Of a stretch of 64,000 nt of DNA, positions 1 to 64,000 are shown in pieces; position 1 is the first letter of the stretch; each line of letters starts with the position of its first letter. This stretch comes from Sulfurimonas crateris (lineage in GTDB: Bacteria; Campylobacterota; Campylobacteria; Campylobacterales; Sulfurimonadaceae). The notes beneath the pieces are model-generated. The model saw nothing but the letters and a program-made list of their open reading frames with translations. It had not been told where the DNA came from and made no database searches. Location of the stretch: assembly GCF_005217605.1 (NCBI RefSeq), contig NZ_SZPX01000008.1, positions 1-64,000 of the forward strand, in the 5' to 3' direction. The position numbers and the translations under genes were made by a program.

Positions 1-132
1 TGTGCTGGTACTTAAGTCCAAAAAGGAAAGAAACCTGTTTATTATTAGCTTTTGTGAAAACTATGAGTCTTTAAGAACACACAACCATATTTTAACTATT
101 TGGTTGATAAATATATTATACGAAGGAAAAAA

Positions 133-495
133 ATGAAAAATCTACTAAAATCATTAGCTCTCTTGGCGGCTATATCAGCTACAACACTATTTGCAGGCTC
201 AGGACATAGTCATGACGCAGAGCATGGTCATAGCCACGCATCGGTAAAAGTCAGTGAAGAGAAGGTAAAGCAGATAGCTAAAAGAGAGCTCCAAGGATTG
301 ATTAAACGCTCCAAGATCGATAAAAGCTGGTCTAGCATAGAGGCACAAAGCACGGAGAAAAAGAGTTTTGGCGGTAAAATGGAGTGGGTGGCTGTTTTTA
401 TTAATGAATCCGTAAAAGATGTAAAAAAGCAAAAGCTTTATGTATTCGTCAGTGAGTACGGTGAAGTTACAGGTGCTAATTACAGCGGTAAATAG
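133..495 (+). CDS. small exported His-rich protein (DUF6488-like)
   Basis: Predicted periplasmic protein of about 120 residues. The ATG at 133 is preferred over the in-frame codon at 100 because GAAGGA lies just before it and the product then opens with a typical signal peptide (MKNLLKSLALLAAISATTLFAG). The mature N-terminus is His-rich (GHSHDAEHGHSHAS), which could bind a metal; this is inferred from composition only. The rest is a compact alpha/beta-looking domain ending in a strand-rich segment (KLYVFVSEYGEVTGANYSGK). It resembles the small uncharacterised DUF6488 family. Function is not known, and the family assignment is from memory of its pattern. A hairpin follows the stop. Confidence 0.7.
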   Translation: MKNLLKSLALLAAISATTLFAGSGHSHDAEHGHSHASVKVSEEKVKQIAKRELQGLIKRSKIDKSWSSIEAQSTEKKSFGGKMEWVAVFINESVKDVKKQKLYVFVSEYGEVTGANYSGK

Positions 496-501
496 TATAT
501 G

Positions 502-525
502 GAGCAGTCTAAACTCAGACTGCTC
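502..525 (+). terminator. terminator-like hairpin
   Basis: A perfect 9-bp inverted repeat (gagcagtct / agactgctc) with a 6-nt loop lies 7 nt after the stop of the preceding gene. The following T-run is weak (ggaaattta), so termination may be inefficient and the next gene could be partly co-transcribed. Confidence 0.5.
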
Positions 526-550
526 TGGAAATTTATAAAAAGGCAAAACA

Positions 551-901
551 TTGATATACTATATCTTTAAACTCACAGTCACGGCATTTTTAATAGTATT
601 GATATCAGAAATTGCTAAAAGAAGCAGTTTGATGGGTGCGCTGTTGGCAGCTATTCCACTGGTCTCAATACTTGCTATGATATGGATGTATATAGATACG
701 AACGATAGCAAAAGTGCCGTGGAGTTCTCAAGCAGGATTGTCTGGCTGATCGCTCCGTCTATGACTCTATTTATAGTGTTTCCTCTGCTGATAAAAAAAG
801 GTATGCACTTCTATCCAAGTCTTATCATCTCTACGCTGTTGACGATCACGGCTTACTACGGTGTCATATATTTTTTAGGTAAAGTAGGGATCAAGCTATA
901 G
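551..901 (+). CDS. DUF3147-like small membrane protein
   Basis: A 116-residue hydrophobic protein with about four predicted membrane segments (roughly residues 2-20, 28-46, 62-80 and 88-110). The motif-like stretch AKRSSLMGALLAAIPLVS matches the general look of DUF3147 inner-membrane proteins, whose function is unknown. It starts with TTG at 551; AAGG sits about 7 nt upstream and no better ATG exists. It lies downstream of a weak terminator and converges on the sodium-channel gene. Confidence 0.6.
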   Translation: MIYYIFKLTVTAFLIVLISEIAKRSSLMGALLAAIPLVSILAMIWMYIDTNDSKSAVEFSSRIVWLIAPSMTLFIVFPLLIKKGMHFYPSLIISTLLTITAYYGVIYFLGKVGIKL

Positions 902-927
902 AAACGTCTGAGCCAGAGAAAAACTCT

Positions 928-1731
928 CTAGCTCTTAACGCTCGCTTTTAGCAGAGCTTTTAACTCCGCGATCTCTTCTCTAAGCAGGGATAGTTCGCTA
1001 TTTGTGTGATTTTCAGCTGTGTGAACCTCTTCTACGATGTGCTCCTCCTCTTTTTTGTTTATGATCGACATTGCATCTACTACGATAGCGACTATAAGGT
1101 TTATCATAATGAAGGTCACGACAAAGATAAACGGAACAAAAAATACCCATGCAAGCGGATACACTTCCATGACGGGGCGCACGATTCCCATAGACCAAGA
1201 CTCTAATGTCATTATCTGAAAAAGGGTGTAGAAAGATTCGCCAAGCGTTCCAAACCACTCTGGGAACTTCTCGGAGTAGAGCTGTGTCGCCATGATGGCA
1301 AAGATGTAGAAGAAGAGCCCCATGAGTGCAGCGATAGAGAGCATTCCAGGGATAACGCTTATAAGTGCGGAGACTATCTTTCTCATCTGAGGCACGACCG
1401 TGACAAGCCTAAAGAGTCTTAGAACTCTTAAAACTCTCAGTATCTCAAAACCTGCGCTTAGCGGAACAAGCGATATTGCCACAATTGAAAAGTCAAAAAT
1501 GCTCCACGGGTCTTTGAAAAAAGAGAGCCTGTGAACATAGATGCGCATCGCAATCTCTATTGTAAAAATTGAGATGACAAGCGTGTTAAAAAGTGAAGTA
1601 ACTCCGCCAAAATTTGCCATAAACTCTTTTGAAGTCTCAAGCCCCATAGTTATGCCGTTTAGGATGATAAGGTAGGTTATGAAGTTAACAAAGCTCCTGC
1701 TCTCTACAATCGTTTTGATTTTACTGTGCAT
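928..1731 (-). CDS. voltage-gated sodium channel, NavAb/NaChBac type
   Basis: Single-domain, six-helix voltage-gated cation channel that would assemble as a homotetramer in the inner membrane. S4 carries regularly spaced arginines ([12 protein letters not shown], residues 99-110). The pore has the filter TLESWSM at residues 175-181, which as I recall is the filter of the structurally studied Arcobacter channel NavAb; the EEEE-type ring predicts Na+ selectivity. S6 (about 196-222) ends in a charged helix with a heptad-like pattern to residue 262, as in the C-terminal coiled coil of bacterial Nav channels. AGAGGA precedes the ATG. The length of 267 residues is normal. It is transcribed away from the lipoprotein gene. 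Confidence 0.93.
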
Positions 1732-1801
1732 TTGGTTCCTCTGAATTTTTTTGGAATTTTATCAACATTTGAATAACACATGGCAGTTAATTTTATGTCG
1801 G

Positions 1802-1807
1802 TACAAT
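1802..1807 (+). promoter_or_regulatory. -10 element placed for leaderless transcription
   Basis: TACAAT sits 6 nt before the ATG at 1814 and there is no Shine-Dalgarno sequence between them, so the transcript would start at or next to the start codon. Confidence 0.45.
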
Positions 1808-1813
1808 TCGATT

Positions 1814-2287
1814 ATGAAATATATATTATTGATTTTTACTCTTCTTTTTTTTAGTGCGTGCAGCATCAAAAACTATGAACATACACAGACAAAGATCATT
1901 ACTATAAAATCGCCAAAGATAAAGTTCTCAGACGTTGGTTATCTTCGCAACAGTGACAAATCAATAGAGCTTGAGCTCTTTATGGCAGGCAAAAGCATAG
2001 AGAAGATAGCCATAAACCATCTCATCTGTGTAAGTGGCGGCTGTATGAGCAAAAGCAGCTTTAACAAAGAGTATCTAAATGCCGTATATCCAGATGATAC
2101 GCTTCAAAACATACTACTGTCTCGTGCTATTTACGACGGAGAAAATCTAAGTAAAACAGAGAACGGATTTACTCAAAAGATACAAGACGAAGATGTTGAT
2201 ATAAGCTACAGAGTGGAGCCAGAGGGCGTCTTTTTTAAAGATAGAAAAAACTCAATAATATTTAATGTAAAGGATATAGATGAATAA
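1814..2287 (+). CDS. putative lipoprotein of unknown function
   Basis: A 157-residue protein with a classical lipoprotein signal: [17 protein letters not shown], lipobox FSAC, predicted lipidated Cys at residue 16. The ATG at 1814 is chosen because the signal peptide begins there; the upstream in-frame TTG at 1751 would add 21 residues that fit no signal. The mature domain has three further cysteines (CVSGGC among them), so a disulfide is possible. It overlaps the endonuclease IV gene by 8 bp, suggesting translational coupling. I do not recognise the family. Confidence 0.7.
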
Positions 2288-3125
2288 ATTTGTAGGTGCG
2301 CATGTAAGTGCAAGCGGAGGTGTTTTCAATGCAGTTGAAAATGCAGTGGCAATAGGAGCAAAGGCATTTGCTCTTTTTACGAAAAACCAGAGACAGTGGA
2401 GCGCCAAAGAGCTTGATGGCGAGACGATAGAGAAGTTTAAAAAAGCTCTGCAAGAGAGCGGAATATTGCCTCGTCATATACTTCCTCACGACTCGTACCT
2501 TATAAACCTTGGTCATCCCGAAGCGGATAAAAGAGAAAAATCAATAGACGCTTTTTTGGATGAGGTGCAGAGATGCGAGCTATTAGGGCTTGATAGACTC
2601 AATTTTCACCCGGGAAGCCATCTTAAGCAGATAAGCGAAGATGAGTGTCTGGGTAAGATCTCAGATGCTATGAACAGAACTCTTGAAAAAACAGAGGGTG
2701 TAAGCTTGGTTCTTGAAAATACTGCAGGACAGGGAAGCAATCTAGGCTGGAAGTTTGAGCATCTGGCTCAAATAATTGATAAAGTAGAAGATAAAAGCCG
2801 TGTCGGAGTCTGCATAGACACCTGCCATATGTTCACGGCTGGTTATGATATAAGAACAAGAGAAGCTTACGATAAAACGTGGAGCGAATTTGATAAGATC
2901 ATAGGTTTTAAATATTTGATGGGAATGCATATAAACGACTCAAAAGCAAAATTCGAATCGCACGTTGACAGACACCACTCTCTAGGCAAAGGCGAGATAG
3001 GGCTTGATGCGTTCAGGTTTATCATGAACGATGAGAGGATGAACGATATACCTCTTATCCTTGAGACGATCGATGATACCATCTGGAAAGATGAGATAGC
3101 GCTGCTTTACTCTTTTGAGAATTAA
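2280..3125 (+). CDS. nfo: endonuclease IV (AP endonuclease)
   Basis: Deoxyribonuclease IV cleaves DNA 5' of abasic sites in base excision repair, using a three-zinc centre in a TIM barrel. Family signatures are visible in order: GAHVSASGG near the N-terminus, [32 protein letters not shown] and [25 protein letters not shown], which supply the metal-binding His, Asp and Glu residues. The length of 281 residues is typical. Its start lies inside the end of the upstream lipoprotein gene. Cytoplasmic. Confidence 0.95.
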
Positions 3126-3177
3126 GTGGTTTTTGTGTAGAATCAGCGGGTTTTTAATAAAAGGGGAGGGGTTATAA

Positions 3178-4326
3178 GTGAGAAATATAGTTCTTTTTAC
3201 TCTATTTTGCAGCAGCCTCTTCGCAGGAGGGTATAAGATTCCGGAGACATCTTTAAACTCCGTTGCTCTTAGTGCCGCAAATGTCGCACACGCTTGGGGC
3301 GCAGATGCGGCATATTATAATCCTGCAAATATGGTTTTTATGAAAAATGAGGCGGTTGTGGAAGCAAACCTTATGTATATCGGGCTTAGCGATATAAACT
3401 ATAAAGCAGCAGGCATAGATATAAACTCAAAAAGAGAGAACTTTGTCGTTCCCACTCTTCACTATGTCTCGCAGGAGATAAGCGGTGCACGTTATGGGCT
3501 TAGTATAGTCTCTCCCGCAGGTCTTTCAAAAAGATGGCAGAGCGCTCCTGCGATCTACTCGGCGGAGGAGTTTACGCTTCAAACCGTAGAGATAAATCCG
3601 AGCGTTGCACTTCCTATCGGCGATAAGATAGCTGTTGCTTTGGGGATCAGAGCGATATACTCAGAGGGAGTGGTAAAAAGGAGTCCCCCTGGTGTTTCGT
3701 TAGACATGAATGGTGACTCCATAGACATAGGATATAATCTTGCACTCTCTTATAAGGCTTCACCGGAACTTGAAATGGCACTTGCGTACCGTTCAAAAGT
3801 AGATTTGAGTGTAGAGGGTGATGTTTCTCTCAACACTTTAAAAAGTAATGCATCTGTTAGTATTCCCGTACCTGCTCTTTTAAACATTGCAGTTGCCTAT
3901 ACTTTACCAAGTAAAACAACTTTTGAGTTTGTTTATGAGAGAAATTTTTGGTCTGAATATAAAGAACTTGATTTTGACTTTGGACAAGGCTTGCCAGATC
4001 CTGCACCAATCGCAAAGAATTGGAGAGACACTGATACTTTTCGCTTCGGTATAACGCAAAAATTGGAAAAACTAACCCTTATGGGCGGTCTGCTCATCGA
4101 TGAATCACCAACGCCGAACGAGACACTTGGTTTTGAGCTGCCCGACTCTGACTCGTTCTCTGTATCATTCGGTGCAAGATACCAAGTGAGCGAGAAGATA
4201 AATGTAGGCATCGGCGCTCTTTATTCGGTAAGAGAAGATAAAAAGGTCTCAAACGGCTCACTTGAGGGCGAATTTTCAAACGCAAACGCACTGCTGATAT
4301 CATCAGCTTTAGAGTATAGATTTTAA
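3178..4326 (+). CDS. FadL/OmpP1/TodX family outer-membrane channel
   Basis: Predicted outer-membrane beta-barrel for hydrophobic compounds. It has a signal peptide (MRNIVLFTLFCSSLFAGG) and then the family's N-terminal plug motif, with DAAYYNPANM containing the NPA signature. The rest alternates amphipathic strands and ends in YRF, a C-terminal aromatic typical of barrel insertion. The length of 382 residues is normal to slightly short. It starts with GTG at 3178 after AAAGGGGAGG. A -10-like TAGAAT lies at 3138-3143. The substrate cannot be deduced; fatty acids or aromatic hydrocarbons are family precedents. Confidence 0.88.
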   Translation: MRNIVLFTLFCSSLFAGGYKIPETSLNSVALSAANVAHAWGADAAYYNPANMVFMKNEAVVEANLMYIGLSDINYKAAGIDINSKRENFVVPTLHYVSQEISGARYGLSIVSPAGLSKRWQSAPAIYSAEEFTLQTVEINPSVALPIGDKIAVALGIRAIYSEGVVKRSPPGVSLDMNGDSIDIGYNLALSYKASPELEMALAYRSKVDLSVEGDVSLNTLKSNASVSIPVPALLNIAVAYTLPSKTTFEFVYERNFWSEYKELDFDFGQGLPDPAPIAKNWRDTDTFRFGITQKLEKLTLMGGLLIDESPTPNETLGFELPDSDSFSVSFGARYQVSEKINVGIGALYSVREDKKVSNGSLEGEFSNANALLISSALEYRF

Positions 4327-4334
4327 GGATATAT

Positions 4335-6071
4335 TTGGAAACATTAATTGATTTTTTAGAAGCAAAAGATATAGAAAAAACAGTTATTTTTGCTCAGCTA
4401 AAATGTAGTAAAACAGAAGCACAGTTGTTGCAGACACTCGCAAAGAGATATATGCGTGGGGAAGATGATGTCCTCATCCTAGACCTGCTTCAAGAGATAT
4501 ACGGCAACGAGAAGTATGAGGGGATAAAGCACATAGCCGAGGTCAAGCTTCTTTTGGAACTTGGCTGGCTCCATCAGCAGAGCTTTACGCCTATTAAGAT
4601 ATCAGAGGTCACGCCTTTGGAGCTTTTAAACAGCGCGGTAGGACTATCTCCCTCATTTCTGAAACTTCTTCAAGAGGGGGCGCTTGAGAGTGAACTGCCA
4701 GACATTAAGCCATACTCGGACCATCTTGAGTATCTTCAGGATCAGTTTTTACGCATAGACCTCTACCAAAAGATGAGCGCTATCCGCCAAAATGTGCATG
4801 AGCACTCTTTGGGCATAGACAGAACTCAGGCAAAGCTAAAACAGCTTGAAAAACGTATAGAGGACAGAGTAGCTCAAACCCCTGAAAAGCTCGTGCTAGA
4901 TAAGTTTTTTAAGCAGAAAAAGATGGACGCAAAAGAGCAGGTTATTTTTCTAGCTCTCCTTCGTGAAGAGTACAGCGCAACAGACGCCTCTTTGCGCGAG
5001 ATGAATACGCTAATTGAGCTGATATCGCTCGATGAGTATGAACGTATAAAGAACCGCTCGCTGCTGGAGGATGGCTCAAACCTTATAAACGACGGAATAA
5101 TCGACTACGAGGAGATGTTAAATCCTTTTGGCGGCATCTCGCGTGCGTTTTATATTGTAGATGATGTTCTTCAGAGCATTATCCATCCGCAAAAAAATAA
5201 AAAGGTTCGCAGAATAAAGCTTAACACGCTTATCGACGAGCAGGATATTTTTGAGCTTGTTGAACCAGAGACCTCGCTTGAAGATGTCGTACTGGCAAAC
5301 GAGACGCAAGATACGCTTAAAAACCTTATGAGACAGCTAGACAAAGAGGTTGTCGGAAGACTTGTGGAGTGGGGCATCAAAGATAAAAAGAGCGGCATTG
5401 ACGCAAGAATTATCTTCTACGGTGCGGCTGGAACTGGTAAAACTATGACCGCGTACTCTCTTGCAAAGTCGCTTAAGCGTCAGGTTCTGGCGTTTGACTG
5501 CTCAAAGATACTCTCTATGTATGTAGGAGAGAGCGAGAAGAATGTGCGTAAGATCTTTGATACTTTTTATGACCTTTGCGAAAAAACAAAGACGGAGCCT
5601 ATCCTTCTGTTGAACGAGGCTGACCAGTTTTTGGGCGCTAGATCTAGCGGAACGAACAGCGGTGCAGATCAGATGCACAACCAGATGCAGAACATATTTT
5701 TGGAGCAGATAGAGAAGTTCAAAGGCGTTCTTATCGCTACGACAAACCTGCTTGAAAATATAGACAAAGCGTTCTCAAGACGTTTTAATTACAAGATAGA
5801 GTTCAAAAAACCGAACAAAGAGCAGAGGCTTGCATTGTGGAAAAAGATGCTCCCTCTAAACGCTCCCTACGAAGAGGGTTTTGACGCGAGTGAGCTATCA
5901 AGCTATTCATTAACGGGCGGACAGATAAGCTTGATAGTGAAAAATACCGCATATAAGGTAGCTGTAAGAGAAAAACCTCTTTTTTCTTTAGAAGATTTCG
6001 AGCAGGAGATCAAAAAAGAGAAAGATGCCAGTTTTGACAGTGAGAAGATGATGGGGTTTTTAAATAAGTAA
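4335..6071 (+). CDS. AAA family ATPase with long N-terminal helical region
   Basis: A 578-residue protein with a classic AAA module in the C-terminal 40 percent. Walker A is GAAGTGKT at residues 363-370, Walker B is LLLLNEADQF, sensor 1 is IATTNLL, and the arginine-finger region is DKAFSRRFNYKIEF. The Walker B aspartate is Asn (LNEAD), while the catalytic Glu is kept. The first ~330 residues are helical with coiled-coil character (LKQLEKRIEDRV) and are not recognised. TTG start at 4335 with AAGGA 6 nt upstream. Close spacing to the FadL gene and to the deaminase gene suggests co-transcription. Role unknown; unfoldase or remodelling activity is a family inference. Confidence 0.8.
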   Translation: METLIDFLEAKDIEKTVIFAQLKCSKTEAQLLQTLAKRYMRGEDDVLILDLLQEIYGNEKYEGIKHIAEVKLLLELGWLHQQSFTPIKISEVTPLELLNSAVGLSPSFLKLLQEGALESELPDIKPYSDHLEYLQDQFLRIDLYQKMSAIRQNVHEHSLGIDRTQAKLKQLEKRIEDRVAQTPEKLVLDKFFKQKKMDAKEQVIFLALLREEYSATDASLREMNTLIELISLDEYERIKNRSLLEDGSNLINDGIIDYEEMLNPFGGISRAFYIVDDVLQSIIHPQKNKKVRRIKLNTLIDEQDIFELVEPETSLEDVVLANETQDTLKNLMRQLDKEVVGRLVEWGIKDKKSGIDARIIFYGAAGTGKTMTAYSLAKSLKRQVLAFDCSKILSMYVGESEKNVRKIFDTFYDLCEKTKTEPILLLNEADQFLGARSSGTNSGADQMHNQMQNIFLEQIEKFKGVLIATTNLLENIDKAFSRRFNYKIEFKKPNKEQRLALWKKMLPLNAPYEEGFDASELSSYSLTGGQISLIVKNTAYKVAVREKPLFSLEDFEQEIKKEKDASFDSEKMMGFLNK

Positions 6072-6072
6072 T

Positions 6073-6516
6073 ATGAACGACTTTATGCACCAAGCAGTTA
6101 AAGAGGCATTTAGCGGCGTAGAGCACAATCACGGCGGTCCATTTGGAGCGGTGATCGTAAAAGATGGCAAGATAATCTCAAAAGCTCACAATCAGGTTAT
6201 AAAGAACAACGATCCAACAGCCCACGCCGAGATGAATGCGATCAAAAAAGCCTCTAAAAAACTGGGCACGTTCGATCTTAGCGGATGTGAGATATATACC
6301 ACATGTATGCCGTGTCCCATGTGTCTGGGTGCTATAAAGTGGGCAAACATTAAAACCGTTTACTACGGTGCCTCAAGCAGAGATGCCGATAAGATAGGCT
6401 TTAGAGATGCAGAGTTTTACGAAAAAGAGACATTGGAGCTAAAGAACATCGACAGAGAAGAGTGTCTGAAGCCTTTTAAAGCGTGGAGCGCAAAAGAGGA
6501 TAAAACTCTCTACTAA
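6073..6516 (+). CDS. guaD: guanine deaminase-like cytidine-deaminase-fold enzyme
   Basis: Zinc-dependent nucleobase deaminase of 147 residues, most like the short bacterial guanine deaminases (guanine to xanthine). The zinc site is visible: HAEMNAI (His51, catalytic Glu53) and PCPMCLGAIKW (Cys81 and Cys84). The C-terminal motif VYYGASSRDADKIGFRDAEFY is characteristic of the guanine branch rather than tRNA adenosine deaminase TadA. It begins one base after the AAA ATPase stop. Cytoplasmic purine salvage is the likely role; tRNA-specific activity is a less likely alternative. Confidence 0.82.
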   Translation: MNDFMHQAVKEAFSGVEHNHGGPFGAVIVKDGKIISKAHNQVIKNNDPTAHAEMNAIKKASKKLGTFDLSGCEIYTTCMPCPMCLGAIKWANIKTVYYGASSRDADKIGFRDAEFYEKETLELKNIDREECLKPFKAWSAKEDKTLY

Positions 6517-6537
6517 TACTCAAAAATGTTATAAATC

Positions 6538-6599
6538 GTAACACTTCTGTAACCTCTCAGTAATTAGTCTGTAACAAATTTTATGCAAAATGCTATTAT
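6538..6599 (+). promoter_or_regulatory. Pho-box-like array of four 11-bp repeats plus extended -10
   Basis: GTAAC/GTAAT begins at 6538, 6549, 6560 and 6571, an exact 11-bp period, with TCT or TCA closing most units. A TGC-TATTAT extended -10 lies at 6591-6599, 12 bp after the last unit. This spacing, with repeats in place of a -35, is the layout of promoters activated by PhoB-type response regulators. The regulator itself is not in the window. Confidence 0.6.
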
Positions 6600-6622
6600 A
6601 AAATTTGTCGCAGGAGGCACAA

Positions 6623-6802
6623 GTGCCAGCTTTTACAATATCGATAATAAACTACCTTGCTAAATACTACTATATAAACTCTGATGAAGCCAAAGAGATG
6701 GTCAATGATGAGTGGGACTACATAGAACAAGAGTATATCAACGGAAGCAACACCCCAAAAGATATCGCTAAATATCTGATCTCTTTATATATGGTGGCGT
6801 AA
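6623..6802 (+). CDS. 59-aa conserved-looking small protein upstream of acyltransferase
   Basis: A small protein of unknown function, tyrosine-rich and acidic, predicted helical and soluble (NYLAKYYYINSDEAKEM, then DEWDYIEQEYINGS). GTG at 6623 is chosen because a perfect AGGAGG lies 5 nt upstream; the in-frame TTG at 6605 has no ribosome site and would sit at the predicted transcription start. The stop is one base before the ATG of the acyltransferase gene, so the two are co-translated. I do not recognise a family. Its position suggests an accessory role in the lipid pathway. Confidence 0.6.
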   Translation: MPAFTISIINYLAKYYYINSDEAKEMVNDEWDYIEQEYINGSNTPKDIAKYLISLYMVA

Positions 6803-6803
6803 A

Positions 6804-8519
6804 ATGTCAATCAGCGTAGAGAACTACTTTAACCATAACTACCCATCTTTTGCCAAACTGCCCACTCTTGTTCGAAATGGAGTGCTCTCTTTTTTTAAAA
6901 GAGCTTTTCATGAAGATGAGATAAATGATGTCTTGGCTAAGAACAGACACCTTGATGCGTTTGATTTTATTGAGTTCGTGCTTGATTACTTCAGCATTGA
7001 CATCAATATAAATAAAAATCAGCTCTCAAGAATCCCATCTTACGGCAGAGTTGTCATAATAGCGAACCACCCGCTGGGCGCGCTTGACTCTTTGGCGCTT
7101 TTAAACGTCATTAAAGATGTAAGAAAAGATATAAAGATCGTTGCATCTAATTTTCTAGAAGAGTTTAAAAATCTCGATGAGGTGCTTATCCCGATAGAGA
7201 ATGTAAAAGGGAAGATGCAAAGAGGCTCCGTGGAGGCGATTTACGAAGCACTTCAAAAAGAGCAGGTCGTGGTGATCTTTCCATCCGGCGAAGTGAGCCG
7301 CGCAAGACTTGACGGCATAAAAGACACCAAGTGGAAAAAGGGGTTTTTAAAGATAGCCCAAAATACAAAAGCTCCTATCTTGCCCATATATATCGATGCA
7401 AAAAACTCAAAGACCTTCTATCTTCTCTCAATGCTCAACAAAGCGTTGGCAACGGCTACTATCCCGCATGAGATGTTTAAACACTACAACAAAAATATCT
7501 CTTTTACCATAGGCAAGAGTATCCCATACGAGAGCTACTATGCGCCCAATATCGAGATTTCAAACAGGGTAAAGCTTCTGCGCAAGCACTTTTATCAGGT
7601 TGCCAAAAAGCAAAAAGGCATCTTTAAAACTCACAACGGCATAGCCTTGGCAGAGAACAGACAGGAGCTTAAAAAAGAGCTTCAAAATGCAAAAGCGATA
7701 GGCGAGACGACTGACGGCAAGAAGATCTATCTCTACGCCAATGCGGATGAGAACGTTCTTATAAAAGAGATAGGAAGACTTCGTGAGATTAGTTTTAGGC
7801 AGGTAAAAGAGGGGAGCGGAAAACAGAGAGACATAGATGATTTTGACTACTGTTATGAGCATATCATCCTTTGGGATGACAAAGATCTGGAGATAGTAGG
7901 TTCGTACCGCATAATAAAAGCGGGTGAGATGGTCGAGGCATACGGCATTGACGGTCTATACTCATCTACCCTTTTTGAGTTCAAGGTCGAATCTCAAGCA
8001 TATCTGCAAAACTCCATTGAGCTTGGACGCAGTTTTGTGCAGCCGAAATATTGGAACTCAAGAGCGCTTGACTACCTTTGGCAGGGAATCGGCGCATACC
8101 TAAGAACAAATCCCGATATTCGTTATATGTTTGGATGCGTGAGCATATCTGGTTCTTACAGCGATGAAGCTACCGCTATTTTGGTCTATTTTTATATGAA
8201 CTATTTCGGTTCAAAGGTAAAGAGTGTAAAGCATCATGAGAGCTATATTATCGATGAGGCTAAGAAAAAGAGATTTGAAGAGCTCTTTTTTAACAACGAT
8301 TATGAGAAGGACATTGTCATCTTAAAGCATGAACTTCAAGTAATGGGTCATGCTATCCCGACACTATATAAACAGTATAGTGAACTTTGTGATGATGGCG
8401 GAGTTGAGTTTGTTGATTTTGGCAGAGACAGAGAGTTTGAGAACTGTGTTGACGGCTTTATCGTTGTAGATACAACCAAGTTAAAAGAACAAAAAAGAAA
8501 ACGCTATCTCTTAAGGTAG
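6804..8519 (+). CDS. OlsF-like bifunctional acyltransferase (ornithine lipid synthesis)
   Basis: A two-domain protein of 571 residues. The N-terminal half is a PlsC-type lysophospholipid acyltransferase: NHPLGALD at residues 88-95 gives the catalytic His-Asp pair and FPSGEVSR at 159-166 is the second block. The C-terminal half (about 300-560) is a GNAT-fold domain of the hemolysin/OlsB type, with IELGRSFVQPKYW and LWQGIGAYL. This order, O-acyltransferase then N-acyltransferase, is that of OlsF, which makes ornithine lipid in one polypeptide. Substrate is inferred from domain order. It would act at the inner membrane. The preceding phased repeats suggest induction by phosphate limitation. Confidence 0.75.
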   Translation: MSISVENYFNHNYPSFAKLPTLVRNGVLSFFKRAFHEDEINDVLAKNRHLDAFDFIEFVLDYFSIDININKNQLSRIPSYGRVVIIANHPLGALDSLALLNVIKDVRKDIKIVASNFLEEFKNLDEVLIPIENVKGKMQRGSVEAIYEALQKEQVVVIFPSGEVSRARLDGIKDTKWKKGFLKIAQNTKAPILPIYIDAKNSKTFYLLSMLNKALATATIPHEMFKHYNKNISFTIGKSIPYESYYAPNIEISNRVKLLRKHFYQVAKKQKGIFKTHNGIALAENRQELKKELQNAKAIGETTDGKKIYLYANADENVLIKEIGRLREISFRQVKEGSGKQRDIDDFDYCYEHIILWDDKDLEIVGSYRIIKAGEMVEAYGIDGLYSSTLFEFKVESQAYLQNSIELGRSFVQPKYWNSRALDYLWQGIGAYLRTNPDIRYMFGCVSISGSYSDEATAILVYFYMNYFGSKVKSVKHHESYIIDEAKKKRFEELFFNNDYEKDIVILKHELQVMGHAIPTLYKQYSELCDDGGVEFVDFGRDREFENCVDGFIVVDTTKLKEQKRKRYLLR

Positions 8520-8570
8520 TGTTACAAAATAGAGAGTTTGTAATGATTTTCTCTCATATATGTTTCAGTC

Positions 8571-8607
8571 CTACACATCAGCTCTAAAAGAGTGAAAAAA
8601 TGTGTAG
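8571..8607. other. nested inverted repeat between acyltransferase gene and nuo operon
   Basis: An 8-bp perfect inverted repeat (ctacacat / atgtgtag) encloses a 21-nt loop with a small ctct/agag hairpin. No T-run follows, so a simple intrinsic terminator is not supported. It may be a weak terminator or an operator. The rest of 8520-8774 holds the nuo promoter. Confidence 0.35.
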
Positions 8608-8665
8608 TATTTGGTAACAGTAGCCGCTTCAAATAACCTCTTAATCTTTTATTTAATACTCTTTT

Positions 8666-8674
8666 TGCTACAAT
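8666..8674 (+). promoter_or_regulatory. extended -10 promoter of the nuo operon
   Basis: TGC-TACAAT preceded by T-rich sequence, about 100 nt upstream of the nuoA start. It is the best -10 in the gap and fits the weak -35, T-rich upstream pattern of Campylobacterota sigma-70 promoters. Confidence 0.5.
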
Positions 8675-8774
8675 CCACCTAACTGTTTTTTCTAAAAATA
8701 TGTGAAAATATTTAAGTCAAACGGCTTATGTTTTTATGCGTTTTAAAACAATAATAATAACAAAGGTAGGTTAT

Positions 8775-9164
8775 ATGGAGCATGTAGTGACTTCAAATCC
8801 GTATTTTGGGGTGTTTGTACTTTTCCTTCTGACATTCGGTGCATTTATAGTTACGACGATTATAGCGCGTTTGGCGAGTCGTGCGCTGGCGGCTAAAAGT
8901 AACGAAAAAATTAAATTATCGGTGTATGAGTGTGGACCTGAGGTTACAAAACAGCCAAACAGAATCTCTCCGCAGTTCTATCTCTTTGCTCTGCTTTTTT
9001 TGCTTTTTGATGTAGAGATAGTCTTTATGTTCCCTTGGGCAGTTGACTTTAAGCTACTTGGATGGTTCGGTTTTGCCGAGATGTTAATGTTTATACTGCT
9101 TTTAACTATCGGTTTTATTTATGCATGGAAAAAAGGAGCGCTTGAATGGCACAACATAAAATAA
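8775..9164 (+). CDS. nuoA: NADH-quinone oxidoreductase subunit A
   Basis: Membrane-arm subunit of complex I (129 residues, three predicted helices), helping form the quinone-site junction. The family signature YECGPEV with the conserved Cys is present, followed by [23 protein letters not shown], which carries the conserved Asp/Glu of the second helix. The ATG at 8775 is chosen over 8736 because AGGTAGG precedes it and the protein then has family length. First gene of the complex I operon. Its end overlaps nuoB by 19 bp. Confidence 0.93.
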
Positions 9165-9655
9165 ATTATACGCAAAACGGCGGATTGCCGGTTGCACTTA
9201 CAAGTATAGACAAGATAGTAAACTGGGGACGTTCAAACTCTATTTGGGCGCTTACTTACGGACTTGCTTGTTGCGGTATCGAGATGATGGCATCGGGTGC
9301 TTCAAGATATGACTTCGACAGATTCGGAACGATCTTTAGAGCATCTCCTCGTCAGGCAGACGTTATGATAGTTGCAGGAACGCTTACAAAAAAACATGCC
9401 GAGTTCATCAAGAGACTTTACGATCAGATGACTGAGCCAAAATGGGTTATCTCAATGGGTTCATGTGCAAATACGGGCGGTATGTTCAATACTTACGCTA
9501 CTGTTCAGGGAGTTGACAGAATCATCCCTGTTGACTTGTATCTTCCAGGGTGTGCTCCTCGCCCTGAAACGCTTCAGTACGGTGTTATGCTTCTGCAAAA
9601 AAAGATTCGTGCGAACCATGCTTCAAGAGCACAAAAAGCTAAAAGGTTGATGTAA
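9146..9655 (+). CDS. nuoB: NADH-quinone oxidoreductase subunit B
   Basis: Peripheral-arm subunit that holds the terminal [4Fe-4S] cluster N2 next to the quinone site. The tandem cysteines are seen in [11 protein letters not shown]; the further ligands are in MGSCANTGG and LPGCAPRPE. The length of 169 residues is typical. AAGGAG precedes the start. The start lies inside nuoA, and the stop shares bases with the nuoC start (TAATGA). Confidence 0.95.
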
Positions 9656-10461
9656 TGAGAGCTTATAAACCAAAAGATGACGTACAAGCAAAAGCCTACT
9701 ATACGGATAGATTTTATGTCTCTCCTCAAGTGCCTAAGTCACCGGTAGAGAGTGATGAAGTTTTTGCTGCAGACTTAGAAGCTATAAAGTCAAAAGTCGA
9801 AGTTCTTGATGCTTACATTCAAGTTGAGCAGATGGTCGTTTACATTAAGCCTGAAGATAACTACAAGGTTTTAGAGCTTTTAAGAGATGAGTGCGACTAT
9901 ACACAGTTAAGTGAAATGAGTGCGATTGACTGGCTTGCTGCAAGAGGCGGGTTTGAGATCTTTTACCAGATGCTAAGCATGAACAAACGCAAACGCCTTC
10001 GCATAAAAATGTTTATCAACAAAGGCGAGGCTGTAAACTCTGTAGAGAAACTTTTCCGCTCTGCTGACTGGTCTGAGCGTGAGATGTTCGATATGTTCGG
10101 CATCGAAGCAAACGGACATCCGTTTATGAAGAGAATTCTTATGCCTTACGACTGGCAGGGATATCCGCTTCTTAAAACTTATCCTCTGCAAGGCGATGAG
10201 TTTGCCTCATGGTATGAAGTTGACAAGATATACGGCAAAGAGGCACGCGATATTATCGGGCCTGAACTTCGCGATACTGCAAAAGTGGACAGATACGACT
10301 CTGAGAGATTCGCACGTCTTGGACATGAAGTGCCTAAAGGGACTAAGATCACGGGCAACGAGCCTAAGAATGAGCAGAACTATCAAGAAGATGGCGGTGT
10401 TTTCATGATTAAAAAATTCGATAAAAAAGATTCGGTCGTTATTGACGACCCTCAAAGATAG
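9655..10461 (+). CDS. nuoC: NADH-quinone oxidoreductase subunit C
   Basis: The 30-kDa subunit of the complex I connecting module, 268 residues. The hallmark region is [29 protein letters not shown], followed by [16 protein letters not shown]- and C-terminal extensions beyond the core domain make it longer than a minimal NuoC. It is a separate gene, not a NuoCD fusion. The start overlaps the nuoB stop, indicating translational coupling. Confidence 0.93.
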
Positions 10462-10469
10462 GGAGTACC

Positions 10470-11708
10470 ATGCAAGTAAAAAACAGATTAACCCCGTTTT
10501 TTGAAAATATCACTTTTGATAGAGAAGACAATGAGATGATATTAAACTTCGGTCCTCAGCACCCTTCTGCTCACGGACAGTTACGTTTAATGCTTCACCT
10601 TCAGCAAGAGATGATTGTAAAAGCGCATCCGGATATCGGATATCTTCACCGCGGTATGGAGAAGATGGCTGAGAATATGATCTACAACGAGTTTATGCCG
10701 ACGACTGACCGAATGGACTATATCGCATCATCTTCAAACAACTACGGATTTGCACTGGCAGTTGAGAAGCTTGTAGGTCTTGAAGTTCCTCGCCGTGCAA
10801 AAGTTATTCGTATGATGCTTCTTGAGATCAACCGCCTTATGAGCCACCTTTTCTGGCTGGCAACTACTGCGCTTGATATCGGTGCTATGACTGTCTTCCT
10901 TTTCGCATTCCGCGAGAGAGAGTATCTTATGGACATCATCGAGGGGTACTGCGGAGCTAGACTTACTCATGCTGCTATCCGTATCGGCGGAGTTCCTTTA
11001 GATATCCAAGATAGTTTTATCGCTCAGCTTCGTACGTTTTTAGACAAGCTTCCGGCAAATATCAAAGATTATGAAGATCTTCTTGATACTAACCGTATCT
11101 GGCTTATGAGAATGGAAGAGGTGGGAACTATCTCAAAAGAGATGGCACTTTCATGGGGCTGTACAGGACCAATGTTAAGAGCTTCGGGCGTTGCTTGGGA
11201 TATCCGTAAAGAGGAGCCATACGAGCTTTATGATGAAGTAGAGTTCAAAGTTCCTTACTCTGACAAGGGCGATAACTTCGCAAGATACCGCATCTATATG
11301 GAAGAGATGAGAGAGTCTGCAAAGATCCTTTACCAGACAATAGATATGTACGAGAAATGTGTAAAAAACAATCAGACTGAGTTAATGGCTCATGCGCCGA
11401 AATATGTCTCTGCTCCAAAGCTTGACATCATGACGCAAAACTACTCTTTGATGCAGCACTTTGTTCTTGTAACTCAGGGTATGAGACCTCCTGTAGGAGA
11501 GGTTTATGTGGCTACTGAGTCCCCAAAAGGCGAGCTTGGTTTTTACATCAACTCTCAAGGCGGACCTTACCCGTACAGATTAAAACTGCGTGCTCCGTCA
11601 TTCTGGCACACGGGAATTTTAACTGACCTTCTTCCTGGTCACTACATTCCGGATGTTGTTTCTATAATCGGTACAACAAATATCGTATTTGGAGAGGTAG
11701 ATCGCTAA
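10470..11708 (+). CDS. nuoD: NADH-quinone oxidoreductase subunit D
   Basis: The 49-kDa subunit that lines the quinone cavity with NuoB, 412 residues. Recognised by [14 protein letters not shown] (the conserved quinone-binding His loop), [12 protein letters not shown], and a C-terminus [37 protein letters not shown] that ends in the hydrogenase-like arginine. Eight bases separate it from nuoC, with GGGAG before the start. The stop overlaps the next start (TAATGA). Confidence 0.95.
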
Positions 11709-11929
11709 TGAAAAGATATGATTTAAGACACCTAAAAGATAATTTTGAACCTAGAATGAGAGAGATATTGACATCTCATAAAGCTGGGGAAGTTGCAATC
11801 TTTTTATTTGAGATCGGTGATTTTTCTCCGATCCAAAGATCTGCGGATTTGGTAAAAGAGTGCGGGTATGAGTTGTTAAACTCTTTAAAGTTCAACGAAG
11901 TCGACTGGACTATCGTGACAAAAAAATAA
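11708..11929 (+). CDS. small NuoE-like complex I protein (Cj1575-type)
   Basis: A 73-residue protein in the nuoE position. It lacks the four-cysteine thioredoxin-fold [2Fe-2S] site of true NuoE (only one Cys, in VKECGYELL). Campylobacter and Helicobacter have comparably short proteins here (Cj1575 type), so this is a lineage feature rather than a truncation. It is likely a structural part of the electron-input end together with the following hybrid protein. The match to that family rests on position, size and the general pattern KAGEVAIFLFEIGDFSPIQRSA. Confidence 0.75.
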   Translation: MKRYDLRHLKDNFEPRMREILTSHKAGEVAIFLFEIGDFSPIQRSADLVKECGYELLNSLKFNEVDWTIVTKK

Positions 11930-11943
11930 GCAGGATCTAAATT

Positions 11944-13977
11944 TTGAGCAAAGTATATTTTTCTACTTGGAATGGTGAGTTTATAAATAACATTAACACA
12001 CCTATAGAGGAGTGGAAAGAATCAGCTTACAACCTACCGGCACAATATGACTCTCATCGCGAATCAAAAGCTTTCATCGGCTGGGACGGTGTAGCACTCT
12101 TTGATGAGAACGTAGATGTTATCCGTCTTGCTATGGAGTACGCTGCACAGTATCAAGAGTACTCTGAGGCGTGCGGAAGATGCGCACCGGGGCGATGGGG
12201 CGGACGTATTTTATACGATCAGCTTGACAAGATCGCACGCGGTGAAGGTAGCAGGGCTGATTTGGACCATCTAAAAGAGATCGGCAAAAGTATGCAGATC
12301 ACTTCAAAATGTGAGATCGGAAAGACTGTTCCGAACCCTATTATTGATCTTATGACTCACTTTGAAGATGTTTTTTTGGAGTGCATAGATGAGCAAAAAC
12401 CATCAAAACACTACAATGAGGCAATAGGCTACATTGCAAAGATCACATCTCCATGTTCTGACGCTTGTCCTTCACATGTAGATATTCCTGCATATATTGA
12501 GGGAGTAAGAGACCTTAGAATGGACGACTCGCTTATGGCAACACGCCAGACAATGCCGCTTGCGCATGTTTGCGGTCGTGTCTGTCCGCACCCTTGTGAG
12601 GATGCATGCCGCCGTACTAACCTTGATGAGCCGATCTCTATTATGGCACTCAAGCGCCTTGGTGCCGATTGGGAGACCGATCACGGGTATGATTTCTTCC
12701 ACCCGATGGAGAAGAAGCCGAGCATCGGTAAAAAAGTTGCAGTTATCGGTGCAGGTCCTGCAGGTCTTACAACCGCTTATTATCTTGCGGCTGAGGGCGT
12801 AGATGTAGATGTTTACGAAGAGCTTCCGGTTCTTGGCGGAGAGGTCGCGGTCGGTGTTCCTGAATACAGAATGCCGATTGACAAGTACAATCAGGATATC
12901 GAGTGTGTTAGAGATATGGGTGTTAACTTTATAACTAACTCCAAGATCAATGCAGACGATATGAGAAGATTTGAGAGCGAGTACGATGCAACAATGGTCG
13001 CAACAGGTACTAGGATCTCCAAAAAAGTATATTGTGAAAACGAGAGACCTGAGATAAAAGGTTACTGGGGTGCTATCGACTTTTTAGATAAAGTAAATCT
13101 TTATGAGAAGTACGGTTATACCATCTCAAAAGCTGAACAGGAAGAGAATCTTCTTACTACAGAGTATGTGGATCTAACAGGCAAGACCGTTGTCTGTGTC
13201 GGCGGCGGATTTACATCTATGGACGTTGTTCGTTGTGCTATCAGAGCAAATGCTAAAAAAGTCTATATGATCTACCGTAGAGATGAGAAGACTATTATCA
13301 AAAACACTACTTATGAAGAGTATCACGAAGCTGTTGAAGAGGGTGTAGAGTTTCTTTTCCACTCGGCAGTAGCAGAGATGAGAGATGAAGATAATATTTT
13401 AAAATCGCTTCTTATAGATAAATTTGAACTTGTTCCAGATCCAAACGGCGGACGCGCAGAACTTGTAAAGATAGAGGGTGCTTCGTATGAAATAGAAGCT
13501 GACTATCTTGTTCCTGCCGTTTCTCAATCGGCTGATCTTAAACTTCTTCCAGAAGAGTGGGAGATCGAGAAGACATCTTGGGCGACCATAAAGACAAACG
13601 GCAAGGACTATATGACATCTCGCAAAGGCATTTTTGCTTCAGGAGATTGTGAGTATGGTCCTATGACGATCGTAAATGCTGTAGGACAGGCAAAGCGTGC
13701 AGCTTCTGTAATGGCGCGCTATGTTCAAACGGGCGAGATAACTTTAACAGACGAAGAGATCATGGAGGACCACCTGAGAAAACTTCGCGTTTACGATAAG
13801 AACGAGAAAGTCACAGGATGGCTGCCTGGTGTTGCAAGACAGCACTCAACCGTACTGGAAGTTGAAGATAGAAAGTACAATAACAAAGAGGTAAACCTAG
13901 GTTTTACCCAAGAAGAAGCTATGAGCGAAGCAGAGCGCTGTATGCGCTGTTACTATATCGCAATGGTACAGGCGTAA
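11944..13977 (+). CDS. NuoF C-terminal/GltD-like FAD oxidoreductase fusion
   Basis: This 677-residue protein sits where nuoF belongs. Residues ~55-145 match the C-terminal Fe-S part of NuoF (YSEACGRCAPGRWGGR, Cys77 and Cys80, later Cys123), but the third ligand is Gly83. The FMN/NADH domain of NuoF is absent. From ~165 on it is a glutamate-synthase small-subunit type flavoprotein: cysteines at 171, 175, 210, 214, 218 and 222 for two [4Fe-4S] clusters, FAD motif VIGAGPAGL (267 on), a second Rossmann motif (CVGGGFTSMD) and YRRDE, as in NADPH-binding GltD. It ends with CMRC. It probably feeds electrons into complex I, perhaps from NADPH; the donor is inferred. TTG start after AGGA. Confidence 0.8.
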   Translation: MSKVYFSTWNGEFINNINTPIEEWKESAYNLPAQYDSHRESKAFIGWDGVALFDENVDVIRLAMEYAAQYQEYSEACGRCAPGRWGGRILYDQLDKIARGEGSRADLDHLKEIGKSMQITSKCEIGKTVPNPIIDLMTHFEDVFLECIDEQKPSKHYNEAIGYIAKITSPCSDACPSHVDIPAYIEGVRDLRMDDSLMATRQTMPLAHVCGRVCPHPCEDACRRTNLDEPISIMALKRLGADWETDHGYDFFHPMEKKPSIGKKVAVIGAGPAGLTTAYYLAAEGVDVDVYEELPVLGGEVAVGVPEYRMPIDKYNQDIECVRDMGVNFITNSKINADDMRRFESEYDATMVATGTRISKKVYCENERPEIKGYWGAIDFLDKVNLYEKYGYTISKAEQEENLLTTEYVDLTGKTVVCVGGGFTSMDVVRCAIRANAKKVYMIYRRDEKTIIKNTTYEEYHEAVEEGVEFLFHSAVAEMRDEDNILKSLLIDKFELVPDPNGGRAELVKIEGASYEIEADYLVPAVSQSADLKLLPEEWEIEKTSWATIKTNGKDYMTSRKGIFASGDCEYGPMTIVNAVGQAKRAASVMARYVQTGEITLTDEEIMEDHLRKLRVYDKNEKVTGWLPGVARQHSTVLEVEDRKYNNKEVNLGFTQEEAMSEAERCMRCYYIAMVQA

Positions 13978-13989
13978 AGGATGGGCGAA

Positions 13990-16233
13990 ATGAACAAGAT
14001 GATCAATTTTACAATTGACGGTGTGCAGGTCCAAGCGCAAAAGGGTGAGACAATTCTTACCGTAGCTCGCAAAAACGGTATCTATATTCCGACTATGTGT
14101 TATATCTCTAAAACGACTCCGTGCGCATCTTGTCGTATGTGTGTTGTAGAGGCAAAGGGTGTGGATGGATTTGTTTTAAGCTGTAATACTCCTCCTACCG
14201 AGGGTGTAGAGATCATTACAAACAATGACGAGCTTCAAAACGAGAGAGTAAACATCATGAAGCTTTATGATGTCAACCACCCTCTTGAGTGTGGTGTATG
14301 CGATAAATCCGGAGAGTGTGATCTTCAAAACAAGACACTGGAGTTTAACGTAGAGCGTCAAAACTTCTCCGCTCGCGACCAGCTTCGTCCTTTGAAAAAA
14401 TGGGGGCTTATAGATTATGAGCCTTCACTTTGCATTATGTGTGAGAAGTGTGTACACGTATGTAATGAGGTCATAGGCGATGATGCTATCGAGGTGCAGT
14501 TTGGCGGATACAAATCTACCATTATTCCTAAAGGAAGCGATGTTTTAGATTGTACATTCTGCGGCGAGTGTATTGCGGTCTGCCCTGTTGGCGCACTGAC
14601 TAGCAGCGGCTTTAAGTACAGAGCAAACGCTTGGGAACTTGGTCGTGTTCCTGCTACATGTGCACACTGTTCTGCGGGATGTCCTCTGGAGTATGAGACG
14701 CGTCACAGCTCTATCAACGGTGCGAATGAGATATTTAGAGTAAAAAACAACTTTGAATTTACGTCACTTTGCGGAGCGGGACGTTTCGGTTTTGATTTTG
14801 AGAACAGAGAAAATAGTGATGAGGCTGCATTTAACAGAACTATAGAGGCTCTGAAAAATGCAAAAGCGATCCGTTTCTCATCTATGATAACAAACGAAGA
14901 GGCTCATATATTGGGTCTTTTAAAAGAGAAGCTTGGGATCAAGCTCTTCAATGAAGATGCAAGAGTGTTTGGCGAGTTTATGAGAGCATACAGCTCTGTG
15001 AGTGGAAAACTTCACCACAGCGGTTCGCTTGATGCGATCAAGCAATCAGATGCCGTGATAGTGATAGGAAGCAGAATTGCAACTGACAATCCGGGTGTAA
15101 GATATGCTCTCACTACTGCTTCAAAACATAACGGTGCGAAGATCGTTTACGCGCACCCTATGGAAGATGCGCTTATGCAAAATGTGACAACACAGATGAT
15201 GAAGTATGAAGTAGGAACGGAAGAGGGCGTTATGGCGCTTCTGGCTCACGAGATACTAAAAGATGCTGATCTGGATGATAGCGAGAGAGCATTTTTTAAT
15301 GATCTTGACTTTGGCTATATCTGTGCCGAGACTAACATCGGCGAGGAAGAGCTCTCTTTTATGAGTAAATCTTTTGCAAGAGCAAAAAAGAGAACGCTTG
15401 TGATAGGCAACGACCTTATGGCTCATGAGAGAGCGGCTAACATTGCTAAACTTGCGGCACTAATAGAGAAGTACAGCGATTTCTCACTGGTAGTAGTTCC
15501 TCGTGAAGTGAACACTCTTGGCGTATCGCTTATAAACACTCTTGATCATGACGAAAATATTCCTGGCGTGGTTGGATACAATGCAAAAGGCGAGTTTGTG
15601 ATCTCATCACTAGAGGGTGCTGATCTGGCAATACCTGCTCTTAACCAGCAGGAGGGAACTGTCGTTAGCATTGACAACAGAGTGCTTCCTACAAACGTAG
15701 CACTTCAGTTTAACGGATATACGTTAAATGATATTGCAAGAGCATTTGGCATAGATAAAGATGAGACTATCAAGTATACGCAAGAGCTAAGCAAAGAGAC
15801 AGGATTTAAAGGTATCGCATTTGATAACTTAGAGAACTTCTTATCGCCTATGGGAGAAGATAACCGCGGTTATCTTCTTGATGAAGTAGCTTGTGAAGCA
15901 AACGGCGAACTTGAAGAGCTTGATGATCTGCCTGAGTTCAACGGTACTATTATCTACCACTGCGATCCTGTGCTCCAGTTCAACAACTACACTCTAAAGG
16001 CAGAGCAGCTTCCTAAGGATAACTTCCTGCATGGTTCTGCTCAGTTTAGTGTAGCTGCTAGAATTTCTGACGGGGATCTGGTTGAGATAAGCTTTGGCGG
16101 GGATAAGATCCAAAGAAAATTCAAACTAGATAGTGAACTAAAAGGAACCGTGGCTCTAAATCCTACATTTGACATAAGCGTAGATGCGGGTAGATATAGG
16201 TTTGAAAAATCCAAAATAGTGAGAGTAATGTAA
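13990..16233 (+). CDS. nuoG: NADH-quinone oxidoreductase subunit G (first copy)
   Basis: Large Fe-S subunit of the complex I input arm, 747 residues. An N-terminal [2Fe-2S] ferredoxin fold has cysteines in MCYISKTTPCASCRMC. It is followed by the His/Cys cluster motif NHPLECGVCDKSGEC, then two ferredoxin-type motifs (CIMCEKCVHVC and CTFCGECIAVC), and CAHCSAGC opening a molybdopterin-oxidoreductase-like domain with its own [4Fe-4S] site. The domain carries no molybdopterin in this family. The ATG at 13990 has AAAGGA at 8 nt; the ATG at 13981 overlaps that site and is less likely. The stop overlaps the second nuoG. Confidence 0.92.
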   Translation: MNKMINFTIDGVQVQAQKGETILTVARKNGIYIPTMCYISKTTPCASCRMCVVEAKGVDGFVLSCNTPPTEGVEIITNNDELQNERVNIMKLYDVNHPLECGVCDKSGECDLQNKTLEFNVERQNFSARDQLRPLKKWGLIDYEPSLCIMCEKCVHVCNEVIGDDAIEVQFGGYKSTIIPKGSDVLDCTFCGECIAVCPVGALTSSGFKYRANAWELGRVPATCAHCSAGCPLEYETRHSSINGANEIFRVKNNFEFTSLCGAGRFGFDFENRENSDEAAFNRTIEALKNAKAIRFSSMITNEEAHILGLLKEKLGIKLFNEDARVFGEFMRAYSSVSGKLHHSGSLDAIKQSDAVIVIGSRIATDNPGVRYALTTASKHNGAKIVYAHPMEDALMQNVTTQMMKYEVGTEEGVMALLAHEILKDADLDDSERAFFNDLDFGYICAETNIGEEELSFMSKSFARAKKRTLVIGNDLMAHERAANIAKLAALIEKYSDFSLVVVPREVNTLGVSLINTLDHDENIPGVVGYNAKGEFVISSLEGADLAIPALNQQEGTVVSIDNRVLPTNVALQFNGYTLNDIARAFGIDKDETIKYTQELSKETGFKGIAFDNLENFLSPMGEDNRGYLLDEVACEANGELEELDDLPEFNGTIIYHCDPVLQFNNYTLKAEQLPKDNFLHGSAQFSVAARISDGDLVEISFGGDKIQRKFKLDSELKGTVALNPTFDISVDAGRYRFEKSKIVRVM

Positions 16234-18719
16234 TGAGCAAAATTACTATAAACATTGATGGAAGAGAGATTCAGACGCAAGAGGGCGAGTATATACTCAA
16301 TGCTGCCCGTGCGAACGATATCTTTATACCGGCGATCTGTTATTTGACAAGATGTAGTCCCACACTTGCGTGTAGACTTTGTCTTGTAGAGGCTGACGGC
16401 AAGCAGGTTTATGCATGTAATGCGAAATCAAAAGAGGGGATGAGCGTCGTAACATCGACTGAAAACATCATAAAAGAGCGCCGTGCAATTATGGAGGTTT
16501 ATGACGTAAACCATCCTCTGCAGTGCGGTGTCTGTGATCAGTCTGGTGAGTGCGAGCTTCAAAACTATACTTTGGAGATGGGCGTAGATGCACAACACTA
16601 TGCCGTTAAAGATGTAGACAGAAGCGATATCGACTGGGGGCATATTCACTACAATCCGGGTCTTTGTATCGTCTGTGAGAGATGTGTGACCGCATGTAAA
16701 GATATGATAGGCGACAACTCACTCAAAACTGTGCCGCGCGGTGCTGATGCACTTGAAGCAGAGTATAAAGAGAGTATGCCAAAAGATGCTTATGCAATGT
16801 GGAACAAACTTAACAAATCTCTTATAGGTTTGACAAGCGGCGAAGAGATGCTTGATTGTACGAGTTGTGGTGAGTGTGCCGCGGTTTGTCCGGTTGGAGC
16901 TCTTGTCGATACTCACTATATCTACACTACGAATGCGTGGGAGTGCAAGCAGATACCTGCAACGTGCGGACACTGTTCTGCAGGATGCCAGATAAGCTAC
17001 GACGTAAAACATACAAGCATTGACAACACGGATGAGAAGATCTACCGCGTTATGAACGAGTGGAACTATGTTTCTCTCTGCGGTGCCGGAAGATACGGCT
17101 TTGATTACCAAAACAGAGTAGAGGCTAAAGACGCGGCGGCATTTAAAAATGCCGTGGAAGCGTTTAAAAAAGCTGACACTATCAAATTCACTTCTACAAT
17201 AACCAATGAAGAGGCTCTGGTTCTACAGAAGTTAAAAGAGAAGTTCGGTTACAAGCTTGTAAACAGTGAAGCAAAGGCGTTTCAGACATTTTTAAATGAC
17301 TACAGCGAGATAAGCGGTACAAAACTTTACGGTTATGACCTCGAAGCTACGCACAATGCTAACTTTGTTATCTCGGTCGGAACTGCTCTAAAGAGCGACA
17401 ATCCGAATGCACGCTATGCTCTAAACAACTCTATGACAGTAAACAAGGGCGCGGGTCTTTACTTTCACCCTCTAAAAGATCCTGTTGTGGAAGGGTTTGG
17501 CAAAAGCATTATGACGATGTATCACGCTCCGCTTCAAGAAGAGGCTGTTTTATATCTTATCCTTGATCTCTTTGCAGATAAAGAGAAGCTCCCAAGCGAT
17601 ATTGTCTCTTATCTTGCATCATTCCACTCTACAAAGACCGTAACGGTTGAAGAGGTGATTAAAGAAGAGGTCACCGAGATCGTAAAAGTTATGAAGAAAA
17701 ATGAAGAGACTGGCGAAGAGGAAGAGGTAGAAGAAGAGAAGAAGAAGATGGTTCCAAAGAAGATCTCAAAAGAGGTTGAAGTGGATGATAACCGTCTTTT
17801 AGAGATCTTAGGCGCAGATGATAATTTTATGGAGGCTCTGGAGAAAAATCTTGCTAAAAAAGATACATTTGCTCTGATAGCAGGACCGGATCTCTATACT
17901 CATCCAAACTCCAAAAATCTTGCTCGTCTTTTAGCGCTTATTGAAAAGTACAGTGCGTTTGAGCTTACTATGATACCTACGCTTACAAACTCTTTGGGAG
18001 TTGCACTGATTTGTGAGCTTGACGATGAGGCAGGTTCTTATACGATCGGCTACAACACAAAAGGTGACTTTACATTATCGGCTCTTGGCGGGGGTGATCT
18101 GGATATGCCTGCGATAAATCAGCAGGAGGGAACGCTTACAAGTATAAACAAAAGAGTAAACCCTACAAATGCGGCGGTCGGTTACAGAGGATACGAGCTA
18201 AACGATATCGCTAACGCACTCGGACTTAATGCTGAGCTTGTTATTGAGTATACCAAAGAGCTTCCTGTAGAGATGGGCTTTAGAGCAGAGGAGTTTGATA
18301 ATCTTCCAAACCACTATGATAATGACGGCACTGAGCATCGCGGATACTTGTTGGAGAATATTTCAACTCCTGCAAGCGGCGATGAGAGCGTTGCTGCGTT
18401 TAGTGATGAGAAGATGCAGGGGACTCTTATCTACTTGGCAAATCCTGTAAGACAGTTCACTCCGTTTACGTATAAGACTACAAACCTTGATGAGGTAAGC
18501 GGTGTTTATATGAGTGAAGAGTTCTTAAGCGGATCTGATCTTAACGAAGGAGACAGCGTGAGAGTTAAGAGCTCAAGCGGTGAGATCGTGGCAAATATAG
18601 TAAGTGATAATAAAATAAGCGGTGACATCGTAGTGTTACCGACATTTGATTCTAAATTAAATTCAGAGGCACTGTTTAGCTCATACCGCTTTGCAACAGC
18701 TTCGATTGAAAAGGTGTAA
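16233..18719 (+). CDS. nuoG: NADH-quinone oxidoreductase subunit G (second copy)
   Basis: A second, diverged NuoG of 828 residues directly coupled to the first (TAATGA junction). It has the same Fe-S layout: CYLTRCSPTLACRLC, NHPLQCGVCDQSGEC, CIVCERCVTAC, CTSCGECAAVC and CGHCSAGC. It differs by an insertion near residues 140-190 between the ferredoxin motifs and by a strongly charged Glu/Lys stretch at about 470-520 (KKNEETGEEEEVEEEKKK). Tandem nuoG genes are, as I recall, found in related Campylobacterota. Whether both copies sit in one complex or in alternative complexes cannot be told from sequence. Confidence 0.9.
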   Translation: MSKITINIDGREIQTQEGEYILNAARANDIFIPAICYLTRCSPTLACRLCLVEADGKQVYACNAKSKEGMSVVTSTENIIKERRAIMEVYDVNHPLQCGVCDQSGECELQNYTLEMGVDAQHYAVKDVDRSDIDWGHIHYNPGLCIVCERCVTACKDMIGDNSLKTVPRGADALEAEYKESMPKDAYAMWNKLNKSLIGLTSGEEMLDCTSCGECAAVCPVGALVDTHYIYTTNAWECKQIPATCGHCSAGCQISYDVKHTSIDNTDEKIYRVMNEWNYVSLCGAGRYGFDYQNRVEAKDAAAFKNAVEAFKKADTIKFTSTITNEEALVLQKLKEKFGYKLVNSEAKAFQTFLNDYSEISGTKLYGYDLEATHNANFVISVGTALKSDNPNARYALNNSMTVNKGAGLYFHPLKDPVVEGFGKSIMTMYHAPLQEEAVLYLILDLFADKEKLPSDIVSYLASFHSTKTVTVEEVIKEEVTEIVKVMKKNEETGEEEEVEEEKKKMVPKKISKEVEVDDNRLLEILGADDNFMEALEKNLAKKDTFALIAGPDLYTHPNSKNLARLLALIEKYSAFELTMIPTLTNSLGVALICELDDEAGSYTIGYNTKGDFTLSALGGGDLDMPAINQQEGTLTSINKRVNPTNAAVGYRGYELNDIANALGLNAELVIEYTKELPVEMGFRAEEFDNLPNHYDNDGTEHRGYLLENISTPASGDESVAAFSDEKMQGTLIYLANPVRQFTPFTYKTTNLDEVSGVYMSEEFLSGSDLNEGDSVRVKSSSGEIVANIVSDNKISGDIVVLPTFDSKLNSEALFSSYRFATASIEKV

Positions 18720-18722
18720 TAT

Positions 18723-19709
18723 ATGGAAACAGCATATTTAATTGAGACGATCATCAAGATCGTCGTGATTTTACTTATATTTTCTGCACTAGCGGGAATC
18801 GGTACATATTTCGAGAGAAAAGTTCTCGCATTTATGCAGCGCCGTCTAGGACCCGTAAATGTTGGACCTTTTGGTCTACTTCAAGTTGCGGCAGACGGTA
18901 TTAAACTCTTTACAAAAGAGGATATCGTCCCTACAAACGTAGTTGGACGCATCTTTAAAATTGCACCTGTAATTACGGCTGCAACTGCATTTATGGCAGC
19001 GGCTGCTATTCCGTTTTTACCATCTTTTACTATATTCGGATATGAAGTTCATCCGATAGTAGCAGATATTAACATCGGTATATTATATATCTTAGGTATT
19101 ATGGGAGTCGGCCTGTACGGTCCTCTTTTAGGCGGTATGGCTTCTGCGAACAAGTTCTCGCTCCTCTCTGCTGCGCGTGGTGCTGCTGTATTTATCTCTT
19201 ATGAGGTTATTACGGGCTTATCTATTTTAGCTCCAATTATGATGGTAGGTTCACTTTCGCTTATCGACTTTAACGAGTATCAATCAGGCGGAATTACAGA
19301 CTGGATAGTATGGTCTCAACCTGTTGCGTTCATCCTTTTCTGGATAGCGGCTTTTGCTGAGACCGGCAGAACACCTTTTCACTTGATAGCAAACGATCAC
19401 GAGATCATTGACGGATTTGGAACTGAGTACTCAGGTATGAGATGGGGTCTTTTCTTCATCGGTGAGTATGCAAATATGTTCTTTATCTCTTTTGTTATGG
19501 CACTTCTGTTCCTAGGCGGCTACGGAGACGGAAGTCTTTTAGGCGCTCTTGGATTGTTAGCTAAAGTTGCGTTCTTCTTCTTCTTTTTCTTGTGGACAAG
19601 AGCGGCTTGGCCTGATATAAGACCGGATCAGCTTATGTGGCTGTGCTGGAAAGTTTTAATGCCGATAGCAGTGATAAACATAGTTATCACTGGTATAGTA
19701 ATGATGTAA
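18723..19709 (+). CDS. nuoH: NADH-quinone oxidoreductase subunit H
   Basis: Membrane subunit at the base of the arm that forms the quinone tunnel, 328 residues with about eight helices. Conserved blocks: FERKVLAFMQRRLGPVNVGP near the N-terminus, LLQVAADGIKLFTKED, and the loop FAETGRTPFHL with acidic residues of the proton path. The start is 3 bases after the second nuoG. Confidence 0.95.
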   Translation: METAYLIETIIKIVVILLIFSALAGIGTYFERKVLAFMQRRLGPVNVGPFGLLQVAADGIKLFTKEDIVPTNVVGRIFKIAPVITAATAFMAAAAIPFLPSFTIFGYEVHPIVADINIGILYILGIMGVGLYGPLLGGMASANKFSLLSAARGAAVFISYEVITGLSILAPIMMVGSLSLIDFNEYQSGGITDWIVWSQPVAFILFWIAAFAETGRTPFHLIANDHEIIDGFGTEYSGMRWGLFFIGEYANMFFISFVMALLFLGGYGDGSLLGALGLLAKVAFFFFFFLWTRAAWPDIRPDQLMWLCWKVLMPIAVINIVITGIVMM

Positions 19710-19718
19710 GGGGTGAGT

Positions 19719-20354
19719 ATGCATAACGAACATATAGAAGAACATTTTAACAATAGAAATGTCACGGAGATAGATAGCAACTACTATATGGTAGATATTG
19801 CTCCTTACCCTACAGATGGATGGGGTAAATTTAAAAGAGTTCTAAAAAGAGCGCTAAGAGGCGAGCTTTTTGTGGGTCTTTGGGTAGTTCTAAGAGAGAT
19901 GATCAGATTTGACATCCATACGGTAAAGTATCCTGAAGAGAAGATGCCAATTGGACCAAGATACAGAGCGGTTCACGAGATGAAGCGTCTTTGGGAGTCT
20001 GATACTGAAAGATGTATCGGGTGCGGACTTTGTGAGAAGATCTGTATCTCTAACTGTATCAGAATCGACACTAAGATCGATGAGAACTCTCGCAAAGAGG
20101 TAACAGAGTACAGCATCAATCTCGGTCGTTGTATCTTCTGTGGCTACTGTGCTGAAGTGTGCCCTGAGTTGGCAATTACACACGGCGGCGAGTATGAAAA
20201 CGCTAGTGATCAGAGAGAGCATTTTATAATGTATCAGGATATGCTCACGCCGCTTGATAAGATGAAGGCCGGAACTCAGGTTGAGTTTGAAGGTTTTGGC
20301 GCGATCACACCACATGAAGATGAGCGTGTTAAAAAAACACCTCTAGCATATTAA
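19719..20354 (+). CDS. nuoI: NADH-quinone oxidoreductase subunit I
   Basis: Two-cluster ferredoxin subunit carrying N6a and N6b, 211 residues. Both motifs are intact: [15 protein letters not shown] and [14 protein letters not shown]. The ATG at 19719 is preferred to the GTG at 19713, because AAGGGG lies 5 nt before the ATG and the GTG lies within that site. A long N-terminal segment precedes the membrane-contact helix. Confidence 0.94.
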
Positions 20355-20365
20355 GGAGTTTAGTT

Positions 20366-20944
20366 ATGTTTGAAGCAGTTGCATTTTATCTGTTCGCTTT
20401 TTTAACGATTTCGATGTTTTATATAGCGGTGACGACGTCACAGGCGCTATATGCTCTATCGGCTTTGGCGGCAGGAATGATTTTTATATCGGCGTTTTTC
20501 TTTATTTTAGGCGCTGACTTTTTAGGTGCGATTCAGATCGTTGTTTACTCCGGTGCCGTAATGGCTCTTTATGCTTTTGGTATGATGTTCTTCGATACGA
20601 CAAGAGATGTAAAAGAGAAGCAGGGCAATAAAGCTATTATTGTTGGATTAAGTATCATTAGTGCAGTTTTGGTCGTGCTTATTGTTTCTGCTCCTATAGT
20701 CGGAAGCAATATTGAAGCGCTATATCCGGTGACGGAAGGTGCGGGCAACGTTCAAGAGGTAGGTATGGTCCTCTTTACAAAATACCTTGTCCCTTTTGAA
20801 GTTGCAGCGGTAATGCTTTTGGTCGCTATGATCGCCGGTATCGTACTTGCAGGAAAGAAGATGGATCTCTCTCTTACTCTTATGAATGAACAAGAGTTGT
20901 TAAAGATGAGAGAAGAAGATAAAAGTAAGAAGGTGCTCTCATGA
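20366..20944 (+). CDS. nuoJ: NADH-quinone oxidoreductase subunit J
   Basis: Membrane subunit of about five helices, 192 residues, with the conserved region IQIVVYSGAVMALYAFGMM (the helix that contains a pi-bulge in known structures). The soluble tail EEDKSKKVLS is short. GGAG precedes the ATG. The stop overlaps the nuoK start by 4 bp. Confidence 0.92.
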   Translation: MFEAVAFYLFAFLTISMFYIAVTTSQALYALSALAAGMIFISAFFFILGADFLGAIQIVVYSGAVMALYAFGMMFFDTTRDVKEKQGNKAIIVGLSIISAVLVVLIVSAPIVGSNIEALYPVTEGAGNVQEVGMVLFTKYLVPFEVAAVMLLVAMIAGIVLAGKKMDLSLTLMNEQELLKMREEDKSKKVLS

Positions 20945-21249
20945 TGGAAATAGGACTCAACCACTATCTTGTACTCTCAACTATCCTTTTTGCAATAGGA
21001 TTAGTGGGAATTATGAGAAGAAAGAATCTACTTATGCTATTTTTTGCTACAGAGATACTTTTAAACTCGGTAAATATCTCTTTTGCCGCAATTTCACACT
21101 ATTACGGTGATCTTACAGGTCAGATGTTCGCGTTTTTCGTTATAGCTATTGCTGCTTCTGAAGTAGCGGTCGGGCTTGGGCTTTTGATCGTATGGCATAA
21201 AAAACATAACAATATAGATCTTGACAGTATGTCAACGATGAGAGGATAA
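20941..21249 (+). CDS. nuoK: NADH-quinone oxidoreductase subunit K
   Basis: Three-helix membrane subunit, 102 residues, homologous to MrpC. The proton-path glutamates are visible in FFATEILLNSVNISF and IAASEVAVGLGLLI. It starts at an ATGATG in overlap with nuoJ; the second ATG is an equally possible start. Confidence 0.93.
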   Translation: MMEIGLNHYLVLSTILFAIGLVGIMRRKNLLMLFFATEILLNSVNISFAAISHYYGDLTGQMFAFFVIAIAASEVAVGLGLLIVWHKKHNNIDLDSMSTMRG

Positions 21250-21252
21250 GAT

Positions 21253-23175
21253 ATGGAACTCTTTTTATATACGGCACTTTTCTCACCGCTTGTGGGTTCT
21301 TTGTTCGCTGCGCTTTTCGGTGCATCTCCAAAGACGAAGATCGCAGGAATTGTACCAAGTGTTCTTCTTGGAGTTTCGTTTTTAAGCTCTTTGGTACTTC
21401 TTATTTTAGTAATGTTTACGGGACACACTATTCATGTTGAGATGATGACTTGGATGGCTACGGGTGATCTTTACATTCCGTTTGGTTTCGTTGTCGATCA
21501 GGTAAGTGTTACTATGATGATGGTAGTAACTTTAGTCTCTACTGTTGTCCACGTTTACGCTATCGGATATATGGACCATGATGCAGGATTTAACAGATTC
21601 TTCGCGTGGCTCTCGGCATTCGTTTTCTCAATGATGATACTTGTTATGAGTGACAACTTTGCGGGTCTTTTCATTGGCTGGGAAGGTGTTGGTCTATGTT
21701 CATGGGGACTTATAGGTTTTTGGTATAAAAAAGAGAGCGCTACTTGGGCGGCTAACGAAGCGTTTATAATGAACCGTATCGCTGACCTTGGTATGCTTAT
21801 CGGTATCTTTTTGGTTTACTGGAACACGGGAACTCTTCAGTATGATGAAGCTTTCGCTGCAATGCCGTCACTTGACACTGCGGTACTGACTTGGATGGGA
21901 ATCTTCCTATTCATAGGTGCTATGGGTAAATCGGCTCAGTTTCCGCTTCACACTTGGCTGGCAGACGCTATGGAAGGTCCTACTCCGGTCTCTGCTCTTA
22001 TTCACGCAGCAACGATGGTAACAGCGGGTGTATATCTTGTGATCCGTGCAAACCCTCTTTATGATTTGATTCCAAATGTAGGGCTTTTTATCGCATCACT
22101 AGGAGCATTTGTCGCACTTTTTGCTGCTTCAATGGCGCTTGTAAACCGCGATATGAAGAGAGTTATCGCTTACTCTACACTCTCACAGCTGGGATATATG
22201 TTTGCAGCTGCGGGTCTTGGCGCTTACTGGGTCGCGCTTTTCCACCTTATGGCACACGCGTTTTTTAAGGCGCTTCTATTCTTGGGCGCAGGTAACGTTA
22301 TGCACGCTATGCATGATGAGCTTGATCCGTTTAAGATGGGTGGTCTGGGCAAAGTGATGAAGGGAACGTTTGTTATGATGACGGTAGCTTCCGTTGCACT
22401 AGCTGGAATCTTCCCGCTTGCAGGCTTCTTCTCAAAAGATCTGATCTTAGAGGTCGCTTTTGTTGAACATCACTTTATTATCTACACCGTATTGCTGCTT
22501 ACTGCAGGTCTTACTGCGTTCTACTCATTTAGACTTGTAGCACTTATCTTTCACGGTGAGGACAGATATAAGCATTTCGGAATTCATCCGCACGAAGCGT
22601 ATAGATTTATGCTTGTTGCGATGAGCCCGCTTCTTCTTCTTGCAGTTATTGCAGGTGCGTTTAAGATGGGATACTTCAATATGGTCACAGAGCTTCTTCC
22701 TGCGACAGAGTACCATGTTCACTCGGCTACGACGTACTGGATCATGACAATCGGAACTCAACTTTTTGTAATCGCGGCTATCGCTTATGCTTACAAAAAG
22801 TATACGAGCAAAGATATCAAAGTGCCTGATGGAACATCTAAGATGGAGAACAGTTTTGGATATAAACTGCTCATCAATCAGTACTATATTCCTTACTTCT
22901 ACGAGAACTATATTGTAAAAGCGTATAGAGAGCTCTCAGAGCTTTTCTGGACGAAGATCGATCAGAAGATCGTAGATGGAACTGTTGATGGTATAGCAAA
23001 TATATTTTATCAAACAGGTGAGAAAACAAGAGTTATGCAAAGCGGTAATCTATCGACTATGCTTAAGTGGATGGTAGCAGGAACTGTTGTTCTTCTATCA
23101 TTGGCTGTGGTCTTTGGGCTTGCAGTTAGATATTCTGGAGAAATAAAGACAATTCTCTCAGGTTTAGGAGTTTAA
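21253..23175 (+). CDS. nuoL: NADH-quinone oxidoreductase subunit L
   Basis: Distal antiporter-like proton-pumping subunit, 640 residues. Core motif: LADAMEGPTPVSALIHAATM followed by VTAGVYLVIR; key lysine/glutamate positions lie in WEGVGLCSWGLIGFW and the LMAHAFFKALLFLGAG helix. The C-terminal lateral helix region (FWTKIDQKIVDGTVDG) is present. It is 3 bases after nuoK. Confidence 0.95.
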   Translation: MELFLYTALFSPLVGSLFAALFGASPKTKIAGIVPSVLLGVSFLSSLVLLILVMFTGHTIHVEMMTWMATGDLYIPFGFVVDQVSVTMMMVVTLVSTVVHVYAIGYMDHDAGFNRFFAWLSAFVFSMMILVMSDNFAGLFIGWEGVGLCSWGLIGFWYKKESATWAANEAFIMNRIADLGMLIGIFLVYWNTGTLQYDEAFAAMPSLDTAVLTWMGIFLFIGAMGKSAQFPLHTWLADAMEGPTPVSALIHAATMVTAGVYLVIRANPLYDLIPNVGLFIASLGAFVALFAASMALVNRDMKRVIAYSTLSQLGYMFAAAGLGAYWVALFHLMAHAFFKALLFLGAGNVMHAMHDELDPFKMGGLGKVMKGTFVMMTVASVALAGIFPLAGFFSKDLILEVAFVEHHFIIYTVLLLTAGLTAFYSFRLVALIFHGEDRYKHFGIHPHEAYRFMLVAMSPLLLLAVIAGAFKMGYFNMVTELLPATEYHVHSATTYWIMTIGTQLFVIAAIAYAYKKYTSKDIKVPDGTSKMENSFGYKLLINQYYIPYFYENYIVKAYRELSELFWTKIDQKIVDGTVDGIANIFYQTGEKTRVMQSGNLSTMLKWMVAGTVVLLSLAVVFGLAVRYSGEIKTILSGLGV

Positions 23176-23178
23176 TAG

Positions 23179-24726
23179 ATGTTGGATCATATCTTATCGA
23201 TTTTAATTTTCTTCCCGGCATTAGCGGCAATGCTTGGATTCGTAGTCAACAGGGAGAGCATGCGCTCTTACGGTATTGCCGTTGCTGCTATTGAGTTCTT
23301 TCTTGCACTCTGGCTATGGTTTGCATTTGATTCAAATGCATCGGGTATGCAGTTTATGGAGACTATCGCGCTTGTTCCGACATTCGGTATCAACTACATA
23401 GTAGGGGTTGACGGAATTTCGCTCTTTATCGTTATTCTTGCAGCGTTCTTTACTCTCATTGGTATCGCATCTCTTGGTGAGACAAAAGATATAAAGAACA
23501 TGATCATCACGCTTCTGTTCTTGCAGATGACAATGGTGGGTGTTTTCGTTGCTCTTGATGCTATCGTATTTTATGTATTTTGGGAACTCTCACTCGTACC
23601 GATGCTATACATCATCGGTGCATGGGGTGGACCTCTTAGAATCTACGCATCTGTAAAGTTCTTCTTATATACATTTGCAGGTTCGCTTGTGATGCTTGTA
23701 GGTATGCTGTTTATGGCGTACTTCTACTATCAGGCAACAGGTCAGTGGAGTTTCTCGATCTTAGAGTGGTACCGTCTGATCCTGCCTGAATCTTTCCAGA
23801 TCTGGCTATTTGTTGCGTTCTTTATCGGTTTTGCTATCAAAGTTCCGATGTTCCCGTTCCATACTTGGTTGCCGTACGCTCACGGTCAGGCACCGACTAT
23901 CGGTTCGGTCATACTTGCGGCTATTTTGCTAAAAATGGGAACATATGCGTTCATCCGTTTTTCACTTCCGCTATTTCCGGATGCGTCGGTCTACTTTATG
24001 TACCCGATAGCTATCTTGGCGATCATTATGATAATCTATACGGCGATGGTGGCGTACGCGCAAAAAGATATTAAGCAAGTTGTTGCTTACTCTTCCGTAT
24101 CGCACATGGGTGTTATTATCCTTGGTACGTTCGCACTCAATGTTGAGGGTATCTCAGGTTCTATCTTCTTGATGATAGCGCACGGTGTCGTCTCAGGCGC
24201 GCTCTTCTTTCTTGTAGGTGTTATTTATGACAGAAGACATACAAAACTTATGAGCGAGTTTGGAGGCTTGGCTTCTGTAATGCCTCGCTATGCGACTATC
24301 TTTGGAATTATGCTTATGGCATCCGTAGGTCTTCCATTGACTATCAACTTTGTAGGTGAGTTCTTAAGTTTACTCGGTTTTTATAAGCAGTCACACATCT
24401 TAACGCTTCTAGCTGGTACTGCTATCATAGTCGGTGCTATCTATATGCTTGCGGCTTACAAGAAGATGTTCTTTGGAGAGGTTACAAAAGAGGAGAACAG
24501 AAATCTTCCTGATGTTAACAAAAGAGAACTTGTCGCTCTTGTTCCGCTTGTGATCATCACTATCTGGCTTGGTATATATCCTAAACCTGTTTTGGGAACT
24601 ATAAACACAAGCGTTGAAGGCGTTGTTCAATTGATGCACGAAAAAGCGATTTCAGATGAAGCAAAAGAGAGAATCCCTAATTTGGACCTTATCATCAAAA
24701 GAACTTCAGCTAAGGAGGCACACTAA
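23179..24726 (+). CDS. nuoM: NADH-quinone oxidoreductase subunit M
   Basis: Antiporter-like proton-pumping subunit, 515 residues and about 14 helices. It has the family blocks [21 protein letters not shown] (conserved Glu), [16 protein letters not shown] and [19 protein letters not shown], and SHMGVIILG. The stop overlaps the nuoN start by one base. Confidence 0.95.
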
Positions 24727-26234
24727 TGTTATCACCTGTAAATGTTTCTATTGAGTCGCTAAACCTAATGACTCTTGTGCCAATGCTGATCCCAATCGTT
24801 GGCGCACTCTTAATCATAGTTATTGATCTGTTTAAAAGTGATCAACACAAGTCTCTTTATGTAATGCTGAGTCTTCTTGTACTTGGAGTGGATTTTGTCG
24901 CTCTCTTAGACTCTGCGGGAATATTTGAGAAAAACGGTACGGTCATGGGTCTTTTTGATGTTATGCTCATAGACGGTCTGGCTATTTTGTCACAGTTTAT
25001 TATTGTCGGCGCTTCTATGCTCTTTATACCGCTTGCACTTACGCATAAGAGATTCCATGAGTTCAGTTACCCTGAGTTCTTCGCGCTCTTCTTGTTTATG
25101 ATAGCGGGCTTCCAGTTTATGGTTGCAACTGACAATCTTATTCTTATATTCGTAGGACTAGAGACTGCTTCTTTGGCACTCTATACGCTTATTGCTATGC
25201 ACAACCGCGACAAATCTTTTGAAGCGGCTGTAAAGTACTTTACGATGGGCGCGCTCGCAGCTGGATTTTTCAGCTTCGGTTCCATGATATTTTACGCTCT
25301 AACTGGTTCTGTTGAGATTAACCAGATAGCGGCGGTACTAAATGCGAACAACTATGAAGATATAGGCTTTGTTCTTGTGGGCGTTGTCTTCATGCTTGCA
25401 TCATTCGGCTTCAAACTCTCAATGGTTCCGTTTCATACATGGACACCTGATGTTTATGAGGGTTCATCTGCTGCACTTGCGGGTTATATGTCAATTGTTC
25501 CAAAGATAGCTGCTTTCGTCGTTGCAATGAGACTATTTGAGTTCCTGATCCACAGCGGTGTTGTCTGGCTTGAGGTCATCCTCTATATGGGTGTGGTACT
25601 GACTATGACCATGGCTAACGTCTGGGCGCTTGTTCAGACAGATGTTAAGAGAATGCTTGCGTACAGCTCTATCTCGCATGCAGGTTTTGTAATGGCGGCG
25701 ATATTGATCGGTACGACTCAGTCAAACAGTGCACTTTTTCTTTACTGGATACTCTTTAGCTTTACAAACCTCGGTTCGTTCTCTATGCTATGGATAAGCA
25801 GACAGAAAAATCTTCCTGCGCATCAGCAGTCGGACCACAGTTACAATAAGTTTGCGGGTATGATAAAAACTGCACCTGTTGCTGCTACTATTATGGCTCT
25901 GTTTATGTTAAGTTTGGCTGGTCTTCCTCCATTTGCTCTGTTTTGGGGTAAAATGTACTTAATAAGCTCGGCAGTTACCGGCGGATATACAGTTTTAGCA
26001 CTAATTATGGCGCTTAACTCGGCAATAGCGGGTTATTACTATCTAAAACTTATCGTATATATGTTTATGAAAGATCCTATCGTTGAAGATGGCGGTCACG
26101 TTTATAGTGCAAATGCTACTCTTCCGCTCAAGACTATCATAGGTTTTGCTGCCATAGGAACTATATTTGCTTTTCTAGCGGTAAATTGGCTTTTAGACTT
26201 TATTACGGTGTTTGTATATAATAGCGGCTACTAA
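24726..26234 (+). CDS. nuoN: NADH-quinone oxidoreductase subunit N
   Basis: Third antiporter-like subunit, 502 residues. Conserved blocks: [32 protein letters not shown], and [16 protein letters not shown]. Last complex I gene of the operon. It is separated by only 23 bp from the pflA-like gene, which has its own ribosome site, so read-through is likely. Confidence 0.95.
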
Positions 26235-26257
26235 GATACACTAAAGGAGTATTTCAT

Positions 26258-28621
26258 TTGTTAAAAATAGTACTTCTTACTCTTCTCTCTTTTAATATTT
26301 TTGCCCTTGAAATATCTCTTCAAGGCGCAAAAGAGAACCATCAGTCATACTCTACTTTCCACATAAAAGATAGTGAAAAATTCCTTTGCCAAGAAATTAT
26401 AGATGATTTTGAAGCGGTCTCTAAGATAGTGTGCGCATTTTCTAAATCACCCTCACAAAAAATTCAAAGACTCCAAAACAGTTTTTTTGAGATCGATACC
26501 GAGACAAAAAAAGGGACTTTCTTTTTGGTGATAAAACCGTTTCATAAGATGAAGCTCTTTCCTATGGTTTTTGACCTCAAAAAAGAGGATACGACCTTTA
26601 GTGCAGATGTAAAGCTCTCAAGCCACTGGATGATAGTCGGTTATATGGATGAGATGCCTCTTTTGCAAAAGCACGAATACTCCGAAGCGGCAATAAATTT
26701 CCCATTTACATACGCTGAAGATATGCTCCCTTATGTCGGCTCTTTAGATATGAAAGGCAATCCTGTCCATATCAAAAAAGTCGGAGACGTAACAGAGTAC
26801 CTTAAGATCAAAAAGTTCTATGAAGAGAAGAACTATGAGTTTACGCTTGAGCTGATAGATGATATTATGAGAGAGTATCCAAACTCGCTATTTAGGGCAG
26901 AGCTGCTTTTTTATAAGATCAGAGTTTTCTCAAAGCTCCAAGAGAATGAAAATGTTGTTGAGGCGGCAAAAGAGTTTTTAAGGGAGTACTCGTCTGATGA
27001 AAACGTAGCAGAAGTTCTCTCTTTGATCGCCAGAGCTTACTCAAAGCTGGGCATAAGCAGTGATGCGGACTACTTTTTTGACAGATTATTTAGCGAACAC
27101 GCGGATTCACCATACTCTTACTGGGGTTATATATATCTCGCAGAGTCGCTTGAACTCTCAGGCAGCTCGACAAGAGCGAGAACACTTTACGAAAAAGTGC
27201 TCTCACAGAGTGATGACATAGACGTAGCGGCAGAGGCGGCATTTAGACTGGCGCAAAATCATATTGCAAACTCAAATGCAAAAGAGGCAGCTGCTCAGAT
27301 AGAGAAGATCATAAAAGCAAAACCTGAGTACTTTGCAGAGATAAATATCTATAAATCTATGGATATGATGTATGACCTTGCAGACAATGCAGAGCTTATC
27401 CAAGCGGCAGGAATCGCAAAGGCTCTTTTTGAAAATATTGAGCCTACCGAGGATGTTTATGAGGAGCTATCTAGAAATATCGGGATCTGGCTGAGCAAAA
27501 CAGATAAGAAGCAAGAGGCTCTAACTGCGCTGAACAAATATCTTGAGCGTTTTGGAGGCGGTATGTATGCCGAGGAGGTTCAGATCGCAAAAGATTCACT
27601 CTTCTTTGATGTCAGCGATGAGAACGCCTCGGTAAAACTTGACACCTATGATAAGCTCATGGATGAGTATCAAAACGACAGTATCGGAAACAAAGCCATA
27701 TATGAGAAGGCAAAGCTTTTAATAGCCGAGGGAATGTTCGCGGAGTCACTTGCTATGGAGAGGGATCTCTTAAACCTAAATCAGCAGGAGTATCCTGATG
27801 TGCAAGAGATAATAACTCAAGCAGCCATAGGAACGATGAAACAGGCACTTAAGGTAAAAGAGTGCAATAGCGTTCTTCTTATCTCCTCGCAGTACAAAAT
27901 CGAACTCTCAGATGAGTGGGATGACGGAGTCTATGAGTGCGCGATGAAGGGTGCAGATTTTGAGCTGGCTAAAAAGATGGCGGACAAAAACCTAAACTCA
28001 AAAGATCTGGAACATAGAAAGAAGTGGCTCTATAGATACATTAAAGTCGATTTTGCGACAGGAAATTACTCCAACGTGATTGAAGCCTCAAAAGAGCTTG
28101 TAGCACTTATTAAAGATGATAAAGAGTCACCGTACAAAGATGTCTACAGAACAGTTTTTGACACCTATCACAGGCTTGAAAATCAGCAGAAGATGATCGA
28201 GTCGATCGTCGCTCTTACAAAAGTCTACAAAGATGACTACATTGATATTGAGAGATATGTAGCGGTTATGGCAGTAGGTGCACAGATAAAAGATAACAAT
28301 CTGGTCATAGAGTACGGTGAGAAGATAATGGCAATACAGCAGAGCTCAGACTCATACGCACAGAGCCCGTTCGTAGAGTTTGCGCTATATCAGGCGTGCA
28401 TTGATAAAGAGGAGTACAACCGAGCGCTTGAGGTGATAAGATCGCTTGATACTTTAGAGCTCGACGCTACACAAAGAGCAAGACAGAAGTATCTTCTAGG
28501 GAGCGTTCTAGAGAAGCTCTGGAGAGATGATGAGTCACAAAAAGCATACCAAGAAGCCATAGATGCAGCGCCTGAGTCCGCATGGGCAGAACTGGCAAAG
28601 AGCGCAAAAGCCATACAGTAA
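26258..28621 (+). CDS. pflA: periplasmic TPR protein, flagellar motor protein PflA
   Basis: A 787-residue exported protein. The signal peptide is MLKIVLLTLLSFNIFA; an N-terminal beta-rich part (to ~150) is followed by many TPR-like helical repeats from ~190 to the end (for example SPYSYWGYIYLAESLELSGS and YNRALEVIRSLDTLELDA). Size, domain order and position directly after nuoN match PflA (Cj1565c) of Campylobacter jejuni, a periplasmic motor scaffold needed for flagellar rotation through stator-ring assembly. TTG start with AAGGAG 8 nt upstream. The assignment rests strongly on synteny; sequence identity could not be computed here. Confidence 0.8.
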   Translation: MLKIVLLTLLSFNIFALEISLQGAKENHQSYSTFHIKDSEKFLCQEIIDDFEAVSKIVCAFSKSPSQKIQRLQNSFFEIDTETKKGTFFLVIKPFHKMKLFPMVFDLKKEDTTFSADVKLSSHWMIVGYMDEMPLLQKHEYSEAAINFPFTYAEDMLPYVGSLDMKGNPVHIKKVGDVTEYLKIKKFYEEKNYEFTLELIDDIMREYPNSLFRAELLFYKIRVFSKLQENENVVEAAKEFLREYSSDENVAEVLSLIARAYSKLGISSDADYFFDRLFSEHADSPYSYWGYIYLAESLELSGSSTRARTLYEKVLSQSDDIDVAAEAAFRLAQNHIANSNAKEAAAQIEKIIKAKPEYFAEINIYKSMDMMYDLADNAELIQAAGIAKALFENIEPTEDVYEELSRNIGIWLSKTDKKQEALTALNKYLERFGGGMYAEEVQIAKDSLFFDVSDENASVKLDTYDKLMDEYQNDSIGNKAIYEKAKLLIAEGMFAESLAMERDLLNLNQQEYPDVQEIITQAAIGTMKQALKVKECNSVLLISSQYKIELSDEWDDGVYECAMKGADFELAKKMADKNLNSKDLEHRKKWLYRYIKVDFATGNYSNVIEASKELVALIKDDKESPYKDVYRTVFDTYHRLENQQKMIESIVALTKVYKDDYIDIERYVAVMAVGAQIKDNNLVIEYGEKIMAIQQSSDSYAQSPFVEFALYQACIDKEEYNRALEVIRSLDTLELDATQRARQKYLLGSVLEKLWRDDESQKAYQEAIDAAPESAWAELAKSAKAIQ

Positions 28622-28709
28622 ATCGACAAATATCTAAAAAATAGCCCCGCTTATTGCAATTTGCAATATTTTCTTATAAAAATCAGTTTCTGTGCTATAA
28701 ATAAAAAAA

Positions 28710-28741
28710 CGCAATAGTTTTAGGTAAAATATAACATTGCG
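28710..28741 (+). promoter_or_regulatory. candidate island promoter with inverted repeat around the -10
   Basis: CGCAAT (28710-28715) and ATTGCG (28736-28741) form a 6-bp inverted repeat centred exactly on a -10-like TAAAAT (28725-28730). A protein dimer bound here would cover the promoter. The element is upstream of the accessory genes that start at 28814. Confidence 0.35.
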
Positions 28742-28770
28742 GGTTTGTGACAATGTCTCTTCTAAGACAC

Positions 28771-28796
28771 TGACATATGATAATGGTCATATGTCA
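28771..28796. promoter_or_regulatory. perfect 10-bp inverted repeat upstream of accessory island
   Basis: tgacatatga / tcatatgtca with a 6-nt spacer (taatgg), 17 nt before the first island ATG. It could be an operator or an RNA hairpin that covers the 5' end of the message. No T-run follows, so a terminator is unlikely. Confidence 0.5.
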
Positions 28797-28813
28797 AGAA
28801 ATGTAAAAAAAAT

Positions 28814-29899
28814 ATGAGCAATCATACAAAAAGGGCAAGTGTAAAAATGGCAAATATTCAATCACAGTATTTTAAAGATATTGATTTAGATGATGAGTTT
28901 TTTAACTCTTTAAAAGAAGATTATTCTGAATTTAATAGTTGGTTTATTAAAAAAGCGACTGAAGTTCAACATGCATTTACCTTGTATGAAGATACCAAAC
29001 TAATGGCATTTTTATATCTTAAAATTGAAGATGAAGTTGATAAAACTATTGTTCCAGAACTTGAAGAAAAGAGAAGATTAAAAGTCGGGACTTTTAAGAT
29101 TGATGCACATGGTACAAAGCTTGGAGAAAGATTTGTAAAAAAGATACTTGATGTTGCGGTAGTAAAAAAGATAGATGAAATTTATGTAACTATATTCGAT
29201 AAACATCAGCCACTGATAAATCTACTTAAAACTTTTGGTTTTTCTGAATATGGTACAAAGACAACATCAAATGGCAAAGAGTTAGTTTTACTCAAGAATC
29301 TTTTTAATCTAAAAAACGATATTCTGAAAGATTATCCCATAGTGCAAACTGAGAACAAACATATATATGGGTTATCGATTCTCCCAAAATTTCATACAAA
29401 ACTTTTTTCAGATTCAATCTTGAAAAATGAAAGTGTAGATATATTAAAAGATACATCATATACAAATAGCATACACAAAATATATATTTGCGCTATGAAA
29501 GATGTTCAAAATTTTCATAATGGTGATATTCTATTGATATATCGAACAAGTGACGGGCAAGGTGTCGCACGATATAGGTCGGTTGTAACTTCGATATGTG
29601 TAGTGGAAGAAGTTTTAAATATAAATAACTTTGATACAGAAGGTAAGTTTTTAAAGTATTGTGAACCGTATAGTATTTTTACAGTTGATGAGTTAAGAAG
29701 CTTCTATAGAAGAAAGAAGTATCCTTTTATTATCAAGATGACGTACAATGCCGCATTTAAAAAACGAGTTACAAACGGTCAACTTATTGACAGTTTTGGG
29801 GTGATGCCTGAGTATTGGGGTGTCTTCAATGTGACAAACGAACAATTTAAAAATATTATGAGAGCTGGAGAAGTAGATGAAAGTATTATTATCGATTAA
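28814..29899 (+). CDS. GNAT acetyltransferase fused to PUA/EVE-like domain
   Basis: A 361-residue protein. Residues ~20-160 have the pattern of a GNAT fold (LMAFLYLKIEDEV, then KVGTFKIDAHGTKLGERFVKK, then LKTFGFSEYGTK). Residues ~185-345 look like a PUA-superfamily (EVE/ASCH-like) domain: FHNGDILLIYRTSDGQGVARY, then SVVTSICVVEEV. Such domains bind modified bases or RNA. The fold calls are from sequence pattern, so they need a profile search. It overlaps the ASCH gene by 23 bp. AT-rich codon use differs from the flanking nuo and cobB genes, suggesting transfer. The start is uncertain; ATG 28847 is an alternative and neither has a good ribosome site. Confidence 0.6.
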   Translation: MSNHTKRASVKMANIQSQYFKDIDLDDEFFNSLKEDYSEFNSWFIKKATEVQHAFTLYEDTKLMAFLYLKIEDEVDKTIVPELEEKRRLKVGTFKIDAHGTKLGERFVKKILDVAVVKKIDEIYVTIFDKHQPLINLLKTFGFSEYGTKTTSNGKELVLLKNLFNLKNDILKDYPIVQTENKHIYGLSILPKFHTKLFSDSILKNESVDILKDTSYTNSIHKIYICAMKDVQNFHNGDILLIYRTSDGQGVARYRSVVTSICVVEEVLNINNFDTEGKFLKYCEPYSIFTVDELRSFYRRKKYPFIIKMTYNAAFKKRVTNGQLIDSFGVMPEYWGVFNVTNEQFKNIMRAGEVDESIIID

Positions 29900-30251
29900 A
29901 CCTCAATTTGTAGAAGAAATTTTTAACGGTAATAAAAAGTTTGAATATAGAAAAAGTATCTTTAAAAGAAAAGGTATCAAGTCAGTTGTTATATATTCTA
30001 CCATGCCCGTAGGTAAGATAGTAGGCGAATTTGATATCGAAACTATACTAGAAGAACACCCAAAAGCTTTATGGGAAAAGACGAAAAACTTCTCTGGCAT
30101 AAGCGCTGATTTTTATGATAGCTATTTTATGGATAGAGAAAAAGGCTATGCCATAAAGATAAAATCTTTAAACAAATACGACAAACCTAGATGCCCGCAT
30201 GAGATGTACGCTAATTTTACCGCGCCACAATCATTTAAATATGTGGTTTGA
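29877..30251 (+). CDS. ASCH-domain (PUA-like) protein
   Basis: A 124-residue single-domain protein. The N-terminal motif LLSIKPQFVEEIFNGNKKFEYRK is characteristic of ASCH domains related to COG4933 (proteins once called PUA-like transcriptional regulators), followed by VVIYSTMPVGKIVGEF. These domains fold like PUA and are thought to bind RNA or nucleotides; one branch (YqfB) hydrolyses N4-acetylcytidine, but its catalytic layout is not evident here. Its start lies inside the GNAT-PUA gene, so the two are translationally coupled and probably act together. Confidence 0.72.
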   Translation: MKVLLSIKPQFVEEIFNGNKKFEYRKSIFKRKGIKSVVIYSTMPVGKIVGEFDIETILEEHPKALWEKTKNFSGISADFYDSYFMDREKGYAIKIKSLNKYDKPRCPHEMYANFTAPQSFKYVV

Positions 30252-30261
30252 GGTAAGTGCT

Positions 30262-30303
30262 ATGTTGGAAAATTTTAGGCGTGAAGGCGGGCGTTTTATA
30301 TGA
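30262..30303 (+). CDS. 13-codon mini-ORF coupled to the next gene
   Basis: ATG at 30262 with GAGGT 7 nt upstream opens a 13-codon frame (MLENFRREGGRFI) whose TGA overlaps the ATG of the following gene (ATGA at 30300-30303). It may be a leader peptide that couples translation, or the remnant of a deleted gene. It is richer in GC (aggcgtgaaggcgggcg) than its surroundings. Confidence 0.3.
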   Translation: MLENFRREGGRFI

Positions 30304-31097
30304 GTAATTTAACATTTTCTGCATTTCAATTAATTATTGACGAAAAAGTTCCTAATATTAGAGAATTTTTAGAATACAAAGAAGAACAGTATGATACTAA
30401 AGACAATATCTATAGAATCACTACTCAAAAAATAGATAATACATATTATTGGGTTTATATGGAATATGGTGGAGAACTGCCATACGGTGAAAAAGTCTAT
30501 GATAAAGAAAAATCAGAAATATTAAACAATCCAAGAACAAAAAGTCAAGCTGAGTTAAATAAGCAACTTTTTTGCCTTTACGATTTTGATTTAAATACTT
30601 TTTATATTTCTGATGGGAGAAAAAAAGGTTTTCTCGAAGATTATTTAAAGCATAAATTATCAAAAGATATAGTAATCAAGAGATTTTTTAAAAGTCCAGA
30701 ACAATTTATTGATTATGTTAAAACGATAGAAAGTATAAGCTTTACATCTAAATATAATCTTTTTTCTATCAATAATGATATATTTGGAGATCCAAAAGAT
30801 ATATTTGGCTTAGGGCAACCAGAAAATTTTAAAATGGATATCGCTTATAATGGAAGAAAAGTTACGGAGAGTTTTAAAACAAAATTTTTTAATCTTATTT
30901 CAAAAAAAGTAAATAGTGAAATACAATCTTTAGTCTGTATTGGAAAAGATGATAATAAAATGGAAGCAATTTTTGATATTTCAAGTTTTACACAAACAGT
31001 GTCTTTAAGTTTAAAAAAAGATGAACTTGGCAGATATGAACAAAATATAGTGCAACAAAATTTGTTGAATGTATTAAACGGACACAGCAATGTATAA
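30300..31097 (+). CDS. soluble component of a two-gene membrane module (unknown family)
   Basis: A 265-residue protein without membrane segments, rich in Lys, Asn and aromatic residues. A notable central segment is LNKQLFCLYDFDLNTFYISDGRKKGFLEDYL. It is followed, with an 8-bp overlap, by a 149-residue four-helix membrane protein. The pair matches lambda RexA/RexB (279 and 144 residues) in gene order, sizes and topology, and loosely the Kiwa pair; I claim architecture only, not homology. Strongly AT-rich. A phage-sensing role is an inference from architecture and island context. Confidence 0.6.
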   Translation: MSNLTFSAFQLIIDEKVPNIREFLEYKEEQYDTKDNIYRITTQKIDNTYYWVYMEYGGELPYGEKVYDKEKSEILNNPRTKSQAELNKQLFCLYDFDLNTFYISDGRKKGFLEDYLKHKLSKDIVIKRFFKSPEQFIDYVKTIESISFTSKYNLFSINNDIFGDPKDIFGLGQPENFKMDIAYNGRKVTESFKTKFFNLISKKVNSEIQSLVCIGKDDNKMEAIFDISSFTQTVSLSLKKDELGRYEQNIVQQNLLNVLNGHSNV

Positions 31098-31539
31098 TCA
31101 ACATTTAATGTATTTAGTCTTCATCGCTATAGGTATATTTGGAATATTGCTTTTTATTGATATTTCAATAACTGAATCATTAATGCAAAACTTCATCACT
31201 TTTCTTTCAATTACATTTGGTTTTTATATGACAAGCTTATCAGTTTTGTATAATTCAAAATATATAAAAAAACTATATGAAGAGATTGACCCTAAAAAGC
31301 CAACTCAACGGAAAATACACACTTTAAAAAACTATTTTAGAGATAGTGCTTACTGGTCTTTATTTTCTATTGGATTATTAATTATTTATTCATTAACTAC
31401 AAAAGTTGAAAGTGGCATTTTAGTTTTAAATTCTTTTTTTGAGAGTCTTTTGGTTTCTGTCGTTTTTGTAAATTTTATTTTTATGTTTTTGTTATTTAAA
31501 GTATTTATTAATGGGCTAATTGATGAGTCAGCAAAATAA
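31090..31539 (+). CDS. four-helix inner-membrane protein, RexB-like topology
   Basis: A 149-residue protein with four predicted membrane helices (about residues 7-27, 35-55, 91-108 and 119-145). A charged cytoplasmic-looking loop lies between helices 2 and 3 (KYIKKLYEEIDPKKPTQRKIH). It is coupled to the upstream soluble gene by an 8-bp overlap. By size and topology it resembles small channel-type effectors such as RexB, which depolarises the membrane. No pore motif is recognised, so function is unproven. Confidence 0.6.
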   Translation: MYNQHLMYLVFIAIGIFGILLFIDISITESLMQNFITFLSITFGFYMTSLSVLYNSKYIKKLYEEIDPKKPTQRKIHTLKNYFRDSAYWSLFSIGLLIIYSLTTKVESGILVLNSFFESLLVSVVFVNFIFMFLLFKVFINGLIDESAK

Positions 31540-31588
31540 TATATTTTTAAAAGCGAAATAAAAATTAAGGTCTGACGGAGAAAAGCAG

Positions 31589-32305
31589 ATGGCAAAAGTT
31601 TTGATTTTAAGCGGTGCGGGGATAAGTGCTGAGTCTGGTATAAGTACATTTAGAGACAGTGGCGGGCTATGGGATGAGTACGATGTGAATGTTGTCTGTA
31701 ACTATGACAGTATGCAAAAGCACGAAGAGCTGACCATAGAGTTTTACGACAAAAGAAGAGCAGAGTTAGAGAGCAAAGAGCCGAATTATGCTCATAAAGT
31801 TATAGCTGCTCTAAAAAAGAGATACGGCAAAGATATAGCTGTGATTACGCAAAATGTGGATAACCTTTTTGAAAAAGCCGGACTGAATTCCGATGAGGTT
31901 ATCCATCTTCACGGTTTTATGACACAGCTTAGATGTCAGGACTCATATTGCGAGAAAATTTTTGACGTAGGGTATGCAAGCCAAAAAGAGTTTAACGGCG
32001 GCAGATGTACGTCGTGCGGCTCAAAGCCAAGACCAAACATCGTATTTTTCGGCGAAGCTGCGCCCATGTACGAGGAGCTGAGCAGGCATATTCAGGATTG
32101 TGAGCTTTTGGTCGTCATCGGTACAAGCGGCAACGTTATCGGCGTAAATACAATGGCGCAGTTTGCGACTAGGTCTATTTTAAACAACTATGAGCCAAGC
32201 ATTGCCATAAATGACGCCTACTTCTCAAAAGTGATCTACAAAAAAGCGACACAAGCCGTTGATGAGATAGCGCAGGAGATAGAGAGCTTTTTAGATCTCA
32301 GATAA
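31589..32305 (+). CDS. cobB: NAD-dependent protein deacylase (sirtuin)
   Basis: Sirtuin of 238 residues that removes acyl groups from lysines using NAD+. The NAD site is GAGISAESGISTFRDSGGLW, the catalytic region is TQNVDNLFEKAG and HLHGF (catalytic His), and a zinc ribbon is formed by CQDSYC and CTSCG. The C-terminal Rossmann part includes VVIGTSGNVIGV. ACGGAG precedes the ATG. It follows the accessory island, but its codon use matches core genes, so it is taken as housekeeping. It overlaps the end of miaA by 15 bp tail to tail. Confidence 0.92.
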   Translation: MAKVLILSGAGISAESGISTFRDSGGLWDEYDVNVVCNYDSMQKHEELTIEFYDKRRAELESKEPNYAHKVIAALKKRYGKDIAVITQNVDNLFEKAGLNSDEVIHLHGFMTQLRCQDSYCEKIFDVGYASQKEFNGGRCTSCGSKPRPNIVFFGEAAPMYEELSRHIQDCELLVVIGTSGNVIGVNTMAQFATRSILNNYEPSIAINDAYFSKVIYKKATQAVDEIAQEIESFLDLR

Positions 32306-33181
32306 GATGATCTCTTCGAGTTCCTCAAGCGGCGCGCTTACAACATTTTCAAACTGTGTACGGTTAAATGTCTGCTGTCTTTTTGCGAGCTGTGCAGTGT
32401 GAGTTGAGATATTTTCACACATATGCTCAAATGTCACTTTGCCGTCAAGATACTCCAAAACCTCGACAATGCCGATTGAGCCCATTGAGTGCGGAAGCCT
32501 TGTGTAACGCTGTTCTAGGCGGCAGACTTCATCTATTAAGCCCGACTCGACCATCTTTAGAGTGCGTTTTTTGATCCTCTCTCTTAAAACTTCTCTGCTA
32601 ACATCAATGTTGTAAATAGGGAGATTTTCTATTATAGGTTTTGGAGGATTTGCCTTAAACCACTGGCTTGGAGCAACTCCTGAAGCCTCATAGATGAGGA
32701 GCGCTTTTTCTACTCTGTATCTGTCCGATGGCGAGATGTTTTTCATATACTTCTCATCTAGCTTATACAAAAAGTCGTAACAGCTGCTTAGGTCTCGCAG
32801 TCTTGACTCTGCACGCTCAGCAGCCTCTTTGGTTATAGTTGGGATCTCGGAGAGCCCGCTTATGAGAGATTTTAGATAAAAAGATGTTCCGCCCACTATG
32901 ATGAGGTTTTTTTTCTCTTTTTTGCAAAGAGATGCCACCTCTTTGTAGAGGTTTATAAATATTTCAACACTGAAGTACTCATCAGGATTTAGAAGGTTAA
33001 TGCCGAAGTGTTTAACCTCTTGGAGCTCTTTTTTTGACGGTTTTGCAGAGACGATGTCTATCTCTTTGTAGATACTGAGAGAATCTATCGAGAGGATATA
33101 GGCATCGATTTTTTTTGCGATATTTATCGCCAAATCACTTTTTCCTGATGCCGTGGGACCTATAATTGCGAGCTGAATCAT
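32291..33181 (-). CDS. miaA: tRNA dimethylallyltransferase
   Basis: Adds the isopentenyl group to A37 of tRNAs that read UNN codons, 296 residues. P-loop IGPTASGKSDLA at the N-terminus; SIDSLSIYKEIDIVSAKPS gives the conserved Asp region; TRLPHSMGSIGIVEVLEYL is a variant of the family's usual motif; and AKRQQTFNR is typical. No Shine-Dalgarno precedes the ATG: a TATAAT lies 6 nt upstream, suggesting a leaderless message. Confidence 0.93.
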   Translation of the reverse strand: MIQLAIIGPTASGKSDLAINIAKKIDAYILSIDSLSIYKEIDIVSAKPSKKELQEVKHFGINLLNPDEYFSVEIFINLYKEVASLCKKEKKNLIIVGGTSFYLKSLISGLSEIPTITKEAAERAESRLRDLSSCYDFLYKLDEKYMKNISPSDRYRVEKALLIYEASGVAPSQWFKANPPKPIIENLPIYNIDVSREVLRERIKKRTLKMVESGLIDEVCRLEQRYTRLPHSMGSIGIVEVLEYLDGKVTFEHMCENISTHTAQLAKRQQTFNRTQFENVVSAPLEELEEIILSEI

Positions 33182-33187
33182 CTCAGG

Positions 33188-33193
33188 ATTATA
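33188..33193 (-). promoter_or_regulatory. miaA -10 placed for leaderless transcription
   Basis: On the minus strand, TGC-TATAAT (extended -10) ends 6 nt before the miaA ATG, so transcription should begin at the start codon. Confidence 0.5.
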
Positions 33194-33215
33194 GCAATTT
33201 TAAATCAACTTTGGG

Positions 33216-33221
33216 TAAAAT
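33216..33221 (+). promoter_or_regulatory. -10 candidate for the prenyltransferase-ftsW-murG run
   Basis: TAAAAT about 12 nt before the GTG start at 33233. The intergenic space to miaA is only 51 bp and thus holds two divergent promoters. Confidence 0.35.
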
Positions 33222-33232
33222 AAAACAAAAAA

Positions 33233-34108
33233 GTGCCAAGGTTCAATTTGAAGCGATATATAAGCAAACTCAGAGATTTTAACGAACTTGTCATGTTTGA
33301 ACACTCGATCTTTTCACTCCCTTTTATTTTTATAGCAATGATAGTCGCAGCGGACGGCTGGTTTGGATTTTGGCTGCTCATTTTAGGCGTATTTGCCGCA
33401 GTAAGTGCTAGAAATTTTGCAATGGGGCTTAACAGATTTGCAGATAGAGACATAGATGCCCTAAACCCTAGAACTGCTTCAAGACCGAATGTTGACGGAA
33501 GGCTTGATGCTTCAAGCATTATGATCTTTACAGTCGTGAACGCTCTCGTATTTGTCGCGGTGGCGTATATGATAAACCCGCTTGCATTTGCCCTTAGTTT
33601 TCCGATCCTTGGGGTTTTGGGCAGTTACTCCTACTTTAAGAGATTCTCATCTTTGGCGCATATCGTACTTGGTCTCTCGCTTGGACTTGCTCCGATAGCG
33701 GGAGTTGTGGCTGTCAGTGCCGAGATAACTCCTTGGTCGGTTATGCTGAGTCTTGGTGTCATCTTTTGGGTCGCGGGCTTTGACCTCCTTTACTCTTTGC
33801 AGGATATGGAGTTTGACAAAGAAAAAGGTCTTCACTCCATCCCTTCTATGTACGGCTCTGAAGCTACCCTTCTGCTCTCATCGCTCTTTCATATTTTGAC
33901 CATAATTTTTTGGGCACTTTTTGTCTGGGTCGCCGAGCTTAACTTTTTCGCATATCTTGCTGTGCTATTCAGTACCGTAATGCTTGGGTACGAACACTAT
34001 CTTGTAAGAAAAGATTTTACGAAGATAGACCGCGCCTTTTTTACCGTCAACGGTTATCTGGGGGTAGTGTTTTTCTTTTTGATTATATTTGACAAGGTTT
34101 TATTATGA
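33233..34108 (+). CDS. mqnP: UbiA-family prenyltransferase, MqnP-like (menaquinone synthesis)
   Basis: Integral membrane prenyltransferase of 291 residues. Asp-rich motif 1 is NRFADRDIDALNPRTASRP and motif 2 is LQDMEFDKEKGLHSIP, which bind the polyprenyl diphosphate through Mg2+. Campylobacterota make menaquinone by the futalosine route, in which MqnP does this step; menaquinone is the acceptor of the complex I encoded here. The exact substrate is inferred from lineage. GTG start at 33233. It overlaps the next gene by 4 bp (ATGA). Confidence 0.8.
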   Translation: MPRFNLKRYISKLRDFNELVMFEHSIFSLPFIFIAMIVAADGWFGFWLLILGVFAAVSARNFAMGLNRFADRDIDALNPRTASRPNVDGRLDASSIMIFTVVNALVFVAVAYMINPLAFALSFPILGVLGSYSYFKRFSSLAHIVLGLSLGLAPIAGVVAVSAEITPWSVMLSLGVIFWVAGFDLLYSLQDMEFDKEKGLHSIPSMYGSEATLLLSSLFHILTIIFWALFVWVAELNFFAYLAVLFSTVMLGYEHYLVRKDFTKIDRAFFTVNGYLGVVFFFLIIFDKVLL

Positions 34109-34626
34109 GCGTAAGATTAGTAAAAGCACCAATTGAAATAGCGTTTAGCGAACTTGAAACTGACAAAGAGGCTTATTTAAGAGAGTATCAGCAGCTAAGT
34201 GAAAGTGATGAAGACCCGATAAACCAGTGGCTTAAACTCGCACGCGCAAAAGGCGATACCAGCGATACCGACCCTGTTTTACTCAACCTCATGGTCGAAC
34301 TTTATAGAAAAGTTGATAACTTAGAGAAGTTTTTAAAGAACGAAGAGCCAAAAAGAGTCTCTTTGACGCACGAAGTGGCTATTGAGTCCATAGGGTTTGA
34401 GCACTTTAAACTATCAGAAGCTGTTCTGCAAGAGGGCGTGGAGTACTACGGCAGAGTCGCTATGCCTGTTCATCCAAAGAGAGATGTGGGTATATTTTTC
34501 ACCGCACTTGATAGCTCTTTGGCAAAGATAACAAAGATGCATGAGCGTGACGAGAGAGAGTGGAGCGCATATCTGACCGCAAGAGAGAGAGTCCTTATCC
34601 GTGAAGCAAAAGAGGGCAGAGAATGA
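34105..34626 (+). CDS. uncharacterised protein, possibly PilZ-like
   Basis: A 173-residue soluble protein with a helical N-terminal half (residues 1-85) and a beta-rich C-terminal part (RVSLTHEVAIESIGFEHFKL, then EGVEYYGRVAMPVHPKRDVGIFF). The C-terminal part vaguely resembles a PilZ fold, but the c-di-GMP motifs (RxxxR and D/NxSxxG) are not clear. It is coupled by 4-bp overlaps to both neighbours (prenyltransferase and coiled-coil protein), upstream of ftsW. Function unknown. Confidence 0.5.
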   Translation: MSVRLVKAPIEIAFSELETDKEAYLREYQQLSESDEDPINQWLKLARAKGDTSDTDPVLLNLMVELYRKVDNLEKFLKNEEPKRVSLTHEVAIESIGFEHFKLSEAVLQEGVEYYGRVAMPVHPKRDVGIFFTALDSSLAKITKMHERDEREWSAYLTARERVLIREAKEGRE

Positions 34627-35141
34627 ATCTTGAGGCTATAAACGTAGAGTATCTGGTAGTTGCGATGGCAGCTATGATCTTGTATCTTATCTACTATGTT
34701 TTTACAAAAGATTCCGAATACAACAAAAACATTCGCTCAGTAGCAACGGTTGCCGAGGAGCTAAACAGAGAGATATTCTACCTCAAAAAACAGCTCAGCG
34801 ACACTCAGACAGGCATCAAAAAAAATACAAACCGTATGAGCGATGATGAGATCTACCAAGAGGTAGAGAGAACTGTTTATGATATGGTAAAGCCAATATC
34901 GCTTAGTCTAAAAAGACTCGAAGAGAGCATTAGCACCATAGATGAGCATATAAATTCAAGGATCTCTTTACTAGAGAGCGGAGTTAAGCAGATATCCATT
35001 CCCGCATCAATTCACGGAAACGATGATGAGAAGATCATCTCTTTATATAAGCAGGGAGTAACTCTGGAGACCATTTCAAAAGAGCTTCATATATCTAAAG
35101 CAGAAGTTGAGTTTGTTCTTAAAATCAACAAAATAAAGTAA
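34623..35141 (+). CDS. membrane-anchored coiled-coil protein with C-terminal HTH (DUF6115-like)
   Basis: A 172-residue protein: one N-terminal membrane helix (residues ~9-27), a long helical/coiled-coil middle (EELNREIFYLKKQLSD and LKRLEESISTIDEHINSR), and a short C-terminal helix-turn-helix-like segment (DEKIISLYKQGVTLETISKELHIS). It resembles DUF6115 proteins of Campylobacterota. It lies between the PilZ-like gene and ftsW, so a cell-envelope role is plausible. Not functionally known. Confidence 0.6.
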   Translation: MNLEAINVEYLVVAMAAMILYLIYYVFTKDSEYNKNIRSVATVAEELNREIFYLKKQLSDTQTGIKKNTNRMSDDEIYQEVERTVYDMVKPISLSLKRLEESISTIDEHINSRISLLESGVKQISIPASIHGNDDEKIISLYKQGVTLETISKELHISKAEVEFVLKINKIK

Positions 35142-35147
35142 CCATTT

Positions 35148-36311
35148 ATGGCAGACAGAAAGCTCTTTACTCTCGTCTCTATACTTATCGGTATAAGCAT
35201 CCTCCTTACCTATACGCTCTCTGCATACACGACCATACTTTTTGGCGTTAATGAGTTTCATTTTGCTCTCCGTCAGGCGGCGTTTGGCATATTTAGCATA
35301 CTTGTCATCTGGCTTTTAGCTCAAGGAGACCCCGATAAACTGCTCACACCCATAGGTTTTACTCTCTTTATCGGCTCGACCGTGCTGATGATAGCTATGC
35401 CTTTTTTGCCTGACTTTCTTGTCTCGGCTGTCGGAGGAGCAAAGAGATGGATAAAGGTCTTTGGTTTCTCACTCGCTCCCGTTGAGTTCTTTAAAATAGG
35501 TTTTATCTACTTCTTGGCGTGGAGTTTTTCTAGAAAGCTCGGCTATCACGACGGTATGGGTGTAAAAGAGGAGTATATAAGGTTTGCTCCCTACGGCATA
35601 GTCTTTGTGGGGGCTATGTTCATTATAGCTTTTGTTCAAAATGATCTTGGTCAGGTCGTGGTTATAGGGCTCACGCTTCTGTTTATGCTTATGTTTGCTG
35701 GAAGCAGTTTCAGGTTTTTCTTGACTCTTTTGATCGGGACACTTATGTTTTTTCTCTTTTTTATCGTAAGTGCGGAACACAGGATTCTGCGTATAAAATC
35801 TTGGTGGGCACTTGCACAAAACAGTGTACTGGAGCTTTTCCCAGATGCTATCGCTGCTCAGCTTAGAGTTCCCACTGAGGTCGAACCCTACCAGATAGGA
35901 CACTCTTTAAATGCCATACATAACGGTGGGCTTTTTGGAGTCGGGGTTGCAAACGGCACTTTTAAGCTCGGTTTTTTAAGCGAGGTTCACACCGACTTTG
36001 TTCTTGCGGGACTTGCCGAAGAGTTTGGATTTTTCGGAGTTTTGGCAGTTGTGATCATATTTATGTGGATGCTGCAGAGAATTTTTAAGATAGCCAACCG
36101 TACAAAAGATCAAAGAGTTTACCTCTTTAGCCTTGGAGTAGGGCTGCTTCTCTCATTCGCATTTCTGGTAAATGCGTACGGTATCAGCGGAATAACGCCG
36201 ATCAAAGGGATATCCGTTCCGTTTTTGAGCTATGGAGGTTCATCCATCTTGGCGGCTTCCATCGGTGTGGGAATGGTACTTATGGCATCTAAAAAAGCGA
36301 AGATGAAATAA
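35148..36311 (+). CDS. ftsW: septal peptidoglycan glycosyltransferase FtsW
   Basis: SEDS-family lipid II polymerase of 387 residues with about ten membrane helices. Signatures: SAVGGAKRWI near helix 3-4, NDLGQVVVIGLTLLFMLM, HTDFVLAGLAEEFGFFG (the conserved catalytic-loop region), and TPIKGISVPFLSYGGSSIL near the C-terminus. Being followed by murG favours FtsW over RodA. Seven bases separate it from the coiled-coil gene. Confidence 0.9.
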   Translation: MADRKLFTLVSILIGISILLTYTLSAYTTILFGVNEFHFALRQAAFGIFSILVIWLLAQGDPDKLLTPIGFTLFIGSTVLMIAMPFLPDFLVSAVGGAKRWIKVFGFSLAPVEFFKIGFIYFLAWSFSRKLGYHDGMGVKEEYIRFAPYGIVFVGAMFIIAFVQNDLGQVVVIGLTLLFMLMFAGSSFRFFLTLLIGTLMFFLFFIVSAEHRILRIKSWWALAQNSVLELFPDAIAAQLRVPTEVEPYQIGHSLNAIHNGGLFGVGVANGTFKLGFLSEVHTDFVLAGLAEEFGFFGVLAVVIIFMWMLQRIFKIANRTKDQRVYLFSLGVGLLLSFAFLVNAYGISGITPIKGISVPFLSYGGSSILAASIGVGMVLMASKKAKMK

Positions 36312-36332
36312 GATGAAAATATTGGAAAATAG

Positions 36333-37355
36333 ATGAAGTTTTGTATAACGGGCGGTGGAACAGGCGGACACCTTATGATCGCAGAGGCTCTTGTAGAAGC
36401 CGCAGCAAATGAGGGACATGAAGCTATCTTTATAGGCTCAAAAAGCGGGCAGGATAGAAAATATTTTGAAGATCACAGCACATTTAGCCACGTCTATTTT
36501 TTAGAGACAACGGGTGTTGTCAATCAAAAAGGTCTGAAAAAAATAAAAGCGCTCTGGCTAGTTTTGAAGGCATTTTTTGCTTCAAGAGCTATCTTAAAAC
36601 AGCACAAGATTGCTGCGGTTTACAGCGTGGGCGGTTTTTCGGCGGCTCCTGCCTCATTTGCAGCCATAAGCAGAGGCATCCCTCTTTTTATACATGAGCA
36701 AAATGTGGTTGAGGGGAGATTGAACTCACTCTTAAAACCCTTTGCCGCAAGATTTATTTCCGCTTATGATGAGAACTCTGCAATAAAAGGCTACCCCGTA
36801 AAGGAGGAGTTTTTTGAGAGAGCAAGAGTTAGAGAGAAGATCAAAACAGTTATCTTTTTGGGCGGCTCGCAAGGTGCAAAAGCTATAAACGACTTGGCAC
36901 TTAGCGTGGCAAGCGAGCTTCAAAGCAGAGGAGTAAAGATCATCCATCAAGCGGGTGAGAGAGACTATGACAGAGTGAAACAAAAGTATGAGGAGCTTGG
37001 TGTAGAGGCTGAACTGTATGCTTTTACAAAAGAGATGCCATCTTTGATGTCAAAAGCAGATCTGGCGATCAGCCGCTCAGGTGCGAGTACCTTATGGGAG
37101 CTTTGCGCAAATGGAGTGCCCGCGCTGTTTATTCCTTTTCCTCATGCCGCGTCCGATCATCAATACCACAACGCACGCTTTATCGTTCAAAACGAGATGG
37201 GGTGGTGCGAGAGAGAGGATGAGGGTTTGAGAGAAAAATTGCTGCTGCTCTTAGATGAAGATCTGAGTAAAAAAAGCAGTGCTCTAATGGAGCACTCAAG
37301 CAGAGATGTGGCAAAGATGATGATACTTGATGCATATAGGGTAGTAAATGATTAG
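36333..37355 (+). CDS. murG: MurG lipid II-forming GlcNAc transferase
   Basis: Transfers GlcNAc from UDP-GlcNAc to lipid I on the inner face of the membrane, 340 residues. N-terminal GGGTGGHLMIAEAL is a variant of the usual GGTGGHIFPA. Further signatures: YSVGGFSAAPASF, HEQNVVEGRLN, FLGGSQGAKAIN, SRSGASTLWELCANGVPALFIPFPHAASDHQ (nucleotide-binding). It lies 21 bp after ftsW, a usual division-cluster arrangement. It overlaps dedA by 8 bp. Confidence 0.94.
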   Translation: MKFCITGGGTGGHLMIAEALVEAAANEGHEAIFIGSKSGQDRKYFEDHSTFSHVYFLETTGVVNQKGLKKIKALWLVLKAFFASRAILKQHKIAAVYSVGGFSAAPASFAAISRGIPLFIHEQNVVEGRLNSLLKPFAARFISAYDENSAIKGYPVKEEFFERARVREKIKTVIFLGGSQGAKAINDLALSVASELQSRGVKIIHQAGERDYDRVKQKYEELGVEAELYAFTKEMPSLMSKADLAISRSGASTLWELCANGVPALFIPFPHAASDHQYHNARFIVQNEMGWCEREDEGLREKLLLLLDEDLSKKSSALMEHSSRDVAKMMILDAYRVVND

Positions 37356-37950
37356 AGAATTAGCAGCCGATCTTGTAGATCTTATTTTTGAGTGGGGTTA
37401 TCTTGGTATCTTTTTGCTCATGACGATAGAGAGCTCGTTCATCCCTTTTCCAAGTGAGATAGTCCTTATCCCTGCCGGTTTTTTGGCGTCAAAAGGCGAT
37501 ATGAACATGGGAATGATAATGTTAAGCGCTCTTAGCGGCTCGATGGCAGGCGCTTTTATAAACTACTTTTTGGCACTCTTTTTGGGAAGAAAGATCCTTA
37601 AAAAGTATGGGAAGTACTTCTTTATAAGCGGAGATGCTCTTTTGAAGATGGACACATATTTTCAAAAGCATGGGCACATCTCTACTTTTATAGGAAGATT
37701 GGTGCCTGGGATCCGTCAGCTCATCTCTATTCCTGCGGGTCTTGCTCGTATGAATCTGGTGGTTTTTTCAACTTACACGGCTCTTGGGGCAGGGATCTGG
37801 GCTTTGATACTTGTAATGCTTGGTTACTTTATAGGCGAAAATCAGCAGCTTATTGAGAGTTATTTAAAACAGATAACTATCGGAGTTCTTATGACCTTGG
37901 TTTTATTAGCTTCGTGGTATATTTACTATCAAAAAACAAAAAGGGTTTAA
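37348..37950 (+). CDS. DedA-family membrane protein
   Basis: A 200-residue inner-membrane protein of the DedA/VTT family, linked to lipid-carrier (undecaprenyl phosphate) recycling and membrane homeostasis. Signature: ESSFIPFPSEIVLIPAGFLAS, and GRLVPGIRQLISIPAGLARM with the conserved Gly-Arg. The overlap with murG fits a role in the lipid II cycle. Which of the carrier lipids it moves is not shown by sequence. Confidence 0.88.
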   Translation: MIRELAADLVDLIFEWGYLGIFLLMTIESSFIPFPSEIVLIPAGFLASKGDMNMGMIMLSALSGSMAGAFINYFLALFLGRKILKKYGKYFFISGDALLKMDTYFQKHGHISTFIGRLVPGIRQLISIPAGLARMNLVVFSTYTALGAGIWALILVMLGYFIGENQQLIESYLKQITIGVLMTLVLLASWYIYYQKTKRV

Positions 37951-37953
37951 AAG

Positions 37954-38421
37954 ATGGACAACAGTTTGGGATATATGTTTGAAGCAGGTTTTTTTGGAAC
38001 GCGCGCGCCGCTATTTATGGACTTGGTAACACTAATAGTTGCGCTTTTGCCGTTTCTTGTCGCTTTGGCAATCTCCTTTGCGAGAAATAAGCATTACGGT
38101 GTCCATTCATACCTTCAGATCATTATATTTGCATTCTCCGTGATAGTGCTTACATACTTTGAGTACGGTGTAAGAGTCGGCGGCGGATTTGCAGCATTTA
38201 TGCAGGAGAGCGGAGTCTCATACAGCTATGCTCTTATAGTTCTTGTTACCCACATAATTATTGCGGTCATCACGGTCGTGTTATGGGCGACTGCTATCTT
38301 TAGAGCCAAAAAATTGTTACAATTAGGTGTTCACAGAAAAATGGGTCTTATCACATTTGCTGGAGTAGTTCTTACTTCTATAACAGGAATATGGGTCTAC
38401 TTTTTAATGTTTGTTTACTAA
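37954..38421 (+). CDS. DUF420-like four-helix membrane protein
   Basis: A 155-residue protein with about four to five helices and two conserved-looking histidines in membrane regions (VTHIIIAVITVVLW and VHRKMGLITFAGVVLTS). The pattern is that of the DUF420/CtaM-like family, some members of which help cytochrome oxidase maturation. Here it precedes a cytochrome b gene. Heme binding is possible but unproven. Confidence 0.65.
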   Translation: MDNSLGYMFEAGFFGTRAPLFMDLVTLIVALLPFLVALAISFARNKHYGVHSYLQIIIFAFSVIVLTYFEYGVRVGGGFAAFMQESGVSYSYALIVLVTHIIIAVITVVLWATAIFRAKKLLQLGVHRKMGLITFAGVVLTSITGIWVYFLMFVY

Positions 38422-38431
38422 GGAGCTTAAG

Positions 38432-39013
38432 ATGAAGTACACGGCAATTTTTAGAATCTGGCACTGGCTAAACGCCATAGTTATTTTAGGCATGGTGGGA
38501 ACTGTTCTGCTAAGAAAAGGATTTTTGAGCTACAGAACCAACTCTGAGATAATAATGACAAAACTCTCCGATATGGGAGTTGAGATATTTAAAGAGGATG
38601 CCGTAGCAATAGCAAAGGCTATCCGCGCTCCTATGTGGGAGTGGCATATTATACTCGGCTATGCTCTTACATTTTTAGTCGTCTACAAGATCGCTCTGTT
38701 CTTTTTTGACAAGAGTCGCAAAGAGGATTTCGCATCTTTGGATCTTCATAAAAAAGGTGTTAAAGTTTCATACTATATTTTGTATGCTGTAATCCTTTTT
38801 ATGACTATCAGCGGTCTTTCAATGCATTTTCATGAGACGATAGGTTTGGCAGAGGAGAGTGTTAAAAGCATTAAAGAGGTTCACGAGTTAGTGTATAACT
38901 ACTTTTTAATCTTCATACCTCTTCACATAGCGGGAGTCGTAGTTGCAGATATAAGAGAAGAGCACGGCATAATCTCTACGATGATAAACGGAAGAACAAA
39001 AGACAAATTTTGA
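38432..39013 (+). CDS. di-heme cytochrome b561-type membrane protein
   Basis: A 193-residue protein with four membrane helices and histidines suited to heme b ligation (FRIWHWLNAIVIL, WEWHIILGYALT, LSMHFHETIG, IPLHIAGVVVAD), like the b-type subunit of Ni-Fe hydrogenases and formate dehydrogenases. ATG at 38432 has AAGGAG 6 nt upstream and is preferred to the codon at 38411. No hydrogenase subunits are near, so it may pass electrons between quinone and an unknown partner. Confidence 0.75.
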   Translation: MKYTAIFRIWHWLNAIVILGMVGTVLLRKGFLSYRTNSEIIMTKLSDMGVEIFKEDAVAIAKAIRAPMWEWHIILGYALTFLVVYKIALFFFDKSRKEDFASLDLHKKGVKVSYYILYAVILFMTISGLSMHFHETIGLAEESVKSIKEVHELVYNYFLIFIPLHIAGVVVADIREEHGIISTMINGRTKDKF

Positions 39014-39028
39014 GAAAAAAGGAACATA

Positions 39029-39499
39029 ATGGTTGAATTAGAAAGTGTTGCACCGGAGTTTTGTCTGCCAAATCAGGATGATGTGGAGATATGTTTAAGG
39101 GATCTCAAGGGGAAGTGGATAGTTCTGTACTTCTACCCAAAAGATAACACTCCAGGGTGTACGACCGAAGCGTGTGACTTTAGCGAAGCGGCACCAGATT
39201 TTAGCGCTCTTAATGCAGTGATACTCGGTGTCAGTGCGGATTCTACCGCAAAACATAGAAACTTTATTGAGAAAAAAGATCTTAGTATTACTCTTTTAAG
39301 CGATGAGGCAAAAGAGATGCTACAAGCCTACGGTGTGTGGCAGATGAAGAAAAACTATGGCAAAGAGTATATGGGAATTGTCCGCTCAACGCTTATAATA
39401 GACCCCAAAGGTGTCATAAAAGCTCTTTGGAAAAATGTTAAAGTAAAAGACCACGCAAGAGTTGTTAAAGAGAAGTTAGAAGAGCTTCAAGGCGAGTAG
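39029..39499 (+). CDS. bcp: thiol peroxidase of the BCP/PrxQ family
   Basis: Thioredoxin-dependent peroxidase that reduces H2O2 and organic peroxides, 156 residues. The catalytic loop FYPKDNTPGCTTEACDFSE has the peroxidatic Cys and a second Cys five residues on, as in atypical two-Cys PrxQ. C-terminal part VRSTLIIDPKGVIKALWKNV is typical. AAGGAA-like ribosome site. The stop codon lies inside a terminator-like hairpin. Confidence 0.9.
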   Translation: MVELESVAPEFCLPNQDDVEICLRDLKGKWIVLYFYPKDNTPGCTTEACDFSEAAPDFSALNAVILGVSADSTAKHRNFIEKKDLSITLLSDEAKEMLQAYGVWQMKKNYGKEYMGIVRSTLIIDPKGVIKALWKNVKVKDHARVVKEKLEELQGE

Positions 39500-39507
39500 C
39501 CTTGAAG
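39485..39507. terminator. bidirectional terminator-like hairpin over the bcp stop codon
   Basis: Perfect 9-bp inverted repeat (cttcaaggc / gccttgaag) with a 5-nt loop (gagta); the bcp TAG is in the loop and right arm. It serves two converging genes (bcp and the DUF3373 gene). T/A-rich sequence follows on the + side. Confidence 0.6.
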
Positions 39508-39512
39508 TTATA

Positions 39513-41126
39513 TTAATATTTGTAGCGAATGTAGAGACGGATGTCTTGAGCATTGTCTACAACCATTCTACCCATTTCGCCCATATTGTCACTTATTTTA
39601 AATGGCGTGCCTGTACCTGTTGAACCATCAGCAGAACCTCCAAAGAAACCGTTGCTTCCGCTATATTTATAATCTATATATGTATAACGAAGTTGAAGCG
39701 ATAGAATATCTTCAACAAGGTACTCGGTAAAGTAGACCTCGTAAGCATCACCGCGAGCCGCAACTTTTGAGCCGATGTTTGTATCTTCTCCATAAGTTAT
39801 ACTTCTCCAGTATTTGCTTCCGTGGTTATACTCGACACCCCACTTTCCATAGTCAGAGATAAGCGAAGGGAACTGCGTTCCAATCCAAAAAGATGTACCA
39901 ACCTCGCTCTCTGTTGAACCAAGCATGCTTTGACCCTCTTTTGGATCTGTTTGTGAAACTGCAAAACTTGCAAAAACTGTAGTGTAATCTAAGAAGTCAC
40001 TCCATCCGTCACCGATGCCTTTGACAGAGGCATAAACGACACCGCTATGCATACCGCCAACGGTATCGAAACCTTGCGTATAGTCCATAGGGTTTACTGC
40101 ATCTATAAGATTGCTAGCATAGTAGTACATACTAGAAATCTTGTACTGTCTATCTTCATAAGGTGTAAATATTAATCCTGCAAGATCTATGTTTGAATTT
40201 CCACCATCTATTTTATCTACGTCCGTATAAGGAGTTGATGTAAATTTTGGAGCAGCGTTGCTCATCCCGCGCCCAAGGCAGAGTTTTACAGAAGTTCCCC
40301 ACTCTTTATTAAGTGTAAATTGAGAACTAAGTCCATCAAACTCTACATTGATGGCATGTCCTATAGGCGAAGAGGCGTGATCATCATCTCTAAGATTTAT
40401 AAGTGCACCGTTTGTGGATGGACGACGACCGATACTAAATGTCCATGGAATATCTAGACCGAAAAACTCCTGATCTTGCCATAAAAAGTATGCACTACGC
40501 ACTCTTATCTTGTCATCATAAGCATTTTCGTTTGCTATCCAGTCAAAACCTTCAAATGAGGCGCTTGCAGGGTCACTCGCTCCTGAGCGTTCACCAAAAG
40601 CTTTGTTGTATGCCAGTTGACCTATAAAGCTTAGGTTATTTGTAGCTTTGTAGCCCATATCTATCCAGAGTCTGTTTGTCATAAAGGCATCATTTTCTGC
40701 CTTTCTGCCATTTGCCATCTCATAGCTCATGTTTTCTATAGCAAATCTATAGTCAACATTAAACTTCAGGTGTGAGCCAGATGTATTTCTGTTTAGCTCA
40801 GCAATACTCTCCTCGATGTCAAAAAGTCTGTCTTCTGTAGTAGGGATATACTCATCATCCTCATCAGACTCCCCTTCATCTGCAGAAGCTACCACATCTG
40901 CATCTTCTCCTGCATCATCTGAAGCAACAGCTTCCGATTCGCTCTCATCTTCTGCCTCTTCATCTTGAATGGACTCTTTTTGAGCTTTAAGCGTAGCAAT
41001 CTCTTGCTTTAGCTGGTTCATCTCTCTCTCCATGGCTTCAAAACGCTCATACATGGTAGATTCAGCACTTAAGTTTGTGCAAATTAGCGCAGCAGTGGCT
41101 AAAGATAGCAGTAGTGGCTTCTTCAT
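39513..41126 (-). CDS. DUF3373-type outer-membrane protein (porin-like)
   Basis: A 537-residue exported protein. Signal peptide MKKPLLLSLATAALICTNLSAES, then a heptad coiled coil (MYERFEAMEREMNQLKQEIATLK), a very acidic linker (DEEAEDESESEAV, repeated Glu/Asp/Ser), and a long beta-barrel region ending in IRLYIRYKY with a terminal aromatic. This order matches DUF3373 proteins of Sulfurimonas-like bacteria and resembles porins with trimeric coiled-coil periplasmic stalks. Start at 41126 is chosen since AAGGGA lies 5-6 nt before it; upstream ATGs overlap that site. Pore substrate unknown. Confidence 0.8.
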   Translation of the reverse strand: MKKPLLLSLATAALICTNLSAESTMYERFEAMEREMNQLKQEIATLKAQKESIQDEEAEDESESEAVASDDAGEDADVVASADEGESDEDDEYIPTTEDRLFDIEESIAELNRNTSGSHLKFNVDYRFAIENMSYEMANGRKAENDAFMTNRLWIDMGYKATNNLSFIGQLAYNKAFGERSGASDPASASFEGFDWIANENAYDDKIRVRSAYFLWQDQEFFGLDIPWTFSIGRRPSTNGALINLRDDDHASSPIGHAINVEFDGLSSQFTLNKEWGTSVKLCLGRGMSNAAPKFTSTPYTDVDKIDGGNSNIDLAGLIFTPYEDRQYKISSMYYYASNLIDAVNPMDYTQGFDTVGGMHSGVVYASVKGIGDGWSDFLDYTTVFASFAVSQTDPKEGQSMLGSTESEVGTSFWIGTQFPSLISDYGKWGVEYNHGSKYWRSITYGEDTNIGSKVAARGDAYEVYFTEYLVEDILSLQLRYTYIDYKYSGSNGFFGGSADGSTGTGTPFKISDNMGEMGRMVVDNAQDIRLYIRYKY

Positions 41127-41313
41127 TTTCATCCCTTGTTTAAAAGCAGTAAACAATGCTTTTTTTATGATTTTGTCATTAGTACTATACCCAGAAAATA
41201 TAAAAAAAATTTTAAATTGTGATAATTTTATATAAAAAAATCTAATAGATAGATGGAGTGTTACAAAGTAAATGCTTAAAATGTAAAAAAGCTTATATTA
41301 AACATATTTTTAG

Positions 41314-41319
41314 TACAAT
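41314..41319 (+). promoter_or_regulatory. rpsB-tsf promoter -10
   Basis: TACAAT preceded by T-rich sequence; predicts a 5' leader of about 145 nt. The remaining 41157-41313 stretch contains only the back of the DUF3373 gene's promoter region (tatagt on the minus strand) and A/T-rich sequence. Confidence 0.5.
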
Positions 41320-41377
41320 TCGCGGATTTTCTTTCACTTTAATAGTTGAAGAAATATTCAACAGGTATGTATCAAAA

Positions 41378-41434
41378 GTCAGTGTAACCCCCTTTTTAGG
41401 CGGGTATTACCCGATATTACCAAAGTTAACTGAC
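41378..41434 (+). ncRNA. structured 5' leader of rpsB (candidate autoregulatory RNA)
   Basis: GTCAGT (41378-41383, continuing to TAA after a bulged G) pairs with TTAACTGAC (41426-41434), enclosing a cggg-tatta-cccg hairpin (41401-41413). Upstream, gttgaa/ttcaac can form a further stem. The fold lies 38 nt before the rpsB ATG. Ribosomal protein S2 operons are autoregulated through leader RNA in other bacteria; a role here is inferred. Confidence 0.45.
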
Positions 41435-41472
41435 GCAAATTCTGGCTGAAAAATGCCCTTAAAGGACCTTAA

Positions 41473-42252
41473 ATGGTAACTATGAAAGACCTACTGGAGT
41501 GTGGTGTACACTTCGGACACCAGACACGTCGTTGGAACCCGAAAATGAAAAAATATATATTCGGTGTTCGTAAAAACATCTATATTATAGATCTTCAAAA
41601 AACTCTTCGTTACTTCCGTAACACGTACCAAATCGTTGTAGACGCTGCAGCTGAAGGTAAAACTGTTCTTTTCGTTGGAACTAAAAAACAAGCACGTCAA
41701 TCTGTAAGAGATGCAGCGATCGCTTGTGGTATGCCTTACGTTGATAACAGATGGTTGGGTGGAATGCTTACAAACTTCCCTACTATTCAAAAGTCTATCC
41801 GTAAACTTGACGTTATTACAGAGATGCAAGAGAATGGTCAAATAGATCTTTTAACTAAAAAAGAAGCACTTATGCTTACTCGTCAAAAAGAGAAGCTAGA
41901 AGTATACTTCGGCGGTATCCGTGATATGAAAAAACTTCCTGATATGCTTTTTGTAGTTGATGCAGTTAAAGAGCATATCGCTGTTTTAGAGGCTCGCTGT
42001 TTAGGTATCCCAGTTGTTGCTCCACTTGATACTAACTGTGATCCTGACCTTATCACTTACCCAATTCCCGGTAATGATGATGCTATCCGTTCTATTCAAC
42101 TATTCTGTCGTGAGATGACAGAAGCTATCAATGAGGGTAAAGCTCTTAGAGATGGTGGAAAAGTTGAAGCTTCAGACGAAGAGGCAGTGGAGAGCGCTTC
42201 TGTAGAAGAGATCGATGCATTTGAAGAAGAAACTACGACAGAGGAAGTATAA
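41473..42252 (+). CDS. rpsB: 30S ribosomal protein S2
   Basis: Small-subunit protein of 259 residues. N-terminal [28 protein letters not shown] and [20 protein letters not shown] are diagnostic, as is [24 protein letters not shown]. The C-terminus has an acidic tail (EEDIDAFEEE-like) longer than in E. coli. Paired with tsf as in most bacteria. Confidence 0.97.
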
Positions 42253-42254
42253 TT

Positions 42255-43310
42255 ATGGCAGATATTACAGCAGCAATGGTTAAAGAGTTGCGCCAAGCAA
42301 CTGATGCACCTATGATGGATTGTAAAAAAGCTCTAGTTGAGTCTGACGGAGATATGCAAAAAGCAACAGAGTGGTTAAAAGAGAGAGGTATCGCTCAATC
42401 AGCTAAAAAAGCTGATAGAGTAGCTGCTGAGGGTCTTGTAGGTTTTAAACTTGCTGATGACTTCTCTCAAGCTACAATAGTTGAGATCAACTCTGAGACA
42501 GACTTCGTTGCACAAAACGAAGGCTTTAAAAATCTAGTTCTTAAAACAACTGAAGAGATCTACTCTAATTCTCCTGCAGATGTAGATAGCTTAAAAGCAA
42601 CATCTTTTGGTTCTTACTTTGCTGAGAGCGTTGCAAAGATCGGTGAGAAGATAGATGTTCGCCGTTTTGCTACTCTAAAAGCAGATGATGAGACTGTTGC
42701 TCTTAATGGTTATATTCACTCAAACAACCGTATTGCGGTTATTGTTTTAGCAAAGTGTGACAGCAAAAAAACAGCAGAGGGATTAGTTCCAACGCTTAAA
42801 AATATTGCTATGCACGCATCTGCAATGAAGCCTACAACACTTTCATATAAAGATTTTGATTCTGAATTTGTTGAGAGTGAAACTAAAGGTAGAATCGAAG
42901 CTCTTAAAAAAGAGAATGAGGAGTTAGCTCGTTTGAAAAAACCTCTAAAAAACATTCCTCAGTTTATCTCTATGATGCAGCTTACAGATGAGGTTTTAGC
43001 ACAAGCTGAAGCAGATATCAAAGCGGCTCTAAAAGAGCAAAACAAGCCAGAAGCTATCTGGGACAAGATCGTTCCGGGGCAACTTGCTCGTTTTATAGAT
43101 GACAACACTACTCTAGACAAAGAGCAAGCGCTTCTTGATCAGACTTATGTTCTAGATGACAAACTGACTGTTGCTCAGGCTGTTGAAAAAGCAGCAAAAG
43201 ATCTTGGCGGAACAGCTGAGATAGTTGACTTCGTTCGTTTTGAAGTCGGCGAAGGTATTGAGAAAAAAGTTGACGACTTCGCTGCAGAAGTTGCTGCTCA
43301 AATGAGTTAA
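42255..43310 (+). CDS. tsf: elongation factor Ts
   Basis: Guanine-nucleotide exchange factor for EF-Tu, 351 residues. N-terminal UBA-like helix with [19 protein letters not shown], then the core motif [15 protein letters not shown]. The length exceeds E. coli Tsf because of an extended central/C-terminal region ([21 protein letters not shown]). Two bases separate it from rpsB. A stem-loop at the stop ends the operon. Confidence 0.96.
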
Positions 43311-43327
43311 GGATCCCTCCTTAACTC
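43304..43327 (+). terminator. hairpin spanning the tsf stop codon
   Basis: Perfect 10-bp inverted repeat gagttaagga / tccttaactc with a 4-nt loop (tccc). The TAA stop is inside the left arm. The following sequence is pyrimidine-rich (tctccc) but not a clean T-run. Confidence 0.6.
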
Positions 43328-43389
43328 TCTCCCATATACATCTACAATCAAAATTTTCAATATAATTTAACTAAACAGACCAAAGATGA

Positions 43390-43395
43390 TATAAT
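43390..43395 (+). promoter_or_regulatory. extended -10 (TGA-TATAAT) for the oxidoreductase gene
   Basis: TGATATAAT lies 29 nt before the TTG start and is followed by AAGGG as ribosome site. It is a strong match to the lineage's -10 pattern. Confidence 0.55.
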
Positions 43396-43424
43396 TTTTT
43401 CAAATAAACCGATAAGGGCAAGTT

Positions 43425-44621
43425 TTGAATAAAAATAAAATCATTGTGATCGGCGGCGGCTACGGCGGACTTCGCACCGTTGAGAGACTTGCAAAAAATC
43501 CGCAAAACGAGATACTTCTTTTAGATAAAAATCCATATCACTTTGCACAGACAGACGTATATGATCTCATAGCAAACGAGAATGATTTTGCTCAGGTAAC
43601 GGTCGATCTTTTTACATTTTGCAGCGGTTTTGAGAGCAATGTGACCTTTGTAAAACAGGAGGTAAAAAATATCGACTTTAAAAATCGCAAAGTTATAACC
43701 TCTGTTCAGAGATACGGCTATGATTATCTCGTAATTGCGGTCGGTGCGCGCACTAAGTTCAGAGCAGATGTCACTGGACTTCGCGAATATGCATACGGTG
43801 TAAAAGCGCTTCACCGTGCTATGTACTTTAAACAAAAATTCGAGATGTCGCTCTTTAAAAGAGTAGAAGAGAGCGGTACGAGCTGTAAGCCTATCAATAT
43901 AATAGTAGCGGGAGGCGGTCTGAGCGGTGTAGAGATAGCGGCTCAGATGGCGTCATTTTCAAAAGATTTTTACCGTAAAAACAACTTTATATGCAGAAAG
44001 CTAAACATTGTTCTAATAAATTCCGGCAAACATATTTTGCAGGGACTTGACGAAGAGCTGATTCAAAAGAGCGATCAGAGATTAAAAAAGCTTGACGTAG
44101 TGATAAAAAATGAGAGAAAAGTCGTTGAGATAACAAAAGAGAGAGCAAAGCTAAGCGGCGGTGAAGAGCTTCCTATGGATTTTATGATATTTGCAGGCGG
44201 TATCGAGCCAAACGGACTTGTACATGAGCTCTTAATCGATAAAAACGAGATGGGATATATTGCCACAAACAGCTATCTTCAAACACAAAGTCACGATAAC
44301 GTTTTTGCCATAGGTGACTGCACGACTATATACAACGACGGAAAAATCGTTGCACCGACCGCAGATACGGCAGAGCAGATGGCAGATATCTGCGCTAAAA
44401 ATATAAACAGTCTTATAGAGAAAAAACCGCTAAGGGCGCATAAGATAAAATCTCGCGGAATCTTAATAGCTCTTGGAAGGGGTTATGCCGCTGCCAAAAT
44501 ATTTGGTTTTGGCTTTAGCGGATACTTTGCCTATATTATGAAAAAGATTGTAGAGAGGGTATATGAGAAAAGATTGGAGATGCGTTCAAGAAAAGGGTGC
44601 AAAAAGATATTTTGTGATTAA
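43425..44621 (+). CDS. FAD/NAD(P) oxidoreductase, type II NADH dehydrogenase-like
   Basis: A 398-residue flavoprotein with two Rossmann motifs (IVIGGGYGGLRTVERL at the N-terminus and IIVAGGGLSGVEIAAQM near 165) and the FAD C-terminal motif VFAIGDCTT. The last 40 residues hold a hydrophobic/basic stretch suited to membrane contact. It fits non-pumping NDH-2 quinone reductases; sulfide:quinone reductase is less likely because the conserved catalytic cysteines are not apparent. This would provide an NADH route to menaquinone alongside a complex I lacking a normal NuoF. TTG start with AAGGG upstream. Confidence 0.72.
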   Translation: MNKNKIIVIGGGYGGLRTVERLAKNPQNEILLLDKNPYHFAQTDVYDLIANENDFAQVTVDLFTFCSGFESNVTFVKQEVKNIDFKNRKVITSVQRYGYDYLVIAVGARTKFRADVTGLREYAYGVKALHRAMYFKQKFEMSLFKRVEESGTSCKPINIIVAGGGLSGVEIAAQMASFSKDFYRKNNFICRKLNIVLINSGKHILQGLDEELIQKSDQRLKKLDVVIKNERKVVEITKERAKLSGGEELPMDFMIFAGGIEPNGLVHELLIDKNEMGYIATNSYLQTQSHDNVFAIGDCTTIYNDGKIVAPTADTAEQMADICAKNINSLIEKKPLRAHKIKSRGILIALGRGYAAAKIFGFGFSGYFAYIMKKIVERVYEKRLEMRSRKGCKKIFCD

Positions 44622-44627
44622 ATTAGC

Positions 44628-44633
44628 TATAAT
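44628..44633 (+). promoter_or_regulatory. lolD-like gene -10 placed for leaderless transcription
   Basis: TATAAT ends 6 nt before the ATG at 44640, with only pyrimidines (cctctc) between; no ribosome site is present. Confidence 0.45.
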
Positions 44634-44639
44634 CCTCTC

Positions 44640-45284
44640 ATGAATTTACTATCTGCAAAAAATTTATCGCACAGTTTTGATTATGAGCTTTTCTCGGATA
44701 TATCGCTTGATCTGAACAAGGGAGAGTCTGTTGCCATCATAGGTATCAGTGGAAGTGGAAAATCTACACTGCTGCATATACTATCAACGCTCTTAAAACC
44801 CGATAGCGGAGAGGTCTCTCTCTTTGGCGAAGATATATCAGGTATGAATAAAAAAAGATTATCACGGATAAAAAGGGATGAGCTTGGGCTTGTTTTTCAG
44901 TCACACTACCTTTTTAAGGGTTTCAGCTCTTTGGAAAACTTAGAGATAGCGGCAATACTCTCGAAGCAGGATATTGATGAAAATCTTCTAAAAAGATTGA
45001 AGATCGACAAGGTGATACATCAAAAAGTGACCGAGCTCTCAGGGGGTCAGCAACAGAGGGTCTCTATTGCCAGAGTGCTGACAAAACAGCCACGTATTCT
45101 CTTTGTGGACGAACCGACGGGAAATTTGGACAAAGTCACGGCAAACGAAGTTATGGACATATTTTTTGAGTATATAGATCGGAATGAAGCCGGTATGGTA
45201 ATGGTTACTCATGATGAAGAGATCGCCCATAGATGCAATAATATTTATAAGCTTATAGATAAAAAGCTGGTAAAAGTAAGCTGA
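44640..45284 (+). CDS. ABC transporter ATPase, LolD/MacB type
   Basis: A 214-residue ATP-binding subunit. Walker A GISGSGKST, Q-loop VFQSHYLFKGFSSLENL, signature LSGGQQQRVSIAR, Walker B ILFVDEPTGNLD, and H-loop VTHDEE are all intact. The size and the PTGNLD extension place it with LolD (lipoprotein release) or MacB-type ATPases. No permease gene is adjacent, so the partner is encoded elsewhere. LolD is the best guess. Confidence 0.8.
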   Translation: MNLLSAKNLSHSFDYELFSDISLDLNKGESVAIIGISGSGKSTLLHILSTLLKPDSGEVSLFGEDISGMNKKRLSRIKRDELGLVFQSHYLFKGFSSLENLEIAAILSKQDIDENLLKRLKIDKVIHQKVTELSGGQQQRVSIARVLTKQPRILFVDEPTGNLDKVTANEVMDIFFEYIDRNEAGMVMVTHDEEIAHRCNNIYKLIDKKLVKVS

Positions 45285-45303
45285 TCTTTAAAAGGAGTTG
45301 ACA

Positions 45304-46068
45304 ATGAGTTGGCCGCAAATATTTAGCGATACCTACATAGTCGGTTTTATTCTTCTTTTTTTCAGATTCGGCGCTCTTTTTATGGCTGTGCCGATATTTT
45401 CACACAACAGCATCCCAATGAACGTAAAAGCAGCATTGGCATTTTTTTTCACGATTGTTTTTTACCCATCTATGCCTCCGCTTGAGATACCCATAACAAT
45501 GCCTAGCATTGTTGTGGCGATTCTCGGTGAGCTTCTTTTTGGACTTGCAATAGGCGTTGTCCTGCAGATAGCATTTAATGCTATAACGTTTGCAGGCGGG
45601 CAGATCTCTTTTATGATGGGTTTTTCGATGGCAAGTGCTATAGACCCGCAAACAGGCGTCTCAATGCCGATCATCTCGCAGTTTTTGTCTCTTATAGCCC
45701 TGATGGTTCTTTTTGCCATAGATATGCACCACTGGATGCTGCTTTTTATAGACAGCTCCTTGGAGAAGATCCCTCTTGGCGGCTTCTTGATGAGCGAAAA
45801 CCTCTTTAGATATATAATCATGGCGACATCAAATATGTTCATGGTCGGATTTATGATCGCATTCCCTATAATTGCGCTCTCATGGCTGGCTGATGTTATT
45901 TTTGGAATGCTTATGAAAACAATGCCTCAGTTCAACCTTTTGGTTATCGGTTTTCCTATAAAGATCATGGTCTCCTTTGTTGTTTTAATAGCCACATTGA
46001 CCGCTTCAATGCTGATTATAAAAGGGGAGATGCTCGAGGCTTTTAACTTTTTAGAGACGTTTTTTTAG
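45304..46068 (+). CDS. fliR: flagellar biosynthesis protein FliR
   Basis: Membrane component of the flagellar type III export gate, 254 residues. Characteristic: FRFGALFMAVPIFSHNSIPMNVKAALAFF, GLAIGVVLQIAFNAITFAGGQISFMMGFSMASAIDPQTG and MPQFNLLVIGFPIKI. ATG at 45304 is selected because AAAGGAG is 6 nt upstream; the TTG at 45298 abuts that site. Confidence 0.94.
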   Translation: MSWPQIFSDTYIVGFILLFFRFGALFMAVPIFSHNSIPMNVKAALAFFFTIVFYPSMPPLEIPITMPSIVVAILGELLFGLAIGVVLQIAFNAITFAGGQISFMMGFSMASAIDPQTGVSMPIISQFLSLIALMVLFAIDMHHWMLLFIDSSLEKIPLGGFLMSENLFRYIIMATSNMFMVGFMIAFPIIALSWLADVIFGMLMKTMPQFNLLVIGFPIKIMVSFVVLIATLTASMLIIKGEMLEAFNFLETFF

Positions 46069-46078
46069 TTTTTTTTGA

Positions 46079-46084
46079 TACAAT
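46079..46084 (+). promoter_or_regulatory. extended -10 (TGA-TACAAT) before the acidic protein gene
   Basis: TGATACAAT preceded by an 8-T run, 33 nt before the ATG at 46118. AAAGGG serves as ribosome site. Confidence 0.5.
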
Positions 46085-46117
46085 AATGTCAAAAGAGCCT
46101 CTTAAAGGGAAACCGTA

Positions 46118-47626
46118 ATGAAAATCTTACTTATAAACAATAATCCAGTAGTCAATAAATTAGTAACCCTAAGCGTACAAAAAACTTCAGATGAACTCGA
46201 AAAAACAGAGAGATCAGAAGATATTGAATCTACATCCTATGACCTTTTGATCGTTGATGACGGACTCTATACCGAAGAGCTGTTGGATGAGTTAAAATCA
46301 AAAATAGAGTTTAGTAAATCTCTTTATATCTGTGCAAAAGATGCTAATGCAGTAGAAGGATTCAACTCAACCATCCATAAGCCTTTTTTGCCGACCGATC
46401 TGGTCGAGACTATTGTATCATTGGCAAAAGAAATGAGCGTGAGTAGTGAAGAGAGAGTTCAAAAAAGCGAACCAGTAGAGAGTGAAGATGATTTCGTTTT
46501 TGATGGCGATGTGGATGATTTCGGTGAACTTGATGAACTCGAAGATCTCGATGCTCTTGAAGAGGATGAGCCAGACTTGTTGTCAGATACAGAGATCGAA
46601 GATGAGAGCGCCGCAAAAGAGCTTGATGATCTGGAAGATTTTGATGAGCTTGAGGATGAAGAGCTTGAAGATGAGCTTGAAGATGAGCTTGAAGATGAGC
46701 TTGAAGACGACGGATTTGATGAGCTTGAAGATGCAGAGCTTGAACTAGAGGATAATGAGGGCAGTGATCTTGATGATCTGGATAAAGATAAAGAAGAGAG
46801 TGAAAAGAGCGGCGTGTTAGATAAAGAGGAGCTTCAAGAGGTTCAAAATCTTTTAGAAGAGACAGAAACAGAGGAGAGTGAGCCTCAAGAAGATTTAGAG
46901 CTTGGAGATGATCTGGAACTTGAAGACAACTTAGAGCTTGAAGACGACTTAGAGCTTGAAGACGACTTAGAGCTTGAAGATGATCTGGAAGTTGAAGATG
47001 ATTCGGTCTCAGACGAAGATGAGATGGGTTTTGATGAAGAGACCAAAGAGTTGGTAGCCGACGATAACATAGAACTAGAAGAATATGAAGCTGATGAGCT
47101 TGATTTTGAAGATGCCAAAGAGCTAGAATCTGAGGAAGACAAGCTTCAAGAAGAGAGTGAGATCGAAGAACTAGGGCTTGATGAAGAGCTGGAAGCCCAA
47201 GAGCTTGATCTTGAAGATGATCTAGAAGAAAATGAGTTTGATCAAGATGATATAGAGTCGCAAATTCACGACGCGGTTCAAGAGCTTACTAACGAAGATC
47301 TTGAGAGTGAAATAGATGAAGATATTCTGCTTGATATAGACTCTTTGACAAGCAGAGATCTGAAACTGGCAATAGGTGAAGATATTGATGAAGAGAGTGA
47401 AGCTGATGAGTCTGACGAATCTGAACTATATGAAGAAGAGGATTTCAGCGAGAGTGACAGTTTAGAAGAGGAAGAGCCATCTAGCGATATAGAGGAGTCT
47501 GCAAAGAGTTCCAATGATGGAGTAGAGGCTCTTAAAAAACTTCTAAAAGCACTTACAAATGAGGAAGTGGCTGCATCGCTTAAAGGTATGAAGATAAGCA
47601 TAAATATAACTCTAGGTGATAAGTAG
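46118..47626 (+). CDS. highly acidic repeat protein with pseudo-receiver domain
   Basis: A 502-residue protein. Residues 1-108 look like a response-regulator receiver (DLLIVDDGLY, later IHKPFLPTDLVETI), but the usual acidic pair is Asn (INNNP), so phosphorylation is doubtful. Residues ~120-470 are extremely Asp/Glu/Leu-rich with tandem repeats. The last ~35 residues form a separate helical/strand segment (ALKKLLKALTNEEVAASLKGM). C. jejuni has a 'highly acidic protein' (Cj1178) between fliR and gmk, the same place, so the gene is a conserved, flagella-linked one of unknown function. It overlaps gmk by one base. Confidence 0.75.
   Translation: MKILLINNNPVVNKLVTLSVQKTSDELEKTERSEDIESTSYDLLIVDDGLYTEELLDELKSKIEFSKSLYICAKDANAVEGFNSTIHKPFLPTDLVETIVSLAKEMSVSSEERVQKSEPVESEDDFVFDGDVDDFGELDELEDLDALEEDEPDLLSDTEIEDESAAKELDDLEDFDELEDEELEDELEDELEDELEDDGFDELEDAELELEDNEGSDLDDLDKDKEESEKSGVLDKEELQEVQNLLEETETEESEPQEDLELGDDLELEDNLELEDDLELEDDLELEDDLEVEDDSVSDEDEMGFDEETKELVADDNIELEEYEADELDFEDAKELESEEDKLQEESEIEELGLDEELEAQELDLEDDLEENEFDQDDIESQIHDAVQELTNEDLESEIDEDILLDIDSLTSRDLKLAIGEDIDEESEADESDESELYEEEDFSESDSLEEEEPSSDIEESAKSSNDGVEALKKLLKALTNEEVAASLKGMKISINITLGDK
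46661..46708 (+). repeat. four 12-bp tandem repeats in the acidic protein gene
   Basis: Unit gagcttgaagat: three exact copies and a fourth with one change (gac). Encodes ELED repeats. Copy number could vary by slippage in steps that keep the frame. Confidence 0.85.
46895..47002 (+). repeat. six 18-bp tandem repeats in the acidic protein gene
   Basis: Unit ttagagcttgaagacgac: two exact copies (46931, 46949) flanked by near copies, encoding LELEDD repeats. The in-frame 18-bp period allows length change without frameshift. Confidence 0.8.
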
Positions 47627-48246
47627 TGAATCATAGATCAGGTGCAATTTTAGTTCTATCGGGTCCAAGCGGGGCAGGAAAGAGCTCTTTACTTAATGAA
47701 GTTATAGGCGATATCGGTGAGTGCTACTTCTCTATCTCTACCACCACGCGCCCTATAAGAGAGGGTGAAATTAACGGTGTCCATTACCACTTCGTAGATG
47801 AGGCGGAGTTTAAAAAAGATATAGAAGAGGAGTTCTTTTTAGAGTATGCTTTTGTACACGGCAACTACTATGGAACCTCAATAAAGCTTGTAAAAGAGGC
47901 TTTAAAAGATGGTAAGCTTGTAATATTTGACATAGATGTGCAGGGTAATGCGACCATTATAAACAGACTTGGAGACATAACAACTTCCGTCTTTATCTCT
48001 CCCCCGACACTCTCAGAGTTAAAAAAGCGTTTAGAGGCGCGTTCTACCGACTCTCAAGAGGTGATCGACCGCCGTATTGATATGGCAAAAAGAGAGATAC
48101 AAAGGATCAGCGAGTATGACTTTCTTATTGTAAATGATGACTTTGCACAAGCCGCGGCAACTCTAAAAACAATAGCAAATGCGGCTAGAGTTAAAATCCC
48201 TGCAAACGAGATAAATGACTTTGCGAGAAAATGGGAAGATATATAG
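47626..48246 (+). CDS. gmk: guanylate kinase
   Basis: Phosphorylates GMP to GDP, 206 residues. P-loop LSGPSGAGKSSLL, GMP-binding STTTRPIREGEINGVHYHF and FLEYAFVHGNYYGTS, and FDIDVQGNATI are standard. GTG start overlapping the stop of the acidic protein gene (TAGTG), so it is translationally coupled. Confidence 0.96.
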   Translation: MNHRSGAILVLSGPSGAGKSSLLNEVIGDIGECYFSISTTTRPIREGEINGVHYHFVDEAEFKKDIEEEFFLEYAFVHGNYYGTSIKLVKEALKDGKLVIFDIDVQGNATIINRLGDITTSVFISPPTLSELKKRLEARSTDSQEVIDRRIDMAKREIQRISEYDFLIVNDDFAQAAATLKTIANAARVKIPANEINDFARKWEDI

Positions 48247-48296
48247 CAATCAACCCATTATATAGTCGTGATAAGAGAAGTTACAGCTAATTTGGT

Positions 48297-48302
48297 TATA
48301 AT
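48297..48302 (+). promoter_or_regulatory. tatA -10 element
   Basis: TATAAT 30 nt before the tatA ATG, with AAAGGA as ribosome site. The 86-bp gap after gmk has no clear terminator. Confidence 0.5.
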
Positions 48303-48332
48303 TTCGGACTTAAATTTATAAAAGGAATAGAT

Positions 48333-48575
48333 ATGGGAATGCCTGGCGGACAAGAACTATTAATAATCTTAGCAATCGTTGTATTACTCTTTGGTGCAAA
48401 GAAGATACCTGAGTTGGCAAAAGGCCTTGGAAAAGGAATAAAAAACTTTAAAGCTGAAATGAAGAATGATGATGAGGAAGAGATAAAAACCGCATCAACA
48501 GATGCTCCTAAAAAAGTAGAGTCTAGTGAAGAGAGTACTTCAAAAGAGGCTCCAAAAACTACTACACAAGCGTAA
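48333..48575 (+). CDS. tatA: twin-arginine translocase subunit TatA
   Basis: An 80-residue single-span protein: [37 protein letters not shown] contains the membrane helix, [10 protein letters not shown] hinge and amphipathic helix of TatA/E. An acidic, Ser/Thr/Lys-rich tail follows. Sits between gmk and argS as in Campylobacter. tatC is not in the window. Confidence 0.93.
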
Positions 48576-48578
48576 CTT

Positions 48579-50174
48579 TTGAAACAACGAGTATCGGCGC
48601 TTTTGCGCGAAAAGTTTGGTCGTGAAGTTGTTTTAGAGAAGCCGCGTGACCGATCTTTCGGTCACTTCGCTACCCCTATTGCTTTTGCCATGGCAAAGGA
48701 GCTTAAGCAGTCTCCTATGAAAATTGCCGAGGAGTTAGCTTCCTCATTTGATGAAGGCGATTTTTTTAGCAGTGTTGACTCCGTAAAAGGGTATCTCAAC
48801 TTTCGTCTAAGTGAGAACTTTCTAAGCGAGTATGCCGCTTGGGCACTTGAGAATCCAAGCGAGTTCGCAAAAGATGAAAAAAATGAGAAGATCCTTTTGG
48901 AGTTTGTAAGTGCAAATCCTACAGGACCTCTTCATATAGGCCATGCAAGAGGCGCAGTTTACGGAGATACTCTTTATAGACTTGCAAAGCATCTAGGCTA
49001 TGACATAACGGCTGAGTACTATGTAAATGATGCGGGAAATCAGATAGACCTGCTTGGTCTCTCCATCCAGCTTTACGGTCGTGAGAACATACTTAACGAG
49101 AGTGTCGAGTACCCTGAGAGCTACTACAGAGGCGACTATCTTGCTCCTTTGGCAAAAAAAGCGGTAGAGAAGTTCGGTATAGAGATATTAAGTGACGAAT
49201 CACGTCAAAAAGAGCTTGCCCTCTGGGCTAAAGACGGTGTTATGGAGATCATAAAAAATGATCTTGCAGACACTAATATCTTCTTTGACACATTTGTTTA
49301 TGAGTCATCACTTTATGACGACTGGGACAGAGTCATGGCAAAGATGGGCGATGGCATATATGAAAAAGAGGGCAAACTCTTTATAGCATCTTCTCAAAAA
49401 GGCGACGACTCGGACAGAGTCGTTGTTCGTGAAGATGGCCGTCCAACATATCTTGCAGGCGATATAGTTTATCATAACCAAAAGTTCGAGCGCGGCTATG
49501 ATCACTATATAAATATCTGGGGAGCCGATCACCACGGCTATATTGCCAGAGTAAAAGCTGCAGTCGAGTTTCTGGGGTATGAGAGCACTAAGCTTGAAGT
49601 AGGGCTCTCTCAGATGGTTAGTCTTTTAAAGGACGGCGAACCATACAAGATGAGCAAGCGTGCAGGTAATGTAATACTTATGAGCGATATTGTCGAAGAG
49701 ATAGGTGCGGATGCACTTAGATTTATCTTTGCTTCAAAAAAGAGTGACACCGCTTTGGAGTTTGACCTCTCAGAGTTTAAAAAGCAGGACAGCTCAAACC
49801 CTATTTTTTATATCCAATATGCTCACGCAAGGATAAAGACCATTCTCTCAAAAAGTAATTTTGGCGAAGATGAGATCATGGCGGCAAGCTTGAAGAATTT
49901 GGGTGAAAATGCAGATGCTCTTCTCTTTGATGCGCTGCTTCTGCCTGAGATAATAGAGGATGCTTTTAATTCAAGACAGGTTCAAAAACTCCCAGAGTAT
50001 CTGAAGTCACTTGCGGCATCACTTCATAAGTTCTACTACGATTGCAGGATCATAGGAACAGAGGATGAGGCAAAACTTCTAAAGCTGTTGATGGTCGTAG
50101 GGCTCTCGCTCCGCACAGGACTCTCTTTGATGGGGATAACTGCAAAGGACTACATGACAAAAGAGGAAGATTAA
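48579..50174 (+). CDS. argS: arginyl-tRNA synthetase
   Basis: Class I aminoacyl-tRNA synthetase of 531 residues. FVSANPTGPLHIGHARGAVYGD contains the HIGH motif; YKMSKRAGN is the KMSKS equivalent; NPIFYIQYAHARIKTIL begins the anticodon-binding domain. TTG start at 48579 only 3 bases after tatA and without an obvious ribosome site, so it depends on tatA translation. The last 4 bp overlap the convergent L,D-transpeptidase gene. Confidence 0.95.
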   Translation: MKQRVSALLREKFGREVVLEKPRDRSFGHFATPIAFAMAKELKQSPMKIAEELASSFDEGDFFSSVDSVKGYLNFRLSENFLSEYAAWALENPSEFAKDEKNEKILLEFVSANPTGPLHIGHARGAVYGDTLYRLAKHLGYDITAEYYVNDAGNQIDLLGLSIQLYGRENILNESVEYPESYYRGDYLAPLAKKAVEKFGIEILSDESRQKELALWAKDGVMEIIKNDLADTNIFFDTFVYESSLYDDWDRVMAKMGDGIYEKEGKLFIASSQKGDDSDRVVVREDGRPTYLAGDIVYHNQKFERGYDHYINIWGADHHGYIARVKAAVEFLGYESTKLEVGLSQMVSLLKDGEPYKMSKRAGNVILMSDIVEEIGADALRFIFASKKSDTALEFDLSEFKKQDSSNPIFYIQYAHARIKTILSKSNFGEDEIMAASLKNLGENADALLFDALLLPEIIEDAFNSRQVQKLPEYLKSLAASLHKFYYDCRIIGTEDEAKLLKLLMVVGLSLRTGLSLMGITAKDYMTKEED

Positions 50175-50851
50175 AATTTAAGGCTCCCATAGAGCTTTAA
50201 TACTTCCTCCAGCTGAGATCTTGTGATCTGTATCAGGATCGGACTTTTACTCTCATCAAGCCAAGAGGCTATCTTCTTTATCTCTTCAAGAGTCATAGAT
50301 GTACATCCTGCCGTTGGTGCATCTTGTGCTTTTTGAACGTGCATAAAGATGCAAGAGCCTCTTTTTTTGAGCTGCTTTTTGTTGTGTCCTACTACAATTC
50401 CAAGTTCATACTGTCCGTCGTCTCTTCGCATCTCTTCAAAGCTTTTTGGTTTTATCTTTGGCTCTTTAATTATTTTGTTATAAAACTCAGAATCTGAATC
50501 ATCAACGCAGATAACTCCTTTTTTTGCGTGAATATATGGCATCTTGAATTTCAGATCCTTCTCATAGCCAAATATCGCATCAAGGCTGAATATGCCTATG
50601 GGCGCCTTTTGATCCCCCTCAAATTTAGTCGGCTCTTCCTCCTTTTGAAAAAGCTCGATCTTACCTAGCCCAAAGCCAAATCCATTCTTTCCTACATTGA
50701 CTTTTATTGGGTCAAAAACCATGACTGAATCTTCAAAAGTGTAGAGCTCTGCTTTGCTAGAATTGTACTCATCACCAACCACTAAAACCATTTGTTCGCC
50801 CGCAAATACAAAGATTTGACAAATTATTATAATTAAGAAACTTTTTACCAT
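50171..50851 (-). CDS. periplasmic L,D-transpeptidase-like (YkuD) protein
   Basis: A 226-residue exported protein of the YkuD/YafK kind that acts on peptidoglycan stem peptides. The start at 50851 is chosen because MVKSFLIIIICQIFVFAGEQ is a signal peptide; the longer frame to 50968 adds an improbable 39 residues. The catalytic region is intact: IFMHVQKAQDAPTAGCTSM, with the His and the Cys of the (S/T)xGC motif. Related Campylobacterota enzymes trim peptides and affect cell shape. Transpeptidase versus carboxypeptidase activity cannot be told. Confidence 0.8.
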   Translation of the reverse strand: MVKSFLIIIICQIFVFAGEQMVLVVGDEYNSSKAELYTFEDSVMVFDPIKVNVGKNGFGFGLGKIELFQKEEEPTKFEGDQKAPIGIFSLDAIFGYEKDLKFKMPYIHAKKGVICVDDSDSEFYNKIIKEPKIKPKSFEEMRRDDGQYELGIVVGHNKKQLKKRGSCIFMHVQKAQDAPTAGCTSMTLEEIKKIASWLDESKSPILIQITRSQLEEVLKLYGSLKF

Positions 50852-50914
50852 AAAGTATGTTACTATTACTAAAATATGAGACGGGTTAATTTTTTTAGAA
50901 ACGGAAAAAATTTT

Positions 50915-51538
50915 ATGAGTATAAATATAAGAAAAGCCACTAGTGACGATGCGCCGTTCTTGGCACAAATGATATTACAGAGTACTAGAGCTGATAAAAA
51001 AATCGGGATATATGATCTGATTTTTAAAACTAAAAATGATAAAGATGTATTAGATTACTTAGAAAAATTAACGAATACAAATTCAAGATCTAGCTGTCAC
51101 TACTCTAATTTTTTGATTGCCGAGATAGACGGTAAAAGCGTAGGTTCTCTTTGTAGTTATGAACCTAGGATCGCGACAAGAGAGGTTTTTTTAGAGGCTC
51201 TTAGCGAGATCGGAGTTGACGGTGAAGAGAGCGAGTATCTGGGGCTTATGGAGATCTGCTCATTTCCTATAAATACAAGAACGCTTATTTTTGATTATAT
51301 GGAGGAGTTAGAGGGCTTTATGGATGTTGGTATCTTAAAAGCGCTTATGCACAAAAGTCTTCTAACTGCAAGACTTAAAGGTTACCGTATAGCTCAGACC
51401 ATAGTTGAGATCGGCTCACTGGAGACTCTTCTATATTACAAAAAACTCGGCTTTAAAGAGGTCAAGCAAAAAGAGTGCGACCCTTATAAAGAGATATTTG
51501 GCAGAGCAGGTTTGATCCTACTCTCTATAGAGTTTTGA
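50915..51538 (+). CDS. GNAT-family acetyltransferase
   Basis: A 207-residue protein that opens with a GNAT strand-helix pattern (SINIRKATSDDAPFLAQMI) and continues with HYSNFLIAEIDGKSVGSLCSYEP and, near the end, LKGYRIAQTIVEIGSLETLLYYKKLGFKEV. The acetyl-CoA loop (R/QxxGxG/A) is not canonical. ATG at 50915 is chosen as the fold begins there. Substrate unknown. Divergent from the YkuD-type gene. Confidence 0.72.
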   Translation: MSINIRKATSDDAPFLAQMILQSTRADKKIGIYDLIFKTKNDKDVLDYLEKLTNTNSRSSCHYSNFLIAEIDGKSVGSLCSYEPRIATREVFLEALSEIGVDGEESEYLGLMEICSFPINTRTLIFDYMEELEGFMDVGILKALMHKSLLTARLKGYRIAQTIVEIGSLETLLYYKKLGFKEVKQKECDPYKEIFGRAGLILLSIEF

Positions 51539-51548
51539 TAGGTCTAAC

Positions 51549-52919
51549 ATAGAACTCTCAGCGTTATCCCTCTTCCCTTCACTTCTTGCCATAGCACTGG
51601 CACTATATACACGAAATGTAATGCTCTCTCTATTTGGGGGAGTGCTGCTTGGTGTTTTTGTTTTAAACGACTTCTCATTTTTAACTTCTTTAAAGAGTCT
51701 CTTCTCTCTTTTTGGCTCACTTTTAAGTGAGCCTTGGATACTCAAAACTTTGGCTTTTGCGATCTTGGTCGGAAGCATTATGGCTTTGATCGAAAAATCG
51801 GGCGGGATTGAAGGTTTTGTGGATTATATGCTGCACAAGACAAAGATCGTAAAATCTGGGCGCTCTGCTTTGATGCTCAGTTACGTGGTCGGCGTTATTA
51901 TATTTGTGGAGTCATCCATTACGGCTCTGATTTCGGGAGCTGTGGGAAAACCGCTTTGCGACAAGTATAAGATATCAAGCGCAAAACTTGCTTTTGTCTG
52001 CGATTCGACATCGGCACCCATAAGCTCTCTCATTGTTCTCAATGGCTGGGGAGCGCTTCTTCTTGGGCTTATCGCTACGCAGATATCTTTAGGCATTATA
52101 GAGGCGGATGCCGTCTCCCTTCTTATCGACTCTATTTTATATAACTTTTACTCGATGGCCGCGCTTGTGGTTACCTTTTTAGCGATATGGTTTAATATAG
52201 ATCTAGGAGATATGAAAAAAGCCAAGCATATACCAAAAGAGACGCAGAGTCTGCAAAGCGGCGGTGCAAGTATGTATTATATGCTTCTGCCTATTATATT
52301 GATGGTTATTTCGGTCTTTATTTTTCTTTATCTTACCGGTGATGGAGATATTTTAAAAGGGAGCGGTTCGAGCTCTATCTTTTACACAATGCTTACTACT
52401 TTTATATTTACTCTCTTTTACTTTGTCGGCACTAAGAACATGAACTTTTCAACATGGGCCAAAACTGCAGTTTTGGGGGCAAAAAAACTAATACCCATTG
52501 CACTGATACTGCTTTTTGCATTTGCTATAGGGGAGGTTACCACCAGCCTTAAAACAGGTCACTATCTGGCATCTTTAGCAAGTGAAAATTTAAGCATCTA
52601 CCTGTTGGCGGGAGTGATATTTCTTATAAGTTCCGTTATCTCATTTTCAACTGGAACAAGCTGGGGAACTTTTAGCATAATGATACCCGTCGCAGTTCCT
52701 ATGGCAGTTGCAATGGACGCAAATATCGCTCTGTGTATCGGAGCGGTTATTTCGGGAGGAATTTTCGGGGATCACTGCTCGCCAATCTCGGATACTACGA
52801 TCATATCTTCGATGGCAAGTGATTGTGAAGTGATAGAGCACGTGCGAACTCAGATGCCTTACGCACTGATAAGCGGGACGATAGCGTTCGTGCTTTTTGT
52901 GCTCTTTAGCCTGCTCTAA
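51549..52919 (+). CDS. NhaC-family Na+/H+ antiporter, probable ATA start
   Basis: Integral membrane antiporter with about 11-12 helices, 456 residues if counted from 51549. Signatures: KSGGIEGFVDYM, VIIFVESSITALISGAVGKPL, DSTSAPISSLIVLNGWGA, and FSTGTSWGTFSIMIPVAVPMA with GGIFGDHCSPISDTTIISSM near the C-terminus. The first ATG (51621) lies inside the first membrane helix. The 24 codons before it read ELSALSLFPSLLAIALALYT, a normal NhaC N-terminus, yet contain no ATG, GTG or TTG. ATA at 51549, with AGGT 5 nt upstream, is the likely start. It overlaps the exonuclease gene by 4 bp tail to tail. Confidence 0.8.
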   Translation: MELSALSLFPSLLAIALALYTRNVMLSLFGGVLLGVFVLNDFSFLTSLKSLFSLFGSLLSEPWILKTLAFAILVGSIMALIEKSGGIEGFVDYMLHKTKIVKSGRSALMLSYVVGVIIFVESSITALISGAVGKPLCDKYKISSAKLAFVCDSTSAPISSLIVLNGWGALLLGLIATQISLGIIEADAVSLLIDSILYNFYSMAALVVTFLAIWFNIDLGDMKKAKHIPKETQSLQSGGASMYYMLLPIILMVISVFIFLYLTGDGDILKGSGSSSIFYTMLTTFIFTLFYFVGTKNMNFSTWAKTAVLGAKKLIPIALILLFAFAIGEVTTSLKTGHYLASLASENLSIYLLAGVIFLISSVISFSTGTSWGTFSIMIPVAVPMAVAMDANIALCIGAVISGGIFGDHCSPISDTTIISSMASDCEVIEHVRTQMPYALISGTIAFVLFVLFSLL

Positions 52920-53659
52920 ACTCCTAGAGCAGTATTTATCGAGTAGCGCATATCGTCATCAAGATTATCCATGCCGCCGAGCATCCATCTAAGATAAGCA
53001 GCGTCACTTGCGGCAACCTCTGCGAGAGTTTTGCCTTTGTACTTTCCGAAATTAAATGATTTTATAAGGATTGGGGTTAGAGTCAGATCAACCATCTTCT
53101 CAACCGGATTTTCTGTCGGAAACTGCGCTAAAACAGCCTCTTTGAGTTTGCTTAAAAATAGTTTTAGAACAAGTACGTCACCTATCGCATCGTGAGCTTT
53201 TATGGTTATGCCGAGTTCATCCGCCTCTTTTTGCTCATCTAGGTAGAGACCCATTTTATAACGAAAATATTGAAGTCTGTGTGCCTCTTCATCCGGAAAT
53301 ATATGTTTAGCCACCCTTAGCGTGTCGATAACTTTCATCTGGGTTTTAAAACCCTCTTTTGCAAGCATATCTATGTCAAATTTTGCGTTGTGGATGATGA
53401 TATAGTTTTCATCTGTGTTTAGTTCTTGAAGTCTTTTATATGATGCGCTCTCTTTGCATGGGCTCTTGCCCTCGAGCATATCTGGAGTGATGCCGTGAAC
53501 TTCCATAGCGGCGTAATTTATAGGAACATCAGTTGTGAAAAACTCGTTTTGAACCTCTATCTTTTTCTCGCCTAAAACCATGAAGCCTAGCTGAATCACT
53601 CTGTCTAGCTCACCCGTTCCCGTTGTCTCAGTATCTAATATAATATATTTTTTTGCCAA
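52916..53659 (-). CDS. DnaQ-like 3'-5' exonuclease with C-terminal DUF3820-like part
   Basis: A 247-residue DEDDh-type exonuclease. Motif I ILDTETTG (Asp9, Glu11), motif II IIHNAKFDIDML, motif III HDAIGDVLV (His and Asp). The last 50 residues (FNFGKYKGKTLAEVAASDAAYLRWML) match the small DUF3820-type module often attached to such nucleases. It may be a proofreading/repair exonuclease; a separate DnaE-bound epsilon subunit role is not implied by context. Confidence 0.85.
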   Translation of the reverse strand: MAKKYIILDTETTGTGELDRVIQLGFMVLGEKKIEVQNEFFTTDVPINYAAMEVHGITPDMLEGKSPCKESASYKRLQELNTDENYIIIHNAKFDIDMLAKEGFKTQMKVIDTLRVAKHIFPDEEAHRLQYFRYKMGLYLDEQKEADELGITIKAHDAIGDVLVLKLFLSKLKEAVLAQFPTENPVEKMVDLTLTPILIKSFNFGKYKGKTLAEVAASDAAYLRWMLGGMDNLDDDMRYSINTALGV

Positions 53660-53683
53660 ATCTCTACCTTTTTGTTTTCTATA

Positions 53684-54061
53684 TTAAAAAAGAAAGGAGT
53701 CTAACATATATTCGCTTTGAGCATGCAGATACTCGGGGCTAAGCTCTATTTTTATGGTCTCTTCGCCTATTTCGTAGGTGCAAAACTGTACAAATTTAAG
53801 CTGGATACTCTCGCCCTCAAACTCAAAGTTTCTAACGGCTAAAGGTTCGTTTATCTCTTCGAGAAGATCTTGAATATCATTTATAGAGTCTTTACAAGGC
53901 TGGAGATTTAGGAGTTTGAAAATATTTTGAAGCTTTATCTCCAAAGAGAGATCTTCATCCATAGCAAGATGCGTATTGTAGATGCCGCGAGCTAACTTCA
54001 TAGCATTTAGGCTTAACGGTTCTGCCAATAGATTTCGTTTTACAATCTCTTTTTTAATCAT
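53684..54061 (-). CDS. hypothetical protein
   Basis: A 125-residue soluble acidic protein, helical in the first 75 residues (KLQNIFKLLNLQPCKDSINDIQDLLEEI) and strand-rich afterwards (FEFEGESIQLKFVQFCTYEI). No family recognised. It lies 24 bp upstream of the exonuclease gene on the same strand and is probably co-transcribed. Promoters for this gene and the divergent amidase gene share the 74-bp gap 54062-54135. Confidence 0.6.
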   Translation of the reverse strand: MIKKEIVKRNLLAEPLSLNAMKLARGIYNTHLAMDEDLSLEIKLQNIFKLLNLQPCKDSINDIQDLLEEINEPLAVRNFEFEGESIQLKFVQFCTYEIGEETIKIELSPEYLHAQSEYMLDSFLF

Positions 54062-54103
54062 AGTACTATCTTATATCTATATCCATTAAAAGTATATAAA
54101 AGC

Positions 54104-54109
54104 TATAAT
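54104..54109 (+). promoter_or_regulatory. amidase gene -10 element
   Basis: TATAAT 26 nt before the ATG at 54136, with GAGG as ribosome site. Confidence 0.5.
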
Positions 54110-54135
54110 AGAGTTAATTTTTTTGAGGCATATTT

Positions 54136-54798
54136 ATGACACGTATCTTACTATCTCTTATATTCATCTCCCTATCTCTGGCGGCATTGCAGATAAAACA
54201 AACGTCTATCGCATTTGGCGAAAAAAGAGTGGAACTTAGCAAAGAGTATATAAAAGAGCACTACAATTTAGAGGTAAAAGATATAAAAATCGTTCCAAAA
54301 ATTATAGTGATTCATCATACGGCGATAGATGATTTTGCAGATTCACTCTCCCGTTTTACGTCCGAGACTCTTCCAACTGACAGACCGGACATTACAAGCG
54401 GCGGAGCGCTCAATGTCTCCGCTCACTTTATGGTTGAGCGTGACGGAACCATCCATCAGCTAATGCCGCTTGATTTTATGGCGCGTCATGTCATAGGGCT
54501 GAACTACAACTCCATCGGCATAGAGAACGTCGGCGGAGCAAACTCTGCTGACAACCTCACAAAAGAGCAGCTTCGGGCAAATGTTTTCCTTGTAAAAGAG
54601 CTCAAAAAACGCTTTGATACCATAGAATATGTCATAGGGCACTATGAGTATAGATGCTTTGAAGATACTCCGCTCTGGCTTGAAGTAGATGACGGCTACA
54701 GAACATTTAAAGATGACCCTTCAGTGCGCTTTATGGATGAGCTAAGAGCAAATATAGATAACTTTAAAGGCGCGCCTTGCAAGGGCATAGATGATTAG
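54136..54798 (+). CDS. exported N-acetylmuramoyl-L-alanine amidase (Amidase_2)
   Basis: Zinc amidase that separates stem peptide from the glycan, 220 residues. Signal peptide MTRILLSLIFISLSLAA; zinc ligand regions VIHHTAIDD and RHVIGLNYNSIGIENVGG are visible. The usual C-terminal HxxxxPxxK/D-type region is altered (GHYEYRCFEDTPLWLEVDDGYRTFKDDP), so the third ligand is probably the His of GHYEY or a later Asp. It overlaps the DUF819 gene by 8 bp, linking cell-wall turnover to the following transport and epimerase genes. Confidence 0.82.
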   Translation: MTRILLSLIFISLSLAALQIKQTSIAFGEKRVELSKEYIKEHYNLEVKDIKIVPKIIVIHHTAIDDFADSLSRFTSETLPTDRPDITSGGALNVSAHFMVERDGTIHQLMPLDFMARHVIGLNYNSIGIENVGGANSADNLTKEQLRANVFLVKELKKRFDTIEYVIGHYEYRCFEDTPLWLEVDDGYRTFKDDPSVRFMDELRANIDNFKGAPCKGIDD

Positions 54799-55924
54799 TT
54801 CGCCTCTTCTCTACCTCTTTTCTTTAGCACTTCTTGCCGCAGTTATAGCGCTTGTTGAGAAAAAGAGAGCTTCAAAGTTCTTTAGGTTCGTTCCCTCTTT
54901 TGTTCTGATATATCTCTTTAGTATGTCGCTGGCTTCTCTTGGGGTGTTTGAGAAAAATGAAGCGATAGATGCGGTATATAGCAATACAAAGCAGAACCTC
55001 CTCCCCGCTATGCTTTTTTTGATGCTTCTGCAGGTGGATATAAGAGACTTTTTTAAACTAGGAAAACCGCTTCTTGTGGCGTATCTATTGGCTCTTTTTT
55101 CGCTCTCTTTGGGTTTTATATTTATCTCTTTTATTTTTGATTTTAACGCAGAGACGGCGTCGGCTTTTGGAGCACTGAGCGGGAGCTGGATGGGCGGAGT
55201 GGCAAATATGGTAGCGGTTGGTTCGGCTCTTGGCGTCTCACAAGAGGCATTTGGTTACGCGCTTATAGTAGATAGTGTGAACTACACCGTCTGGATAATG
55301 TTTCTGCTATTTTTGACCCCTTTTGCATATAGATTTAACACATTTACCGCGTCGCATGAACAGATGGCAAAATTGAGTGAAATAGGGTGTGCATGCACCA
55401 TCGGAGCAAAGAGATACTGGCTTTTGATACTTTTGTCTATCGTCGTCGCATTCGCTGTAAATATTATCGCCTCAAGCGGAATTGTGCTTCTAAACTACAC
55501 TACGACAACGGTTGTTCTTGCGACTATACTTGGGCTTTTAGGTTCATTTACAAGACTAAAAGAGTTTGGCGGCTCTAGCGAAGTAGCAACCTCCATGCTC
55601 TACATGTTAATAGCGCTAATAGGCTCAAAAGCAGTGTTTGAAAACTTTAGCGGCGTAGGCATTTTAGTCTTTGCAGGGTTTTGTATCCTGCTCATTCATG
55701 CCCTTGTAATGGTTATAGGAGCAAAGATATTCAAGCTTGATTTATTTAGCATAGCCATAGCCTCACTCTCAAACATAGGCGGAGTAGCTTCGGCTTCAAT
55801 ACTAGCGGCAACCTACAACAAAGCACTTGTGGGCGTAGGTGTGCTTATGGCAGTAATGGGCTATCTTGTCGGAACATTCGGCGGTCTGGCTGTGGGGAAT
55901 ATTTTGGTTTGGATGGCGAAATGA
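54791..55924 (+). CDS. DUF819-family membrane protein (putative transporter)
   Basis: A 377-residue protein with about 11 membrane helices, including AFGALSGSWMGGVANMVAVG and ASLSNIGGVASASILAATYN, paired glycine-rich repeats typical of DUF819. It sits between a murein amidase and an L-Ala-D/L-Glu-type epimerase, so transport of murein peptides or amino acids is a reasonable guess. Its last 11 codons (AVGNILVWMAK) are duplicated 1.76 kb downstream, at the far side of an inserted islet. Confidence 0.75.
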   Translation: MISSPLLYLFSLALLAAVIALVEKKRASKFFRFVPSFVLIYLFSMSLASLGVFEKNEAIDAVYSNTKQNLLPAMLFLMLLQVDIRDFFKLGKPLLVAYLLALFSLSLGFIFISFIFDFNAETASAFGALSGSWMGGVANMVAVGSALGVSQEAFGYALIVDSVNYTVWIMFLLFLTPFAYRFNTFTASHEQMAKLSEIGCACTIGAKRYWLLILLSIVVAFAVNIIASSGIVLLNYTTTTVVLATILGLLGSFTRLKEFGGSSEVATSMLYMLIALIGSKAVFENFSGVGILVFAGFCILLIHALVMVIGAKIFKLDLFSIAIASLSNIGGVASASILAATYNKALVGVGVLMAVMGYLVGTFGGLAVGNILVWMAK

Positions 55925-55927
55925 AAA
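55889..55927 (+). repeat. left copy of the 39-bp direct repeat (DUF819 gene 3' end)
   Basis: The segment encodes AVGNILVWMAK-stop plus atgaaaa. It matches 57652-57690 at 36 of 39 positions. All three differences are at third codon positions (gtg/gtt, ggg/ggc, gcg/gca), so the peptide is unchanged. It marks the left border of the inserted islet. Confidence 0.85.
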
Positions 55928-56005
55928 AAGAATCTAAAAATAATAAAAAGATTAACCTAAGCTAGAGTAGAGTAAAATATTACGGAAAATATCAAGGAGT
56001 ATATT

Positions 56006-56293
56006 GTGGTATCATATGCAACAAACGAACTTATATCGTCATCTGATTTTGCTAAAAAATTTGGTTCATATCTTGGGCAGATTAGAGAGCATGCGGTAGA
56101 AAAATTGGCGATTTTAAAAAACAACAAAGTCGAAGCGGTGCTTATCTCTAAAGATGAGTATGAAAAAATGGCAGAAGCTTTGAAGTTTGTAGAAGCCAAC
56201 GAAATAATAAAATCGATTCAAGCAGGACTTGAAGATGTAAAATCAGGCAGAGTTCAACCAATAGAAAAACTTTGGAGTGAACTTGATAATTGA
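56006..56293 (+). CDS. Phd/YefM-type antitoxin
   Basis: A 95-residue antitoxin. N-terminal half has the Phd/YefM DNA-binding pattern (ISSSDFAKKFGSYLGQIREH, KLAILKNNKVEAVLISKDEYEKM); the acidic C-terminus (EDVKSGRVQPIEKLWSELDN) is the toxin-neutralising type. GTG start with AAGGAG 6 nt upstream. It overlaps the RelE-type toxin gene by 11 bp. As in related modules, the complex would repress its own promoter (-10 TAAAAT at 55973-55978). First gene of the inserted islet. Confidence 0.88.
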   Translation: MVSYATNELISSSDFAKKFGSYLGQIREHAVEKLAILKNNKVEAVLISKDEYEKMAEALKFVEANEIIKSIQAGLEDVKSGRVQPIEKLWSELDN

Positions 56294-56606
56294 GTATAGC
56301 GACAACTTTTTAAAAGAGGCAAAACCATTATCAAAAAAATTTAAACTCTTAAAGTCAGATTTGAGGACTGCTGTCGATGAGATAGAGTCTTCAAAAGATT
56401 TTGGAGTTCATCTAGGATTTAACCTTTTTAAAAAAAGAGTCAAAAACTCATCTATCCCGACAGGCAAGAGCGGCGGTTTTAGAATCATCATCTGCCAACA
56501 GCTTGAAGAGAAGATAGTTTTAATATCTATTTTTTCTAAAACCGATAAAGAAAATTTGAGTGATGATGAACTCTCTATGGCATTAAAGAAATTTTTGGAA
56601 CAATAG
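56283..56606 (+). CDS. RelE/ParE-superfamily toxin (YafQ/StbE-like)
   Basis: A 107-residue basic toxin partner of the upstream antitoxin. Pattern: IIEYSDNFLKEAKPLSKKFKLLKSDL, then KNSSIPTGKSGGFRIIICQQ and KIVLISIFSKTDKENLS, as in RelE-fold mRNA-cleaving toxins. The TTG at 56283 is preferred to the GTG at 56277 because GGAG stands 5 nt before it and because MIIEYSD is the usual length of the start. Target specificity is not predictable. Confidence 0.85.
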   Translation: MIIEYSDNFLKEAKPLSKKFKLLKSDLRTAVDEIESSKDFGVHLGFNLFKKRVKNSSIPTGKSGGFRIIICQQLEEKIVLISIFSKTDKENLSDDELSMALKKFLEQ

Positions 56607-56619
56607 AAAGTATTTATAA

Positions 56620-57625
56620 ATGCAAAATAGTTATCAAAAAGATATTCAAACATTAGAAGAATATTCGCATATGTTATGTGACGATAGTCTCATAAATCAC
56701 TTTGGTTGTTATAGCACATCACGGAAAGATGCATTATTCCCATTAAAAGTAAGTGACAATGAGTGCTTGCTTTTATCAGCTCCAGAATTTTCAGCACTTT
56801 TATATCGTGGTCAAAATGAGTATTTTGAAGTTTGCAAACCAACACTTTCAAGAAAAATGACAGCAAAAGAAAAATTAAAAGCAAATTTACAAAAAATAGA
56901 ATTTTTATCTGCTATAAAGACCCATCATTTGACTAAAATCTTTCAGACTAAAAATTTTTTAGAACACTATAAACACTTACCAAATTATAAACTAAAGATA
57001 GATTATGAGGCATTATGAATTTAAGACAAATCATTTGGATTTTTCAAGAGATAAAGATATAGCAATGTTCTTTATGACTTGTAGCTATAACCCTAAAAAC
57101 AGAACATTTACACCTATAAGCGATGGTTCAATGGGAGTGATGTATTCCTATGATTTTAAATTAGGCATTTTAAAAAATGAACACGCAATTAACCCTATTG
57201 GCTTTCAACCATTTTCAAGACCAGATAAACAAAAAGCTTTTTCGATAGTTTTTAACGAAAATCTAAATTTTAATGATTTTTCTTTTGTTCAAAAAGAGGA
57301 TATTAAACTTACAAAAGAGCTTTGTGAAAAATATTATGATATGTTTGATGGTGGTGTAAAGCTTTTTCCAAAAGATGAAATAAGTGAATTAGCATATGAG
57401 ATACAAAATAGTAACTATATTTCAAAAGATGCTATTGAGTTTTACTCTCAAGTTTCAAAAACTCCTAAAAAATCTGTAGTAAAATCTTTACAGCAAAATA
57501 GTATCTCTATCACTGATAATAAATATAGTTTTAATATCTCAAATATGGATGAATTTGACAAAAACTTGCAAAATATTATAAATGATTTAGACAATAGAAT
57601 TTCGCCAAGAGGCATAAGTACATAG
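56620..57625 (+). pseudogene. FRG-domain protein gene, frameshifted near its middle
   Basis: Two overlapping frames (56620-57018 and 57005-57625) together give one protein of about 340 residues. The first part has FSALLYRGQNEYFEVCKPTLSR, the FRG start; the second resumes with MRHYEFKTNHLDFSRDKDIAMFF, the rest of the FRG core. The frames change at gattATGAGGCATTAtgaa. A second copy of that 11-bp word would restore a continuous reading (IDYEALMRHYEF). FRG genes occur in defence islands; this one follows a toxin-antitoxin pair. As it stands it makes a truncated product, unless ribosomes shift frame. Low GC relative to neighbours. Confidence 0.75.
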
Positions 57626-57651
57626 GAAATAATATGAATAGAATAATTAGA

Positions 57652-57690
57652 GCTGTTGGCAATATTTTGGTTTGGATGGCAAAATGAAAA
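57652..57690 (+). repeat. right copy of the 39-bp direct repeat
   Basis: Second copy of the DUF819 gene end, contiguous with the epimerase start. Upstream of it the match to the DUF819 gene stops, leaving a 17-codon remnant frame (57634-57687) whose TGA overlaps the epimerase ATG. This suggests the original junction was DUF819-stop/epimerase-start overlapping by 4 bp. Confidence 0.85.
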
Positions 57691-58712
57691 TCACAAACAT
57701 AAAAACAGAAGTAAAACATATAGCCCTAAAAACCCCATTCAAAACAGCTCTGCGAGAGACTTCAGACGTAGAGTTTGTAAGAGTCTATGTTGAAGATGAG
57801 AACGGTCATATCGGCATTGGGGAAGCCCCTGCAACAAAGGCGATAACGGGTGAGGGTATAGAAGATATACTCCATTCCATAGATAGCGTAAAAGAGCAGT
57901 TTTCAGATCTTACATGCCAAGAAGCGTTGGAGCTTCTGCATAGTGGGTGCAAGATGGGCTCAAGTGCCAAAGCAGCGCTTGACATAGCGTTTGTATCTCT
58001 GGATGCAAAACAAAAAAGCTGCACTCTAAGAGAGCGGTTTTGTATAGAGGATTTTGCTCCCATAAAAACGGATGTGACAATCAGTCTAAACTCTGCAGAC
58101 GTTATGCTCGAAGATGCCAAAAAAGCCTGCAACGAGAGAAAAGAGATACTCAAAGTAAAGGTCGGCAGCGATATTTTGCACGCAGTTGATGTTATAAGAA
58201 AAATCGCAAACTCCCTGCCGCAAGCAGAGATATTGGTCGATGCAAATCAGGCGTGGAGCTTTGAAGATGCGCACTTTTTTATAAACAATATGCTGGATGT
58301 TAAGATAGAGCTGATAGAGCAGCCTGTTATTGCGTCTGACTTGGAGAGTCTAAAAAAGATCACAGAGTTCTCGCACATTCCCATCTTAGCCGATGAAGCG
58401 GTTTTTACACTTCGAGATGTGAAAAAAGTAATGGAGTCTAAGAGTGCAGATATGATAAACATAAAGTTTATGAAGTGCGGCGGGGTTACAAAAGCCATAG
58501 AGATCTTGGAGTACGCAAGACAAAACGGTGTTAAATGTATGCTCGGTTCAATGCTTGAGGGTCCATACTCTATAAATATGGCGCTATATCTGGCATTTGC
58601 CTACAGAGATGTTATAAAGTATGTGGATCTCGACAGCCCGCTGCTCTACAAAGAGCCTTCAAGCGAGCTTGATTTTGAGTTTAGCGGGTGTGAGATCTCG
58701 CTTAAAACGTAA
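57684..58712 (+). CDS. dipeptide epimerase (enolase superfamily)
   Basis: A 342-residue enzyme of the muconate-lactonizing/L-Ala-D/L-Glu epimerase group. Catalytic lysines in LKVKVGSD (KxK), metal ligands in ILVDANQAW, LIEQPV and ILADEAVF, and INIKFMKCGG with the second-side Lys. Substrate from context: murein-derived dipeptides. ATG at 57684 is chosen: it is what would overlap the DUF819 stop, and the TTG at 57672 lies in the duplicated DUF819 segment. Converges with the cytochrome gene (11-bp overlap). Confidence 0.85.
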   Translation: MKITNIKTEVKHIALKTPFKTALRETSDVEFVRVYVEDENGHIGIGEAPATKAITGEGIEDILHSIDSVKEQFSDLTCQEALELLHSGCKMGSSAKAALDIAFVSLDAKQKSCTLRERFCIEDFAPIKTDVTISLNSADVMLEDAKKACNERKEILKVKVGSDILHAVDVIRKIANSLPQAEILVDANQAWSFEDAHFFINNMLDVKIELIEQPVIASDLESLKKITEFSHIPILADEAVFTLRDVKKVMESKSADMINIKFMKCGGVTKAIEILEYARQNGVKCMLGSMLEGPYSINMALYLAFAYRDVIKYVDLDSPLLYKEPSSELDFEFSGCEISLKT

Positions 58713-59811
58713 AACTCTCTTTTTTAAAGACTTTAAACTCTTTTGCCGTTTTCTCATCTTTGAGTCCAAGACTCTCAAGAGCTTTTGGATTTACCAAGAA
58801 CCATCCAAGCACAACATCTACTCTGTCGCCCTCTTGAAGTTTGAAATCTCTTCTTACGGCTCTTTTCTCATTTGCCTGTATCATCGTATCTTTTATGACT
58901 TCCTCAGCCATCCAAGGCATAGATGGTTTGCCCTCCTTTCCTATCACTCTGACAAACACCTCTTTTTCAAGTTCCGTTGTCTCTTCCCCTCTTGTTACGC
59001 TTATCTTTAAGAGAGCCAGACGGGCAGGGTGAAGCAGAAGTGCGTGAGAGCTCTGGTTGTCCACATTCACTATGAAGTGATCTATGTTTCTGAGTATCGA
59101 TATATTTACATATTTGCTCAGCATCTCAGAGTGAAAGTGCGCACCCGCAAAACCGTGAAAAGAGTGAGTTTTTGTCTCTATGATAGAGGAGAAGCTTCCC
59201 TCAACTTGAGGCATATGGCAGCTTACGCAGTTGGCGCTGTTCATTTCGCTGTTAACGTTGCTTGAGCAGAGGTTAAGACCGAATTTGTTTACATTGTGAG
59301 AATGGCACCCTACGCAGACATTACCGTTTTTAAAGTTCTCGTTCTCATCAGTTATGATCTTGTGGTAGGGAGAGTCAAGAGAGCTTCTGTTGGAGCCGTA
59401 ATAGCTGTTTTTATCTTTTGAGATAATGTTCGTATTGCTCTGTGCATGCTCCTCTATCTTCTCTATGCGGTGGCAGTATGCACACCCTATAGCCTCTTGA
59501 TGAGTAGGGTTTTGAGCATCAAACATCGCCTTTTCGCCCGGTGTTGTCATCTTGTCAAGATTGTCCGCTCCGGGTGTGTGGCATTTGCCGCAGCTGTACT
59601 GCTCGGTCTTGGTCATTGCTACTTGCTTGTTCCAGATAGCGTTGTGGATAGGGTCTTTTTGCGGTGTAGCATTTGCGTGCATAGAACCGTAGTACTCACT
59701 ATATATCTGTTCATGGCACTTTTGACACTCTTGGTTGGGTGCAAACTCGTGAACGGCATCGTTCGCCCCTAAAAAAAGGGCTGTAAAAAGAAGTATGTAT
59801 AGTGTTTTCAT
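58702..59811 (-). CDS. periplasmic pentaheme cytochrome c
   Basis: A 369-residue exported protein, signal peptide MKTLYILLFTALFLGAND. It has five CxxCH heme motifs: CQKCH (29-33), CGKCH (74-78), CAYCH (110-114), CVGCH (166-170) and CVSCH (195-199). The remaining ~165 residues contain no heme motif and look beta-rich. It resembles the cytochrome c554/multiheme class. It may carry electrons to a periplasmic reductase; no partner is adjacent. Downstream nhaA is on the same strand. Confidence 0.85.
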   Translation of the reverse strand: MKTLYILLFTALFLGANDAVHEFAPNQECQKCHEQIYSEYYGSMHANATPQKDPIHNAIWNKQVAMTKTEQYSCGKCHTPGADNLDKMTTPGEKAMFDAQNPTHQEAIGCAYCHRIEKIEEHAQSNTNIISKDKNSYYGSNRSSLDSPYHKIITDENENFKNGNVCVGCHSHNVNKFGLNLCSSNVNSEMNSANCVSCHMPQVEGSFSSIIETKTHSFHGFAGAHFHSEMLSKYVNISILRNIDHFIVNVDNQSSHALLLHPARLALLKISVTRGEETTELEKEVFVRVIGKEGKPSMPWMAEEVIKDTMIQANEKRAVRRDFKLQEGDRVDVVLGWFLVNPKALESLGLKDEKTAKEFKVFKKESFTF

Positions 59812-59849
59812 AACTATTTCCTTATATGAATTAGAGTCGGATTATAGCA

Positions 59850-61190
59850 CTATTTGTTTGAAGAACTTGCTATGTATCTAAGCCATATAAATCCAAAAAC
59901 TCCCGCAAACAAAGAGGCTGCTAATATCCCTATTTTTGCTTGAAATATAAATTCACTATTTCCCGCAAAAGCAAGGTCTGCCACAAATATGGACATCGTA
60001 AAACCGATGCCTCCCAAAAATGAGACACCAAAAATCTGACTCATAGTCGTGTTTTGCGGAAGTGTTGCAATGCCCAGCTTTATAGCAAGCCACGATAGAC
60101 CTGCAATGCCAAGCACTTTTCCGGCTACAAGACCAAGTATTATGCCCATAGATATAGGCTGCACTATGCTTTCATTTATGGATGAAAAGTCGATCGCTAT
60201 ACCTGCATTTGCCAGAGCAAAAAGAGGGATCACAAGTAAACTCACAGGCAGATGAAGACCGTGCTCAAGCCTTGATGCCGGAGTTCCTACTGCATCTATG
60301 GTGTCTTTTATATTTTGAAGGATCGCTTTTTGTCTCTCATGCATCATATGATCTGTCGCTACCGGATACTTGTCATATTCGCTAAGCAGTTTGCATGTGT
60401 GCTCTGTCAGTGCGATAGGTGCATACTTTGGTTTTGATGGGATAGCCATTGCCGCAATAACTCCCGCTATTGTCGCATGTACTCCCGATTCAAGCATAAA
60501 GTACCACATAATAATGCCGACTATCAAGTATGGCAACACCGCATGTATGCCGAAACGGTTAAGAGCTATCATAACAAAAAAGGCTCCAAGTGCTAGGGCA
60601 AGCCAGAGCATATGTATCTCATTTGTGTAAAAAAGAGCAATGACCACGACTGCTCCGAGGTCATCTACGATTGCTAGGGCAACTAAAAAAGTAACCAGTG
60701 AAGTTGGAACTCTTTTGCCTAGTAACACAAGTGCGCTGATGGCAAAGGCAATATCGGTAGCCATAGGTATTCCCCACCCCTTTGCACCATCTGTGCCTGC
60801 GTTGATACTTAGATAGATAAGTGCAGGAATAAGCATCCCTCCGACTGCTGCCAGAATAGGCAAAATGGCAACTTTCATATCTGATAGTTCGCCTACCGTT
60901 ATCTCTCTTTTTATCTCAAGTCCGATAATAAAGAAAAAGATAGCCATAAGCCCGTCGTTGATCCAGTGGTGGATGGAGTGGGAGAGCGTCCATGAGCTTA
61001 CCTCAAGCTTGATGTAGGCGTGAAAGAAGTGCTCATACGCTTCTGAGATGGGAGAGTTTGCCAATACAAGTGCTACTACGGTCATAATCATAAGTATTAG
61101 ACCGGTTGTCGTCTGTGCGTGTATAAACTCCTCAAAAGGAGTAGCTATTTTTTTAAATACCTTTTCCCACGGCGCATATAGTTTCTTCAT
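59850..61190 (-). CDS. nhaA: Na+/H+ antiporter NhaA
   Basis: Inner-membrane electrogenic antiporter of 446 residues. Signatures: FFFIIGLEIKREITVGEL, IPMATDIAFAISALVLLG, IVDDLGAVVVIALFY (paired transport aspartates) and FLGGIGFTMSIFVADLAF. ATG at 61190 with AAGGA upstream is preferred over the longer frame to 61301. Two antiporters (this and the NhaC type) and a Nav channel in one window point to sodium-based ion homeostasis. Confidence 0.93.
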   Translation of the reverse strand: MKKLYAPWEKVFKKIATPFEEFIHAQTTTGLILMIMTVVALVLANSPISEAYEHFFHAYIKLEVSSWTLSHSIHHWINDGLMAIFFFIIGLEIKREITVGELSDMKVAILPILAAVGGMLIPALIYLSINAGTDGAKGWGIPMATDIAFAISALVLLGKRVPTSLVTFLVALAIVDDLGAVVVIALFYTNEIHMLWLALALGAFFVMIALNRFGIHAVLPYLIVGIIMWYFMLESGVHATIAGVIAAMAIPSKPKYAPIALTEHTCKLLSEYDKYPVATDHMMHERQKAILQNIKDTIDAVGTPASRLEHGLHLPVSLLVIPLFALANAGIAIDFSSINESIVQPISMGIILGLVAGKVLGIAGLSWLAIKLGIATLPQNTTMSQIFGVSFLGGIGFTMSIFVADLAFAGNSEFIFQAKIGILAASLFAGVFGFIWLRYIASSSNK

Positions 61191-61241
61191 AAAAATCCTT
61201 TGCTTTGTCGGCGCATTATAACAAATGAGTGTAACCAATGA

Positions 61242-61247
61242 TATAAT
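61242..61247 (+). promoter_or_regulatory. -10 (TGA-TATAAT) placed for leaderless transcription
   Basis: An extended -10 ends 7 nt before the ATG at 61255; there is no ribosome site between them. Confidence 0.5.
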
Positions 61248-61254
61248 CTGCTTC

Positions 61255-62427
61255 ATGAATTTAAAAGAGTTAAAAAATAGAGCAATATTGCTTTTTGGCA
61301 AGAGCCGCGCTTTTAGCAGTGATGAGTTTGCTTCACAGTTGAAGTTTCACAAAATAGGTCTCTCAAGTGAGTTTGGTGAGAATGTGGTATTGGTGGTCGA
61401 GGGAAAGATGATGACCCCTTATGAGCAGAACATCAGCGATGAGCTTTATGAAAAACACTCCCAAAGTGTAGAGTTTATCTCTATTGACGCTTTAGAGAGA
61501 GAGATTGCAAAACATATAGATGCAAATACTCTTTTGATGAGCCTTAAACTTAGCCGCAACAAAGAGAGACTCAAATCTTTTTTGAAAAACTCGATGATTA
61601 GTGATGATCTTTTTTTCAAGCTTCTAAAGATGTACTCGTGGGGCGGTGAGGACTTTTTTGAAAACGACGACAACCGTGATGTAAGTGCGGCGATAATCTT
61701 GCGCTTTTATCAAAATATAGAGCGAAACCATAATGTCCAGTATGCGACCACGGGTTTTATGCATCTTATTTCACAGACAAAAAACACAGAACTGCTCTAC
61801 GCCATTTTATCGCTTGAGCCTATACGCTTCAATCCTAATATCCAAGTCGCGATCGCCGGAAATATCTGGTGCGATGATGAGATGCAGGAGATGCTCTGTA
61901 AAACAAATGACCCTGATGTCCTAGAGGCGCTATCACAAAACAGAAATCTAAAGCGAGAGCTGATCGAAGAGTTTTTAAAAGATGAGAAACTTGGCAGAAA
62001 CGTAGCTAAAAATATTGAATTGACAGATGAGCTTTTTGAACTTTTTAAAACAAACAAGATAGGATTGGCACTAAATCATAGCTTGACCCAGCAGATGCAA
62101 AAAGAGCTTCTAAGTTACAACGATGATGAGATATCCTACGCTCTGGCACTTAACGGCGGTATTGATGAAGAGATAGTGCATCAGCTTTTAAAGAGCAAAA
62201 ATGAGGAGATTATTTCAGCCCTGTATGAAAATCCAAAAACTCCTTCATCTATACTTGAAGAGGCGTACAGAAACAACAAATACTGCCAAGAGATAGCAAA
62301 AAATGAGAACACTCCGGTAGAGATATTGTATCAACTCCAGCTTGACTCAAAATATGCCCGCTCAGTTATGGAAAATCCGGCATTTGGCAGATATATACAA
62401 CAAGAAAATATAGGATGGGAAGTATGA
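61255..62427 (+). CDS. HEAT/LRV-like repeat protein paired with a MoxR ATPase
   Basis: A 390-residue soluble protein. The C-terminal two-thirds contains short repeats of the LRV/HEAT kind that read like NPDVLEALSQNRNLKRELI, then similar units every ~22-26 residues (for example GGIDEEIVHQLLKSKNEEI and ENPKTPSSILEEAY). The N-terminal ~100 residues are not recognised. ATG at 61255 follows the -10; the longer frame to 61225 lacks support. It overlaps the MoxR-type gene by 4 bp (ATGA), so the two are one functional unit. Confidence 0.6.
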   Translation: MNLKELKNRAILLFGKSRAFSSDEFASQLKFHKIGLSSEFGENVVLVVEGKMMTPYEQNISDELYEKHSQSVEFISIDALEREIAKHIDANTLLMSLKLSRNKERLKSFLKNSMISDDLFFKLLKMYSWGGEDFFENDDNRDVSAAIILRFYQNIERNHNVQYATTGFMHLISQTKNTELLYAILSLEPIRFNPNIQVAIAGNIWCDDEMQEMLCKTNDPDVLEALSQNRNLKRELIEEFLKDEKLGRNVAKNIELTDELFELFKTNKIGLALNHSLTQQMQKELLSYNDDEISYALALNGGIDEEIVHQLLKSKNEEIISALYENPKTPSSILEEAYRNNKYCQEIAKNENTPVEILYQLQLDSKYARSVMENPAFGRYIQQENIGWEV

Positions 62428-63419
62428 AAGCAACAGATCTAAGCTCGGCAATAGAAGCTTTGGTAGAGCAGAGAGTTCCGACATTTTTGTGGGGAGCACC
62501 GGGAATAGGAAAATCTTCTATTGTAAAGCAGATAGCAAAAAGCAGGGGTGTCGGTTTTATAGACTTAAGACTGGCACTTATGGATCCGACCGACCTTAAG
62601 GGGATCCCGTTTTACGACAAAGATTCCCACACTGCACTCTGGGCGCCTCCTGCCTTTTTGCCCCGTGAAGGAGAGGGGATCTTATTTTTGGATGAGCTAA
62701 ACTCTGCGGCTCCTAGTGTTCAGGCTTCTGCTTATCAGCTAATACTTGATAGAAGAGTGGGCGAGTATGAACTCCCTGATGGCTGGGCGATAGTAGCTGC
62801 AGGAAACCGTGAGGGAGACAGGGGTGTTACCTACCGTATGCCAAGCCCTTTGGCTAACAGGTTTGTCCACTTTGAGATGGATGTAGATGTTGAGGACTGG
62901 AGGCTCTGGGCATACAGAAACGCTATTGATGAGAGAGTTCTCTCTTACATCTCATATAAAAATGAACATCTGTTCACTTTTGATGCCAAAAGCGATGCTA
63001 AAAGCTTTGCAACGCCTAGAAGCTGGGAGTATGTAAACAGCGTTCTAAAGAGCAAAGTCTCTGAAGATCTGCTTTTAGAGACCATCGGCGGAGCACTCGG
63101 CAAGGATGTTGCGGTCTCGTTTTTGGCATTTTGCAAGGTAATGAGTAGACTTCCGGATATAAAAAATATACTACACAGCGGAGGCGGTGAGTACAGCGAT
63201 GAGGTAGATGTTCTTTATGCTCTAAGTACAGGACTCGTTAGCGCATACCTCAAAGATAGAGATGATAAGAAGTTAGAGAATTTGCTTAGATATACGTTTG
63301 GGTTAAAGAGCGAATTTGCCGTGATGACTGTTCAAGATCTGCAGAGAAACGGTGTCAACATGGAACATCTCGAAGCATTTAGAGAGTGGGTGGAGAAGTT
63401 TGCATATCTATTAGAATAA
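62424..63419 (+). CDS. MoxR-type AAA+ ATPase
   Basis: A 331-residue ATPase. Walker A WGAPGIGKSSIVKQ, Walker B GILFLDELNSA, sensor 1 IVAAGNREGD, and arginine-finger region MPSPLANRFVHFEM are intact. Relatives act as chaperones that load metal cofactors or remodel complexes, often with a VWA protein; here the partner is the upstream repeat protein. ATG at 62424 is chosen for its ATGA overlap. Substrate unknown. Confidence 0.85.
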   Translation: MKATDLSSAIEALVEQRVPTFLWGAPGIGKSSIVKQIAKSRGVGFIDLRLALMDPTDLKGIPFYDKDSHTALWAPPAFLPREGEGILFLDELNSAAPSVQASAYQLILDRRVGEYELPDGWAIVAAGNREGDRGVTYRMPSPLANRFVHFEMDVDVEDWRLWAYRNAIDERVLSYISYKNEHLFTFDAKSDAKSFATPRSWEYVNSVLKSKVSEDLLLETIGGALGKDVAVSFLAFCKVMSRLPDIKNILHSGGGEYSDEVDVLYALSTGLVSAYLKDRDDKKLENLLRYTFGLKSEFAVMTVQDLQRNGVNMEHLEAFREWVEKFAYLLE

Positions 63420-63491
63420 CTCTTTAAAAGATAATTAATCAACTTGATTGTACCATAGGAGCGTACTAAAAATTTTCATGAGGAGTTAGAT

Positions 63492-64000
63492 ATGGCTAGA
63501 GTAGGAAATTCGATAATTAAAGGTCTAGAGGTCTCAGAGATCATTAAACTTCTAAACAGAGCTTATGCGGATGAGTGGCTGGCGTACTACCAGTATTTTA
63601 TCGAGAGCAAGGTCGTAAAAGGAATCATGAAAGATGCTGCTATTACCGAGCTTGATCAGCACGCAGCCGATGAGCTAAGACACGCTACTATGATAGCAGA
63701 CAGAATTTTGCAGCTTGGCGGAACGCCTCTTTTAAATCCAAAAGAGTGGATGAAGAAGACAAACTGCGGCTATGAAGAGCCTAAAAATTTCGATGTCGTC
63801 GCAATTCTAGAAGATGCCATCAAAGGCGAGCAGTGTGCTATAAACACTTACTCAAGCATAGTTGATCTCACAAGAGACAAAGATATAGTTACTTACGACA
63901 TCGTCTCACAGATATTGGCTGACGAGGTCGAGCACGAAGAGGATCTCCAAGCGCTTCATGACGACATTACAGAGTTTGTAAGTGATCTTAAAAAGAGCCT
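63492..64000 (+). CDS. ferritin-like (bacterioferritin/DPSL-type) protein, 3' end cut by window
   Basis: The frame is open from ATG 63492 (GAGGAG-like site upstream) to the window end, at least 169 residues. Conserved carboxylate and His positions of a ferritin-like four-helix bundle: DEWLAYYQYF, ELDQHAADELRHAT, EDAIKGEQCAINTY and LADEVEHEEDLQ. It should bind a di-iron centre and may store iron or detoxify peroxide. The C-terminus is not in the window. Confidence 0.82.
   Translation, partial: MARVGNSIIKGLEVSEIIKLLNRAYADEWLAYYQYFIESKVVKGIMKDAAITELDQHAADELRHATMIADRILQLGGTPLLNPKEWMKKTNCGYEEPKNFDVVAILEDAIKGEQCAINTYSSIVDLTRDKDIVTYDIVSQILADEVEHEEDLQALHDDITEFVSDLKKS

Follow-up and report, generated by a model that had tools for sequence, protein, structure and literature searches.

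When is the ornithine lipid synthase gene of Sulfurimonas crateris transcribed, and which regulator would act on the repeats that precede it? The window analysed here (the whole 64,000-nt stretch of contig NZ_SZPX01000008.1) contains a run of GTAAC/GTAAT words upstream of this gene, which the initial annotation had interpreted as a PhoB-type activator site replacing the -35 element. All four words are present with a spacing of exactly 11 bp (Table 1), as it had described, and a search with the four-word pattern tolerating up to three mismatches returned this single match in the window, compared with a mean of 0.04 in shuffled sequences. Where a Pho box takes at least two direct repeats at 11 bp, the array has four units, conserved in relatives. 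As judged from the sequence evidence below, the array is almost certainly a PhoB/PhosR-type Pho box of a Campylobacterota type, driving a 59-aa open reading frame (ORF) together with olsF.

The annotation had also proposed an OlsF-like fusion protein, and this identity held. The 571-aa product matched the OlsF equivalog model NF052615 over residues 3-569 with 776.3 bits (cut-off 620), and it unites two acyltransferase domains in one chain, the N-terminal PF19576 (residues 23-266) and the C-terminal GNAT-type PF13444 (residues 326-427). Its closest named relatives are from Sulfurimonas sp. MAGs, at no more than 91% identity.

Table 1. Features of the olsF promoter region and of the genes that follow it (positions in the window).
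Feature	Position	Strand	Basis or remark
Array of four 11-bp units, almost certainly a Pho box	6538..6581	+	GTAAC 6538, GTAAC 6549, GTAAT 6560, GTAAC 6571
Most likely -10 hexamer, CAAAAT	6586..6591	+	10 nt after the last GTAAC word
Extended -10 of the initial annotation, TGCTATTAT, possible alternative	6591..6599	+	Present in 1/24 promoters, that of the window itself
AGGAGG, likely ribosome binding site of the 59-aa ORF	6612..6617	+	Sequence
59-aa ORF, GTG start, first gene of the presumed transcript	6623..6802	+	Conserved, predicted four-helix
olsF, bifunctional ornithine lipid synthase, 571 aa	6804..8519	+	NCBIfam NF052615

Conservation of the array upstream of olsF

OlsF is present in more than half of the 200 genomes of the family, and the conservation of the array was assessed in about 420 bp upstream of each of 90 olsF genes, 83 of them non-redundant. 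On the coding strand of these 83 sequences, pairs of GTAAY words were spaced by 11 bp 105 times, by 22 bp 61 times and by 33 bp 24 times, and each distance other than a multiple of 11 was represented by at most three pairs; the reverse strand contained one 11-bp pair. A phased pair was found in 55 of the 83 upstream regions, a count that never exceeded 2 of 83 in 200 shuffled sets. The bases between the words vary among species, and the array can therefore be regarded as a phylogenetic footprint. It accompanies both the OlsF type of the window and a divergent type (approximately 45-50% identity), and the words of relatives include GTTAY or GAAAY besides GTAAY. In named Sulfurospirillum genomes, for example, the box is GTTAY-N6-GTAAY, and a hexamer resembling TATAAT comes after a gap of 10 nt; the olsF promoter of another relative (G097) reads GTAAC-N6-GAAAT-N10-TATAAT.

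None of a further 15 OlsF copies, for the most part second paralogues, had a phased GTAAY pair upstream. Chance has to be considered for such short words. GTAAY pairs at 11 bp do arise at random (20 matches in the 2.2-Mb genome, compared with 10 for the reversed pattern), and the repeats might be an accidental run of A/T-rich words or a non-functional remnant. However, chance would not be expected to bring three or four words into phase, and dozens of species have retained the array ahead of olsF. The spacing spectra, the shuffles, the reverse strand and the array-less second paralogues rule out a chance origin of the array, and we consider the probability of this explanation as a whole to be negligible.

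A second OlsF, of approximately 40% identity and without the phased array, occurs in many relatives (L248-L262), and its regulation must differ. In several cases the copy lies in an open frame longer than 700 aa, and these genes are often located behind a gene whose end resembles an RND-type transporter.

The same box before phosphorus-acquisition genes

The recurrence of the box in the 2.2-Mb genome was evaluated by pattern searches and in targeted stretches. Only two places in it carry three GTAAY words in 11-bp phase: one precedes olsF, and the other lies directly before pstC of the pstCAB-phoU operon. Three of the 20 two-word matches are at olsF and four at the pst locus, where they include sites upstream of pstS and of an adjacent porin gene. 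A pattern combining two words and the shared 10-nt gap with a -10 hexamer (GTNAY-N6-GNRAY-N10-YANAAT) matched at six sites in the genome, compared with one for the reversed pattern: olsF, pstC, pstS, an outer-membrane porin, a PhoB-like regulator and a phnDCE-type phosphonate-uptake operon. The matches at the first five are not independent, since the pattern was drawn from them; the phosphonate operon was the sole site not used and provides an independent match. Its genes are arranged as GntR-porin-PhnD-PhnC-PhnE, and the box precedes them by some 40 bp. PstS, PstC, PhnE and PhnC passed curated cut-offs, and PhnD passed a subfamily model only. The initial annotation had suggested a search for the repeats at other phosphate genes of this genome and regarded their absence there as evidence against its interpretation; they are present before pstCAB-phoU, pstS and the phn operon.

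In the phosphonate operon (L244:275-5757), PhnE joins two permease domains in a tandem fusion, each corresponding to a stretch matched by TIGR01097.

Across the family, triple-word matches precede pstC, porins, olsF and long permeases, which we take from the appearance of their sequences to be PiT/PHO4-like phosphate transporters, and a few precede genes without known function. In 150 genomes of the phylum, the two-word box with its -10 hexamer was matched 81 times, compared with 18 for the reversed pattern (sums over the tabulated genomes), and at those of the inspected loci where a reference gene could be recognised, the gene behind the match was pstC, pstS, phoU or a porin gene. Most of the sampled families were enriched in the GTAAY box; the enrichment was absent from four families of the phylum sample (f2, f3, f5 and f6), which suggests that the sequence of the Pho box changed within the phylum.

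To identify a regulator that might bind the array, seven of the 19 OmpR/PhoB-class regulators of the genome were scanned against protein family models. The highest PhoB score among the seven was that of the regulator at G000:C5:98940-99611, whose top model was PhoB TIGR02154 (190.9 bits, below the equivalog cut-off of 296.2). It is followed by a 464-aa ORF that looks like its kinase partner, and its own promoter carries a degenerate box, GTAAT-N6-GAGAC-N10-TACAAT. Among the promoters of its orthologues, several close ones have a similar degenerate box, two diverged ones have a complete box with the 10-nt gap, and others have none, a distribution that would fit autoregulation in part. This regulator is the best candidate for binding the array.

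The large number of OmpR/PhoB-class regulators also leaves room for a different member of the family, responding to envelope stress, salinity or redox state, to bind the array and merely to overlap with phosphate genes. PhoB-family proteins in general bind 11-bp direct repeats. Moreover, one OlsF of Vibrio cholerae responds to salinity and not to phosphate (PMC12186959). Nevertheless, the box precedes pst, pstS, phn, porins and the PhoB-like regulator itself, is found again at pst in other families of the phylum, and is lacking from olsF paralogues that form a separate set; control by such a regulator is therefore quite improbable, and a phosphate-responsive PhoB/PhosR-type regulator is the reading that we follow below.

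Two near-identical GTAAC-N6-GTAAC repeats located 7.6 kb apart (G000:C1:97705 and C1:105304; near position 1501 of L004 and L005) include one that closely precedes an ORF resembling an integrase. The pair is more suggestive of arm sites for the recombinase of an integrated element than of Pho boxes.

The -10 element and the small ORF before olsF

When the 24 promoters of olsF genes of the window's own type were aligned on their last word in a simple register, 21 of them had CANAAT 10 nt after that word, and the remaining three fitted if a degenerate last unit was allowed. The first position of the hexamer, C, is conserved. The same 10-nt gap between the last word and the -10 hexamer is found at the pstC, pstS, porin, phn and phoB-like promoters, and in Escherichia coli about 10 nt separate the Pho box from the -10 element of phoA and pstS. 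This gap, at the six genomic sites and at 21 of the 24 olsF promoters, argues for the PhoB-type geometry in which the box would take the place of a -35 element, as originally proposed.

The position that the initial annotation gave to the -10 was not supported. The extended -10 that it had recognised, TGCTATTAT, was found among the 24 promoters in the window only, and it was rejected as the main promoter element for this lack of conservation. Because CANAAT is conserved 10 nt after the array while TGCTATTAT is confined to the window, CAAAAT is the more likely -10. The earlier interpretation thus stands in its central part, a Pho-box promoter before olsF, with regard to the array, the regulon and the identity of OlsF, and is revised in the placement of the -10.

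It is nonetheless conceivable that the array is a Pho box acting from farther upstream, and that transcription starts from a downstream -10, either TGCTATTAT or TATAAA (6597-6602). The extended -10 does exist in the window, and an A/T-rich hexamer occupies the later place in 12 of the 24 relatives, but neither feature compares with the near-constant CANAAT (all 24 promoters, with the degenerate unit allowed) or with the use of the 10-nt gap by the pst, porin, phn and phoB-like promoters. We regard a downstream start as rather unlikely. With CAAAAT as the -10, a weak hexamer with a conserved C in first position sits behind four activator units, which suggests that the olsF promoter would be nearly silent without its activator.

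The first gene of the presumed transcript encodes a protein of 59 aa, and olsF begins 1 nt after it; translational coupling of the two is possible. The frame and length of this ORF are kept upstream of own-type olsF (31 sequences), and it is under purifying selection (pN 0.06-0.22, pS 0.42-0.80; eight pairs). It was detected in 32 of the 200 family genomes, with a single exception immediately ahead of olsF and almost always beside an olsF of the own type, and is missing at a few own-type olsF genes. AlphaFold2 predicted four helices with a mean pLDDT of 91. Searches of Pfam, NCBIfam and PDB sequences gave no significant relative of the protein, and a Foldseek search with the model gave nothing at E ≤ 0.001. 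VIA-align returned only middling scores (highest Z 6.8), and the domains that it matched were small, helical and unrelated, among them a bacteriocin and RuvA domain III; for this reason no function was assigned from the fold.

The association of the two genes raises the tentative suggestion, which we hold to be possible though somewhat less than probable, that the 59-aa protein is a dedicated partner of OlsF, for example an adaptor through which the synthase is tuned or supplied with its substrate. If so, the phosphate-starvation switch would act on a lipid synthase of two parts and not on OlsF alone. The small protein is undescribed and the most novel part of the locus, and offers a new, easily deleted candidate for an OlsF partner.

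A putative phosphate-starvation switch in free-living Campylobacterota

From the combined genomic evidence, we consider it very probable that a PhoB/PhosR-type Pho box switches on the small protein and OlsF during phosphate starvation, with ornithine lipid replacing phospholipid. When phosphate is scarce, a response regulator of this type, for which the C5 protein is the best candidate, would be phosphorylated and would fill the four 11-bp units head-to-tail, one molecule per unit, replacing the -35 contact. The bound regulator would recruit RNA polymerase to the suboptimal -10, and the resulting transcript would yield the small helical protein and then OlsF, whose product is expected to be a phosphorus-free ornithine lipid that substitutes for phospholipid. 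The pst, phn and porin genes would be raised by the same regulator through their own boxes, increasing the uptake of phosphate and phosphonate. It is predicted from the protein families involved that the C5 regulator binds the array, that olsF is induced at low phosphate and that Sulfurimonas crateris produces the lipid.

This mechanism is plausible in view of three other bacteria. In V. cholerae, transcription of olsF (VC0489) at low phosphate requires PhoB, and PhoB controls just one of the two OlsF copies, according to PMC12186959 (and Barbosa 2018, cited therein). The system resembles the present one in its OlsF-type synthase and in a second copy free of phosphate control, comparable to the box-less second paralogues here; it differs in belonging to another phylum, whereas the locus described here has four GTAAY units, a conserved 59-aa ORF before olsF and a regulation deduced from sequence. 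In Desulfovibrio alaskensis G20, also of another phylum, olsF is needed for full fitness at low phosphate, and ornithine lipid rises from less than 1% to nearly 20%; a Pho box for this olsF is not given in the available part of PMC5193443. In Sulfurimonas gotlandica, ornithine lipid makes up 40% of the lipid, and was reported in the accessible portion of PMC9789136 to vary with species and electron acceptor, not phosphate. Phosphate would offer a testable second reading of this high proportion beside species and electron acceptor.

The sequence of the box can be compared with those of two known systems. The PhosR box of Campylobacter jejuni is probably a GTTTC-type repeat; the words here are GTAAY, and those of relatives include GTTAY or GAAAY. 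The phosphate-responsive two-component system PhosS/PhosR of that bacterium, which belongs to the same phylum, controls pst genes (Wosten 2006, as cited in PMC9449129 and PMC3197622). PhoB of E. coli binds head-to-tail on 11-bp direct repeats, with the box in place of the -35 (reviewed in PMC4415409); the core there is the GTCAY part of CTGTCAT, as opposed to GTAAY here, where olsF has four units and a CAAAAT -10. We found no Pho box of the present sequence described for Campylobacterota in the open-access literature. PhoB control of OlsF is already known in Vibrio; novelty lies in the Campylobacterota box and in the small protein.

Free-living Campylobacterota contribute greatly to sulfur oxidation in aquifers, vents and redoxclines, and the GTAAY-N6 repeats with 10 nt to the -10 provide a sequence definition of their putative Pho regulon. 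These organisms are predicted to exchange phospholipid for ornithine lipid under phosphate scarcity.

Triple GTAAY boxes also precede the gene of an exported protein of about 250 aa with a coiled-coil-like start, which was encountered in different genera (L063, L068 and L283); this protein is a possible, previously unrecognised member of the Pho regulon.
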